DNA of 35,468 bases. It comes from Prevotella sp. (GTDB taxonomy: Bacteria; Bacteroidota; Bacteroidia; Bacteroidales; Bacteroidaceae). Location of the stretch: contig JALFCG010000131.1 in the NCBI GenBank assembly GCA_022771265.1, positions 1-35,468 on the forward strand, given 5' to 3'. Both the position numbers and the translations under genes were made by a program. Each line of letters starts with the position of its first letter. Position 1 is the first letter of the stretch. The notes beneath the pieces are model-generated. The model ran no database searches and had not been told where the DNA came from. It worked only from the letters and a program-made list of their open reading frames with translations. Positions 1 through 35,468 of the stretch are shown here, piece by piece.

Positions 1-2
1 AC

Positions 3-77
3 AGCTTCAGGCGTGGCGAGAGGGTTCACGCAAGGGCGCTCATGAGAAAGGCAAACGAAAAGCAAAGGATGTATTAA
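3..77 (+). CDS. 3' end of a truncated upstream gene
   Basis: The window opens inside a reading frame that runs to a TAA at 75-77 and ends in the basic tail KANEKQRMY. Only 24 residues are visible, rich in Arg and Lys, so no family can be named. The stop lies 15 nt before the start of the next gene, which is the usual spacing here. The other two frames have no better claim, but the fragment could be chance. Confidence 0.35.
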   Translation, partial: SFRRGERVHARALMRKANEKQRMY

Positions 78-92
78 TGCGGAGGGCGAATT

Positions 93-263
93 ATGTTCAG
101 ATACACTTTAATCACAGAAGACGACAAAATATTCGAGTCAGATTCGCTGGATGTAATCTATCAGTATTTTGCAGAATATTATGCTGAGGCAGATTGTTAT
201 AAGGCGATTGTTATGGATAATGGAAAAGGCAAAGGGTGGGATGTTTTGTGCGAACCAATCTGA
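93..263 (+). CDS. small acidic protein, 56 aa, unknown
   Basis: Starts MFRYTLITEDD and ends LCEPI at a TGA. The ATG follows a GGAGGGCGAATT leader, so a weak Shine-Dalgarno (GGAGG, 9 nt upstream) may help. The pattern FRYTLITEDDK, acidic helix, then GKGKGWDV resembles the short single-domain proteins common in Bacteroidales phages. No motif points to a function. It is the last gene before the tRNA-like element. Confidence 0.65.
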   Translation: MFRYTLITEDDKIFESDSLDVIYQYFAEYYAEADCYKAIVMDNGKGKGWDVLCEPI

Positions 264-309
264 AAAGCCTTTTGATTGAGGATAGAGGCGATAGCATTTT
301 AACGAAACA

Positions 310-443
310 GGGCACGGCTCTGAGAAAGAGCGTTCGGTAGCGTGTAAGTGGCACGAGTAGCCGCATAAAGACCCCTTTGAGAGAAGGGCGGCGAAATGTG
401 TTTCTGACCCAAGCGCGCGGTGGTTCGACTCCACCCGTGCCCA
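310..443 (+). ncRNA. tRNA-like element of non-canonical length
   Basis: Seen: GGGCACG (310-316) pairs perfectly with CGTGCCC (436-442), followed by an A as discriminator. Directly before the 3' strand is a textbook T-arm: GGTGG, loop TTCGACT, CCACC (419-435). After the 5' strand is a hairpin GCTC-TGAGAAA-GAGC (317-331) in the D-arm position, then TTCGGTAGC, which resembles a D-loop. A 5-bp stem with a 7-nt loop (GTGGC/GCCGC, near 348-364) could be an anticodon-like arm but lacks U33. About 102 nt separate the acceptor 5' strand from the T-arm, too many for a normal tRNA and too few for tmRNA or a tRNA with a group I intron. CCA is not encoded. It may be a tRNA with an insertion, a degenerate tRNA or a tRNA mimic. 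Confidence 0.45.
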
Positions 444-469
444 CAAATATTTGGATAAAACATACGATT

Positions 470-655
470 ATGAAGAAGAACGAAAAAATCGTGATGGCAG
501 CCATATTGGTTGCCACTCACCTGCCATTGTCGGCAGCGGAACTGATTTGCGTTTCACGCGAATACGGGGTTGACCATCGTGAGGTCATGACTGAGGTTAT
601 GGAGATGCTGGACGCTGAGAGCCTGGCGGAAAACGACATGGAGGGCGAGCTATGA
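470..655 (+). CDS. small protein with hydrophobic N-terminus, 61 aa
   Basis: The start chosen is the ATG of MKKNEKIVMAAILVATHL, because the longer frame upstream runs through the tRNA-like element. Residues 8-23 are hydrophobic (VMAAILVATHLPLSAA), suggesting a signal peptide or weak membrane anchor with a possible cleavage site after SAA. The C-terminal half is acidic. It ends in an ATGA overlap with the next gene, so the two are probably translationally coupled. Function unknown. Confidence 0.65.
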   Translation: MKKNEKIVMAAILVATHLPLSAAELICVSREYGVDHREVMTEVMEMLDAESLAENDMEGEL

Positions 656-1032
656 AGAAGAATGGAGGGTTCAAGGTCGGAATGAGACGAGAATATTTCT
701 CGCTCGACAAGGACAACACGAAGGAGTTTGTGGCTGAGGGTCTGACCATTCAGGAAGCCCACAAGGTGCTTGGCGAGATTGCGCACGAGTACATGGCTAA
801 TGGATATGAGCCAGACGGTTGCCACCCGTATATGTTCACCCTGTGGAAGAGCGCAGGAGACCCTGAGGAGCAGGAGACGCTTGAGTTCGGCATAATTGAC
901 GAGGACGGAAATGGAATGAAAGCCATATCATACGCCATCCTGTGCAGATACATGACGGCTGAGGACACGATGAAGATAATCGAGAACATCAAGGAGAGCA
1001 TCCTCTTTGTGTCAGGACACAATAAAATTTGA
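652..1032 (+). CDS. unknown acidic protein, 126 aa
   Basis: Starts on the ATG of an ATGA overlap with the gene before it. The protein is soluble with no membrane segment. After a basic N-terminus (MKKNGGFKVGMRREY) it alternates helix and strand-like segments, with a central EFVAEGLTIQEAHKVLG helix and a C-terminal TAEDTMKIIENIKES helix. I do not recognise the family. Codon use matches its neighbours. Confidence 0.75.
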   Translation: MKKNGGFKVGMRREYFSLDKDNTKEFVAEGLTIQEAHKVLGEIAHEYMANGYEPDGCHPYMFTLWKSAGDPEEQETLEFGIIDEDGNGMKAISYAILCRYMTAEDTMKIIENIKESILFVSGHNKI

Positions 1033-1037
1033 AGATT

Positions 1038-1595
1038 ATGAAACAGAAAATTACGATTGCGGTTTACGATGGCTACTGCGATGACGACAATCAATGGGAA
1101 ATGGTCGAAAAAGAGATTGAGCACTCTGACTTGGACGTTTTGGCAAAAATCACCCGCAAGGACATACTCAAGCACCTCAGCCGGTGCATCGGCAAGATGA
1201 CTCCGGGAGGCGAGACCAAGTTCATAGATTATATGGAGATAGGCAACGTTGCCCTGTCGATGCAGTTGAGCTATCAGCTTTATTGCCTTAGGGACAACTA
1301 TCTTGGCATGAGAAGATACGGCACGTCAGAGTTTGTGCGCAAAAACGACGAACGGTACAATGAGCCAATCACTGAGAAGGAGTTTGACAAGTTGACCGAG
1401 AATGACAACTGCAGGATGGATATTTTTATTGCCATAGACGGTCATGGCTTTCAGTGTGGTGAGGTCTCTATAAAGGGTTTGGTGTCAATATTGAATGTTC
1501 TTGGCGAAAGACATCTTATATGTGATGACGGGCTTTATGACGTTAAAAGTATAGTATGGGAGGACAGCAAGGAACAAACATGTCTAACAAAATAA
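1038..1595 (+). CDS. unknown protein, 185 aa
   Basis: The ATG at 1038 (MKQKITIAVYDGYCDDD) is preferred over an upstream TTG because it has the AGATT-ATG context seen throughout the window. It lies 5 nt after the previous stop. The N-terminal strand ITIAVYDGY is followed by helical segments (LAKITRKDILKHLSRCIGKM). Later come a strand-rich part with MDIFIAIDGHGFQCGEVSIKG and an acidic end. No family recognised and no membrane segment. Confidence 0.75.
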   Translation: MKQKITIAVYDGYCDDDNQWEMVEKEIEHSDLDVLAKITRKDILKHLSRCIGKMTPGGETKFIDYMEIGNVALSMQLSYQLYCLRDNYLGMRRYGTSEFVRKNDERYNEPITEKEFDKLTENDNCRMDIFIAIDGHGFQCGEVSIKGLVSILNVLGERHLICDDGLYDVKSIVWEDSKEQTCLTK

Positions 1596-1606
1596 ATTCA
1601 GTGATT

Positions 1607-1723
1607 ATGAAGAACGAGAATTATCAGTTTGAGGACTTTGACGAGATGTTCGAGTCCGAGTGTGAAAGCATGGAGGAAAGCCTCGAAGAGGATTTCTGGG
1701 ACAATGGGCTGTCAGACCTGTAA
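1607..1723 (+). CDS. very acidic mini-protein, 38 aa
   Basis: Reads MKNENYQFEDFDEMFESE and ends DFWDNGLSDL. More than a third of its residues are Asp or Glu. The ATG sits in the usual GTGATT-ATG context 11 nt after the previous stop. The small, highly acidic composition is reminiscent of phage DNA-mimic or adaptor peptides, but that is only a resemblance. Its 3' end overlaps the next candidate gene by about 20 nt. Confidence 0.55.
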   Translation: MKNENYQFEDFDEMFESECESMEESLEEDFWDNGLSDL

Positions 1724-1925
1724 CGAGATGGAAGACAGCGCGATGTTATTCATCAAGGGGCAGCTTCGGGAAGTCGGGGCTGCCCTTTCCGATTGCCGTA
1801 CGAGATACCAGGCGGCGAAGCGGATGGGGATGACCGATGCCATGAAGGGAATTGGCATGGAGATTAGCAACTTGAAGGCGATGGCGGCAGTGCTCGCCGT
1901 GCCTGTTGTATTGGACTTGAATTAA
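1704..1925 (+). CDS. helical protein, 73 aa, unknown
   Basis: Two starts are possible: 1704 (MGCQTCNEMEDSAM, with a CxxC) or 1728 (MEDSAMLFIKGQL), just after the upstream stop. A longer frame from 1629 is rejected because it would overlap the acidic gene fully. The body is helical: LREVGAALSDCRTRYQAAKRMG, then GIGMEISNLKAMAAVLAVPVV. No family recognised. Confidence 0.55.
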   Translation: MGCQTCNEMEDSAMLFIKGQLREVGAALSDCRTRYQAAKRMGMTDAMKGIGMEISNLKAMAAVLAVPVVLDLN

Positions 1926-1937
1926 AAACAAATTTGC

Positions 1938-2291
1938 ATGAAAAAGATTATTTTGTTTGCGGTCGTGATTATGGCTTACGTTGCCGTCTGCGACTGCGCG
2001 GTGAAAGAGAGTGAGATGAGGATGGGAGTAATGGACTTGCGTGACGATGCGGTCACAGTTGACACATCGACTGTCGAGTACAGGAACACCGCCGGGCTGT
2101 TCTACCTTTGCGTGACGTCAGACCTTCTCGGGGCGATGCCGTACGAGATTGCGGAGATTGCCGTGAAGGAAGTGCCGACGATAGGCGAGATGGAGCGTGT
2201 GATATACTGGGCGATGGAGGACGACTGCTTCTACGACACGCTTGGCGAGACTGACGAGTACTGCGATTGGGTTGAAATGAAGGAGGACTGA
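1938..2291 (+). CDS. exported or membrane-anchored protein, 117 aa
   Basis: Begins MKKIILFAVVIMAYVAVCDCA: two lysines, a hydrophobic run at residues 4-17 and cysteines at 18 and 20. This is a signal peptide or possible lipoprotein signal (VAVC is a poor lipobox). The mature part is acidic and contains WAMEDDCFYDTLGETDEYCDW. Function unknown. It precedes a second small membrane protein and may be part of an envelope-directed set. Confidence 0.7.
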   Translation: MKKIILFAVVIMAYVAVCDCAVKESEMRMGVMDLRDDAVTVDTSTVEYRNTAGLFYLCVTSDLLGAMPYEIAEIAVKEVPTIGEMERVIYWAMEDDCFYDTLGETDEYCDWVEMKED

Positions 2292-2294
2292 TTT

Positions 2295-2393
2295 ATGGCT
2301 GAGCTTTACATATTCGCGCTTGTGGCATATATCATCTACAAGTCAATCGACAAGGAGGCGTTAAAGGAGAAAATAAAGAACTTGGAGGAATAG
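2295..2393 (+). CDS. single-pass membrane mini-protein, 32 aa
   Basis: Reads MAELYIFALVAYIIYKSID with residues 4-15 hydrophobic, then a charged helical tail KEALKEKIKNLEE, and stops at TAG. It starts 3 nt after the previous stop with ATTT-ATG. The size and layout are typical of small phage membrane peptides such as lysis or exclusion factors, but nothing specific identifies it. Confidence 0.6.
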   Translation: MAELYIFALVAYIIYKSIDKEALKEKIKNLEE

Positions 2394-2396
2394 GAC

Positions 2397-2645
2397 GTGG
2401 AAGATACGGTTTACATATTTGACTACGTGAGCGCCATTGTTTACGCCGTGAAACTCACAGAGGAGGAGAAGGCGCAAGCTGATTACATGGAAGAGGAGCT
2501 TGACGAGGACTTCTCCTGTTTTGTGGAGGGCGTGCTGATGGAAAGGCTCGGTCTTAATTCGGACGACTGCAACTGGATGGTCACGGAAAGGCGAGAGGTT
2601 GTTTTTGTGAACGGAAACGAAGAAAAAGTCGTGAAAATATTTTAA
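2397..2645 (+). CDS. unknown acidic protein, 82 aa, GTG start
   Basis: The only in-frame start near the upstream stop is GTG at 2397, 3 nt after the TAG of the membrane mini-protein. It contains VYIFDYVSAIVYAVKL, an acidic helix around EEEKAQADYMEEEL, and ends with a strand-like REVVFVNGNEEKVVKIF. It could be a small alpha/beta domain. No family recognised. Confidence 0.65.
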   Translation: MEDTVYIFDYVSAIVYAVKLTEEEKAQADYMEEELDEDFSCFVEGVLMERLGLNSDDCNWMVTERREVVFVNGNEEKVVKIF

Positions 2646-2666
2646 CAATCTAAAAAACTTTGAATT

Positions 2667-3290
2667 ATGAAAGCAAATGAATTTGTGGCTGGCTATTTCG
2701 CATCAGCCAAGAACGAGAGTGAAGTTAAGGCTCTTTGGAGCGAGTTGATGAACGTTTCAGTCGACGCCATGAACAAGCGCGTTGACGAGTTTAAGAACCC
2801 CGGCAAGGCACTCCTGAAGGCTGCCGCGAAGAAAGCCGGGCAGGAGAAGGCTGTAGAGACCGCCTTGACGAGCGGCAAGCTCGTTGTTGGCGGAGTGCCG
2901 AAAAAGACCGCCGACCTTGCGGAGGAAAAAATCGACTCACGCAGGAACAAGAAGGCGGCAAAGGAGAAGACTGCTGATGAAAAGGAGGAGAAGAAAATCG
3001 AGGTTAAGGCTGAGAAGCGAAAGGCTAACGCCAAGGGTGCCGAGACCAAGGAGGCGTATTCCATGAAGGTCGTGAAGCTGACGGCTGCGGAGAGAAACGC
3101 CGTGAAAAAGGCAAATCTTCAGTTTGTGGACTACTCAGACAAGGCGTTTGCCTTCATCGGTGACACAAAACCTGTTGCCGATATTATGCGGAAGCTCAAC
3201 GGACGCTTCAACCACGGCTTGTCTTGTGGAGCCGGATGGGTGTTCGCCAAGGCTAACAAGGATGCCGTGTTCAAGTCACTCGGCGTGTAA
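2667..3290 (+). CDS. basic protein with Lys/Glu linker and C-terminal GWVF domain, 207 aa
   Basis: Three parts are visible. Residues 1-75 are helical (FVAGYFASAKNESEVKALW). Residues 80-130 are a low-complexity Lys/Glu/Ala linker (KEKTADEKEEKKIEVKAEK). Residues 135-207 form a folded domain containing FAFIGDTKPVADIMRKLNG, RFNHGLSCGAGWVFAKA and a final VFKSLGV. The last element (GRFN..L.CG.GWVF.K) recurs at the C-terminus of many phage and mobile-element proteins of Bacteroidota; its role is not known to me. The charged linker suggests nucleic-acid or partner binding, which is inference. Confidence 0.75.
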   Translation: MKANEFVAGYFASAKNESEVKALWSELMNVSVDAMNKRVDEFKNPGKALLKAAAKKAGQEKAVETALTSGKLVVGGVPKKTADLAEEKIDSRRNKKAAKEKTADEKEEKKIEVKAEKRKANAKGAETKEAYSMKVVKLTAAERNAVKKANLQFVDYSDKAFAFIGDTKPVADIMRKLNGRFNHGLSCGAGWVFAKANKDAVFKSLGV

Positions 3291-3332
3291 TTGGAATGGA
3301 ACTGGTTTGATAACTATATAAATAAAACAAAT

Positions 3333-3527
3333 ATGAGAGCAAGGATAAAGACAATAAACGACAACGGTACGTTCAGGGAAGTGAAGGGCTGCAACGGCGC
3401 GATATGGAAGGACTTCGGGGTCAAGGTTTCATCATCAGGGTCTATGGCGAGCATACATCGCGCCATCGGACGTAAGATGAGGTGCGACAGAAGGAGCTAC
3501 GATTTTCAGAAGGCGGTTGTTTGTTAA
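3333..3527 (+). CDS. small basic protein, 64 aa
   Basis: The ATG at 3333 follows AAATAAAACAAAT, the usual leader, and is preferred over a TTG at 3291 abutting the previous stop. The protein (MRARIKTINDNGTFREV onward) has strand-like segments, WKDFGVKVSSSGSMASIHRA, and a basic end RKMRCDRRSYDFQK. The net charge is strongly positive, so nucleic-acid binding is possible. An 83-nt AT-rich gap follows. Confidence 0.6.
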   Translation: MRARIKTINDNGTFREVKGCNGAIWKDFGVKVSSSGSMASIHRAIGRKMRCDRRSYDFQKAVVC

Positions 3528-3610
3528 ATTGAGTTAATTTGAATTGATTAATAAAACGATTAACGAACAACCTGTCTATTAATGTTTGAAAAGTAATAAA
3601 GCAAAGAATC

Positions 3611-4324
3611 ATGAATAAGAAAATATTTGACAGCATGGAGGAGCTGAAGGATGAGTTGGGCTACAACTGCAAATGGGTCAACTATGACTTTGAGTGCGAC
3701 AAGGACTACCTCCAGGAATATGAAGGTGAATTTATATGGCTTCTTGGCGAGTGCGGAACTTACATCATGCCGATTGCTGTGGGACATATCGAGAAAGCTC
3801 TCAATCATGAAGGTTACAGATATTCGTTGGCTCAGAAATCTACCATGGCGGACAGCTGTCTGGCTATGACGCATTACAAGTTCATTCACTTCAAGGATGA
3901 CGGCAGCTATGTCTTCATAACCCCGGAGAAGGCTGCCGAGCTGTGGGAAAAGAACAAGGAAGAGGCTGTAGGAAACTTCAAGGAGAAGAACGGCTTCGGT
4001 CTCCCGACAGACAGGAAGATAAGTGTCAGGTTCAGTTGTGACTGGCGTTATGTCCTTGAGCAACTGAGATATGCGAGGGAGCATGGCGACGACTCACTGA
4101 TGAATTGCCTCAAGCGTTCAAGACATTGCCTCAAGCTCGCCAAAGATCACGAGATGGTAATAAGCAGTGATTTCTGCGCCCGCTCCTTCCAGTTTGCCGA
4201 CGTGGTTAACGGAAGGGTGGTCATGAACGGTGGTATAATCTTCCACGGCTATCCAGAGGAGGGCTACAAACAGAACGGCTCCGTTCAGCTCACGCCTTCA
4301 TACGGATGGCAGATACACACTTAG
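3611..4324 (+). CDS. DUF4120-like protein, 237 aa
   Basis: The C-terminal third carries SDFCARSFQFADVV, NGGIIFHG and the ending TPSYGWQIHT. I associate this signature with DUF4120, a family of unknown function found in Bacteroidota genomes, plasmids and phages. The N-terminal 130 residues (MNKKIFDSMEELKDELGYN onward) are a separate acidic part with VFITPEKAAELWEKNKEEA. No membrane segment. It stands alone between two AT-rich gaps. The family assignment is from memory of the motif and moderately sure. Confidence 0.7.
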   Translation: MNKKIFDSMEELKDELGYNCKWVNYDFECDKDYLQEYEGEFIWLLGECGTYIMPIAVGHIEKALNHEGYRYSLAQKSTMADSCLAMTHYKFIHFKDDGSYVFITPEKAAELWEKNKEEAVGNFKEKNGFGLPTDRKISVRFSCDWRYVLEQLRYAREHGDDSLMNCLKRSRHCLKLAKDHEMVISSDFCARSFQFADVVNGRVVMNGGIIFHGYPEEGYKQNGSVQLTPSYGWQIHT

Positions 4325-4358
4325 AAGTAATTTGTGTATAATAACGAAATTAAATAAT

Positions 4359-5042
4359 ATGAAAAACGGGAATTGCATTTATGAGGTCATTAAGACATTG
4401 ACTTCAGACCAAAAACTTCGCTTTTATCTTTTCAATGAGTATGGGCATGATGCTGCTGATGCCTATAAGTTCATTACTGAAAAGGCTCCCGAAGCACCTG
4501 TCAATCCTCAGACACCTCGACCTGATGGTGTTTACTACATTTACACAGATGGAACGTCTGAGCTGTTCGACTATCAGTTGAAGAACGAGCCACGGAAAGA
4601 TGTCGCCAGGATTGGTGTTGTCATGGGACAGCATAGCCTTGCTGTAAACATGAATGATTTTGGTTCATGCAGCTTGACCAACAATGAGGACAACACTGAG
4701 TATGACGGATATATCATAGAATTTGATGATGCCGTTGCAGACTGGAATGGTCGTTCAAATACTGGGCATATATTGGAAATCGGGACAAACATTGCACTTG
4801 ATGAGAATGAGTGGATACCTTCGGTTGCCGAACTTTACCTCATCTATCTCAATAAACGCTCCATCAATGCTGCCATTGAGCTTAGCGGCGGCAGCCGCAT
4901 AAAAGATGGCTGGTATTGGAGCAGTACAGAGCTCTCGGCGACGCACGCGTGGTTCTTGGACTTCATAGATGGCGACCTCAGCAACTGGTACGGTAAGGTT
5001 CATGACAGCTTCTACGTGTGTACCGTTTCAGCATTTGATTAA
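4359..5042 (+). CDS. FISUMP/DUF1566-type protein with C-type-lectin-like C-terminus, 227 aa
   Basis: The start at 4359 (MKNGNCIYEVIKTL) fits the TAAATAAT-ATG context. Residues 1-55 are a helical N-terminal part. From about residue 60 (DGVYYIYTDGTSE) the protein follows the FISUMP/DUF1566 layout, with EWIPSVAELYLIY (normally RMPT.AE) and then DGWYWSSTELSATHAWFLDF, the YWSS signature of the C-type-lectin fold. The last 45 residues match the place of DGR variable regions. Several variable-looking codons end in C (CTC AGC AAC, GAC AGC TTC TAC), as expected if AAC codons were mutated at A. No template repeat is seen in the window. Likely role, by analogy, is ligand binding on virion or cell surface. 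Confidence 0.7.
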   Translation: MKNGNCIYEVIKTLTSDQKLRFYLFNEYGHDAADAYKFITEKAPEAPVNPQTPRPDGVYYIYTDGTSELFDYQLKNEPRKDVARIGVVMGQHSLAVNMNDFGSCSLTNNEDNTEYDGYIIEFDDAVADWNGRSNTGHILEIGTNIALDENEWIPSVAELYLIYLNKRSINAAIELSGGSRIKDGWYWSSTELSATHAWFLDFIDGDLSNWYGKVHDSFYVCTVSAFD

Positions 5043-5069
5043 AACGAGACAAACAAAAACATCATCATT

Positions 5070-6251
5070 ATGGAGAATAATTTGATAGCGTCCAAGGAGA
5101 TAGGCGATTATAGGATAAAGGTTTACACTGACCCATGTCCTATATGTCCTACAAGTTGGAATTTGATGGGAATATTCCTGTGGAACTACAGTGACGGAGG
5201 CGGTCTCAGCAGAAATTGCAGTTGGGAAGAGGCGTTCGGCAAAAACGCCTATTTGAGAGATTGCAGTATCAATTATGCCTTGAGATGCTTGATACTTGAA
5301 AATGCCGACCGCAAGAAAATCATCAAGGCGCTGAAAGGCAAAAAGGGCGAGAAATTCTTCGACATGAAGTTGGTTTATTGTCCAAACTCCCATTGTTGGG
5401 AGTTGCTTTCAAATACAGCCAAGCCCGATGTGCAGCATTATGTTCTCGGTGAATTTAAGCCTGAAGAACTTGAAGATGGCTATATATTTGAGCAATTAGC
5501 GAATGTTCTGAAGAAGGACGAGCTTGTGCAGGTTGTGGAAAAATACGCTGAGAACATAGCCTTGATTGAATGGTCGTCCACCGGTTATTCTCAGGGTGAT
5601 TATGTCGAGGGAATTGCTTACTGCGACAAGGAACGCTTCGACAAAATGGGCTTTGAGCCAGACGGGGACTGGAAGGAGAAGGCTAAGAGCATGATGCTTG
5701 GTGAGTCCGAGACTATCGGTAACTGGATGTGGGGCAATGTTTATATGTATGATCTTGATAAAAAGGTCGAGTTCACAAAACATTACAAGGACGGCAGACC
5801 TGACGAGGACGGCTTTGAATGGGAGGAAGTCAATTCTTGCGGCGGGTACTATCGTGACTCCCCCTACGACCTTATCGAGGAAGTTGCCAAAGATTATAAA
5901 CTTACAGAAGAATCAGACACGACTCAGATGCCATCAGTGAAAGACCTGAAAGTGGTGTACGGAAATGAACACCAAGGTGTTCCGAACATCCTGTGGTCTT
6001 ACGAATGTGACGGCATTGACTTGTTCTTCATCGGTGAGGATGGCAAGGTGGAGTATGTTTTCGACCACGGAAGCATTGATGATTTTGTTGGCGTTCCAGG
6101 AAACTTCGCTGTAAGGTCTGAGGATTACGACTATGCTTTGGCGTACAACGATGCCTTTAACAAGTATTGGTCGATGGGCGACGATTGCCCCTACGACTGC
6201 TTTGACGACTACATCTCAGAACACCCGATAAACAAAGCAACGGATATGTAA
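5070..6251 (+). CDS. large acidic protein, 393 aa, unknown
   Basis: No membrane segment. The N-terminal domain (about 1-120) has IKVYTDPCPICPTSWNLMG and then LWNYSDGGG. A middle domain (about 155-265) has IALIEWSSTGYSQGDYVEG, later GNWMWGNVYMYDLDKK and CGGYYRD, a pattern I have seen in large phages under no known function. The C-terminal domain (about 290-393) is strand-rich, with YECDGIDLFFIGEDGKVEY. The CPxCP pair near residue 23 could bind metal, although a partner pair is not obvious. It could be a multi-domain scaffold or adaptor. Confidence 0.75.
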   Translation: MENNLIASKEIGDYRIKVYTDPCPICPTSWNLMGIFLWNYSDGGGLSRNCSWEEAFGKNAYLRDCSINYALRCLILENADRKKIIKALKGKKGEKFFDMKLVYCPNSHCWELLSNTAKPDVQHYVLGEFKPEELEDGYIFEQLANVLKKDELVQVVEKYAENIALIEWSSTGYSQGDYVEGIAYCDKERFDKMGFEPDGDWKEKAKSMMLGESETIGNWMWGNVYMYDLDKKVEFTKHYKDGRPDEDGFEWEEVNSCGGYYRDSPYDLIEEVAKDYKLTEESDTTQMPSVKDLKVVYGNEHQGVPNILWSYECDGIDLFFIGEDGKVEYVFDHGSIDDFVGVPGNFAVRSEDYDYALAYNDAFNKYWSMGDDCPYDCFDDYISEHPINKATDM

Positions 6252-6279
6252 AGTTAAATTTGATGTTAAATTAATAGTT

Positions 6280-6582
6280 ATGCTGGTATATCAAGATACT
6301 TACAAAATCCCTGTATGGGCAGCGTCTTACCTTGCCTATGGAGACAGGGACGTGCTGTCCGACGAGGATGTTGAAATTGCCGATAAATGGTATAGTGAAC
6401 ATTTTCCTCACGGTTGCCTTTTTGACTTTAAGGGCGACGACAACGAGCCTTACTTCAGCAGATATCCCGCTTTTGGTGAAAGGAACAAAAACGCCCTGCC
6501 TAATCGGGGTGAGTATCCGTTTCTTGCATGCGATGTCATTGATGTGGATGCTTATGTCGATGACAGTACAATTAATGACTAA
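6280..6582 (+). CDS. small phage protein, 100 aa
   Basis: Reads MLVYQDTYKIPVWAASYL, then AYGDRDVLSDEDVEIADKW and, near the end, FLACDVIDVDAYVDD. The layout 'IP.W...YL.YGD...L.DED...D.W....P.....' followed by a PAFGE-like turn recurs in short proteins from Bacteroidales phages and mobile elements, without a known activity. It starts after TTAATAGTT-ATG. An overlapping long frame (from 6332) is a shadow of this gene and the next. Confidence 0.7.
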   Translation: MLVYQDTYKIPVWAASYLAYGDRDVLSDEDVEIADKWYSEHFPHGCLFDFKGDDNEPYFSRYPAFGERNKNALPNRGEYPFLACDVIDVDAYVDDSTIND

Positions 6583-6592
6583 AATTAAAATT

Positions 6593-7303
6593 ATGGCTAA
6601 ACGAAAGAAGAACCCGGCGATAATCACAAAGGCGGATTATTCCTGCTATGTGATTTACGAGTTGAGGTGCGGTTACGGCTACCACAAGTTCAAGGACATG
6701 ATGTCGGTTGCCAGGGAAGACCTCAATCTCAGAAAAAGCCGAACCCAGAAACTGAGACGTACCGAGTACAACAAAATCGGCGATGAGGACTTTTCATCAA
6801 TTAAGTATGTCGGTGAAATGACGCTGAAGAACGTGGTTGACCATATCGACAGGGTTTGTTACAGCGAATCCTGTGACACTATGGGCATGCTAACGGAGCA
6901 TGGTTACATGTACGCAGTCAGTTTTGATAGCTGGTCGCAAAATGAGTGCAACCGTTCATTTACCCAAGATGAACTTAAGAGTGCCTTGCGTGATATGTAT
7001 GACAAAAGCATTTATCTCAACCAATGGGTTATCAACAGGAACATATATGTCAACGTAAGCGTCAGTGATAAAAGGATCGGTGAGGCGTTGAAGAGCATTA
7101 CGGGAAAGGAATGGGGCGAGCTTGATGACGCTGAGCGGAAAAAATTTAGCGGTCAGTTTGAATTGCTGCATAACGCTTACGACAAGCTTTACCGTTATCT
7201 GAAGAGCATTGTCGGTAACCCCACCAAGATGCCGTCAGACAAGGAGCTTGAAGTGGATTTTAGGCAGACTTGCATAGATTTTAACGAACATCAAAACATT
7301 TGA
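6593..7303 (+). CDS. basic protein, 236 aa, unknown
   Basis: The start at 6593 (MAKRKKNPAIITKADYSCY) follows AAATTAAAATT-ATG. The longer frame upstream is read through the previous gene and is rejected. The N-terminus is basic (KRKK, later RKSRTQKLRRTEYNK), suggesting nucleic-acid contact. The middle holds VGEMTLKNVVDHIDRVCYS and the end is helical (YDKLYRYLKSIVGNPTKMP). The next ATG lies 2 nt after its stop, implying coupled translation. Family unknown. Confidence 0.7.
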   Translation: MAKRKKNPAIITKADYSCYVIYELRCGYGYHKFKDMMSVAREDLNLRKSRTQKLRRTEYNKIGDEDFSSIKYVGEMTLKNVVDHIDRVCYSESCDTMGMLTEHGYMYAVSFDSWSQNECNRSFTQDELKSALRDMYDKSIYLNQWVINRNIYVNVSVSDKRIGEALKSITGKEWGELDDAERKKFSGQFELLHNAYDKLYRYLKSIVGNPTKMPSDKELEVDFRQTCIDFNEHQNI

Positions 7304-7305
7304 GT

Positions 7306-8217
7306 ATGAAGCACGATTATTATGAATTGAGCAATAACCTGTTCAGTATATTGCCGTGCAATTGCTACGAGACCTCACTTGACCCAATGTTGATTGAGGG
7401 ACGCGAGAATGAAGGCAATAAGGAGCGTGGCATAATAGTGTACAGTGTCAACACGGACATTTACGAAGACAAGATTACGGAAATCGTGAAGAGTGTGTTC
7501 GACAGTGTCATATTTAATTGCCTGAAGGACTATGGCGTGGAGGAGTTCATGAATTTCCAGTTCAGGAGCCCATCCGAATACAATTATGTCGGTGACTGGA
7601 TTGACATTGACGTGAAGATGAAAGAGGGGTGGAAAAAAGACGTGCAGAATAACGCCAAGACTTTCTTTTCTGACGTTAATGTCATAGAGTTCATCAAACG
7701 TAATTATGCGAGCGGTCCCGGCTATGTCAATCTGATGCCGACTGATTATGACGAACTGATTGAGGGCATAGAGGATGACAATTACAGGGCGGTTGCCGCA
7801 TATCTCACCCTTGCTCTTGTTCATCACGGTCTCATATATCGCGTTCATGGAGTCGGATGGACTTCAGATTACGACATGGAGTACATTGAGCGTAATCTGG
7901 AGGGGATTGAGGATACCGCCTTGGAGAGATATGACATTTTCGAGCTTGCGGAAGACCCCGATTTTGAAAGTCTCTATTATGACAATCCCAAGTGGGAGGA
8001 GTTTTACCGCAATCTTGGGGATGCTATCGGTTATCCGTGGATGAGGGCTAATATCAGGCTTTTCAACCGTGGCGATAAGTTCCATTTGTTCGGGCTGTAT
8101 GAGTTTGAATATACCCTGGCGTTGAAACTCGTCCATTGGGCGATAGCGAACAGGTACACCCTCAAAGACCTTGAAAGGGCGGTAGAGACAGGGACACTTG
8201 AAAGATTGGACAATTAA
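7306..8217 (+). CDS. large acidic protein, 303 aa, unknown
   Basis: The ATG at 7306 (MKHDYYELSNNLFSI) is chosen over a TTG at 7300. The protein is acidic and soluble, with aromatic-rich segments: MNFQFRSPSEYNYVGDWID, HGLIYRVHGVGWTSDYDME, PWMRANIRLFNRGDKFHL. The C-terminus is helical (ALKLVHWAIANRYTLKDLE). I see no catalytic signature. It sits in an operon-like string of large unknown proteins, with an 11-nt gap to the next gene. Confidence 0.75.
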   Translation: MKHDYYELSNNLFSILPCNCYETSLDPMLIEGRENEGNKERGIIVYSVNTDIYEDKITEIVKSVFDSVIFNCLKDYGVEEFMNFQFRSPSEYNYVGDWIDIDVKMKEGWKKDVQNNAKTFFSDVNVIEFIKRNYASGPGYVNLMPTDYDELIEGIEDDNYRAVAAYLTLALVHHGLIYRVHGVGWTSDYDMEYIERNLEGIEDTALERYDIFELAEDPDFESLYYDNPKWEEFYRNLGDAIGYPWMRANIRLFNRGDKFHLFGLYEFEYTLALKLVHWAIANRYTLKDLERAVETGTLERLDN

Positions 8218-8228
8218 ATCAATATTTT

Positions 8229-8870
8229 ATGAATAACATTGAATTAATCGAGAAAGCCATCGAGCTTTTGAAGAAAGGCAAGATGAAAGAAAACGGTGTA
8301 TGTGTGGCTGACATGCTAATCAAGTATGTGGAGTGCAACACGACCATGAAAATGCTCAGAAAACTGAGCGTCAAGGACATTCCGGTGAAATTGGGCAAAG
8401 GCGAGACTCCAAATTTTCGTCATGGAGTCTATTATGACAGCGACAACAAAGTCGCGGTCGTCACGGATGGCAAGCATATATTTGTCAATCCGCTTGAATA
8501 CACTGACGAGTATGGCAAGAACGTGATAATCGGAAAGGACGGGAACGTTATCAAGTGCCGATTTCCCAATTACAAGAGCTTGCTGCCCATGAAAGACGAC
8601 ATGAAAAGATGGAAAGAGTTGGATTTCGGTGGCGCTGAAACGCTTGTCAGGAAGGCTATACACCAGCAGGCGGTGGATTGTCTTGAAGAGGATGTTCCGG
8701 GCGAGCCATACATTACGGGCTTTGGCGTTGACCTTGGGCTGGCAATCAAAGTGGTGCCGACAATAGTGTTTCTTGGCACTGACGGATGGTTTTACAAGGA
8801 TGGTTTGTTTTACAAAAGGACGGACGACGGAAGGGAGTTCGCCTTCATGGGAGTACATTTTGAAGTATAA
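8229..8870 (+). CDS. possible sliding-clamp-like protein, 213 aa
   Basis: After a helical N-terminus (MNNIELIEKAIELLKKGKM), residues 60-125 read VYYDSDNKVAVVTDGKHIF, then NVIIGKDGNVIKCRFPNYK and SLLP. 'V..D..N.VAV.TDG..' followed by a strand and an 'FP.Y.SL.P' segment resembles the second domain of beta-clamp-type processivity factors, and similar proteins occur in Bacteroidales mobile elements. The length (213 aa) would allow two domains rather than three. The C-terminal part (GTDGWFYKDGLFYKRTDDG) may be a further strand pair. The clamp call is fold-level inference and should be tested by structure prediction. Confidence 0.5.
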   Translation: MNNIELIEKAIELLKKGKMKENGVCVADMLIKYVECNTTMKMLRKLSVKDIPVKLGKGETPNFRHGVYYDSDNKVAVVTDGKHIFVNPLEYTDEYGKNVIIGKDGNVIKCRFPNYKSLLPMKDDMKRWKELDFGGAETLVRKAIHQQAVDCLEEDVPGEPYITGFGVDLGLAIKVVPTIVFLGTDGWFYKDGLFYKRTDDGREFAFMGVHFEV

Positions 8871-8874
8871 AGAT

Positions 8875-8991
8875 ATGAAAAAAGACAAAAATCTTACGGA
8901 AGCTTATATGGCGCTGAAGTATTGCGGTGATACTTTTGACGAGGAAGTAGTTAAAAATCTTGAGGAATACCTCAATAACATCAGAAAGTAA
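8875..8991 (+). CDS. mini-protein, 38 aa
   Basis: Starts at the ATG after AAAGAT, 4 nt beyond the previous stop, and reads MKKDKNLTEAYMALKYCGD, ending NLEEYLNNIRK. Predicted as two helices. A longer frame upstream overlaps the clamp-like gene and is rejected. It ends 1 nt before the pcfK-like start, so it belongs to that operon. Function unknown. Confidence 0.6.
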   Translation: MKKDKNLTEAYMALKYCGDTFDEEVVKNLEEYLNNIRK

Positions 8992-8992
8992 T

Positions 8993-9472
8993 ATGGCAGA
9001 GAGCAATAAGAACAAGTACAACCCGAAACAAATAATCGGGTTGTACAGGGCAGAGGTCAACAACGCGTCTAACAATGCCGCGAAGATGGTGACATGGTTC
9101 ATGGACACTCAGGTTGACGAGGCGATTGAACTGAAGGAGGCGGTTGACCTCTATCTGAAAGTAAGCGCGGAACTTGACCCGTCAGTGAAGAAGAACCTCA
9201 CGAAGAAAGGCAAATCGCTCGACCGCTGCGTCAGTTTTATCTGTACTGAGGCGAGAAAGCGGGCGAGAAGCAGTAACTGTTGCGCAATAAGCAAAATGGA
9301 TGTGTTCAATCTTGCCACCCATTATTATGACGAGGACAACATCGACATAGACAAGATGGACGACAAGACAGTGAAGAACATTCAGAAGAGAACTGAGGTG
9401 GTCGCTTCCAAGGCGGTCGGCAAGAAGAAAGAGACCCGCAAGGAAGCAAAGATGTTGGACTTGTTTGGTTAA
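8993..9472 (+). CDS. pcfK: PcfK-like protein, 159 aa
   Basis: Carries the PcfK-like signature: KSLDRCVSFICTEARKRAR (about 75-92), CCAISKMDVFNLATHYYDE (96-114) and DNIDID, then a Lys-rich tail. The family takes its name from the pheromone-responsive conjugative plasmid pCF10 and is frequent in Bacteroidales phages and mobile elements; its activity is not established. It directly precedes the PcfJ-like gene (6-nt gap), the usual pairing. No membrane segment. Start at 8993 fits AAGTAAT-ATG; an upstream in-frame extension would overlap the previous gene. Confidence 0.85.
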   Translation: MAESNKNKYNPKQIIGLYRAEVNNASNNAAKMVTWFMDTQVDEAIELKEAVDLYLKVSAELDPSVKKNLTKKGKSLDRCVSFICTEARKRARSSNCCAISKMDVFNLATHYYDEDNIDIDKMDDKTVKNIQKRTEVVASKAVGKKKETRKEAKMLDLFG

Positions 9473-9478
9473 TCGCTT

Positions 9479-10849
9479 ATGAATAAAATTGAGAAGGAAG
9501 TACTAAAACTGCATGACCAACTCGGCGAGATGACGTATCGGCAGTTTTGGACGATAGCCACACAAACCACTGTTGTCCAGAGGTTTAAGAACCACAATAC
9601 CTGTACCCATTGCGGTCATCAATGGGAAAGTGATGACGAGGAAAAGCGATGTCCTATGTGCGGTTTCAAGGCAATCCCACATAAAAGCAACAGACGAATG
9701 AGGGTAAAGGTTGACAACGTGGAGTTCACTCTCCTTGTGCAGGCTTTCAAAGGTTGGCAGGTTCTCAGGTTGTTTGCTGTCCGCAATTTTGGGCGATGGT
9801 TCAACGGAATTTACAGGACATCGGTCTATGTCGATGAGGTTAGACAGCAGTGGCTGGGGGCTAATGGTGAGAATTGCATGTTGAGCAGGCGCCTCTCCGC
9901 TTATCCGTATTTCAACAGAAACCCATTCAAGACTGACAGTTCATTTATTGTCAGGAGAAATATGAGAAACTACGGTTATTATTCGTTTAACGTTGCGGAC
10001 ATCAATATACATAATGTGATAATTCAAAGTCTTGTGGACAGGTTCAGATATTGCGGAATCAATAAAAAGTGCGAATATTTCTCCCCTAACTTAGTGGAAG
10101 AATTTATCAGCGCGGTGATGGTTACCAGAATGTCCGAACCGATAATAAAAAGCGGAAATGCTGAGTTGCTGCTTGTCATCTATGAAAGGAGGTGTTTTGA
10201 GAATAATAAAACACAGGGTCAGATGGAAGCTGCCTTGAAAGTGGCGTTGCGTCACGGCTTCTTCAGAAAGAACATGACGCGTATGAAGTACATTGACTGG
10301 TGCGACCATATAAGGATGCTTATTGAGCTTGGTCTTGACATTCATTCGCCGCATTATGTCGCCCCGTCAGATTTTGACGCTCAGCACAGGCTGCTCTCCA
10401 ACAGGCTATCCAAGATTCGAGAAGCTGAAAGGAAAAAGAGGGAGCGTGAACAGGCTATTGCCGACGAGAAGAACTTCATCAAGATGAGGAAAAAATTCCT
10501 TGATCTTGTGATAATGGGCGAGAACATAACCATAATGCCTCTGCACAATATAGACGAGTTTTTCGAGGAGGGGGACAAGATGCACAACTGTGTCGGCTCA
10601 TACAGGAACAAATGGTCTTCGCTGATACTTTCGGCGAGGATCGGCAAAGACTGGTATAATCCTGAGCAGCGTGTGATGACGATCGAGGTTGACCTTTCGC
10701 AGTACAAGGTGGTACAGGCAAGGGGGTGCGGAAACCAGATGTCTGACTACAATGACGTTGTGCTGAAGTTGATGAACGACAACATGGGACTTATCAAAAA
10801 ATTAAACGAGAGCAAATGCGAGGAGAATATCAATGTCCGTATTGCATAA
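9479..10849 (+). CDS. pcfJ: PcfJ-like protein, 456 aa
   Basis: An N-terminal zinc ribbon has C42xxC45 and C58xxC61. A central helical region follows, with a basic coiled stretch near 311-326 (SKIREAERKKREREQA). The C-terminal PcfJ signature is GDKMHNCVGSYRNKWSSL (365-381), LILSARI, then VMTIEVDLSQYKVVQARG (399-415), which ends in the family's 'Q.RG..N' element. The invariant Cys (C371) in MHNC suggests catalysis or metal binding, although no activity is known to me. It partners the upstream PcfK-like protein. Length is normal for the family. Its last 34 nt overlap the next gene. Confidence 0.88.
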   Translation: MNKIEKEVLKLHDQLGEMTYRQFWTIATQTTVVQRFKNHNTCTHCGHQWESDDEEKRCPMCGFKAIPHKSNRRMRVKVDNVEFTLLVQAFKGWQVLRLFAVRNFGRWFNGIYRTSVYVDEVRQQWLGANGENCMLSRRLSAYPYFNRNPFKTDSSFIVRRNMRNYGYYSFNVADINIHNVIIQSLVDRFRYCGINKKCEYFSPNLVEEFISAVMVTRMSEPIIKSGNAELLLVIYERRCFENNKTQGQMEAALKVALRHGFFRKNMTRMKYIDWCDHIRMLIELGLDIHSPHYVAPSDFDAQHRLLSNRLSKIREAERKKREREQAIADEKNFIKMRKKFLDLVIMGENITIMPLHNIDEFFEEGDKMHNCVGSYRNKWSSLILSARIGKDWYNPEQRVMTIEVDLSQYKVVQARGCGNQMSDYNDVVLKLMNDNMGLIKKLNESKCEENINVRIA

Positions 10850-10953
10850 ACTATAACCCTTACACGGATGACTGCTGGCTGATATGCACGGACTGCAAGG
10901 ACAACGGAATTTTCTTCGGAGACAAGGAATGTACTCACTTTTTCAAAAAATAA
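10816..10953 (+). CDS. Cys-rich zinc-ribbon mini-protein, 45 aa
   Basis: Reads MRGEYQCPYC, then DDCWLICTDCKDNG and ECTHFFKK. Cysteines at 7, 10, 20, 24, 27 and 39, with a His at 41, give CxxC pairs typical of a zinc ribbon. It starts inside the 3' end of the pcfJ-like gene in a different frame, with a GAGCAA-ATG context, and ends 1 nt before the next ATG. The Cys spacing argues for a real gene. Probably a nucleic-acid or protein-binding adaptor. Confidence 0.7.
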   Translation: MRGEYQCPYCINYNPYTDDCWLICTDCKDNGIFFGDKECTHFFKK

Positions 10954-10954
10954 C

Positions 10955-11161
10955 ATGGTTTGGATAGTAATTGCATTTGTCATGGCGGCGATAATAATTG
11001 CTTTGCTCATGATACTTTACGGAGTAGTGACTGAAAAAACAGGGCCTGTACTTTGTGGCATAATCATCGTGGTCGCAGCCCTGTTCCTGTTTACAATCTA
11101 TGAGCCAAGCCCAAAAGCTCAGGCTCCTGTATTAATTTATCCGCATTATGAAAAGAATTGA
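10955..11161 (+). CDS. small membrane protein, 68 aa, two segments
   Basis: Two hydrophobic helices: residues 1-23 (MVWIVIAFVMAAIIIALLM) and about 29-49 (GPVLCGIIIVVAALFLFTI), linked by a short polar turn (VTEKTG). A polar tail, YEPSPKAQAPVLIYPHYEK, follows. It overlaps the next gene by 14 nt. The size and two-helix hairpin fit phage holins and other small inner-membrane proteins, but no lysin gene is nearby, so the role is open. Confidence 0.7.
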   Translation: MVWIVIAFVMAAIIIALLMILYGVVTEKTGPVLCGIIIVVAALFLFTIYEPSPKAQAPVLIYPHYEKN

Positions 11162-11501
11162 CACTTCAATATTCGTCCTGAGTGAAGATGAGCTTAAAAC
11201 ACTCGGATTGGAGAACGACTTGAGGTTCAAGGAGGAGAAGGTCGAGATATTTTTTAAGTACTTTGACGGCATAGCCGTGGAATGTGACGAGCATGGGAAT
11301 GTACCCGACAACCCGATAATACTCTGTTACACCCCGCTGAAAGTCGTCCATCTGTTTCGTGAATACGAGAAATACATAGCAAAGTGGAACCAAGTGAGAG
11401 GTGACGAGATAGAGCCCTTCCATGTATCGCAGTATTTCAGCAGGGCTATAAGGCTCGACAATCTGCTCCACGGTGACACTGATAATGGAATACAATTTTA
11501 A
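11148..11501 (+). CDS. unknown protein, 117 aa
   Basis: Starts MKRIDTSIFVLSEDELKTL, overlapping the membrane protein by 14 nt, so translation is probably coupled. Contains VEIFFKYFDGIAVECDEHG, and a helical VVHLFREYEKYIAKWNQVR. No membrane segment and no recognised motif. A normal gap and leader (TTAAACATTTGAATT) follow before the next gene. Confidence 0.7.
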   Translation: MKRIDTSIFVLSEDELKTLGLENDLRFKEEKVEIFFKYFDGIAVECDEHGNVPDNPIILCYTPLKVVHLFREYEKYIAKWNQVRGDEIEPFHVSQYFSRAIRLDNLLHGDTDNGIQF

Positions 11502-11517
11502 CTTAAACATTTGAATT

Positions 11518-12120
11518 ATGCCAAACTGGTGTATGACGGACCATGTGATAACGGGTCCGATTGACAGCCTCAGGACCATTTACAACAAGATGGTCAAGTT
11601 GAGAAGAATGAAAGCCCCACTTGTGGAGAACGGCTTTGGGAAGACATGGCTCGGATGTCTTGTGGTTGCTTTAGGCGGCGACTGGAAGAAAGTCTATTGT
11701 CGTGGCGCATGGGACAATGAAAAGCTGAATAAGGAGGATTGCACGTTGACATTCTGCACCGAGCATGCGTGGTGCCCTCCCCTGGATTTCCTCGATTTCC
11801 TCAAATCCAAGTTTCAGGTGAAGTCATATTTCATCTCTGAGGAGGAGCTGATGGGCGAGTACTACTGTAACGACATTAACGGACGGTATTTCCCTGAAAG
11901 ATATGTGTTAAGGAGCGGAGAGAACAACTTCTACTCATCATATCCAAACGAGGAGAAACTCATCGAGGCTATTAAGAAACACACCCCCTTCAAGGACATC
12001 GGTACCTTGCAGGATTTCTCCGCCGCCATTAAGGGGTATAATGAAGAGCATGACAACGATGAGCTTGACTGGCAGTACATCATATACACGCCGCTGGAAG
12101 ACAAGTACGTCGAGTATTAA
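11518..12120 (+). CDS. MPNWC-type protein (DUF1281/Api92-like N-terminus), 200 aa
   Basis: Begins MPNWCMTDHVITGPIDSL. The MPNWC start followed by a strand and 'G' is the hallmark of a ferredoxin-like domain seen in plasmid and phage proteins of the YubB/DUF1281/Api92 type. A second strand-rich part includes LTFCTEHAWCPPLDFLDFL, the W.PP element that also recurs in that family. Function of the family is unknown to me. It is the gene directly before the RT, 16 nt away, and is probably cotranscribed with it. Confidence 0.65.
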   Translation: MPNWCMTDHVITGPIDSLRTIYNKMVKLRRMKAPLVENGFGKTWLGCLVVALGGDWKKVYCRGAWDNEKLNKEDCTLTFCTEHAWCPPLDFLDFLKSKFQVKSYFISEEELMGEYYCNDINGRYFPERYVLRSGENNFYSSYPNEEKLIEAIKKHTPFKDIGTLQDFSAAIKGYNEEHDNDELDWQYIIYTPLEDKYVEY

Positions 12121-12136
12121 CTAAAAGACAAATTAT

Positions 12137-13402
12137 ATGAATGACGATAAGATTTTACAAATGTTCGCTGACTTCGGGAGATGGAGCGAGGCGATCAAAA
12201 AGGGTGTCGACAAAGACATCAGGATTGACCAGATGTACCAACTGGCAAAGGCTGACACGAGGGCCGCCATAATAAGCTCCATAGCTGACGGTGAGTACAG
12301 GATTTCCCCTCCTCACATAGCAAGGATACCCAAAGACAAAGGTGACTTCAGGGAGGTCTATGTGAACGAACCGATTGACAGGGTTGTGCTTAACATAGCC
12401 AACAAGCTGCTTTTTGAGCTTTGTCCTGAGATGGTTCACAAGAATTGCAAGTCATACCAGACAGGCATTGGCTGCGCTCAAGTGGTAAAGGAGGTGTCGA
12501 GAATGATTGAAGAGTCTGATGGAAACATAATAGGCTGGAAATCAGACCTTTCAAAATATTTCGATTCAGTTCCAATCAGATATGTGGACGAGGTGTTTGA
12601 TAATGTCGAGGTGAAGCACGGCAAATCCAAACTGATAGACGTGCTGCGCGACTATTATCACAACGACATCTACTTCGACATCGACGGCAACGTCCAGAGC
12701 AAGTACCAGTCAATGAAGCAGGGATGCAGCGTCGCCTCGTTTCTTGCTGACGTGGTCTTGTTCCACATAGATGAGAGACTCTCCGGTCTTGACGGACTTT
12801 ACATAAGATACAGCGACGACATGCTCTTTGTCGGAAAGGACTATCAGCTCGCAATGGACATACTTAAGGAAGAGCTTGCCAAGATGGAGATGAAGCTGAA
12901 CCCTAAGAAAATTGAGTTCCTTGACAAGAACCACTGGTTCAAGTTCCTCGGATTCGCCATTAAGGGAAACATGCTTTCGATGTCGCCCACAAGACTCAAG
13001 ATATTCCAGAAGGAGATCGAGAAAAGGACAATCAAGAAACGTGATAACACCCTGAAGAAAGCCGTAAACTCCGTGAACAGTTATCTCTACAAGGGAAACG
13101 GCGAGTTCAGTTGGGCGACGCAAGTGCTCAATGTGGTGAACGTAAAGAAGGACATCGACACAATGAACATGTTCGTGATGGACTGCCTCCGTGCGGTACA
13201 GACAGGCAAAAGAAAAGTCGGCGGTCTCGGTTATGTCAAAGAGCTGAAAGACCATTGTGTTGTGAGGGGCACCGGACGGAACGTCAAGGCTAACAGGCAG
13301 AAGACAGAAGCGAGGATAGAAGGTTATCTCTCGTTGGGCTGCATGCAGAAGGCAATGATGACGAGAAGGGGGTTTTATAACACGTTGGCGATGGGGCTTT
13401 AG
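12137..13402 (+). CDS. reverse transcriptase of an unassigned class, 421 aa
   Basis: Core RT motifs are in order: IPKDKGDFREVYVNEPIDRVV (64-84), KSYQTGIGCAQVV (105-117), motif A SDLSKYFDSV (136-145, catalytic D137), motif B QGCSVASFLADVV (195-207), motif C YIRYSDDMLFV (222-232, catalytic D227/D228), motif D near KMEMKLNPKKIEF and motif E FKFLGF (268-273). About 145 residues follow, forming a thumb-like basic helical region, and a C-terminal segment with GGLGYVKELKDHCVVRG and NVKANRQK. Motif B lacks the SQ of DGR RTs. No retron NAxxH or VTG motif, HNH or maturase domain is seen. The gene is complete and ends directly before the structured array, so array and RT are probably one transcript. I infer that the array RNA is its partner. 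Confidence 0.93.
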   Translation: MNDDKILQMFADFGRWSEAIKKGVDKDIRIDQMYQLAKADTRAAIISSIADGEYRISPPHIARIPKDKGDFREVYVNEPIDRVVLNIANKLLFELCPEMVHKNCKSYQTGIGCAQVVKEVSRMIEESDGNIIGWKSDLSKYFDSVPIRYVDEVFDNVEVKHGKSKLIDVLRDYYHNDIYFDIDGNVQSKYQSMKQGCSVASFLADVVLFHIDERLSGLDGLYIRYSDDMLFVGKDYQLAMDILKEELAKMEMKLNPKKIEFLDKNHWFKFLGFAIKGNMLSMSPTRLKIFQKEIEKRTIKKRDNTLKKAVNSVNSYLYKGNGEFSWATQVLNVVNVKKDIDTMNMFVMDCLRAVQTGKRKVGGLGYVKELKDHCVVRGTGRNVKANRQKTEARIEGYLSLGCMQKAMMTRRGFYNTLAMGL

Positions 13403-13427
13403 TGATTATCCTTCCACGGGGACTTGG

Positions 13428-13556
13428 TATATTGGCTGACAAAATTTACTTAGAAGGCGTTTACAGCTGGATGTGTAAATCTATCGGTTTATACATCCCG
13501 CTTCCAACGCCTTCACAGATCAGGCTATTAAAGAAACGTGGCGGTCAGCAAATATA
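13428..13556 (+). ncRNA. array unit 1
   Basis: Outer stem: TATATT-g-GCTGAC (13428-13440) with GTCAGC-a-AATATA (13544-13556). Apical hairpin 13453-13514: GAAGGCGTT pairs with AACGCCTTC, and inside it ATGTGTAAA pairs with TTTATACAT (one G-U) around a TCTATCGG loop. Motif: ATCAG-GCTAT-TAAAG at 13519-13533. Confidence 0.8.
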
Positions 13557-13583
13557 TTATGATTGGGTGGTCATTGCGGTTCG

Positions 13584-13712
13584 ATGCGGAAATATTCACC
13601 TTTCCTGGCTACAATCCGCTGGCGACCCAGTCATATTGACTGGGCAGCCAGCTCCTCACACAGGAACAGATCAGAAGAATAAAGAAACACCCTTTTTCTG
13701 CAAGTGCCGCAT
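13584..13712 (+). ncRNA. array unit 2
   Basis: Outer stem: ATGCGG (13584-13589) with CCGCAT (13707-13712). Apical hairpin 13605-13651: CTGGCT with AGCCAG and, beyond a 15-nt bulge, CCCAGTC-ATATT-GACTGGG. Motif: ATCAG-AAGAA-TAAAG at 13670-13684. An alternative hairpin CGCATA/TATGCG (13708-13728) would compete with the outer stem. Confidence 0.75.
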
Positions 13713-13734
13713 ATATCGTAGTTATGCGAAATCG

Positions 13735-13860
13735 GGTCTGCCCCAATATTCAATTCGCTGTTTAAACTTGGAGATCAATACGCTGTGCCCAGCGTATTAA
13801 TGAGCCCGCCAAAACAGCGAATATCAAAGCATTAAAGTGAATAACCGATTGGGGATGACC
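13735..13860 (+). ncRNA. array unit 3
   Basis: Outer stem: GGTC-tg-CCCCAAT (13735-13747) with ATTGGGG-at-GACC (13848-13860). Apical structure: ATTCGCTGTT (13753-13762) with AACAGCGAAT (13813-13822), enclosing AATACGCTG-TGCC-CAGCGTATT (13777-13798). Motif: ATCAA-AGCAT-TAAAG at 13823-13837, starting right after the hairpin. Confidence 0.82.
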
Positions 13861-13877
13861 TGATAAAAGACGTGAAC

Positions 13878-14012
13878 TGCCTGTACACAACCCAGGATTT
13901 AATCAACTGTACTGATACATCCTGAGGTCATCTATGACTATATGACCTCAGGACACATTACAGTTAATATCAAGAATATATAGTGACACGTCAACAGGGG
14001 AATGTGCGGGCA
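13878..14012 (+). ncRNA. array unit 4
   Basis: Outer stem: TGCCTG-ta-CAC (13878-13888) with GTG-CGGGCA (14004-14012). Apical structure: AACTGT (13905-13910) with ACAGTT (13960-13965), enclosing a 12-bp stem TCCTGAGGTCAT/ATGACCTCAGGA (13920-13953) with a 10-nt loop. Motif: ATCAA-GAATA-TATAG at 13969-13983. Confidence 0.8.
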
Positions 14013-14047
14013 ACTGACACAAACAACGTGAAGCACATCACTGTCAG

Positions 14048-14176
14048 CACGGTAGGGCGGCGTATTGAGCTATCCGGTTACACCTGGATACCTCATCTGA
14101 TATCTCGATGAGGTAATCCAGGTTCCACCGGATAACATCAGGAATATAAAGGATTGTGCCGTGCCGCCAAGCCGTG
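14048..14176 (+). ncRNA. array unit 5
   Basis: Outer stem: CACGG-tag-GGCGGC (14048-14061) with GCCGCC-aag-CCGTG (14163-14176). Apical structure in three steps: TATCCGG/CCGGATA (14071-14134), ACCTGGAT/ATCCAGGT (14082-14123) and CCTCAT/ATGAGG (14091-14113). Motif: ATCAG-GAATA-TAAAG at 14137-14151. Confidence 0.83.
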
Positions 14177-14188
14177 TTTCTAAAATGA

Positions 14189-14318
14189 CCTCTTGGGCTG
14201 CCTATAATTAGAGGTACTTCTTACACGACGTGTCTCGATCTGCCCACAGATCAAGAACACGTCGTGTAAGAAGTCCATCATCAGATAAGTAAAGTCATGA
14301 ACCATGGCAGCAAAGAGG
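14189..14318 (+). ncRNA. array unit 6
   Basis: Outer stem: CCTCT-tgg-GCTGCC (14189-14202) with GGCAGC-aa-AGAGG (14306-14318). The apical hairpin has an 18-bp perfect stem (14216-14233 with 14257-14274) capped by GATCTG-CCCA-CAGATC. Motif: ATCAG-ATAAG-TAAAG at 14280-14294. This is the strongest hairpin of the array. Confidence 0.84.
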
Positions 14319-14323
14319 AATGG

Positions 14324-14437
14324 GGCAGCGCAGCCTTATGCTCCATGAGGGAGGCATTAATATATGCACATCTCAATCTGGGTTGCCCCCAGATTCGAGA
14401 TGGCTATAATCGGAAATATAAAGAAATGCGCCGTGCC
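14324..14437 (+). ncRNA. array unit 7
   Basis: Outer stem: GGCA-GCGCA (14324-14332) with TGCGC-cg-TGCC (14427-14437). Apical hairpin 14369-14402: CATCTC/GAGATG and AATCTGGG/CCCAGATT around TTGCC. Motif: ATCGG-AAATA-TAAAG at 14409-14423. The 36 nt between the outer 5' strand and the hairpin are longer than in other units and could form a further small hairpin. Confidence 0.78.
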
Positions 14438-14466
14438 TTATGTGGAACATTTTAAACATTGATATT

Positions 14467-14934
14467 ATGGCAATTTTTGAAGAAACAATCAAAAGGGTCG
14501 AGATGGGAGCGAAGTTCTATGTGAACTTTAAGGAACGCTCCCTTAGAGTCAACGGCAAGTATGTCATAAAGGACGGAAAGCCGCTGAATGACAAGGAGTT
14601 TGGATTTATCACTGACGGAGAGCCGATGGAGTATATCTATCATGCTTACAAACTTTACAAACATTCAGTGCCTTCAAGACGCTCCAATGGTCACAGGAGG
14701 TCATATTTCAAGGCTCTCGCCGAGAAAGACCTTTCAGATGACGACATGATGTACGGGGAAGGAAGAGAAATGGCGAGATGCAGACTGGAGCTTGCCATAC
14801 TGATAATGGCTTGTACCGGTCAGCTCGTATGGAACCCTGAGTGGGGCAACGTGTTCTATCAGGACGACGACGACAAGGATCTTGTGGTAATGCGTGAATG
14901 GGTCGAGCCGCAACCTGAAAGCAATGCGGCATAA
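14467..14934 (+). CDS. unknown protein, 155 aa
   Basis: The start at 14467 (MAIFEETIKRVEMGAKFYV) fits TTGATATT-ATG. An in-frame ATG at 14440 would add nine residues and begin 3 nt beyond the last array stem, so it is less likely. The middle is basic (HSVPSRRSNGHRRSYFKAL), then EMARCRLELAILIMACTG and WNPEWGNVFYQDDDDKD. No family recognised. As the first gene after the array it may belong to the RT system or simply be the next operon gene. Confidence 0.7.
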   Translation: MAIFEETIKRVEMGAKFYVNFKERSLRVNGKYVIKDGKPLNDKEFGFITDGEPMEYIYHAYKLYKHSVPSRRSNGHRRSYFKALAEKDLSDDDMMYGEGREMARCRLELAILIMACTGQLVWNPEWGNVFYQDDDDKDLVVMREWVEPQPESNAA

Positions 14935-14976
14935 CAAGAGACAATTAACATCATTAACAATTAAATATTTACAATT

Positions 14977-16050
14977 ATGGAGAAAAGAAACATTCTTATT
15001 CAAGGCGATTTTAGTATTACGGAACTTAAGCAGAAGGACACTCGCAAGAAGGCTATGACCGCTGAAGAGAAGATTGAAGCCCTCAAGAAGGCTGGTGTGG
15101 ACACCGACGGCTTCTTCTCGATGAAGGGCGCGAATGGGGGCGATGCCATCGCGAGACTTGTTAACGGCAAGTTGGAGATGCTTGATGACGACGACCCGAT
15201 ATTGGCTGCTATCCGTGAAGATGGTGAGATACCCGACAGCAGGCTCTACCGCAGATGGGTTCTCGCCCAAATCATGCACATGATTGTGTGGATGAAGGGG
15301 AATCCGAAGATGTCTTTTGTGGACTGTATGGCTTTTCGTGGGGGTTATGAATACCAGTGGAAAGTGCTGGAGAACGAGTTCCACGCCCAGTACAAAATGG
15401 AGGCAAACAAGGACGGGGAGAACCTGAAGATGCGCAACATTTGGTACAACAAGACGTTGGCTCTGAGCATGTTCGACGGTTACATGAGCGAACTTAAGAA
15501 ACAGGTGGAAAACTATGTTCCGAGAAAATACAAGGGCAAGCCTTACGTCAAGATTCACGGCAAAAACTATTTTCTCGACAATATCGACGCTGAGCTGTAC
15601 AAGCCGATGGCTGCATTGAGAAACGTTATCGTAAACGCAAAAACAGCACGCGTTCTCTGGTTGGCTGTGAAGCGTGTCAATGCCGAAAAGGTGAGGCTGA
15701 GCAGAAAAGCCAAGATGAGCAATGAGTTCATTGACGCATACAAGGGCTGCGGTTCGTACTACGCCATGAGGAACCTTCTGATGTTCCACGGAATGAAAAT
15801 GGCGGTTAACGGAATAGAGCTTTCCGGCAACTTAGCCTTGGAATATCTCGACTGCAAGACTGTAGCTTTTTCCGCTTCCCATGAGGGCTGGAGGTTGCTT
15901 GGTATGCTGAAGGAGCTTATGGAGCACAACAACTTCGACATCAGCAAGAAATTGGCGGAGTGGAGTGCCGAGAAAGTCCGCAGACAAATCATAGCAAAGG
16001 CGAATAAAAACCTCCAGGCTTGTACGAACAAGAATAAGCGTAACCGATAA
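14977..16050 (+). CDS. basic helical protein, 357 aa, unknown
   Basis: Starts MEKRNILIQGDFSITELKQ after TTAAATATTTACAATT-ATG. Largely helical with many Lys/Arg, notably AVKRVNAEKVRLSRKAKMS and the tail KVRRQIIAKANKNLQ...NKNKRNR. Contains SRLYRRWVLAQIMHMIVWM and FRGGYEYQWKVLENEFHAQ. I do not recognise a catalytic motif. The charge suggests nucleic-acid binding. It lies between the array and its degenerate copy at 16.1 kb, so a link to the RT system is possible. Confidence 0.75.
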   Translation: MEKRNILIQGDFSITELKQKDTRKKAMTAEEKIEALKKAGVDTDGFFSMKGANGGDAIARLVNGKLEMLDDDDPILAAIREDGEIPDSRLYRRWVLAQIMHMIVWMKGNPKMSFVDCMAFRGGYEYQWKVLENEFHAQYKMEANKDGENLKMRNIWYNKTLALSMFDGYMSELKKQVENYVPRKYKGKPYVKIHGKNYFLDNIDAELYKPMAALRNVIVNAKTARVLWLAVKRVNAEKVRLSRKAKMSNEFIDAYKGCGSYYAMRNLLMFHGMKMAVNGIELSGNLALEYLDCKTVAFSASHEGWRLLGMLKELMEHNNFDISKKLAEWSAEKVRRQIIAKANKNLQACTNKNKRNR

Positions 16051-16079
16051 ACGACAATAACAGATAAATCCGTAACGGC

Positions 16080-16175
16080 CCGGTGAAGAATTTAATACGA
16101 GGCTACGTGAAGCTGTCGAGGGCTACAGCTCATATTGTCTCCTATATCATAAACATACAGGGAAAGCCGCACCGG
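16080..16175 (+). ncRNA. degenerate eighth copy of the array unit
   Basis: In the 268-nt gap after the 357-aa gene, CCGGTG (16080-16085) pairs with CACCGG (16170-16175). Inside are a hairpin AGCTGT-CGAGGGCT-ACAGCT (16111-16130) and ATCAT-AAACA-TACAG (16146-16160), which matches the array motif at the right spacing with two mismatches. Order and topology are those of the seven units, although the hairpin is shorter. The rest of the gap holds the palindrome GGCTTAAGCC (16217-16226) and no gene. Confidence 0.5.
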
Positions 16176-16318
16176 AATTACGAAAAACTGTCAGTCAGTG
16201 GCGGTTATGCTTGTTTGGCTTAAGCCTATCATGATTAAGTTGTCATTTTGGGCAGCAGGCTTCAAATCATTTGGACAAATGAAAGTCGCACATAAGGTCT
16301 GGTAAAATATTTACATTT

Positions 16319-16489
16319 ATGGACAAGGATTTAGTTTTTCTCGGTATGATGATGAAGTCATACAAGCACACGTTAGCCAATGACGTGAAGCAAGGATTGA
16401 TATCCAAGGCATCATATTATGCCAGAATCAAGAAAGCCGAGGACAATATTGAAAAAATAAGGGGAGCAGTATGGATGAAACATACCTGA
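16319..16489 (+). CDS. helical mini-protein, 56 aa
   Basis: Starts after AATATTTACATTT-ATG and reads MDKDLVFLGMMMKSYKHTL, then ASYYARIKKAEDNIEKIRG, ending VWMKHT at TGA. Amphipathic and basic. Overlaps the next gene by 19 nt. The leader context supports it. Function unknown. Confidence 0.6.
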   Translation: MDKDLVFLGMMMKSYKHTLANDVKQGLISKASYYARIKKAEDNIEKIRGAVWMKHT

Positions 16490-16668
16490 CAAAACTTAGG
16501 TTGTTGCTTGATCTTCTCGATGATTCAATCGGGATGATGAAGCAGATTGAGTCAAGCCCTTTTGTCCCAAACAGGCTAAGGCTTAACGTCTTTGACGCAA
16601 GGAACCTGATAGAGGTAAGTCGTGAGGTGCTCGGAAAATATGCGCTTATCGACTCAGTATTAACTTAA
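16471..16668 (+). CDS. helical protein, 65 aa, unknown
   Basis: Reads MDETYLTKLRLLLDLLDDS, then MMKQIESSPFVPNRLRLNV and ends YALIDSVLT. Mostly helical. It is preceded by GGGGAGCAGT, a weak purine-rich ribosome-binding site inside the upstream gene, implying coupling. No recognised family. Confidence 0.65.
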   Translation: MDETYLTKLRLLLDLLDDSIGMMKQIESSPFVPNRLRLNVFDARNLIEVSREVLGKYALIDSVLT

Positions 16669-16679
16669 ATGCAATAATT

Positions 16680-16808
16680 ATGTGGAATGAACAGAAACAG
16701 ACACGCTATGTCGCCGAAAGGGTGTGTAGCTGTAGTGGTAAACGCCTCGTGTTCTTCAATGGACATGGTCATCAAGGAGTCAGGGACTTCGGGGAAAAAG
16801 CGGCATGA
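16680..16808 (+). CDS. mini-protein, 42 aa
   Basis: Begins at ATG after GCAATAATT and reads MWNEQKQTRYVAERVCSCSG, later FNGHGHQGVRDFGEKAA. A CSC and a GHGHQG stretch could bind metal. It overlaps the next gene by ATGA, which supports a real gene despite its size. Confidence 0.55.
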   Translation: MWNEQKQTRYVAERVCSCSGKRLVFFNGHGHQGVRDFGEKAA

Positions 16809-17140
16809 ACAACAAGAGAAGGAAAGACCTTGAGATTGTCGCCAACCACATCAGAAGCCTGATGGAGGGCAGTAAAAAGCCCGAGAAGAAAGAGTTTGAA
16901 GGGATAGCCGAAAAACTTACGGACATTGCTGATGAGGAGGACGATGCCACGATGAACATGCCAGAGAACCTGTTTGCCACAGACAGGTACCAGGACATGC
17001 TCGACAACATGTGTGACATTATGGATGCCGCGACAAAGGTGAACGATGTTGTCGCTGGGTACGAGATGCTTAAATGGACCGGATGCAAGGCAAAGCTCAA
17101 TGCCGCTATCAAGTCCATCTATCTTGCCATCAACCGTTGA
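16805..17140 (+). CDS. acidic helical protein, 111 aa
   Basis: Starts MNNKRRKDLEIVANHIRSL in an ATGA overlap. The body is helical and acidic in the middle (GIAEKLTDIADEEDDATM), with a C-terminal helix KAKLNAAIKSIYLAINR. No family recognised. It is the last gene before a strong hairpin, so it may end a transcription unit. Confidence 0.7.
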   Translation: MNNKRRKDLEIVANHIRSLMEGSKKPEKKEFEGIAEKLTDIADEEDDATMNMPENLFATDRYQDMLDNMCDIMDAATKVNDVVAGYEMLKWTGCKAKLNAAIKSIYLAINR

Positions 17141-17171
17141 TGGGATTTTGTTTCAAATTTTTATTTAACTT

Positions 17172-17197
17172 GGGCGGCATTGGAAACGGTGCCGCCC
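17172..17197 (+). terminator. GC-rich hairpin after the 111-aa gene
   Basis: GGGCGGCA (17172-17179) pairs with TGCCGCCC (17190-17197) across a 10-nt loop. It lies 32 nt after the stop of the previous gene. No T-run follows (TCAAATTC), so it could terminate weakly, protect an mRNA end or act as an attenuator. A closely similar GGGCGGC hairpin at 28316 does carry a T-run. Confidence 0.5.
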
Positions 17198-17221
17198 TCA
17201 AATTCACTAAGGAATGGAAGT

Positions 17222-17551
17222 ATGAAAACAGCAAAGGAAAAACATCTTGATGCGCTCAACAGGCTTTATGTCATCAAATGCGACAAGGAGCATTTCTTCA
17301 GGGTTGCGAGAAGGCTTGAGTGCAAGCTGGAAAGGGAGGCTGAAAGATATTGCAGCAGACCTAACAGTAGAGAACCTAATTTTGACCATGCACTGAAGAG
17401 GCTGCTCCCATTGGTCAAGTACAAGCGGAAGTTCGAGGCGGATTTCTACGGAAATTCAGACCCAAGAGGGTATGCCCTTAAAATAAACAATAACACCCCA
17501 GGATTATGCAAGGACTGGGGCGGAGATGGAATAATTGCGCCAATTTTCTAA
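17222..17551 (+). CDS. basic protein, 109 aa, unknown
   Basis: The start at 17222 (MKTAKEKHLDALNRLYVIK) has GGAATGGAAGT ahead of it. An upstream in-frame start at 17180 lies inside the hairpin and is rejected. Basic helices (FRVARRLECKLEREAERY, ALKRLLPLVKYKRKFEAD) suggest nucleic-acid or ribosome contact. The end, GLCKDWGGDGIIAPIF, is glycine-rich. No family recognised. Confidence 0.65.
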   Translation: MKTAKEKHLDALNRLYVIKCDKEHFFRVARRLECKLEREAERYCSRPNSREPNFDHALKRLLPLVKYKRKFEADFYGNSDPRGYALKINNNTPGLCKDWGGDGIIAPIF

Positions 17552-17562
17552 ATGATAGAATT

Positions 17563-17778
17563 ATGAAGATAGAGATCGAAAAAATCAGTTTGTTTCACGA
17601 TTTTGTGAATAACGAGAGGGAAATAAAAGTCAATCTCAGTACAGGTTCCGAGGTGACCATTATCCCATGTCACGAAAGTTATGAGCAGTATGGCGGTACA
17701 CTTGCCGAATTGCAGGTTACTTGTTCTGTAGCGGAAAAATACAACTCATGGTTGCATGAGGACGATGACATTGAATAG
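17563..17778 (+). CDS. small acidic protein, 71 aa
   Basis: Starts after TGATAGAATT-ATG and reads MKIEIEKISLFHDFVNNER, then EIKVNLSTGSEVTIIPCHE. Predicted as a small strand-rich fold ending in an acidic tail HEDDDIE. The next gene starts 6 nt later. Function unknown. Confidence 0.65.
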   Translation: MKIEIEKISLFHDFVNNEREIKVNLSTGSEVTIIPCHESYEQYGGTLAELQVTCSVAEKYNSWLHEDDDIE

Positions 17779-17784
17779 GTGAAT

Positions 17785-18129
17785 ATGGAAAGATTGAAAT
17801 CTATAAACGAGAAAAACATCGCTATACTTGAAGAGAATGGTTTCAAGTATTGTGGTACGGCTTGGGACAAGTTCCCATTGAGCGCTGAGCTTGAGACTTA
17901 CACTGATGGCGGTGAAGATATGATAATTTCTCTTGAAGCCGTCACCAGGGAGAAATTTGAGGAATATATCGAGAATTTCGACGTTAACGAGAATGTTTTG
18001 ATGTGGTGGAAAGAAGGACTTGAAACGGCACGCAAGATGCGAGTCCCCTTTAACAACATCAAGGAACATTATGAGGACTATGAGAAATTTCTCGAAAGAC
18101 TTAGGAACATTGCAAAACTTTTAAATTAA
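17785..18129 (+). CDS. acidic helical protein, 114 aa
   Basis: Starts at ATG 17785 (MERLKSINEKNIAILEENG); a GTG at 17779 directly after the previous stop is an alternative. Contains FKYCGTAWDKFPLSAELET and a C-terminal helix HYEDYEKFLERLRNIAKLL. No family recognised. Confidence 0.65.
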   Translation: MERLKSINEKNIAILEENGFKYCGTAWDKFPLSAELETYTDGGEDMIISLEAVTREKFEEYIENFDVNENVLMWWKEGLETARKMRVPFNNIKEHYEDYEKFLERLRNIAKLLN

Positions 18130-18135
18130 TTGATT

Positions 18136-18366
18136 ATGGGTGAATTTATTTTTAGAGTAGAGACACGTTACGGCATACATGACCATAACACATTGAAGGA
18201 AGCAAAGAAGCACTCTGACGCTTCCGACCATATCCAGCTTGTTGATATCGACGGGCTGACAGTGTTAAGCCGTGTGGCAAGAAAGAGGGCAACCCCATCG
18301 TGGGTAAAATCTGTTTTAGCCAAGTATGGCATTACGGTAGAACAAAATATGGTTGTAAGTTATTAA
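18136..18366 (+). CDS. small basic protein, 76 aa
   Basis: Starts at ATG 18136 (MGEFIFRVETRYGIHDHNT). Contains LKEAKKHSDASDHIQLVDI and a basic VARKRATPSWVKSVLAKYG, which resembles a helix-turn-helix-sized helix pair but without clear support. No family recognised. Confidence 0.65.
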   Translation: MGEFIFRVETRYGIHDHNTLKEAKKHSDASDHIQLVDIDGLTVLSRVARKRATPSWVKSVLAKYGITVEQNMVVSY

Positions 18367-18381
18367 ACAAAACATATAACT

Positions 18382-18717
18382 ATGAGCGGCAAACTATTAA
18401 AGGCCCCGTTGGACGAGAAGAACGTCAGCCCGTCAGATATTATCGACGAGCTGACACTATGTGAAAACATTACCAATGACAATAAGGCCATTGGGTTTGT
18501 TAACAATTACCCGGTAATGTTTATATATTATGACAATATAATGCAGTTGTGTTTCTATACGGTTGATGATATGCGCAACAGTATGGATTATGTTGCGGAC
18601 TATATTAAAGAAGTTCAAGAAAACACTGAGCGTCTGAAAATAACATCTGAATATGCCCCTGAATTATTTATACCAAAAATAATATTGAAATTTTTCTGGA
18701 AAGATGTTGAGGAGTAA
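18382..18717 (+). CDS. unknown protein, 111 aa
   Basis: Begins after AAACATATAACT-ATG: MSGKLLKAPLDEKNVSPSD. It has strand-like NYPVMFIYYDNIMQLCFYT, then an acidic helix DYVADYIKEVQENTERLK. Soluble by appearance. No motif recognised. Confidence 0.65.
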   Translation: MSGKLLKAPLDEKNVSPSDIIDELTLCENITNDNKAIGFVNNYPVMFIYYDNIMQLCFYTVDDMRNSMDYVADYIKEVQENTERLKITSEYAPELFIPKIILKFFWKDVEE

Positions 18718-18766
18718 TCCGTAACATATAAACAATTATAATATTAATTTACAAAAACGCTTATAA

Positions 18767-19435
18767 ATGAAGAAAAACATAAAACAATCAGTCGAACTTG
18801 TCTTTGATGCAATGTGTCAGACAAGGGCTTTGTACATGCGCACTATCACCGAAGCTATCCGTGAGTGTGGTGAGGTTATGGTGGTAGATGAGAACGAGGG
18901 GTTTGAGGATTTTGAAACCCCTTGCTACAAAATAGATTACTATGACGGGGAACGTGTATGGCACTATTCCATCGACAAGCTGAGAGTGGGCGGAATAGAC
19001 GGGAACACCATAGAATTTCACGCCATCGAGATAAACTATAAGGACGATGACGAGTGGGCGCCCATTGATTATATAGAGGATCAGGGCGACTTTCTTCTTG
19101 AAGCTATCCAGTGGCCTGAGGACAATCAGGAGAACGAGACAAACAATGCAAAGAAAAGCGTTTATCTCCTGTATGAGGGTGATTCGCATTTGAGCAGTTC
19201 TTCTATGACACTGAGAGGAGTATTCACGAACGGGCCGTCACTTTCAGATGGAGCCATGCAGCTTGTAAGGGAGAACGCCAAGGTCAATTACAGGCAGGAG
19301 ATCGCCAATGGTGGAGATTTTGAGAGCATTGAAGATTTCATATCGTATTGTCATTGTGAACTTATTGGGAGACAACAATATCTTGGTGAGTGCAGTTTTA
19401 TGATATCCGAGATTACCACTGACACCATTGAGTAG
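18767..19435 (+). CDS. acidic protein, 222 aa, unknown
   Basis: The N-terminus (MKKNIKQSVELVFDAMCQT) is a helix. The middle is strand-rich and acidic (YKIDYYDGERVWHYSIDKL, then EFHAIEINYKDDDEWAPID). After a polar linker (EDNQENETNNAKKS) a C-terminal part has SVYLLYEGDSHLSSSSMTL, FTNGPSLSDGAMQLV. The linker suggests two domains. No recognised family. A 49-nt AT-rich leader precedes it. Confidence 0.7.
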   Translation: MKKNIKQSVELVFDAMCQTRALYMRTITEAIRECGEVMVVDENEGFEDFETPCYKIDYYDGERVWHYSIDKLRVGGIDGNTIEFHAIEINYKDDDEWAPIDYIEDQGDFLLEAIQWPEDNQENETNNAKKSVYLLYEGDSHLSSSSMTLRGVFTNGPSLSDGAMQLVRENAKVNYRQEIANGGDFESIEDFISYCHCELIGRQQYLGECSFMISEITTDTIE

Positions 19436-19470
19436 CGCAAATATATTCATTAATTAAAAACATCAGATGT

Positions 19471-19833
19471 ATGGTAACAAAAAAGTACAAGACAATCAAA
19501 GGTCTGATGAGGGGCAATTCACTTAAAGAATTTACCCTCAGCCAATTTCTTAACATGGCGGTATTCAACGAAAGCAAGGGACGGATTGTAAAAATCTCTC
19601 TTGATGAAAAGGCTGAAAGCGAGGCTTGTACCCTCTTCGCCTCAGGGTTTCTTTCGGGAAAGGACAGCATCAAGAAATATGCTGAGCTTATAAGAAGATA
19701 TAGCGGATACAATTACGGGATATTCAGACGTGTCTCAATCCTGAATGGCAAAAAGTTGCGCGGCTACTATTGTGCCGGACAGGACTATATTTCTGAGACA
19801 CGCTGCGTTTGTCGGCTTCTCCGTAAGGGTTGA
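19471..19833 (+). CDS. basic protein, 120 aa, unknown
   Basis: Reads MVTKKYKTIKGLMRGNSLK, then FTLSQFLNMAVFNESKGRI and SGKDSIKKYAELIRRYSGY. Basic, with a Cys-containing end (YYCAGQDYISETRCVCRLL). No motif recognised. The short leader ATCAGATGT precedes the ATG. Confidence 0.65.
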   Translation: MVTKKYKTIKGLMRGNSLKEFTLSQFLNMAVFNESKGRIVKISLDEKAESEACTLFASGFLSGKDSIKKYAELIRRYSGYNYGIFRRVSILNGKKLRGYYCAGQDYISETRCVCRLLRKG

Positions 19834-19872
19834 TGTTTGCCACTCATTGTTGTTTAATAAAATATTTGGCGT

Positions 19873-20082
19873 ATGGAGCAATTTGATTATGACCTTTTCG
19901 ATATTGTTGAAAAGATTGAAGAACTGACAGATTTGATGTCTTCTCTAAAAGACAGGGTTGAGCATAAAATAGCGGCAAGTCGTTACCCTGAGTGTGAGAC
20001 TGAATTAACGTCACTAAACATGACGCTTGATGACAGTATCAGTAAACTTGTTGACATGAGTTTGGAGATTGGAGTATTTTAA
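19873..20082 (+). CDS. coiled-coil mini-protein, 69 aa
   Basis: Heptad-like leucine/isoleucine spacing across FDYDLFDIVEKIEELTDLMS, then LKDRVEHKIAASRYP and LTSLNMTLDDSISKLVDMS, suggests a short two-helix or coiled-coil protein, perhaps oligomeric. Its stop overlaps the first bases of a strong terminator, marking the end of a transcription unit. Confidence 0.65.
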   Translation: MEQFDYDLFDIVEKIEELTDLMSSLKDRVEHKIAASRYPECETELTSLNMTLDDSISKLVDMSLEIGVF

Positions 20083-20111
20083 AGAGACCGCTTCTATTAT
20101 CGGTCTCTTTT
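20081..20111 (+). terminator. intrinsic terminator
   Basis: AAAGAGACCG (20081-20090) pairs perfectly with CGGTCTCTTT (20101-20110) around a 10-nt loop. The 3' arm supplies the T-run (CTCTTTT). Because the 5' arm starts AAAGAG it could also work on the opposite strand. Confidence 0.75.
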
Positions 20112-20136
20112 ATAAATATTTACAAATTTTACGATT

Positions 20137-20685
20137 ATGAAAACTTACAAATTATTTACATTCGTAGCAGGAGAAAGAATGCTTTCAAAATATCCAGACG
20201 CAGAAGCAAAAGGAATTGTTGAAGCTGAGAAAATAGCCAACGAACTTCTTGAAACTTACATCCACGAAGCTCCTTGCGACACGTTTGTTGCGTGCGTGGA
20301 GGATGAATGGGATTTGCATTGCAATAACTATCTTTGCTGGCAAGAAGATTACTACGGAGAACGTTATTGGAAGATGATGGAAAATGGCTATTGGTGTCCC
20401 ATAGGTATGAGACTTCTTACTGAATACGAACGAGAAGAACTTGATTTGCTGCGTGAAGAAAAAGAAATCCACATTTGGGATCTCGACGAAGAACAACTGA
20501 AAAAGTTGCGCTCTGAAATTTGCGTAGGAAGTTGCTACGGCTCAGACTACAAAAATTCCTTTGAGATAGACACCAACGAAGTCTATAATTATTCAGAAGG
20601 CTATCTGTCGTTTATCGAAGAATGTGGTTACGAAGACATGCCTAAAGAATTTGCTGAATACTGTATGGGTGTTGAAGTTGCCTGA
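20137..20685 (+). CDS. acidic protein with deviant codon usage, 182 aa
   Basis: Starts MKTYKLFTFVAGERMLSKY. Rich in Glu, Tyr and Cys (NNYLCWQEDYYGERYWKMM, EIHIWDLDEEQLKKL, ICVGSCYGSDY). No recognised family. Glu is coded almost only by GAA, whereas flanking genes favour GAG, as is plain in the gene at 20907. It follows the terminator, so it begins a new unit. The codon bias suggests later acquisition than its neighbours (inference). Confidence 0.75.
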   Translation: MKTYKLFTFVAGERMLSKYPDAEAKGIVEAEKIANELLETYIHEAPCDTFVACVEDEWDLHCNNYLCWQEDYYGERYWKMMENGYWCPIGMRLLTEYEREELDLLREEKEIHIWDLDEEQLKKLRSEICVGSCYGSDYKNSFEIDTNEVYNYSEGYLSFIEECGYEDMPKEFAEYCMGVEVA

Positions 20686-20701
20686 ATTTAATATATAAAG
20701 T

Positions 20702-20881
20702 ATGCAAAACAACAAGTATTTTTGCTATACCATTTCAGAAAATGGTGAGCGTGGCTATCAGAAGATAGACAAAATTCAAGCGTTGCAACTTAACGGTATT
20801 GGGAGTCATTTCTATAAGCTCCCCTTCAAGGTCGTAAACTCGCTTGCAAAGGCGCTGAGATGGAAATACAACCTCAGATAA
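20702..20881 (+). CDS. small basic protein, 59 aa
   Basis: Starts 16 nt after the previous stop and reads MQNNKYFCYTISENGERGYQ, later GSHFYKLPFKVVNSLAKAL and ends RWKYNLR. Basic C-terminal helix. Probably cotranscribed with the preceding gene. No recognised family. Confidence 0.6.
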   Translation: MQNNKYFCYTISENGERGYQKIDKIQALQLNGIGSHFYKLPFKVVNSLAKALRWKYNLR

Positions 20882-20906
20882 TATCAACAATTAAAACAAA
20901 ACAATT

Positions 20907-21515
20907 ATGGAGAAGATTGATTTTTACTACGACAAGAGAGATTTGCACAGAAAGATGTATGACGCTATTGCGCAGCTTGTCAAGATGACAAAAGACGGCA
21001 TTGTCGAGATTGACAACTCCGACGACTGCCTTGACAGGGCATACGCCTACTTCGAGCCTGACGGATATTCGTCCGTGCACGGATTCGAGGTTGATGCGGT
21101 AAAGTACGACGAGTTCCTTACTGTGCATAACGAGGAATTTTCCACGAGGGACACGTACACATGGTTTTACATCGACGGAGACTCGGATGCCGTGTGGTGC
21201 AGTATAGACACAATCTATGACGCCGTGTGGAACGCCATTGTAAACAGTGACGAATTTGAGCTGATAAAGCACGGTGAGGGCGAGTGGGAGAGCGAGTATC
21301 TATGCCGTTATGTTCATTCACACGACGTAGGAATAACGGACATTGACGACGACATCCTCATTGCCCCGGAAGCATTGCTTGACTCAATCAATGTCCTGGA
21401 CCACGGCGAGAACGAGGAAATCGACAAAAAGGTGTACTACTACGCCAGTGACGACATTATGGACCTGCCGTACAAGGAGTTTTGTGACAAACTCAAAGAG
21501 TCGGGTATCGACTGA
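20907..21515 (+). CDS. acidic protein, 202 aa, unknown
   Basis: Starts after AACAAAACAATT-ATG: MEKIDFYYDKRDLHRKMYD. Very acidic (KDGIVEIDNSDDCLDRAYA, FYIDGDSDAVWCSIDTIYD, HDVGITDIDDDILIAPEAL). No membrane segment or catalytic motif recognised. GAG-rich codon use is typical of the window. The strong negative charge might indicate DNA mimicry, but this is only a suggestion. Confidence 0.7.
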   Translation: MEKIDFYYDKRDLHRKMYDAIAQLVKMTKDGIVEIDNSDDCLDRAYAYFEPDGYSSVHGFEVDAVKYDEFLTVHNEEFSTRDTYTWFYIDGDSDAVWCSIDTIYDAVWNAIVNSDEFELIKHGEGEWESEYLCRYVHSHDVGITDIDDDILIAPEALLDSINVLDHGENEEIDKKVYYYASDDIMDLPYKEFCDKLKESGID

Positions 21516-21530
21516 TAATTATTAAATTTT

Positions 21531-21558
21531 ACCGCAGCCAACGGGATACAAATAGGCA
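21531..21558 (+). promoter_or_regulatory. leader repeat, copy 1
   Basis: ACCGCAGCCAACGGGATACA followed by AATAGGCA lies just upstream of the FISUMP gene at 21568. A near copy with ACCGTAGTC..CGGGATACAAACAG is at 22827 before the next non-FISUMP gene. Two genes sharing a leader suggests a regulatory or translation-related element, or a duplication scar. Confidence 0.45.
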
Positions 21559-21567
21559 CGAGAAAAT

Positions 21568-22164
21568 ATGAATGATACATCTAACGTGACAAATACACAC
21601 AACGGACATAAGTTCGTGGACTTGGGGTTGCCTTCGGGAACTCTGTGGGCAACGTGTAACGTCGGAGCAACCTCACCTGAGCAGGCAGGACTGTATTTTG
21701 CTTTCGGGGAAACCACGGGGTATTCTGCTGAACAGGTAAAGAAGGGGAAACACTCGTTTGACTCTGCAAGCTATACCGCCCCCTCTGTTTCTGAAAACCT
21801 TAATCTTGAGCAGGATGCAGCACACGTTAACCTCGGTGGTAACTGGAGGATGCCGACAAAAGCGGAGTGTCAAGAGTTGATTAATAATACCACCCAAACG
21901 TGGACGAATGACTATAACGGAACAGGGGTGGCAGGAAAAGTGTTTACCTCAAGGGTTAACGGGAACTCGGTGTTCTTTCCCGCCGCTGGTTACTGTGACA
22001 ATTCGTGCGTGTTCATCGTAGGAGCGTACGGCGACTACTGGTCGGCTTCTTGGGACTCATCCTTCAGCGCGTGGATATTGTACTTCGGTTCCGGGAGCCA
22101 GGGCTTGGACTACGACAGCAGGTACTATGGGTTCTCGGTGAGAGGGGTGTGCCAATTTAAATAA
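21568..22164 (+). CDS. FISUMP/DUF1566-type protein, 198 aa, DGR-target-like
   Basis: A classic FISUMP layout. HKFVDLGLPSGTLWATCNVG (14-33) is followed by GLYFAFGETTGYS, NLGGNWRMPTKAECQELIN (about 88-106), NSVFFPAAGYC and then GDYWSASWDSSFSAWILYF and RYYGFSVRGVC at the end. The final 45 residues, from YWSAS to SVR, are where DGR variable regions lie. Many codons there end in C (GAC TAC, TCC TTC AGC, GAC TAC GAC AGC), consistent with AAC codons changed at A. No signal peptide is seen, so it may be virion-borne rather than secreted. No template repeat was found in this window. Confidence 0.82.
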   Translation: MNDTSNVTNTHNGHKFVDLGLPSGTLWATCNVGATSPEQAGLYFAFGETTGYSAEQVKKGKHSFDSASYTAPSVSENLNLEQDAAHVNLGGNWRMPTKAECQELINNTTQTWTNDYNGTGVAGKVFTSRVNGNSVFFPAAGYCDNSCVFIVGAYGDYWSASWDSSFSAWILYFGSGSQGLDYDSRYYGFSVRGVCQFK

Positions 22165-22207
22165 AAATATTAATCCAGCCCTCGACACCACGGTTAAGTC
22201 AATAATT

Positions 22208-22762
22208 ATGGCAATATATATGAAAAAACAACCAATACACAACCCGCAACTCATCGACCTGGGGCTGCCATCAGGGACCCTGTGGGCTGACCGAAATGTC
22301 GGAGCTGATAAACCCGAAGAATATGGAGATTACTTCCGATTCGGCGAAACTACTCCATTTACGGAAAACTATCCGTCGTATAAATACGAAGACATTAATG
22401 AGGATATTGCTGGGACAGACAAGGATGCTGCCACCACTATCCTCGGCGCACAGTTCCGTATGCCGACATTTGAACAGATTAAAGAATTATTAGACTTTTG
22501 TTATTGGCAGTGGACACAAGTCAATGGGGTAAATGGAATTAAGGTGACCGGACTAAACGACAACTCCATCTTCTTCCCCGCGTCGGGCTTGCGTAACAGC
22601 GGCGATGGTTCCCTCAGCTATATCGGCTCAGACGGCTACTATTGGTCGGCATCGCCCTACAGCAGCAACTACGGTCAATATCTCTACTTCACTTCGAGAG
22701 GCTGGGACTGGTATGGCTACTATCGTGTTTGCGGTTTCCCCGTGCGTCCCGTCAATGGATAA
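22208..22762 (+). CDS. FISUMP/DUF1566-type protein, 184 aa, DGR-target-like
   Basis: A paralogue of the preceding gene. It has IDLGLPSGTLWADRNVGAD (16-34), YGDYFRFGETTPF, AQFRMPTFEQIKELLDF (about 85-101), NSIFFPASGLR, then DGYYWSASPYSSNYGQYLYF and a tail VCGFPVRPVNG. The C-terminal segment has the C-type-lectin YWSAS...VR frame of DGR targets, with NNC codons such as TAC AGC AGC AAC TAC. At the nucleotide level this segment is not related to that of the previous gene by A changes alone, so the two do not come recently from one template. A stable hairpin lies 17 nt after the stop. Confidence 0.82.
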   Translation: MAIYMKKQPIHNPQLIDLGLPSGTLWADRNVGADKPEEYGDYFRFGETTPFTENYPSYKYEDINEDIAGTDKDAATTILGAQFRMPTFEQIKELLDFCYWQWTQVNGVNGIKVTGLNDNSIFFPASGLRNSGDGSLSYIGSDGYYWSASPYSSNYGQYLYFTSRGWDWYGYYRVCGFPVRPVNG

Positions 22763-22778
22763 TTATCATTTACTCTTT

Positions 22779-22811
22779 GGGGTGGCTGAATCCTGTTAGA
22801 GCAGTCACTCC
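22779..22811 (+). other. hairpin after the second FISUMP gene of the pair
   Basis: GGGGTGGCTG (22779-22788) pairs with CAGTCACTCC (22802-22811), ten pairs with two G-U, 13-nt loop. No T-run follows, so it is not a classic terminator. DGR variable regions are often followed by a hairpin or cruciform that helps retrohoming, and the position here would fit that (inference). Confidence 0.4.
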
Positions 22812-22826
22812 ATAACAAAAACAAAA

Positions 22827-22854
22827 ACCGTAGTCGGCGGGATACAAACAGACA
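22827..22854 (+). promoter_or_regulatory. leader repeat, copy 2
   Basis: ACCGTAGTCGGCGGGATACA followed by AACAGACA directly precedes the gene at 22863. It matches copy 1 (21531-21558) at about 22 of 28 positions, with several transition differences. Confidence 0.45.
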
Positions 22855-22862
22855 ATGGCAAT

Positions 22863-23192
22863 ATGGTTATAAAGGTTTATATGGCAACTCTTTTTGGAGA
22901 TATCTATGATGACGGAAACTGGGCAGACATGAAAGCCGCGACATCAAAGGAAGAGATCGTTGACTGGGTAAACAACGGCGTGAAACAAATAGCAGAAGAA
23001 TGGGGAGTACCGCCAATACCTCACGATTACGATGACTTGGGTGACCTAACTCTTTTTCAGAAAGTTACAGAAGAGGATTTTGGTATGAGTAGTGTATGCC
23101 TTGTTTTGGAGGACAACCAGGCCAACAGGGTATTCTGCAAATTGACCGAAGGCGCACTTTGTGTCCCCAATCCCCTTCTTGACAATAAATAA
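22863..23192 (+). CDS. acidic protein, 109 aa, unknown
   Basis: Starts at ATG 22863 (MVIKVYMATLFGDIYDDGN); ATG 22881 (MATLFG) is an alternative. Contains ADMKAATSKEEIVDWVNNG, HDYDDLGDLTLFQKVTEED and a strand-like VCLVLEDNQANRVFCKLTE. No recognised motif. Shares its leader with the FISUMP gene at 21568. Confidence 0.65.
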   Translation: MVIKVYMATLFGDIYDDGNWADMKAATSKEEIVDWVNNGVKQIAEEWGVPPIPHDYDDLGDLTLFQKVTEEDFGMSSVCLVLEDNQANRVFCKLTEGALCVPNPLLDNK

Positions 23193-23210
23193 ATCAAATA
23201 ATCTCGACCG

Positions 23211-23459
23211 ATGGACAAATCAAATACTGAAGAATTGAAGACATGCTTGCTTTACGCAAAGTATGACGGAATGAAAAAATTCAAAGCCATAAATATTTCA
23301 AGCCTTGAATTTGTCGACAACCTCATCTATGCGTCGATGATGCAGGATTCTGAGTGCAACAAGAAAGCACTCAAGGAAATTGCCAATGAGAACAAAAACA
23401 TATCCCTTGTTTTACAACTGAGATATAAAGGACGTGTGGTTTTTGCAACAAATGGTTAA
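23211..23459 (+). CDS. small helical protein, 82 aa
   Basis: Reads MDKSNTEELKTCLLYAKYDG, then FKAINISSLEFVDNLIYAS and a helix CNKKALKEIANENKNISLV, ending in strand RYKGRVVFATNG. No family recognised. The leader CGACCG-ATG lacks a Shine-Dalgarno, as is usual here. Confidence 0.65.
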   Translation: MDKSNTEELKTCLLYAKYDGMKKFKAINISSLEFVDNLIYASMMQDSECNKKALKEIANENKNISLVLQLRYKGRVVFATNG

Positions 23460-23522
23460 AAAATTATTAGAATGTGAGAGTGACGAACAAAGTTATTAAC
23501 TGAGTAGTATTGAATGAGCGTT

Positions 23523-23870
23523 ATGGATAAATTAAAAGAAATAATAGTCAAGTTGTATGACAGCCAGCCTGGAAGCGGTGTCATGGAGATAATTTGCGAC
23601 ATTGTGTGCGCACACAACACCATCAAAAAGAGTGAAAGCCTGTTGGTCATAACTGACAGATACGGCTATGAATGTATCGACGACCAGGTAATTGAAGAAC
23701 GTCATCATTGGATTTTTGAGTCTGTTCATGAGTTTTGCCACAAGGTGTCAATGTCAGCCCCAGAAGGAGAAAACAGACACTTTGGTATCGGCAAGGTGTA
23801 TGTTGACAAGTTCCTGGAGATAAGGGAATTTGTCTCGGATTTTGCCGACAACAAGGGTGACGAACAATAA
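23523..23870 (+). CDS. unknown protein, 115 aa
   Basis: The start is either 23523 (MDKLKEIIVKLYDSQPGSG) or an ATG 9 nt upstream. Contains VMEIICDIVCAHNTIKKSE, LLVITDRYGYECIDDQV and a His-rich EERHHWIFESVHEFCHKVS that could bind metal. No recognised family. The 54 nt between it and the previous gene hold nothing clear. Confidence 0.65.
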   Translation: MDKLKEIIVKLYDSQPGSGVMEIICDIVCAHNTIKKSESLLVITDRYGYECIDDQVIEERHHWIFESVHEFCHKVSMSAPEGENRHFGIGKVYVDKFLEIREFVSDFADNKGDEQ

Positions 23871-23903
23871 ACTTATAAAATAAACAATTAATTAAATAAA
23901 AAT

Positions 23904-24662
23904 ATGGAATATTACTATTTTTTGAAATCAGAGAACGGGTATGTGGTAATTGACGGCAAGCTTACAGCAGTGAAGCTGCTGAGTGTTACAACGCATAATG
24001 ACAAGGCTTATGTGAGTTATAGGTATAATCTCACCGTGGACAAATTGCCCTCACATCATTTCTTTGCCTCCAAGGAGATGTTTGAGAGAGGCGAGCCGAT
24101 AACATTGGGAAAACAAAGCATAGACTGTATGCTCCCGAATTTTACAAACAATAACGACGGCACATTCACGGGGTACACCATAGACAAGAATAGGATGCCA
24201 AAAGAAATAATAATCAGAACAGACAAAATCATCTGTCCGTTTAAGGAAAAAGCGCAAGTGTATGATGCTCCGTCAGATTTGTACGCCACAATAGCCGAGG
24301 CTTTCCAGAACACCACATACACCGAGGTCGGTCCTGACGGGGAAGAGAAAACCAATGTCGGACTTGTGCAATTACTCAAACTTACAGAGGAGCAGCTCGT
24401 TGCTATAGATACTTTGCGTCTCGCTCTTAACAGCCTGAAGGACCACGGCGTAACACTTGTGAGTGACACTGGCAATTCTTGGTATGCTGTCAATACGAAA
24501 AAGGTGTCCGGTTTTAGGGTGACATCTGAACGGGACGAGCCTGATGATCGTAAGGCGAAGGACGGCGAAGAGGATGTTCGTAATATCGGTAAACTTCGGA
24601 TAATGCTTGGCATTAAGGCTCCTTATTGCGAAGACGGATTAGCTTTCCATGTAAGACGATGA
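23904..24662 (+). CDS. unknown protein, 252 aa
   Basis: Starts after AATTAAATAAAAAT-ATG: MEYYYFLKSENGYVVIDGK. The N-terminal half is strand-rich (VKLLSVTTHNDKAYVSYRY, later NNNDGTFTGYTIDKNRMPK). A helical part follows (PSDLYATIAEAFQNTTYTE, LVQLLKLTEEQLVAIDTL), then a polar charged segment (SERDEPDDRKAKDGEED). No recognised family. It ends in an ATGA overlap with the next small gene. Confidence 0.7.
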   Translation: MEYYYFLKSENGYVVIDGKLTAVKLLSVTTHNDKAYVSYRYNLTVDKLPSHHFFASKEMFERGEPITLGKQSIDCMLPNFTNNNDGTFTGYTIDKNRMPKEIIIRTDKIICPFKEKAQVYDAPSDLYATIAEAFQNTTYTEVGPDGEEKTNVGLVQLLKLTEEQLVAIDTLRLALNSLKDHGVTLVSDTGNSWYAVNTKKVSGFRVTSERDEPDDRKAKDGEEDVRNIGKLRIMLGIKAPYCEDGLAFHVRR

Positions 24663-24778
24663 CATATAAGGGGAGCAGCAGCCTTCATCACGTTATGAGT
24701 CTTGTTGATGAGATACACAAGAAAAGGCTGGAAGCCCGTCAGTTCAATGATGAACGGATGCTGTTTCCCCTATCATGA
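24659..24778 (+). CDS. basic mini-protein, 39 aa
   Basis: Starts at ATG within an ATGA overlap and reads MTYKGSSSLHHVMSLVDEIH, then KKRLEARQFNDERMLFPLS. A short basic helix. The overlap with the previous stop supports it. Without homology it remains tentative. The 82 nt after it are AT-rich and contain no further gene that I trust. Confidence 0.5.
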   Translation: MTYKGSSSLHHVMSLVDEIHKKRLEARQFNDERMLFPLS

Positions 24779-24860
24779 TAAGGTAATGTGTTAAATTAAA
24801 GTTAATGTTAATCAATTAAGAGAATTTTATGAAAAATAAGTGTTACTTTTGCTTGAAAAT

Positions 24861-25694
24861 ATGAACATTATGGAAAGCTCAGAAATGATTATTTTTTGTG
24901 GGGTATTAATCGTGATATGCGTCATTTGGCTTATACTGCTGGTTAAGACTGATATCATGGTTAAGATGGATAATATGGTTAAAAGACTGATTTACGGCTC
25001 GCCATCAAAAATAACGTATAAGGGGGATAGTATTCAATATACCATAATACTTTGGGTATTTTTATCAATAGCTTCATTTGTCTTGTCACCTGTAACAGCA
25101 TATTTATTTTGTATATTTGTTTTTATTATAAACTGTTTAGGGTTTATGGTTGAAGTAGCAGATGACAGCATAAACGGAAGAATGTTTACGAACCACTCGC
25201 CTGGTTTCTATCCTGATCTGAATTTCTTGTATGTCGGGATTGTCACATGGATATTTGTCACAATAGCAATACTAATCTATGGCATTAACGATTATGAAAA
25301 AGCATCTAAAAAGGACAAGAAACGTGAGGAAGAAGATAAAAACGACAAAGCTGGAGCGGACAGAGATAAAAACCTCACCCCTACCCCAACACCTCTTCCT
25401 CAGCCCAAACCCGCATTGTCTCAGGTGGTTTTACCGAAAGCACCCAATGCCTCAGTGAAAAAATACTATTGTCTTGATGACGGGTTGACCACTAAGACAT
25501 GGCTGACGATGAGCGAGGCTAAGTATTACGTCAATACACTCAGCTTGAAAAAGCTACTCTTGCTAAACGGGAAGAACATTGTATGTCGTGTCTATACTAA
25601 AGGACAATGGACATCACATTCAATCACCCGTATTAATTGTGACGATAATGGAAAATTGTCGTTTGGAAGAACAACAAAAATAACAGCATCATAA
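24861..25694 (+). CDS. multi-pass membrane protein with C-terminal soluble domain, 277 aa
   Basis: Start at ATG 24861 (MNIMESSEMIIFCGVLIVI) or 24870. Four hydrophobic segments: about 10-28 (IIFCGVLIVICVIWLILL), 63-80 (ILWVFLSIASFVLSPVTA), 82-98 (LFCIFVFIINCLGFMV) and 124-145 (FLYVGIVTWIFVTIAILIY). Then come a highly charged stretch (KKDKKREEEDKNDKAGADRD), a Pro-rich linker (PTPTPLPQPKP) and an 80-residue soluble domain (VKKYYCLDDGLTTKTWLTM onward). This layout fits a membrane-anchored effector or sensor with a tethered domain. Possible roles include superinfection exclusion or signalling, but no family is recognised. It ends at a strong terminator. Confidence 0.75.
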   Translation: MNIMESSEMIIFCGVLIVICVIWLILLVKTDIMVKMDNMVKRLIYGSPSKITYKGDSIQYTIILWVFLSIASFVLSPVTAYLFCIFVFIINCLGFMVEVADDSINGRMFTNHSPGFYPDLNFLYVGIVTWIFVTIAILIYGINDYEKASKKDKKREEEDKNDKAGADRDKNLTPTPTPLPQPKPALSQVVLPKAPNASVKKYYCLDDGLTTKTWLTMSEAKYYVNTLSLKKLLLLNGKNIVCRVYTKGQWTSHSITRINCDDNGKLSFGRTTKITAS

Positions 25695-25717
25695 TTGTAA
25701 AATATAATCAACACCCA

Positions 25718-25749
25718 AGGGCTGCGGAAGAAATTCCGTAGCCCTTTTT
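25718..25749 (+). terminator. intrinsic terminator
   Basis: AGGGCTGCGGAA (25718-25729) pairs with TTCCGTAGCCCT (25734-25745), one G-U, loop GAAA, followed by TTTT. It ends the membrane-protein unit and isolates the helicase gene. Confidence 0.85.
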
Positions 25750-25868
25750 GTTTAACATAGATTATATGTTTTTGCAAAACCGGATTGAACAATAGTGTCT
25801 ATTATGTCTTGTCCAACAACGCATGACAGATACGGCGATATTGCCGAACAATAATAATTAAACACAAT

Positions 25869-28277
25869 ATGAAAACAATGCTAAGGGAACTTAACCTGAA
25901 ACCGCACAATGCCGCGGCTTACAGGAAAGTCATGGATTATTATGAAGCTGGAAATGACAGGGCTGCCATAGTCCATGCGACAGGTACCGGCAAAAGCTAT
26001 ATAATAGCCGCCGTTACGAGGCATTTCAGCAAGGTTATGATAATAGCGCCGAACAATTTTGTCCTTAACGAGACAAGAAAGATATGCGGAGACAACGTCA
26101 CCTTCAGGACATATTCGTCAATAATGTGCGATAAAAGCCTTCCTGAGGATTACGACTTGATAGTGCTTGACGAGTTTCACAGGGCTGGGGCTGAAAAATG
26201 GGGAGAGGGCATTGAAAGGCTAATATCAGCCAACCCTTTCGCAAAACTGCTCGGGACATCAGCTACAGCCATAAGGTATCTTGACAATGAGAGGAATATG
26301 GCTGACGAGCTTTTTGACGGGAACGTTGTCAGCCATATATCACTGAGAACGGCTCTCGACACGGGAATACTCCCCACCCCAACCTATGTCGCGTCCCTTT
26401 ACTCCATAGACCAGGATATACAGAGGAGAAGGGAGATGATAAACAAGAAAAAGTTCAAGAGCGGTTCTGAAAAAGAGGGGCTTATGAGAAGACTTGACGG
26501 CATAGCCTGTAACTGGAACAATGCCCAGGGCGTGCCTTATATTCTTAAAAAATATCTCAGAAAAGACATAAGGAGAATTATTGTGTTCTGCTCGAAAATA
26601 GAACGCATAAAGGAAATCAAGGATTCTCTCAAATCGTGGTTTGCGGAAGCCGGGTTCTCCAAAGTCCACTTTTACAACATCAACTACACTGAAAGCCGTG
26701 TGGAGGAGAATATGGAGAAATTCCAGGACGACAATTTTGAAGGCATTAACATTGCCCTTTCAGTAAACATGCTGAATGAGGGTGTGCATATACCCCGTGT
26801 GGACGCGGTGATAATGCTTCGCTCAACCATCAGCAGGATAATAATAGAGCAACAGGCAGGAAGGTGCCTCACGACCAACAACAAGGGTATAACACCAGTG
26901 ATATTTGACCTTGTGAATAATATGGATCTCATACGCTACGCCGACAACAATTGGACTGACGGTAACCGGAACCTTATTGAGGACGGCTCTGAGGAACCCG
27001 GTAACGGGCTTCCCTTCAAGATTTACGACGAGTGCCGTGACCTGAGAATGTTCCTCACCCAGATAGACCTCAGCATAACAAACGACGATATCTGGTATAA
27101 CGTGTATCTTCCGATGAACGAGAGGTTCTTCTCTATGCACGGACATCTTCCTGGGCCCAAAGAAAACAAAAAGGTTTATCTGTTTAATAGGGAACAGAGG
27201 AACAAGACGCTACAAAAGAGATACCCCCACAGGATAAAATGGCTTGTCGAGCATGGCTTTAACGCCGAGTTCAAGGAGATAAAGACTGTCAGTGAAAAGC
27301 TCGACATGTTGACGGAGGGTCTTGAAAGATACGGTAGCGTTGTCGTCATGAGAAAAAATGACCCGAAACTCATGAATATGTGGGACAATATGAAATATAC
27401 CTATAACCACGGCAAGAAAAACAAGAAGTTCGACTTCAACGAGGAAGAGAGAGCTCGTTTTTCCGAATTGCTTGAAAAATACTGCCCTGACAAATGGGAG
27501 GCGATTTTTATTCCAATTAAGAACATTTTGGAAAGAATTGGCAAGGACGGCCTATCGAAAAATCAGAGGTCTTGGATAGCTTCGTATTTAAGAACAGGAA
27601 AAGACCCTGAAAGATTGGAAAGGCTGAAGGGACTTGGAGTATGCAATTTCATCAGAAAATTGTCATCAAGTCATGACGAGGAATTAAAAGAGTTCATAAC
27701 AAAAAATGGCAGTCTGCCGACTCCCTCAGAAAAGGCCGTTTATGGTACAATGATGAGGTTCAAGAGAGAGTCAGCGCAAAAGAAAAGCCCTGAACTGTTC
27801 AGCTTGCTTCTCGAACACGGCTTCAATCCTGACAGAAACTACAAGAGAACCGTGGAGACTTTGGAGGAAAGATGCGAGAGAATAAAGAGGACCTGCGCAG
27901 AAAAGCAGATGTTCATAGGCTCCCTGCCAGGCAATGACTATAGTTGGTACCAGAGGATTTACAAGAAAAATCCGGATAATCCTGCGGTACTGGACATGCG
28001 TTCCGTGGTGGAGAAATACAAAAATGCCGCCATGTCTGAAATATCCACCGCGGAACTGTATGAAGAGCGTGTGGCAAGGATAAGGGGAATCGGCGAGCAG
28101 GGCTATACCATAAACTCCAAGAGCTTGCTGTTCAGATGGTGGAGCATGAGGCTCCGTAATGAAAAGATGAGGAAAAGACCTGACCGTCAGAAAATAGCGG
28201 AACTTGAAGGTCTTGCGAAATACATGTCCACCAATGACAAGAAGGGTTGTCAGATGAAGTTATGGACATCGGATTAG
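25869..28277 (+). CDS. superfamily 2 helicase with HA-like C-terminal repeats, 802 aa
   Basis: The N-terminal DEAD/DEAH-type core has Walker A ATGTGKS (37-43), motif Ia-like IIAPNNFVLNETR, motif II DEFH (101-104), motif III TSAT (130-133), and a second RecA domain with IIVFCSKIERIKEI, ALSVNMLNEGVHIPRVDAV and motif VI-like IEQQAGRC. Residues 400-802 contain repeated helical modules (LFNREQRNKTLQKRYPHRI, LSKNQRSWIASYLRTGKDP, GSLPTPSEKAVYGTMMRF, GSLPGNDYSWYQRIYKK) resembling helicase-associated HA domains, which probably bind DNA. Likely roles are phage DNA replication, repair or transcription remodelling. It sits between terminators and has its own 120-nt leader, which contains a possible Bacteroides-type promoter (TATATGTTTTTG near 25765) and a small hairpin CGGCGATATTGCCG. 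Confidence 0.9.
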   Translation: MKTMLRELNLKPHNAAAYRKVMDYYEAGNDRAAIVHATGTGKSYIIAAVTRHFSKVMIIAPNNFVLNETRKICGDNVTFRTYSSIMCDKSLPEDYDLIVLDEFHRAGAEKWGEGIERLISANPFAKLLGTSATAIRYLDNERNMADELFDGNVVSHISLRTALDTGILPTPTYVASLYSIDQDIQRRREMINKKKFKSGSEKEGLMRRLDGIACNWNNAQGVPYILKKYLRKDIRRIIVFCSKIERIKEIKDSLKSWFAEAGFSKVHFYNINYTESRVEENMEKFQDDNFEGINIALSVNMLNEGVHIPRVDAVIMLRSTISRIIIEQQAGRCLTTNNKGITPVIFDLVNNMDLIRYADNNWTDGNRNLIEDGSEEPGNGLPFKIYDECRDLRMFLTQIDLSITNDDIWYNVYLPMNERFFSMHGHLPGPKENKKVYLFNREQRNKTLQKRYPHRIKWLVEHGFNAEFKEIKTVSEKLDMLTEGLERYGSVVVMRKNDPKLMNMWDNMKYTYNHGKKNKKFDFNEEERARFSELLEKYCPDKWEAIFIPIKNILERIGKDGLSKNQRSWIASYLRTGKDPERLERLKGLGVCNFIRKLSSSHDEELKEFITKNGSLPTPSEKAVYGTMMRFKRESAQKKSPELFSLLLEHGFNPDRNYKRTVETLEERCERIKRTCAEKQMFIGSLPGNDYSWYQRIYKKNPDNPAVLDMRSVVEKYKNAAMSEISTAELYEERVARIRGIGEQGYTINSKSLLFRWWSMRLRNEKMRKRPDRQKIAELEGLAKYMSTNDKKGCQMKLWTSD

Positions 28278-28315
28278 CGCGTTTTTTTTATTATATAAGT
28301 TTAATTATTATTGTC

Positions 28316-28345
28316 GGGCGGCGTTGTGAAACGCTGCCCCTTTTT
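28316..28345 (+). terminator. intrinsic terminator after the helicase
   Basis: GGGCGGCG (28316-28323) pairs with CGCTGCCC (28332-28339), one G-T wobble, loop of 8, followed by CTTTTT. It resembles the GGGCGGC hairpin at 17172. An additional T8 run sits upstream (28281-28289) without a hairpin. Confidence 0.85.
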
Positions 28346-28382
28346 AATTCTGATTATTATTAACTTTAAAAAATAAATTGAT

Positions 28383-29372
28383 ATGGAAGAAAACCAGATG
28401 GCAGTAAATCTGCCAACAGTAGCGAACGAGAACACTGTTTCAGTTTTAAATTCAAAAGAGGCAACGGAAACTTGTGTCAAATACAACAAGACGCAAGGTG
28501 TTTCCGGGTCATCAGAAAAAACGTCGGACCATGAGGGCTGCGAGGGCATTGGGCCGAAAATGAAGCGATGCTACAAATGCGGAAGAGTGCTGCCTTTAAC
28601 CGAATTTTCCAAAGACAATTCAAAAAGCGACGGTCATAGGGGTATATGCAGGGAATGCGTGCATGCTTACAATGAGGAGTTAAGAAAAAAGAAAGCTATG
28701 GCTTTCTCTCAGATGAAACAGGAGAACGAGGCTATCAGCAACATGGCGGCAGAAACAGGTGTTGGGGTAGTGGACAAGGAAACTGAAAGGAAATCCATGC
28801 CATTCGGTTTTCCAAATAAGATAAACCGCATAATGCGAATCGCCAACGGTCCGGAAACCAAGGTTTGCAAGAAATGCGGCAAGAAGAAGAGCATCGTGGA
28901 ATTTTCGTGCGACAAGGGTTCACTTGACGGCTTCTCCTCAAAGTGCAAGCAATGTGCTTCGGAAATGAGGAAGGAGTACCGTCATAAGAAATCTGAGGAG
29001 CAGAGAGTCAAGAAATTAAATGATGAGACCACGATGAGCAGGCAGAAGCAGACTATCATTGAACAATACAAGACCATCGAGGATTTGCGTGCCCAAATTT
29101 ATACCCTTCAAAGTGAAATAAAAAGCAAGACACCGGAAATCAACCATTTTCCTGTTGGAGCTGAAGTGTTCTGCTTTAGGGGTAACGAGATTTCCAAGCT
29201 GGAGGTTGATGACGTGGACATTACGGTGAGCATGAAAAAACACTCCCCTTCCATCACTTACTATTTTAAGGGAGGAAGGACAGAGAGGGTGCCAGGTGAA
29301 GCGAAGCTCTACGCTACCATGAATGAAGTCACAATGGAGCTTGCAAGGATATCAGGCTATCAATTCAAATAA
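28383..29372 (+). CDS. double zinc-ribbon protein, 329 aa
   Basis: A polar N-terminus (1-58) is followed by two related zinc modules. The first is RCYKCGRVLPLTEFSKDNS ending ICREC (C63, C66, C89, C92). The second is VCKKCGKKKSIVEFSCDKG ending CKQC (C162, C165, C188, C191). Each has the 'C..CG....L.EF.KD....DG....C..C' pattern common in phage and restriction-linked HNH-type proteins, but no HNH catalytic core is visible. Then comes a coiled coil (about 205-250) and a strand-rich C-terminal domain from INHFPVGAEVFCFRGNE. A DNA- or RNA-binding factor that dimerises through the coiled coil is the likely role. Confidence 0.8.
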   Translation: MEENQMAVNLPTVANENTVSVLNSKEATETCVKYNKTQGVSGSSEKTSDHEGCEGIGPKMKRCYKCGRVLPLTEFSKDNSKSDGHRGICRECVHAYNEELRKKKAMAFSQMKQENEAISNMAAETGVGVVDKETERKSMPFGFPNKINRIMRIANGPETKVCKKCGKKKSIVEFSCDKGSLDGFSSKCKQCASEMRKEYRHKKSEEQRVKKLNDETTMSRQKQTIIEQYKTIEDLRAQIYTLQSEIKSKTPEINHFPVGAEVFCFRGNEISKLEVDDVDITVSMKKHSPSITYYFKGGRTERVPGEAKLYATMNEVTMELARISGYQFK

Positions 29373-29394
29373 TAATCAGGATATATAATAAGGT

Positions 29395-29667
29395 ATGAAG
29401 AAAATGAAATACAGCCAATATGTCGAGGTTGCCAAGGTTGGCGATATAATAATGCTTGGCGGAATGGGTATCGTGGACGGACTGAGACACATGTACAAGG
29501 AATCGTGTTACAACGTCATGGATGTTTCGGACCGCAAGAATATCTACATCAGGAAGCACAACAAGAAGAATTGGGTTATGGTGGCCCCGTCTTATATGGA
29601 ACAGGATTGCATACTTTTCTCAAAGTCTGAGTATAAGAAGCTTCCGAATACGATATTCGGTTGTTAA
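29395..29667 (+). CDS. small basic protein, 90 aa
   Basis: Reads MKKMKYSQYVEVAKVGDIIM, then LGGMGIVDGLRHMYKESCY and IYIRKHNKKNWVMVAPSYM. Strand-rich with a Gly turn, perhaps a small beta-barrel. The start could also be the ATG at 29404. No recognised family. A 163-nt AT-rich regulatory gap follows. Confidence 0.65.
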   Translation: MKKMKYSQYVEVAKVGDIIMLGGMGIVDGLRHMYKESCYNVMDVSDRKNIYIRKHNKKNWVMVAPSYMEQDCILFSKSEYKKLPNTIFGC

Positions 29668-29755
29668 TTAAACATCATTTTAATCTAAACGGACTATTAT
29701 TTAATTTTTATGTATATTAATTAACAGAAAATTAACCATGTATTTATATCCAAAA

Positions 29756-29763
29756 TAATTTTG
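29756..29763 (+). promoter_or_regulatory. Bacteroides-type -7 promoter box
   Basis: TAATTTTG matches the Bacteroidota primary-sigma -7 consensus TAnnTTTG exactly. A clear TTG or TTTG -33 box is not obvious, so this is partial support. It lies 68 nt before the ATG at 29831, in an otherwise empty AT-rich gap. Confidence 0.5.
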
Positions 29764-29781
29764 CATGTCTATTATCAGATG

Positions 29782-29800
29782 ACCTGCGTGTGCGGGTTTT
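29782..29800 (+). terminator. attenuator-like hairpin in a leader
   Basis: ACCTGC (29782-29787) pairs with GCGGGT (29792-29797), one G-U, loop GTGT, followed by TTTTG. It lies directly after the -7 box and before the gene at 29831, where a small terminator could attenuate the transcript. Confidence 0.45.
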
Positions 29801-29830
29801 GAATGTTTAATAACAATAATAACAAAAGAA

Positions 29831-30196
29831 ATGACAAAAAAGAAGAGTGAAGAAAAAAGTGCTGACATGCTCGAAAGGGCGCATGAAAGTGTTTTCGGTT
29901 TCTGGGAGTTGTGCAAGCTCCTTTTCGCCGACACTGATGAAACGCCCTACAGGATGAATGAGCTTAAAGAGTCAAGCAAGTTCTACAAGGAGGCTGTCGA
30001 AATGTCAAAGGAGCTCGGAATTGACTGGGAGAAGATGAGTGACGCGGACAGCAACCGAGTGATGATTAACATGCTTGCGGACCGGTATGCAAGCATAGGC
30101 GAAACCTGTGCGAGGAAATGCAAGATAGAGATTAGCGTAGTCCTGAAGGACGGAAGCAGCAAAGTGGCTATCACGGAGGAGCCCCAAGATGCTTGA
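29831..30196 (+). CDS. acidic helical protein, 121 aa
   Basis: Reads MTKKKSEEKSADMLERAHES, then VFGFWELCKLLFADTDETP and SKFYKEAVEMSKELGIDWE. Helical, with a C-terminal strand pair KIEISVVLKDGSSKVAITE. It overlaps the next gene by 8 nt and opens a five-gene overlapping run that ends with RNase H. No recognised family. Confidence 0.7.
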   Translation: MTKKKSEEKSADMLERAHESVFGFWELCKLLFADTDETPYRMNELKESSKFYKEAVEMSKELGIDWEKMSDADSNRVMINMLADRYASIGETCARKCKIEISVVLKDGSSKVAITEEPQDA

Positions 30197-30623
30197 GGCG
30201 GCAAAGATAACAAGGGTCCTGAGGGACATTGACGTTAAGAAGGCATCAGCTTACTTCGGTATAAGCGAGGCCGCTATCTCCGAACTGAATGACAGGTGTC
30301 TCATTAATGTCCCGTACGTGAGGGAAATCCTTATCAGGGAAGACTGGAAAAAACTGACAAGCGGCTTGCAGTATCTCGTTGAAAGGAACAGGGCATACAG
30401 CTACCCTGAGATAACCGACGCTGTATGTAAGCAATGGCAAATCACAAAGCGCCAGCTCCAGGAAATAGTCAAGGGAAGGGTGCCTACCATGTGTTTCTGC
30501 CCCGTGTGCGGCATAAGGGTTGACCCGATGGCCTCAAAGAGGACGAACGGTATATGCGTCAATTGTTTTACCGAATCCCTTAATATCATGTGTGATGGAG
30601 AATCTTGTAAACCAACGGAATAG
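30189..30623 (+). CDS. putative DNA-binding protein with C-terminal zinc ribbon, 144 aa
   Basis: The N-terminal part LRDIDVKKASAYFGISEAAI looks like a helix-turn-helix, and a second similar stretch is AVCKQWQITKRQLQEIVKG. The C-terminal zinc ribbon is CFCPVCG with GICVNC (cysteines at about 101, 103, 106, 120, 123). A combined helix-turn-helix and zinc ribbon suits a phage regulator or a DNA-metabolism accessory factor. Overlaps its neighbours by 8 and 29 nt. Confidence 0.65.
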   Translation: MLEAAKITRVLRDIDVKKASAYFGISEAAISELNDRCLINVPYVREILIREDWKKLTSGLQYLVERNRAYSYPEITDAVCKQWQITKRQLQEIVKGRVPTMCFCPVCGIRVDPMASKRTNGICVNCFTESLNIMCDGESCKPTE

Positions 30624-30951
30624 GTTTGAAAAGTTGTGCGGAATGTACTGGTGGAATAACAGTGGGCAAGTTATACTGTCAAGACTTGAGGGAGGACAGT
30701 GCCTCCTTGGGTGTATGCTCAGTGACAAGTCTACCGTCATCAGCGATTATGACATCTGCGACTGCGACATGTTTGCCAATGAGATACTTGGGGTCGGCGC
30801 TCCCTCGGTAAGGATAATCACCTACAGGAACCCGAACGGGACGCTGACCGTTCCCGACATGAAGAAGTTGCTCGACGACAAAAAGGCCGATTTCACAAGA
30901 AAGAAAAGTAAGAAATGGAACAGAAAACACAAAAGGGTGTCTCGCGGGTAA
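30595..30951 (+). CDS. basic protein, 118 aa, unknown
   Basis: The start at 30595 (MENLVNQRNRFEKLCGMYW) lies inside the end of the previous gene with context TGTGATGG. The longer upstream frame would overlap more. Contains VILSRLEGGQCLLGCMLSD and a strongly basic tail (DFTRKKSKKWNRKHKRVSR), typical of nucleic-acid binding. Overlaps the next gene by 37 nt. Confidence 0.65.
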   Translation: MENLVNQRNRFEKLCGMYWWNNSGQVILSRLEGGQCLLGCMLSDKSTVISDYDICDCDMFANEILGVGAPSVRIITYRNPNGTLTVPDMKKLLDDKKADFTRKKSKKWNRKHKRVSRG

Positions 30952-31409
30952 TCGTGAACATCAAGTTCGAGAAACACCGTGATTTCGGGACGCTCGTAGG
31001 GTTCACCACCAGGAAGAACGGAAGCTGGATGGGATGCTATTCTTCTGACGCGTGCAAAAAGAAAGTCGTGCTGCCGGACAAGGAGCTCTCACCAGCCCTG
31101 GTTGAACATGTGCTTTACAGGACTACCCTTATCCCGATGAAAAGCAAGGACGGTTTCGTCGCCATCAACGCGACCCCCGTCAAGTTCAACGCCAGGATAG
31201 AGACCATAAGCGAAAAGGACGGGAGCTGGAGGATAGAGGTCAAGTTCGGTCACAAGAGGCTCGTCTACGATCCCTCCGCCAAGAACAACAGGCACCGTTC
31301 CGACATAGACGTGTTCACCAGGACATTGTCGGAGCGTGTCGATATCGCTTCCCTTCCGATGGTTATAGATGACTTTATGGAAGCCGTCCGTGGCCATGAG
31401 TATGCTTGA
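30915..31409 (+). CDS. basic protein, 164 aa, unknown
   Basis: Reads MEQKTQKGVSRVIVNIKFEK, then FGTLVGFTTRKNGSWMGCY and, later, WRIEVKFGHKRLVYDPSAK. Strand-rich and basic, followed by a helical end (IASLPMVIDDFMEAVRGHE). It overlaps RNase H by 14 nt, so it is probably coupled with it. A role in nucleic-acid processing is plausible from context only. Confidence 0.65.
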   Translation: MEQKTQKGVSRVIVNIKFEKHRDFGTLVGFTTRKNGSWMGCYSSDACKKKVVLPDKELSPALVEHVLYRTTLIPMKSKDGFVAINATPVKFNARIETISEKDGSWRIEVKFGHKRLVYDPSAKNNRHRSDIDVFTRTLSERVDIASLPMVIDDFMEAVRGHEYA

Positions 31410-31803
31410 CTTCCCGACCGAGGGTATAGCGGTTGACGCTGCCCACTCGATGAAGAACAGACTGACTGAGATACAGGGCATAGACCTGTCCACCGGTGAG
31501 AGGGTCTTTTACCGAAACCTTGGCAACCAGACTGTGAATATAGGAGAGTTCCTTGCTTTGGTGGAAGGTGTGAAGTATATTATCGGGAACAGGCACAAAC
31601 CCGCATTGGTCTATTCTGACTCAACGACGGCGATAACCTGGTTCAACGGGAAGTACACGTCATCAAAAAAGAGGAACAAGCTGTTACAGAAGGCGGAAAT
31701 CTATCTCAAGATAGCCTGGAGTTACATATCAGAAGTTGAAGTCAGACATTGGAACGGCAAGGCGTGGGGTGAAAATCCCGCAGACTTCGGGAACAAGAAA
31801 TGA
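31396..31803 (+). CDS. rnhA: RNase H-like nuclease, 135 aa
   Basis: RNase HI fold signature in order: strand IAVDAAHS with D14, then GIDLSTGERVFYRNLG, NIGEFLALVEGV with E51, ALVYSDSTTAITWF with D75, and the end WGENPADFGNKK with D130. These four acids match the DEDD catalytic set that cleaves RNA in RNA-DNA hybrids. The short basic-loop-free form is common in Bacteroidota. Start at ATG 31396 (MSMLDFPTEG); the longer frame overlaps more of the previous gene. It could remove primers in phage replication, or act on RT products, which is speculative. Confidence 0.88.
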   Translation: MSMLDFPTEGIAVDAAHSMKNRLTEIQGIDLSTGERVFYRNLGNQTVNIGEFLALVEGVKYIIGNRHKPALVYSDSTTAITWFNGKYTSSKKRNKLLQKAEIYLKIAWSYISEVEVRHWNGKAWGENPADFGNKK

Positions 31804-31830
31804 CAGGAGTGTTTCCTTTAGCTATTTTAC

Positions 31831-31836
31831 TATAAT
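31831..31836 (+). promoter_or_regulatory. TATAAT box before the Gly/Lys peptide
   Basis: TATAAT is a perfect sigma-70-type -10 box, uncommon in Bacteroidota promoters. A -35 box is weak (GTTTCC about 16 nt upstream). It precedes a canonical Shine-Dalgarno (AAAGGAGGTG at 31859-31868). Confidence 0.4.
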
Positions 31837-31874
31837 GTTAAACAATTTAATCATCAGGAAAGGAGGTGTTTGTC

Positions 31875-31919
31875 ATGGGCTGCAAGAAAGGCGGTAAGGG
31901 TGGCGGCAAAAAGCGCTAA
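31875..31919 (+). CDS. Gly/Lys micropeptide, 14 aa, with canonical Shine-Dalgarno
   Basis: Reads MGCKKGGKGGGKKR and stops at TAA. A full GGAGG Shine-Dalgarno lies 8 nt upstream, while nearly all other genes here lack one. That makes translation likely despite the size. The peptide is almost only Gly and Lys with one Cys. It may bind nucleic acid, membrane or ribosome; I cannot assign it. It stands apart from the operons on both sides. Confidence 0.6.
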   Translation: MGCKKGGKGGGKKR

Positions 31920-31956
31920 CAACAATGTCACTTATTGAATTACTTAGTTTTGACAC

Positions 31957-31980
31957 GAGGCCGTGTATTGCCACGGCCTC
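31957..31980 (+). terminator. hairpin after the micropeptide
   Basis: GAGGCCGTG (31957-31965) pairs perfectly with CACGGCCTC (31972-31980) around a TATTGC loop. No T-run follows (ACTAATTAAA), so termination is likely only in part. It lies 21 nt before the mazG start and could also affect that gene's translation. Confidence 0.55.
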
Positions 31981-32001
31981 ACTAATTAAATACGGAACAA
32001 T

Positions 32002-32328
32002 ATGAAAATTAACGAATATCAACAAGCGGCGCTAAGCACCGCATATTACCCTAAGGACATTTCGCTTATATATCTTGCGCTTGCCATAAACGGCGAGGCT
32101 GGAGAAGTTGCTGAAAAAGTTAAGAAATTATATCGTGACCGGAATGGGGTCGGGGATATGAATTTCGCCAAAAGTGTCGCGTTAGAACTTGGAGATGTCT
32201 TGTGGTATGTTTCAGTGATGGCCTCAGAACTTGGGTTTACCCTTGAAGATGTAGCGAAAATGAACATCGACAAAATTGAATCGCGCAAGCAACGCGGCGC
32301 ATTGGGCGGAAACGGAGATAACAGATAA
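32002..32328 (+). CDS. mazG: MazG-like nucleotide pyrophosphohydrolase, 108 aa
   Basis: The MazG signature is clear: INEYQQAALSTAY at the start, LALAINGEAGEVAEKVKKL (24-42) with the E32xxE35 metal site, and VALELGDVLWYVSVMASEL (59-77) with E62xxD65. These acids bind Mg ions to hydrolyse NTPs to NMP and pyrophosphate. Phage MazG proteins are proposed to lower ppGpp or remove nucleotides. The single-domain length is normal. It lies downstream of a hairpin in an AT-richer part of the window. Confidence 0.88.
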   Translation: MKINEYQQAALSTAYYPKDISLIYLALAINGEAGEVAEKVKKLYRDRNGVGDMNFAKSVALELGDVLWYVSVMASELGFTLEDVAKMNIDKIESRKQRGALGGNGDNR

Positions 32329-32358
32329 ACCATTGTTTTAAGATATATTAAAATAACC

Positions 32359-33021
32359 ATGAACGAGAATATTAATTTGACGAAAATATTGAAATACTGC
32401 CCACAGGGAGAGCCGTTTTGGTCGCCAATGCTGGGAGACGTGAAGTTATACTGCATACACCCATATTATAAAAAGGTTAGTGTAACCGTGACAAGCGGAG
32501 AGGTATGGTCTATCAACGCAGACGCAACAATATCAATTAACGGTGTTACAAGCCCTGAGATAATGCTTTACCCGAGCAGGGAACAGAGAGACTGGTCGAA
32601 TGTCAAGTACGAGAAGAAGAAGGAACTGCCAAAGACATGGCAGGAATTTTGCGAAAATTACAAGGTGCGTAAGAATGAGTGTTATATAGAAGCTGATAGC
32701 AATATAAAGGAAGTAGGAGAAAATGGCATAACCGACAGGAATAGAAAAATGGACTGTAATTTATTGCCGAGCAAGCAGGCAGGGGAGGCTCACCTCGCAC
32801 TCATGCAGCTGCACCAGCTGAGAGACGCATGGAGAGAGGGATGGTTGCCCGACTGGGACAGTGAGCAGGATAAGTATATAATCATGAGAAGCAAAGGCGA
32901 ATATAAAATATTACATGGTTATTATATAAGTAGTTGCCTTGCCTTCCAAGACGAGAAGCGAGCAGAAGAGTTTTTAGAATGCTTTGGCGAATTAATAAAT
33001 CAAGCTGGAGATTTAATTTAA
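32359..33021 (+). CDS. paralogue-pair protein A, 220 aa
   Basis: Starts MNENINLTKILKYCPQGEP and has an N-terminal strand-rich domain (to about residue 80) ending LYPSREQRDWS. This module is shared with the next gene and common in Bacteroidales phages. The C-terminal part has KQAGEAHLALMQLHQLRDA, WREGWLPDW, and EEFLECFGELINQAGDLI, a frequent tail in Bacteroides phage and mobile-element proteins. Function unknown. Confidence 0.75.
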   Translation: MNENINLTKILKYCPQGEPFWSPMLGDVKLYCIHPYYKKVSVTVTSGEVWSINADATISINGVTSPEIMLYPSREQRDWSNVKYEKKKELPKTWQEFCENYKVRKNECYIEADSNIKEVGENGITDRNRKMDCNLLPSKQAGEAHLALMQLHQLRDAWREGWLPDWDSEQDKYIIMRSKGEYKILHGYYISSCLAFQDEKRAEEFLECFGELINQAGDLI

Positions 33022-33030
33022 TATACGACT

Positions 33031-33531
33031 ATGAACGAGAATATTAATTTAACGAAAATATTGAAGGACTGCCCAAAAGGGTGGAAATTATATTCAACGG
33101 TGCTTGGCTATGTTATCTTCCAAGGGATTATTGAGGGTGAGGCATATCCTATTGTCGTAAGTTGTGAAAACGGAGTCACTGAAAATTTTACGGCTGAGGG
33201 CAAGATATTGAAAGATTATGATGGGGAATGCACATTATTCCCATCTAAAGACCAAAGAGATTGGTCTAAATTTACCGCTCCTTGGCTCAAGAAGGAGAGG
33301 TTTTACCCAAAGACATTGAATGCGTTTGAAAAGGTAATTGTAAGGCTTGATAAAATGTGCCAATGGAGATGTGATTTGTTCTCAAACGCATACAAATATA
33401 ACGGTGCCATTAATTATCTCTGCACAAGCGGAAATTGCTATAAGCAGTGCATCCCCTACAACGACGACACCAAACACCTTGTAGGCACAACAGAAGAAGC
33501 ACCTGAATTTTATCGTTATTGGGAGGATTGA
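33031..33531 (+). CDS. paralogue-pair protein B, 166 aa
   Basis: The first residues MNENINLTKILKDCPKGWK and the module ending CTLFPSKDQRDWS are close to protein A, so the pair arose by duplication of the N-terminal module. The C-terminal part differs (FEKVIVRLDKMCQWRCDLF, YLCTSGNCYKQCIPYNDD) and is Cys-rich. The shared first codons are also near identical at the DNA level (32359 and 33031). Function unknown. Confidence 0.72.
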   Translation: MNENINLTKILKDCPKGWKLYSTVLGYVIFQGIIEGEAYPIVVSCENGVTENFTAEGKILKDYDGECTLFPSKDQRDWSKFTAPWLKKERFYPKTLNAFEKVIVRLDKMCQWRCDLFSNAYKYNGAINYLCTSGNCYKQCIPYNDDTKHLVGTTEEAPEFYRYWED

Positions 33532-33533
33532 GT

Positions 33534-33821
33534 ATGAATTTATTATTAATATTTCCAGGATTTATTTTGGCATTTTCAATAGTCATAATATATGAGTGTG
33601 AGATAAGACGAATGCGTAGAGAGCCGAGGAATAATGTGCGGTTCTTTGTTAAGGCAGTAAGGGATGATATGTATTGGCTTTATATCAAGGATAAAAAAGG
33701 CAATATTTCATTCATAGGTCTTGATGAGGATTTTAATAATTTATGGGGTCTTAATCCTGATGATTTTACTGATATGAAAAAAGGTGAGATTAGGGAGGTA
33801 TTTATCAACTTAGAGGATTAA
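33534..33821 (+). CDS. membrane-anchored protein, 95 aa
   Basis: Start at 33534 (MNLLLIFPGFILAFSIVII) with a hydrophobic segment at 2-20, then EIRRMRREPRNNVRFFVKA. The soluble part has MYWLYIKDKKGNISFIG and the end REVFINLED. The next gene has the same plan and ends VKVFINLED, so they are tandem paralogues. The region is AT-richer than the rest. No family recognised. Confidence 0.7.
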   Translation: MNLLLIFPGFILAFSIVIIYECEIRRMRREPRNNVRFFVKAVRDDMYWLYIKDKKGNISFIGLDEDFNNLWGLNPDDFTDMKKGEIREVFINLED

Positions 33822-33824
33822 ATT

Positions 33825-34142
33825 ATGGATTTGGCTTTGTGTTTTACATCGTTCATTCTTTGCACAATAACAATGTTTATAGTGGTATATATAAGCTATA
33901 CCGCAATACAGAAAAAGCCTGTAAACATAATAGATTTCTATGTGGCAAGAGATAAAAATGGTAAGCTATGGCTTTATATTGGTAAACCAATTAGAGGTCT
34001 TAATATGTTTATTAGCCCTTTAAGTCATCTTTTCACTTTGCCTTGTAGTATATTTAATTGTTTGGGCCTAAACAAAAATGATTATGCTAATCTCAAATGG
34101 GAAGACGAGCCTGTTAAGGTATTCATAAACTTGGAGGATTGA
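33825..34142 (+). CDS. membrane-anchored protein, 105 aa, paralogue of previous
   Basis: Starts MDLALCFTSFILCTITMFIV, a hydrophobic anchor at 2-26. It then has KLWLYIGK, matching the MYWLYIKD of its neighbour, GLNKNDYANLKW (compare GLNPDDFTDMKK), and the same end VFINLED. It begins 3 nt after the previous stop. The shared soluble domain faces one side of the membrane; function unknown. Confidence 0.7.
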   Translation: MDLALCFTSFILCTITMFIVVYISYTAIQKKPVNIIDFYVARDKNGKLWLYIGKPIRGLNMFISPLSHLFTLPCSIFNCLGLNKNDYANLKWEDEPVKVFINLED

Positions 34143-34148
34143 TTATCT

Positions 34149-34370
34149 ATGTTCACTTGTAAAACTTGTAAATTACTTAAACATAGCCAAGCCAAGAGGG
34201 ATATATACCGAGATGAAAATGGCGCAGTTGTTGGGGATAAATGTGAGGCTAATAGTATCATTGACGCTCTTTCGGAATGGCATTGCCCTTACTACTGGTG
34301 GAATATTAGACCATCAATAGGCTTTGGTTGTGAGCATTGGAAGAATATGAATGGCAAACATTGGATTTAA
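34149..34370 (+). CDS. Cys-rich zinc-binding-like protein, 73 aa
   Basis: Reads MFTCKTCKLLKHSQAKRDIY, later KCEANSIIDALSEWHCPYYW and FGCEHWKNMNGKHWI. Cysteines at 4, 7, 32, 47 and 60 and several His could make one zinc site. The pattern C..C with later 'C..W....P...GC..W' occurs in short phage proteins of unknown function. Confidence 0.65.
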   Translation: MFTCKTCKLLKHSQAKRDIYRDENGAVVGDKCEANSIIDALSEWHCPYYWWNIRPSIGFGCEHWKNMNGKHWI

Positions 34371-34386
34371 ATAATAAGGATTGAAT

Positions 34387-34524
34387 ATGACAAAAGAAGA
34401 ATACCTAAGACTTTCGGTTCATATAGCAATGCTGGAAGATATAGCCGAGGAATATCCGGGCAAGACAATCGAGAACATCATTGCACAGTTGGAGGCGAGA
34501 AGAAAGGAGTTGGATAATGAGTAA
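34387..34524 (+). CDS. helical mini-protein, 45 aa
   Basis: Starts 16 nt after the previous stop and reads MTKEEYLRLSVHIAMLEDIA, then EEYPGKTIENIIAQLEARRK, ending ELDNE. Two amphipathic helices. Overlaps the next gene by 8 nt (ATGAGTAA). No family recognised. Confidence 0.6.
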   Translation: MTKEEYLRLSVHIAMLEDIAEEYPGKTIENIIAQLEARRKELDNE

Positions 34525-34735
34525 AGTTGAAAATTTGAAGGTCGGTGATAAGGTCTTTATAAGTGTAAACGAACATGAAAAGTTATGTACCGTTGAGCGA
34601 GTAACAAAAGCATACATTTACGCAAACGGAATACGATTCCGCCGCATAAGTGGTTGGGCTACTGGACAGAATATAGGGTGGATTAGACCTGCAAATGAAA
34701 CAGACATAAAAAGACTTGGCAATAGTGCCACATAA
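34517..34735 (+). CDS. small beta-rich protein, 72 aa
   Basis: Start at 34517 in the ATGAGTAA overlap: MSKVENLKVGDKVFISVNEH. 'VGDKVFI', 'KLCTVERVTKAYIYANGIR' and 'FRRISGWATGQN' look like a small SH3-like barrel, similar in plan to the last gene of the window. Possibly a nucleic-acid-binding or adaptor protein. No specific family. Confidence 0.65.
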   Translation: MSKVENLKVGDKVFISVNEHEKLCTVERVTKAYIYANGIRFRRISGWATGQNIGWIRPANETDIKRLGNSAT

Positions 34736-34754
34736 CAATAAAATTAAAAACGAA

Positions 34755-35141
34755 ATGAAAAAGTACATTGGTACAAAGCAAATTGAAGCAGAGCCGATGA
34801 CAATGGGCGAGGCTTATGAGAAGAATCTCCTGCAAGCAGGAAGAGTGCCTAACGAGTCCGAAAAGGATAAGGCAGGTTATCACACGAAGTACGAGGACGG
34901 CTACGAAAGTTGGTCGCCGGCTGAGCCATTCGAGAAGGCTTATAAGGTGGCAGACACGCCTCTTGACCGAATGATAATTGAATACGACGAGCTTAAACAA
35001 AAAATTGACAAGCTCGATGTGTTCCTCGACAGCGAGAAGTTCAAAACCCTTGATGAAAAAGTCAAAGGACTTCTTTCTTCTCAGTATCACATTATGATTG
35101 CATACTCCATTGTTCTTAGTGAACGTATGCGTCTTATGTAA
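34755..35141 (+). CDS. Tad1/Acb2-type cyclic-nucleotide sponge fused to a phage N-terminal domain, 128 aa
   Basis: The N-terminal domain (1-64) has YIGTKQIEAEPMTMGEAY and GYHTKYEDGYESWSPAEPF, a module frequent in phage proteins. The C-terminal 63 residues, DRMIIEYDELKQKIDKLDVF, then LDSEKFKTLDEKVKGLLSSQ and YHIMIAYSIVLSERMRL, match the Acb2/Tad1 hairpin family (two long helices, conserved LL..Q...M..Y..IL..R). Known members bind the cyclic signals of CBASS or Thoeris defence and so block it. Binding residues cannot be judged here. Start at 34755 (MKKYIGTK); the longer upstream frame overlaps the previous gene. A hairpin follows. Confidence 0.78.
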   Translation: MKKYIGTKQIEAEPMTMGEAYEKNLLQAGRVPNESEKDKAGYHTKYEDGYESWSPAEPFEKAYKVADTPLDRMIIEYDELKQKIDKLDVFLDSEKFKTLDEKVKGLLSSQYHIMIAYSIVLSERMRLM

Positions 35142-35146
35142 TAACC

Positions 35147-35175
35147 AAGAGCCGTATGTGACAGGTGCGGCTCTT
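35147..35175 (+). terminator. hairpin after the Tad1/Acb2-like gene
   Basis: AAGAGCCG (35147-35154) pairs perfectly with CGGCTCTT (35168-35175) around a 13-nt loop. Only two T follow (TTAAAAAC), so it may terminate weakly or stabilise the mRNA end. Confidence 0.6.
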
Positions 35176-35189
35176 AAAAACAATAGGTT

Positions 35190-35468
35190 ATGGAGTACCG
35201 AAAAGACAAACGAACAAGGAACCTAACCTTGCGTGACATACACGTTGGTGATTGGGTACAGGTGTGGAGCGAGCAGACAGAACGTTACTCGCCACCATTG
35301 AAGATAATACAGATATGCGACGACGGGACAGTCTATCTCGTAGGCAGCGACGAGGAACGACCGACACCGTGGGAGGAGGACATCAAGAACGTGGATGCGC
35401 TGGAGATAACTCCCGAATTGCTTAAAGGGTTTGGATTTGAAATCGAGGCCAACAAATACTACGATGAC
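35190..35468 (+). CDS. beta-rich phage protein, truncated by window end
   Basis: Starts MEYRKDKRTRNLTLRDIHVG, then DWVQVWSEQTERYSPPLKI and GTVYLVGSD, later EDIKNVDALEITPELLKGFG. 'RDI..GDWV' with a later 'I.LT.E.L...GF' recurs in short Bacteroidales phage proteins of unknown function. 93 codons are seen and no stop is reached, so the C-terminus lies beyond the window. Confidence 0.65.
   Translation, partial: MEYRKDKRTRNLTLRDIHVGDWVQVWSEQTERYSPPLKIIQICDDGTVYLVGSDEERPTPWEEDIKNVDALEITPELLKGFGFEIEANKYYDD

Follow-up and report, generated by a model that had tools for sequence, protein, structure and literature searches.

We analysed a window of 35,468 nt (contig JALFCG010000131.1 of a Prevotella sp. 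assembly) in which a reverse transcriptase (RT) gene is followed by an array of structured units and by the genes RTas346 and RTas337. This gene triad and the array are conserved together, and each unit consists of a constant frame around an apical hairpin whose sequence is specific to that unit and conserved. The locus probably sits inside a phage. Judging from sequence and from analogy with other RT systems, one UG27 RT may bind every transcribed unit and copy the apical hairpin of each to give a single-stranded DNA of its own, a reading that we put slightly short of an even chance.

The UG27 locus of the window

The RT gene matched Pfam RVT_1 (4.3e-21) and, in the PADLOC library of protein models, RT_UG27 (E 1.7e-214, spanning residues 3-418); after UG27 the highest-ranking models were UG26, Drt9 and the general RT model, followed by UG17. 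The catalytic YxDD is intact as YSDD, and Y225, S226, D227 and D228 were invariant, together with D137, among 18 aligned homologues. By these matches the RT family is one already known, PADLOC group UG27 with RTas346 and RTas337. A reading made earlier from the sequence only had posited a new RT-array system; the array does belong with the RT, but the RT family is not new. In the literature searched, with most subscription papers lying outside it, no paper paired the name UG27 with reverse transcriptase; a 2022 UG/Abi survey may discuss UG27 in gut viruses.

The operon runs in the order RT, array, RTas346 and RTas337 (Table 1). Homologue alignment suggests that the true start of RTas346 is Met10 (14467), in which case unit 7 would fall outside the RTas346 gene; residues 1-8 have a pLDDT below 50 in the structure model of this protein, and the RTas337 model has a pLDDT of 88.7. 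Of 81 distinct RTas346 ORFs, 12 encode the protein as a fusion with the RT.

As first described, seven units lie 3' of the RT, each with an outer stem, an apical hairpin and a 15-nt motif, and their motif copies are 129-168 nt apart. Each copy lies between the 3' arms of the two helices, that of the apical hairpin coming first. The unit plan comprises a 5' hairpin (P1), the outer stem (P2), the variable apical hairpin (P3) and the unpaired motif ATCRRA-N4-TAAAG (logo of 325 fifteen-nt motifs); the window units were folded with motif and pseudoknot bases forced unpaired. The lower part of P3 in unit 6 is an 18-bp helix without interruption. The array is predicted to fold much more stably than dinucleotide-shuffled versions of it (z -7.67 for one half and -8.68 for the other; in neither case did any of 100 shuffles do as well).

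Our analysis adds a kissing pseudoknot, missed in the sequence-only reading, between the loop of the 5' hairpin (PkA) and bases immediately downstream of the motif (PkB). A match of 5-6 bp was found in six of the seven window units and none in unit 6; taken by itself, a match in any one unit is weak evidence, since swapped pairs yield one about half the time, and it is the whole set that counts. For unit 5 the hairpin-loop stretch was chosen, and another stretch scores higher.

The array holds no credible gene, as had been proposed. A 132-aa ORF with a GTG start (13402-13800) overlaps units 1 and 2 and had no match in the PHROG search even at E 1, and in the cultured Bacteroides phage BS-TP1, which carries an array of eight units, the corresponding 1.35-kb gap is annotated without any gene. 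A diverged, weaker eighth unit probably follows RTas337 in the window. It lies under the weight-matrix cut-off and its own fold has a z of only -1.45; its position is that of relatives' units 3' of RTas337.

Table 1. Genes and array units of the UG27 locus (window positions; P1-P3 given as 5' arm/3' arm)
Feature	Position	Strand	Motif	Pseudoknot	Helices	Remarks
UG27 reverse transcriptase	12137..13402	+				421 aa; YSDD = residues 225-228
Unit 1	13414..13559	+	13519-13533	PkA 13414-13418; PkB 13537-13541	P2 13425-13433/13551-13559, 13435-13440/13544-13549; P3 13453-13481/13486-13514	
Unit 2	13565..13711	+	13670-13684	PkA 13565-13569; PkB 13688-13692	P2 13575-13580/13706-13711, 13585-13592/13695-13702; P3 13618-13633/13637-13652	
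Unit 3	13716..13864	+	13823-13837	PkA 13721-13725 in P1 loop; PkB 13841-13845	P1 13716-13719/13726-13729; P2 13731-13738/13857-13864, 13741-13747/13848-13854; P3 13753-13785/13790-13822	
Unit 4	13869..14012	+	13969-13983	PkA 13869-13874; PkB 13987-13992	P2 13878-13887/14003-14012, 13891-13893/13997-13999; P3 13905-13931/13942-13965	
Unit 5	14028..14177	+	14137-14151	PkA 14033-14037 in P1 loop; PkB 14155-14159	P1 14028-14031/14038-14041; P2 14047-14053/14171-14177, 14056-14061/14163-14168; P3 14071-14097/14107-14134	
Unit 6	14189..14318	+	14280-14294	none detectable	P2 14189-14194/14313-14318, 14197-14201/14307-14311; P3 14216-14242/14247-14274	
Unit 7	14320..14446	+	14409-14423	PkA 14328-14332 in P1 loop; PkB 14427-14431	P1 14320-14326/14333-14339; P2 14342-14346/14442-14446, 14351-14357/14433-14439; P3 14361-14382/14388-14408	
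RTas346	14440..14934	+				164 aa as listed; PADLOC PDLC03808 1.4e-51
RTas337	14977..16050	+				357 aa; PADLOC PDLC03807 3.2e-96
Probable unit 8	16071..16182	+	16146-16160		P2 16071-16075/16178-16182, 16080-16085/16170-16175	TTTAAT at 16091

Linkage of the units to UG27 loci

The sequence-only reading had proposed looking for the array beside homologous RTs and for covariation across homologues, and both were found. At least one unit was present in 100 of the 103 loci with complete RT, RTas346 and RTas337, at least two in 92 and at least four in 81; a locus typically holds 4-8 units, up to 12. The motif occurs at 4.60 per kb in the interval from RT to RTas346 (387 in 84 kb), compared with 0.19 per kb on the opposite strand of that interval, 0.13 per kb in RT genes and 0.12 per kb in the 600 nt upstream. 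The array directly 3' of the RT is the arrangement of the window; at other loci units are also placed 3' of RTas346 or RTas337 or immediately 5' of the RT. Where RT and RTas346 are fused, units follow RTas346 and RTas337 and in some loci also lie just upstream of the RT.

Many loci with RT identity below about 57% have few units or none that can be detected. Loci L068, L073 and L077 are without units, as is L108, whose gene order is different, and eight further loci have one unit, with chance matches expected at about 0.02 per kb. The unit model found nothing below E 1 in the flanks of 38 distant RTs, of 10 further distant RTs or of 19 candidate UG26 RTs picked with a UG26 model; in the last two sets the flanks are short, with a total of about 3.5 kb for each locus.

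This distribution bears on an unlikely alternative in which the units serve as RNA effectors or regulators and are never reverse transcribed, whether as decoys, as antisense RNAs or as sites for protein binding on the operon mRNA, and the RT does something else. Strong hairpins with unit-specific conserved sequence would suit decoys, but the units track UG27 RTs wherever they are placed in the operon, and the scans around other RTs described above turned up none. Nor did an antisense target emerge: the window array has no second copy in its own genome, and the array of locus L084, searched against six genomes, matched related arrays only, plus 33-37-bit matches elsewhere.

Conserved frame and unit-specific hairpins

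Covariation across homologues is strong, and the helices are backed by compensatory changes. With one unit per sequence cluster (n = 217), native pairing exceeded that of swapped partners at z 39.0 for the apical hairpin, 21.4 for the outer stem and 13.8 for the pseudoknot; in the same test neither the motif (z -0.6) nor a control stretch (z -0.7) showed such an excess. Among 19 orthologous units, 91.3% of pair cells were kept, compared with 36-43% when slid, and both sides had changed in 26 of 53 pairs. A strict pseudoknot was present in 240 of 454 native units and in 26-35 with swapped partners. A covariance model built without the window matched two of its seven units, unit 5 (14020-14185, E 8.7e-13) and unit 7 (14315-14458, E 7.6e-9).

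The apical hairpins of one array are as unlike each other as shuffled sequence (identity 0.44 vs 0.43; 727 pairs, 40 loci), and the earlier description of several related RNAs holds for the shared frame but not for these hairpins. Between orthologous units, in clusters built by similarity, which inflates their identity, apical identity was 0.57-0.75 (tip 0.63-0.90) compared with 0.47-0.60 at RT third codon positions.

Another alternative, which we consider improbable though deserving of more weight than the RNA-effector one, is that the RT binds the units but copies only the short unpaired motif, with the apical hairpin acting as a template boundary as in telomerase RNA and DRT10. Short or repetitive DNA would then be made, with the number of units serving dosage or the assembly of a large RNP. 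Consistent with this, the motif shows no pairing to the upstream part and lies between a stable stem-loop and the pseudoknot, and the bases just 3' of it, outside the search pattern, are conserved as well. However, a mere boundary would leave the apical conservation between phages unexplained, and the A-B-A' pattern of DRT10 was not enriched across the loop, where 3-, 4- and 5-nt repeats were no commoner than with swapped halves.

G-U and A-C at paired positions were counted in three ways. By aligned single changes, G-U:A-C was 75:37 for the frame and 67:77 for the apical hairpin. A cluster bootstrap placed the difference in log-ratio at 0.21-1.24. Counted without alignment and with one unit per cluster, the apical hairpin had 29 G-U and 23 A-C and the outer stem 32 and 10; over all 454 distinct units, one-by-one apical mismatches were 88 G-U and 51 A-C. 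The cells of this contrast are not phylogenetically independent, and errors of alignment would shift the apical ratio towards 1:1. The 5' hairpin, like the outer stem, prefers G-U. The contrast between frame and apical hairpin is a hint, of mixed sign, that the apical hairpin is selected as DNA, with one of the three counts disagreeing. That count (88:51) reduces our confidence in the copying reading and would fit an RNA effector, but in both of the other counts the apical hairpins lack the preference that the frame shows.

The lack of a clear apical G-U preference in two of the three counts would also suit hairpins that work as genomic DNA, be it as cruciforms, as recombination sites or as a signal for replication or packaging, and so would the long inverted repeats. 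We consider this very improbable: the motif is strand-specific, G-U is favoured in both the outer stem and the 5' hairpin, and the long-range pseudoknot is an RNA-type feature.

Proposed copying of the units and comparison with known RT systems

Under the copying reading, the array of seven, probably eight, units would be transcribed into pseudoknotted RNAs, with the frame as a putative handle for the RT. The pseudoknot and outer stem would place the unpaired motif at the RT active site; DNA synthesis would begin at or near the motif (a predicted start position), pass through the hairpin toward the RNA 5' end and end near a conserved TTYAR beyond the hairpin, over about 105 nt. Several different hairpin DNAs per operon would result, a naturally multiplexed version of what retrons or DRT2 do. 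Because many carriers are phages, these DNAs could, speculatively, be decoys or toxic ligands for DNA-binding proteins of the host or of a rival phage. The proposed copying step draws on topology, on the PADLOC resemblance to Drt9 and UG17/DRT10 and on the mixed G-U/A-C contrast.

We more tentatively envisage a CRISPR-like array, in which up to a dozen RNAs with a shared pseudoknotted handle and differing conserved payloads would each be written as its own hairpin DNA; one operon would then launch a set of DNA effectors against multiple targets simultaneously. If true, copying would offer a ready-made scaffold for several defined single-stranded DNAs in one cell and would extend DRT biology from bacterial defence to phages. 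The role of a UG group that had gone unread is now approachable, with putative handle, payload and motif mapped and an array carried by the cultured phage BS-TP1.

Retrons, known to have one ncRNA each, resemble UG27 in an outer stem around a long hairpin that would become hairpin DNA. The retron RT signatures NAxxH and VTG occurred in none and six, respectively, of 120 listed homologues, and neither is in the window's RT, whose St85 NCBIfam score was 44.1 against a cut-off of 235; a retron was not supported. Nor was a diversity-generating retroelement, since positions 10000-18000 hold no template/variable near-repeats of about 100 nt and the longest direct repeat, of 36 nt, is the unit motif. 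A group II intron was likewise not supported: TIGR04416 scored 94.4 bits against a cut-off of 300, and no Rfam family matched the window at gathering score.

DRT9 (UG28) was the best-scoring mechanistically characterised PADLOC group after UG27, with UG26 scoring higher. Its ncRNA is of scaffold-and-template type (PMC12483538). The DRT9 template is U-rich, whereas UG27 has no U-rich loop, its conserved loop being the ATCRRA-N4-TAAAG motif. UG17, among the PADLOC groups nearest to the window's RT, is DRT10, whose RT copies its ncRNA (PMC12632851). In topology UG27 resembles DRT10 and telomerase RNA, with a conserved, unpaired loop, putatively the template, immediately preceded by a stable stem-loop; unlike them, it has an array together with RTas346 and RTas337. 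The SLATT protein of the DRT10 operon was not among the matches of general family scans.

DRT2 (UG2) is likewise similar in topology, in that the RT adjoins a pseudoknotted RNA element with a variable part between stem and pseudoknot. In DRT2 the variable template, about 120 nt long, has a stem upstream and a pseudoknot downstream and is bracketed by short conserved motifs; telomerase RNA shares this plan, with its stem 5' of the template and pseudoknot 3' (PMC12039810). DRT2-type endless ORFs were no commoner than expected in presumed concatemers of the UG27 units: on the cDNA strand they occurred in 14-35 of 152 units, against 18-36 expected, over six boundary choices (the 152 of 217 cluster representatives with TTYAR marking the boundary). 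In UG27 the variable part is a long hairpin and there are two accessory proteins. Whereas DRT2 has one ncRNA per RT, and the RT-ncRNA systems compared here are known to use one RNA per enzyme, UG27 keeps an array of distinct units, retained through wide divergence as a constant, putative handle with a unit-specific payload.

The UG27 locus and its array of units

PADLOC assigned the reverse transcriptase (RT) in the window (contig C53 of a 2.98-Mb source genome in 191 contigs) to UG27, ranking UG26, Drt9 and the general RT model next, then UG17, and it matched the two genes beyond the array to RTas346 and RTas337. Between the RT and RTas346 lie seven units, whose motif starts are spaced 129-168 nt apart. 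The sequence-only reading had described seven units of one topology 3' of the RT, and this was borne out: with motif and pseudoknot bases kept unpaired, 7/7 folded to one common plan, and the two halves of the array gave folding z-scores of -7.67 and -8.68 against shuffled sequences.

A further stretch, 3' of RTas337, is probably a diverged eighth unit; many relatives keep at least one unit at this position. With its start as listed, RTas346 shares sequence with the 3' arm of unit 7; the true start is probably Met10 (14467). In our alignment, many RTas337 homologues open with a CPxCG zinc-ribbon-like motif, which is absent from the window copy. Fold comparison of the two accessory proteins gave no informative match, and no phage structural gene was recognised in the part of the window's ORFs that was scanned.

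Coordinates of features in the window and in phage BS-TP1
Feature	Position	Remarks
PcfJ-like protein	9479-10849	PF14284, 2.1e-29
UG27 RT	12137-13402	RVT_1 domain; YSDD active site; PADLOC RT_UG27 at 1.7e-214
RTas346	14440-14934	start as listed
RTas337	14977-16050	
Candidate eighth unit	16071-16182	
DNA helicase	25869-28277	
Protein with PHROG matches	28383-29372	endonuclease VII, HNH, Lar-like
UG27 RT of phage BS-TP1 (PQ571274.1)	L155:11995-13257	annotated 'tail protein'

Units beside homologous RTs

Scans that used 18 aligned homologues as query yielded the best 80 of 99 viral loci, together with 72 genome loci, of which 38 have distant RTs. We compared 116 loci whose RT is at least 45% identical to that of the window, a set that includes phage records, the window and locus L001, and that contains a few overlaps or near copies (such as L001 and L052). 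The pattern ATC-N7..9-TA.AG occurred 387 times in 84 kb of RT-RTas346 interval (4.60/kb), compared with 16 times on the reverse strand of these intervals (0.19/kb). RT genes had 19 copies in 144 kb (0.13/kb), the DNA immediately 5' of them 8 in 68 kb (0.12/kb) and DNA farther off 42 in 243 kb (0.17/kb). The pattern's density was 1.23/kb in the RTas346-RTas337 interval and 2.13/kb in the 600 nt 3' of RTas337.

A weight matrix trained on the units, with a cut-off allowing about 0.02 chance matches per kb, found 584 units (454 distinct, in 217 sequence clusters) in 103 of the 116 loci, at a median spacing of 172 nt. Most homologous RTs do have units nearby; the sequence-only reading had proposed to check the downstream region of homologues. 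Among the 103 loci with complete RT, RTas346 and RTas337 in order, 100 have at least one unit, 92 at least two and 81 at least four. Eight have a single unit, some of which may be chance matches, and three (L068, L073 and L077, with RTs 47-50% identical) have none. Where RT identity is at least 57%, 80 of 82 loci carry at least two units (median 7). The 13 loci left out of this count were cut off or did not show the gene order; nine of them had no units, and of these nine one, L108, in which RTas337 lies upstream of the RT, has a full flank.

Other architectures also occur. Of 81 distinct RTas346 ORFs, 12 are fused to the RT C terminus, each giving a single ORF of 529-567 aa (L037, L038, L039, L042, L044, L047, L048, L050, L051, L081, L098 and L101). 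Eleven of these loci have units after RTas346 and/or RTas337, L044 being cut off before any unit, and L038, L042 and L047 have strong matches upstream of the RT as well. At L035, both accessory genes precede the RT, and three unit matches are kept.

Carriers comprise IMG/VR viral contigs, genomes of Bacteroides, Phocaeicola, Prevotella, Alistipes and Muribaculaceae, one Bacilli bin and the cultured phage BS-TP1, in which an unannotated 1.35-kb gap behind the RT holds eight unit matches. At 1e-60, UG27 was found in 395 genomes of the window's class only in the window's own genome, and 149 relatives gave one further RT (63% identical) with adjoining unit matches. Because the Bacilli bin (L110, CANRDN010000016.1) has a UG27 RT of 49% identity and one unit-like match, the system may extend beyond Bacteroidales.

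Unit structure, frame and payload

Each unit reads, 5' to 3', P1 (a small hairpin with PkA in its loop), the 5' arm of outer stem P2, TTYAR, apical hairpin P3, the motif ATCRRA-N4-TAAAG, 2-3 bases, PkB (most commonly TGTGC) and the 3' arm of P2. The outer stem, apical hairpin and motif had been recognised from sequence alone; the PkA-PkB pseudoknot was missing from that account. PkA and PkB differ from unit to unit while their pairing is kept: of the 454 distinct units, 240 have a strict five-pair match after A, versus 26-35 with PkB swapped, and 372 have any five-pair match in the searched stretch, versus 221-250. In the window the pseudoknot is present in units 1-5 and 7 (e.g. CCACG/CGTGG, GGGTG/CACCC and GACGTG/CACGTC). 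PkA (313 units) is mostly alternating purine-pyrimidine (RYRYR) and varies mainly by transitions; window units 1 and 2 depart from this pattern.

With one unit per cluster, native exceeded swapped pairing at z 39.0 for the apical hairpin, 21.4 for the outer stem and 13.8 for the pseudoknot, and at z 21.3 for the P1 arms (171 clusters). The same test gave -0.6 for motif versus upstream, -0.7 for a control stretch and 4.7 for the pseudoknot read in parallel. Covariation across homologues, which the sequence-only reading had also suggested examining, was found in 19 orthologous 'unit 2' sequences, whose structure was folded from the same alignment with the pseudoknot positioned by hand (score 0.304 versus 0.158, reached in 0/500 shuffles). 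Over 53 pairs, 91.3% of cells were standard pairs versus 36-43% when slid by 1-3 columns, and 26 pairs changed on both sides versus 16.0 in shuffles; further pair types were no more numerous than in shuffles (204/500). Within the group, four pseudoknot pairs out of five were invariant.

A covariance model of these 19 orthologues, which exclude the window, recovered window units 5 (8.7e-13) and 7 (7.6e-9); the other five were not below E 0.01. It gave 173 matches at E ≤1 when run on 86 of the 116 loci, some on the reverse strand (palindromic hairpins), one weak match (E 1.2) beside the 38 distant RTs and none at 19 loci found with the UG26 model. Among 11 loci from relatives it matched only the UG27 locus L164.

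In six orthologous groups, identity was 0.57-0.75 in the apical arm and 0.63-0.90 in the apical tip, both upper estimates as the clusters were built by similarity; the RTs concerned were 0.47-0.60 identical at third codon positions. Between units of one array, apical identity was 0.44 (727 pairs, 40 loci) versus 0.43 when shuffled. Each unit thus seems to hold its own conserved payload in a common frame.

Possible copying of the payload and relation to known systems

In a helix under selection as RNA, G-U is better tolerated than A-C. Counting aligned changes in 24 clusters, restricted to pairs found on folding either strand, single departures from the main pair (G-U:A-C) were 75:37 in the frame and 67:77 in the apical hairpin (column-pair odds ratio 2.29, p 0.001; cluster bootstrap of the log-ratio difference 0.21-1.24). 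The contrast emerges once the count is split by region; a pooled count over 14 clusters had no clear asymmetry (206:173 when folded as given, 191:227 when the opposite strand was folded). This is a mixed hint that the apical hairpin may be selected as DNA, that is, after copying, and alignment noise could give the same contrast. With each cluster represented by a single unit, alignment-free counts of one-by-one mismatches were 32:10 in the outer stem and 29:23 in the apical hairpin. The apical count from all 454 distinct units, in which large clusters weigh more, was 88:51; it favours G-U and speaks against selection as DNA, and it fits units acting as RNA effectors or regulators that are not reverse transcribed, an alternative that we consider unlikely.

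Our best explanation, held at slightly under even confidence, is that the UG27 RT binds each unit and copies its apical hairpin into a separate ssDNA. Somewhat more tentatively, the array could be a multiplex library, from which one phage RT would write each payload as its own hairpin DNA. The DRT2 template, variable and about 120 nt long, is described as having a stem on its 5' side and a pseudoknot on its 3' side, the arrangement of telomerase RNA (PMC12039810). UG27 units share this plan; from TTYAR to the motif end the median is 105 nt (152 of 217 cluster representatives, those with TTYAR there). UG27 units bear the signature of neither known repeat-making route: A-B-A' is absent from them, as is an endless ORF (152 representatives with TTYAR). 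The simple reading left is that each unit would yield one non-repetitive hairpin cDNA.

In the literature searched, we found no paper joining 'UG27' with reverse transcriptase and nothing on such ncRNA arrays with RTs. Within that literature, the organisation into array, frame and payload appears undescribed; the RT protein family itself was already in PADLOC as UG27.
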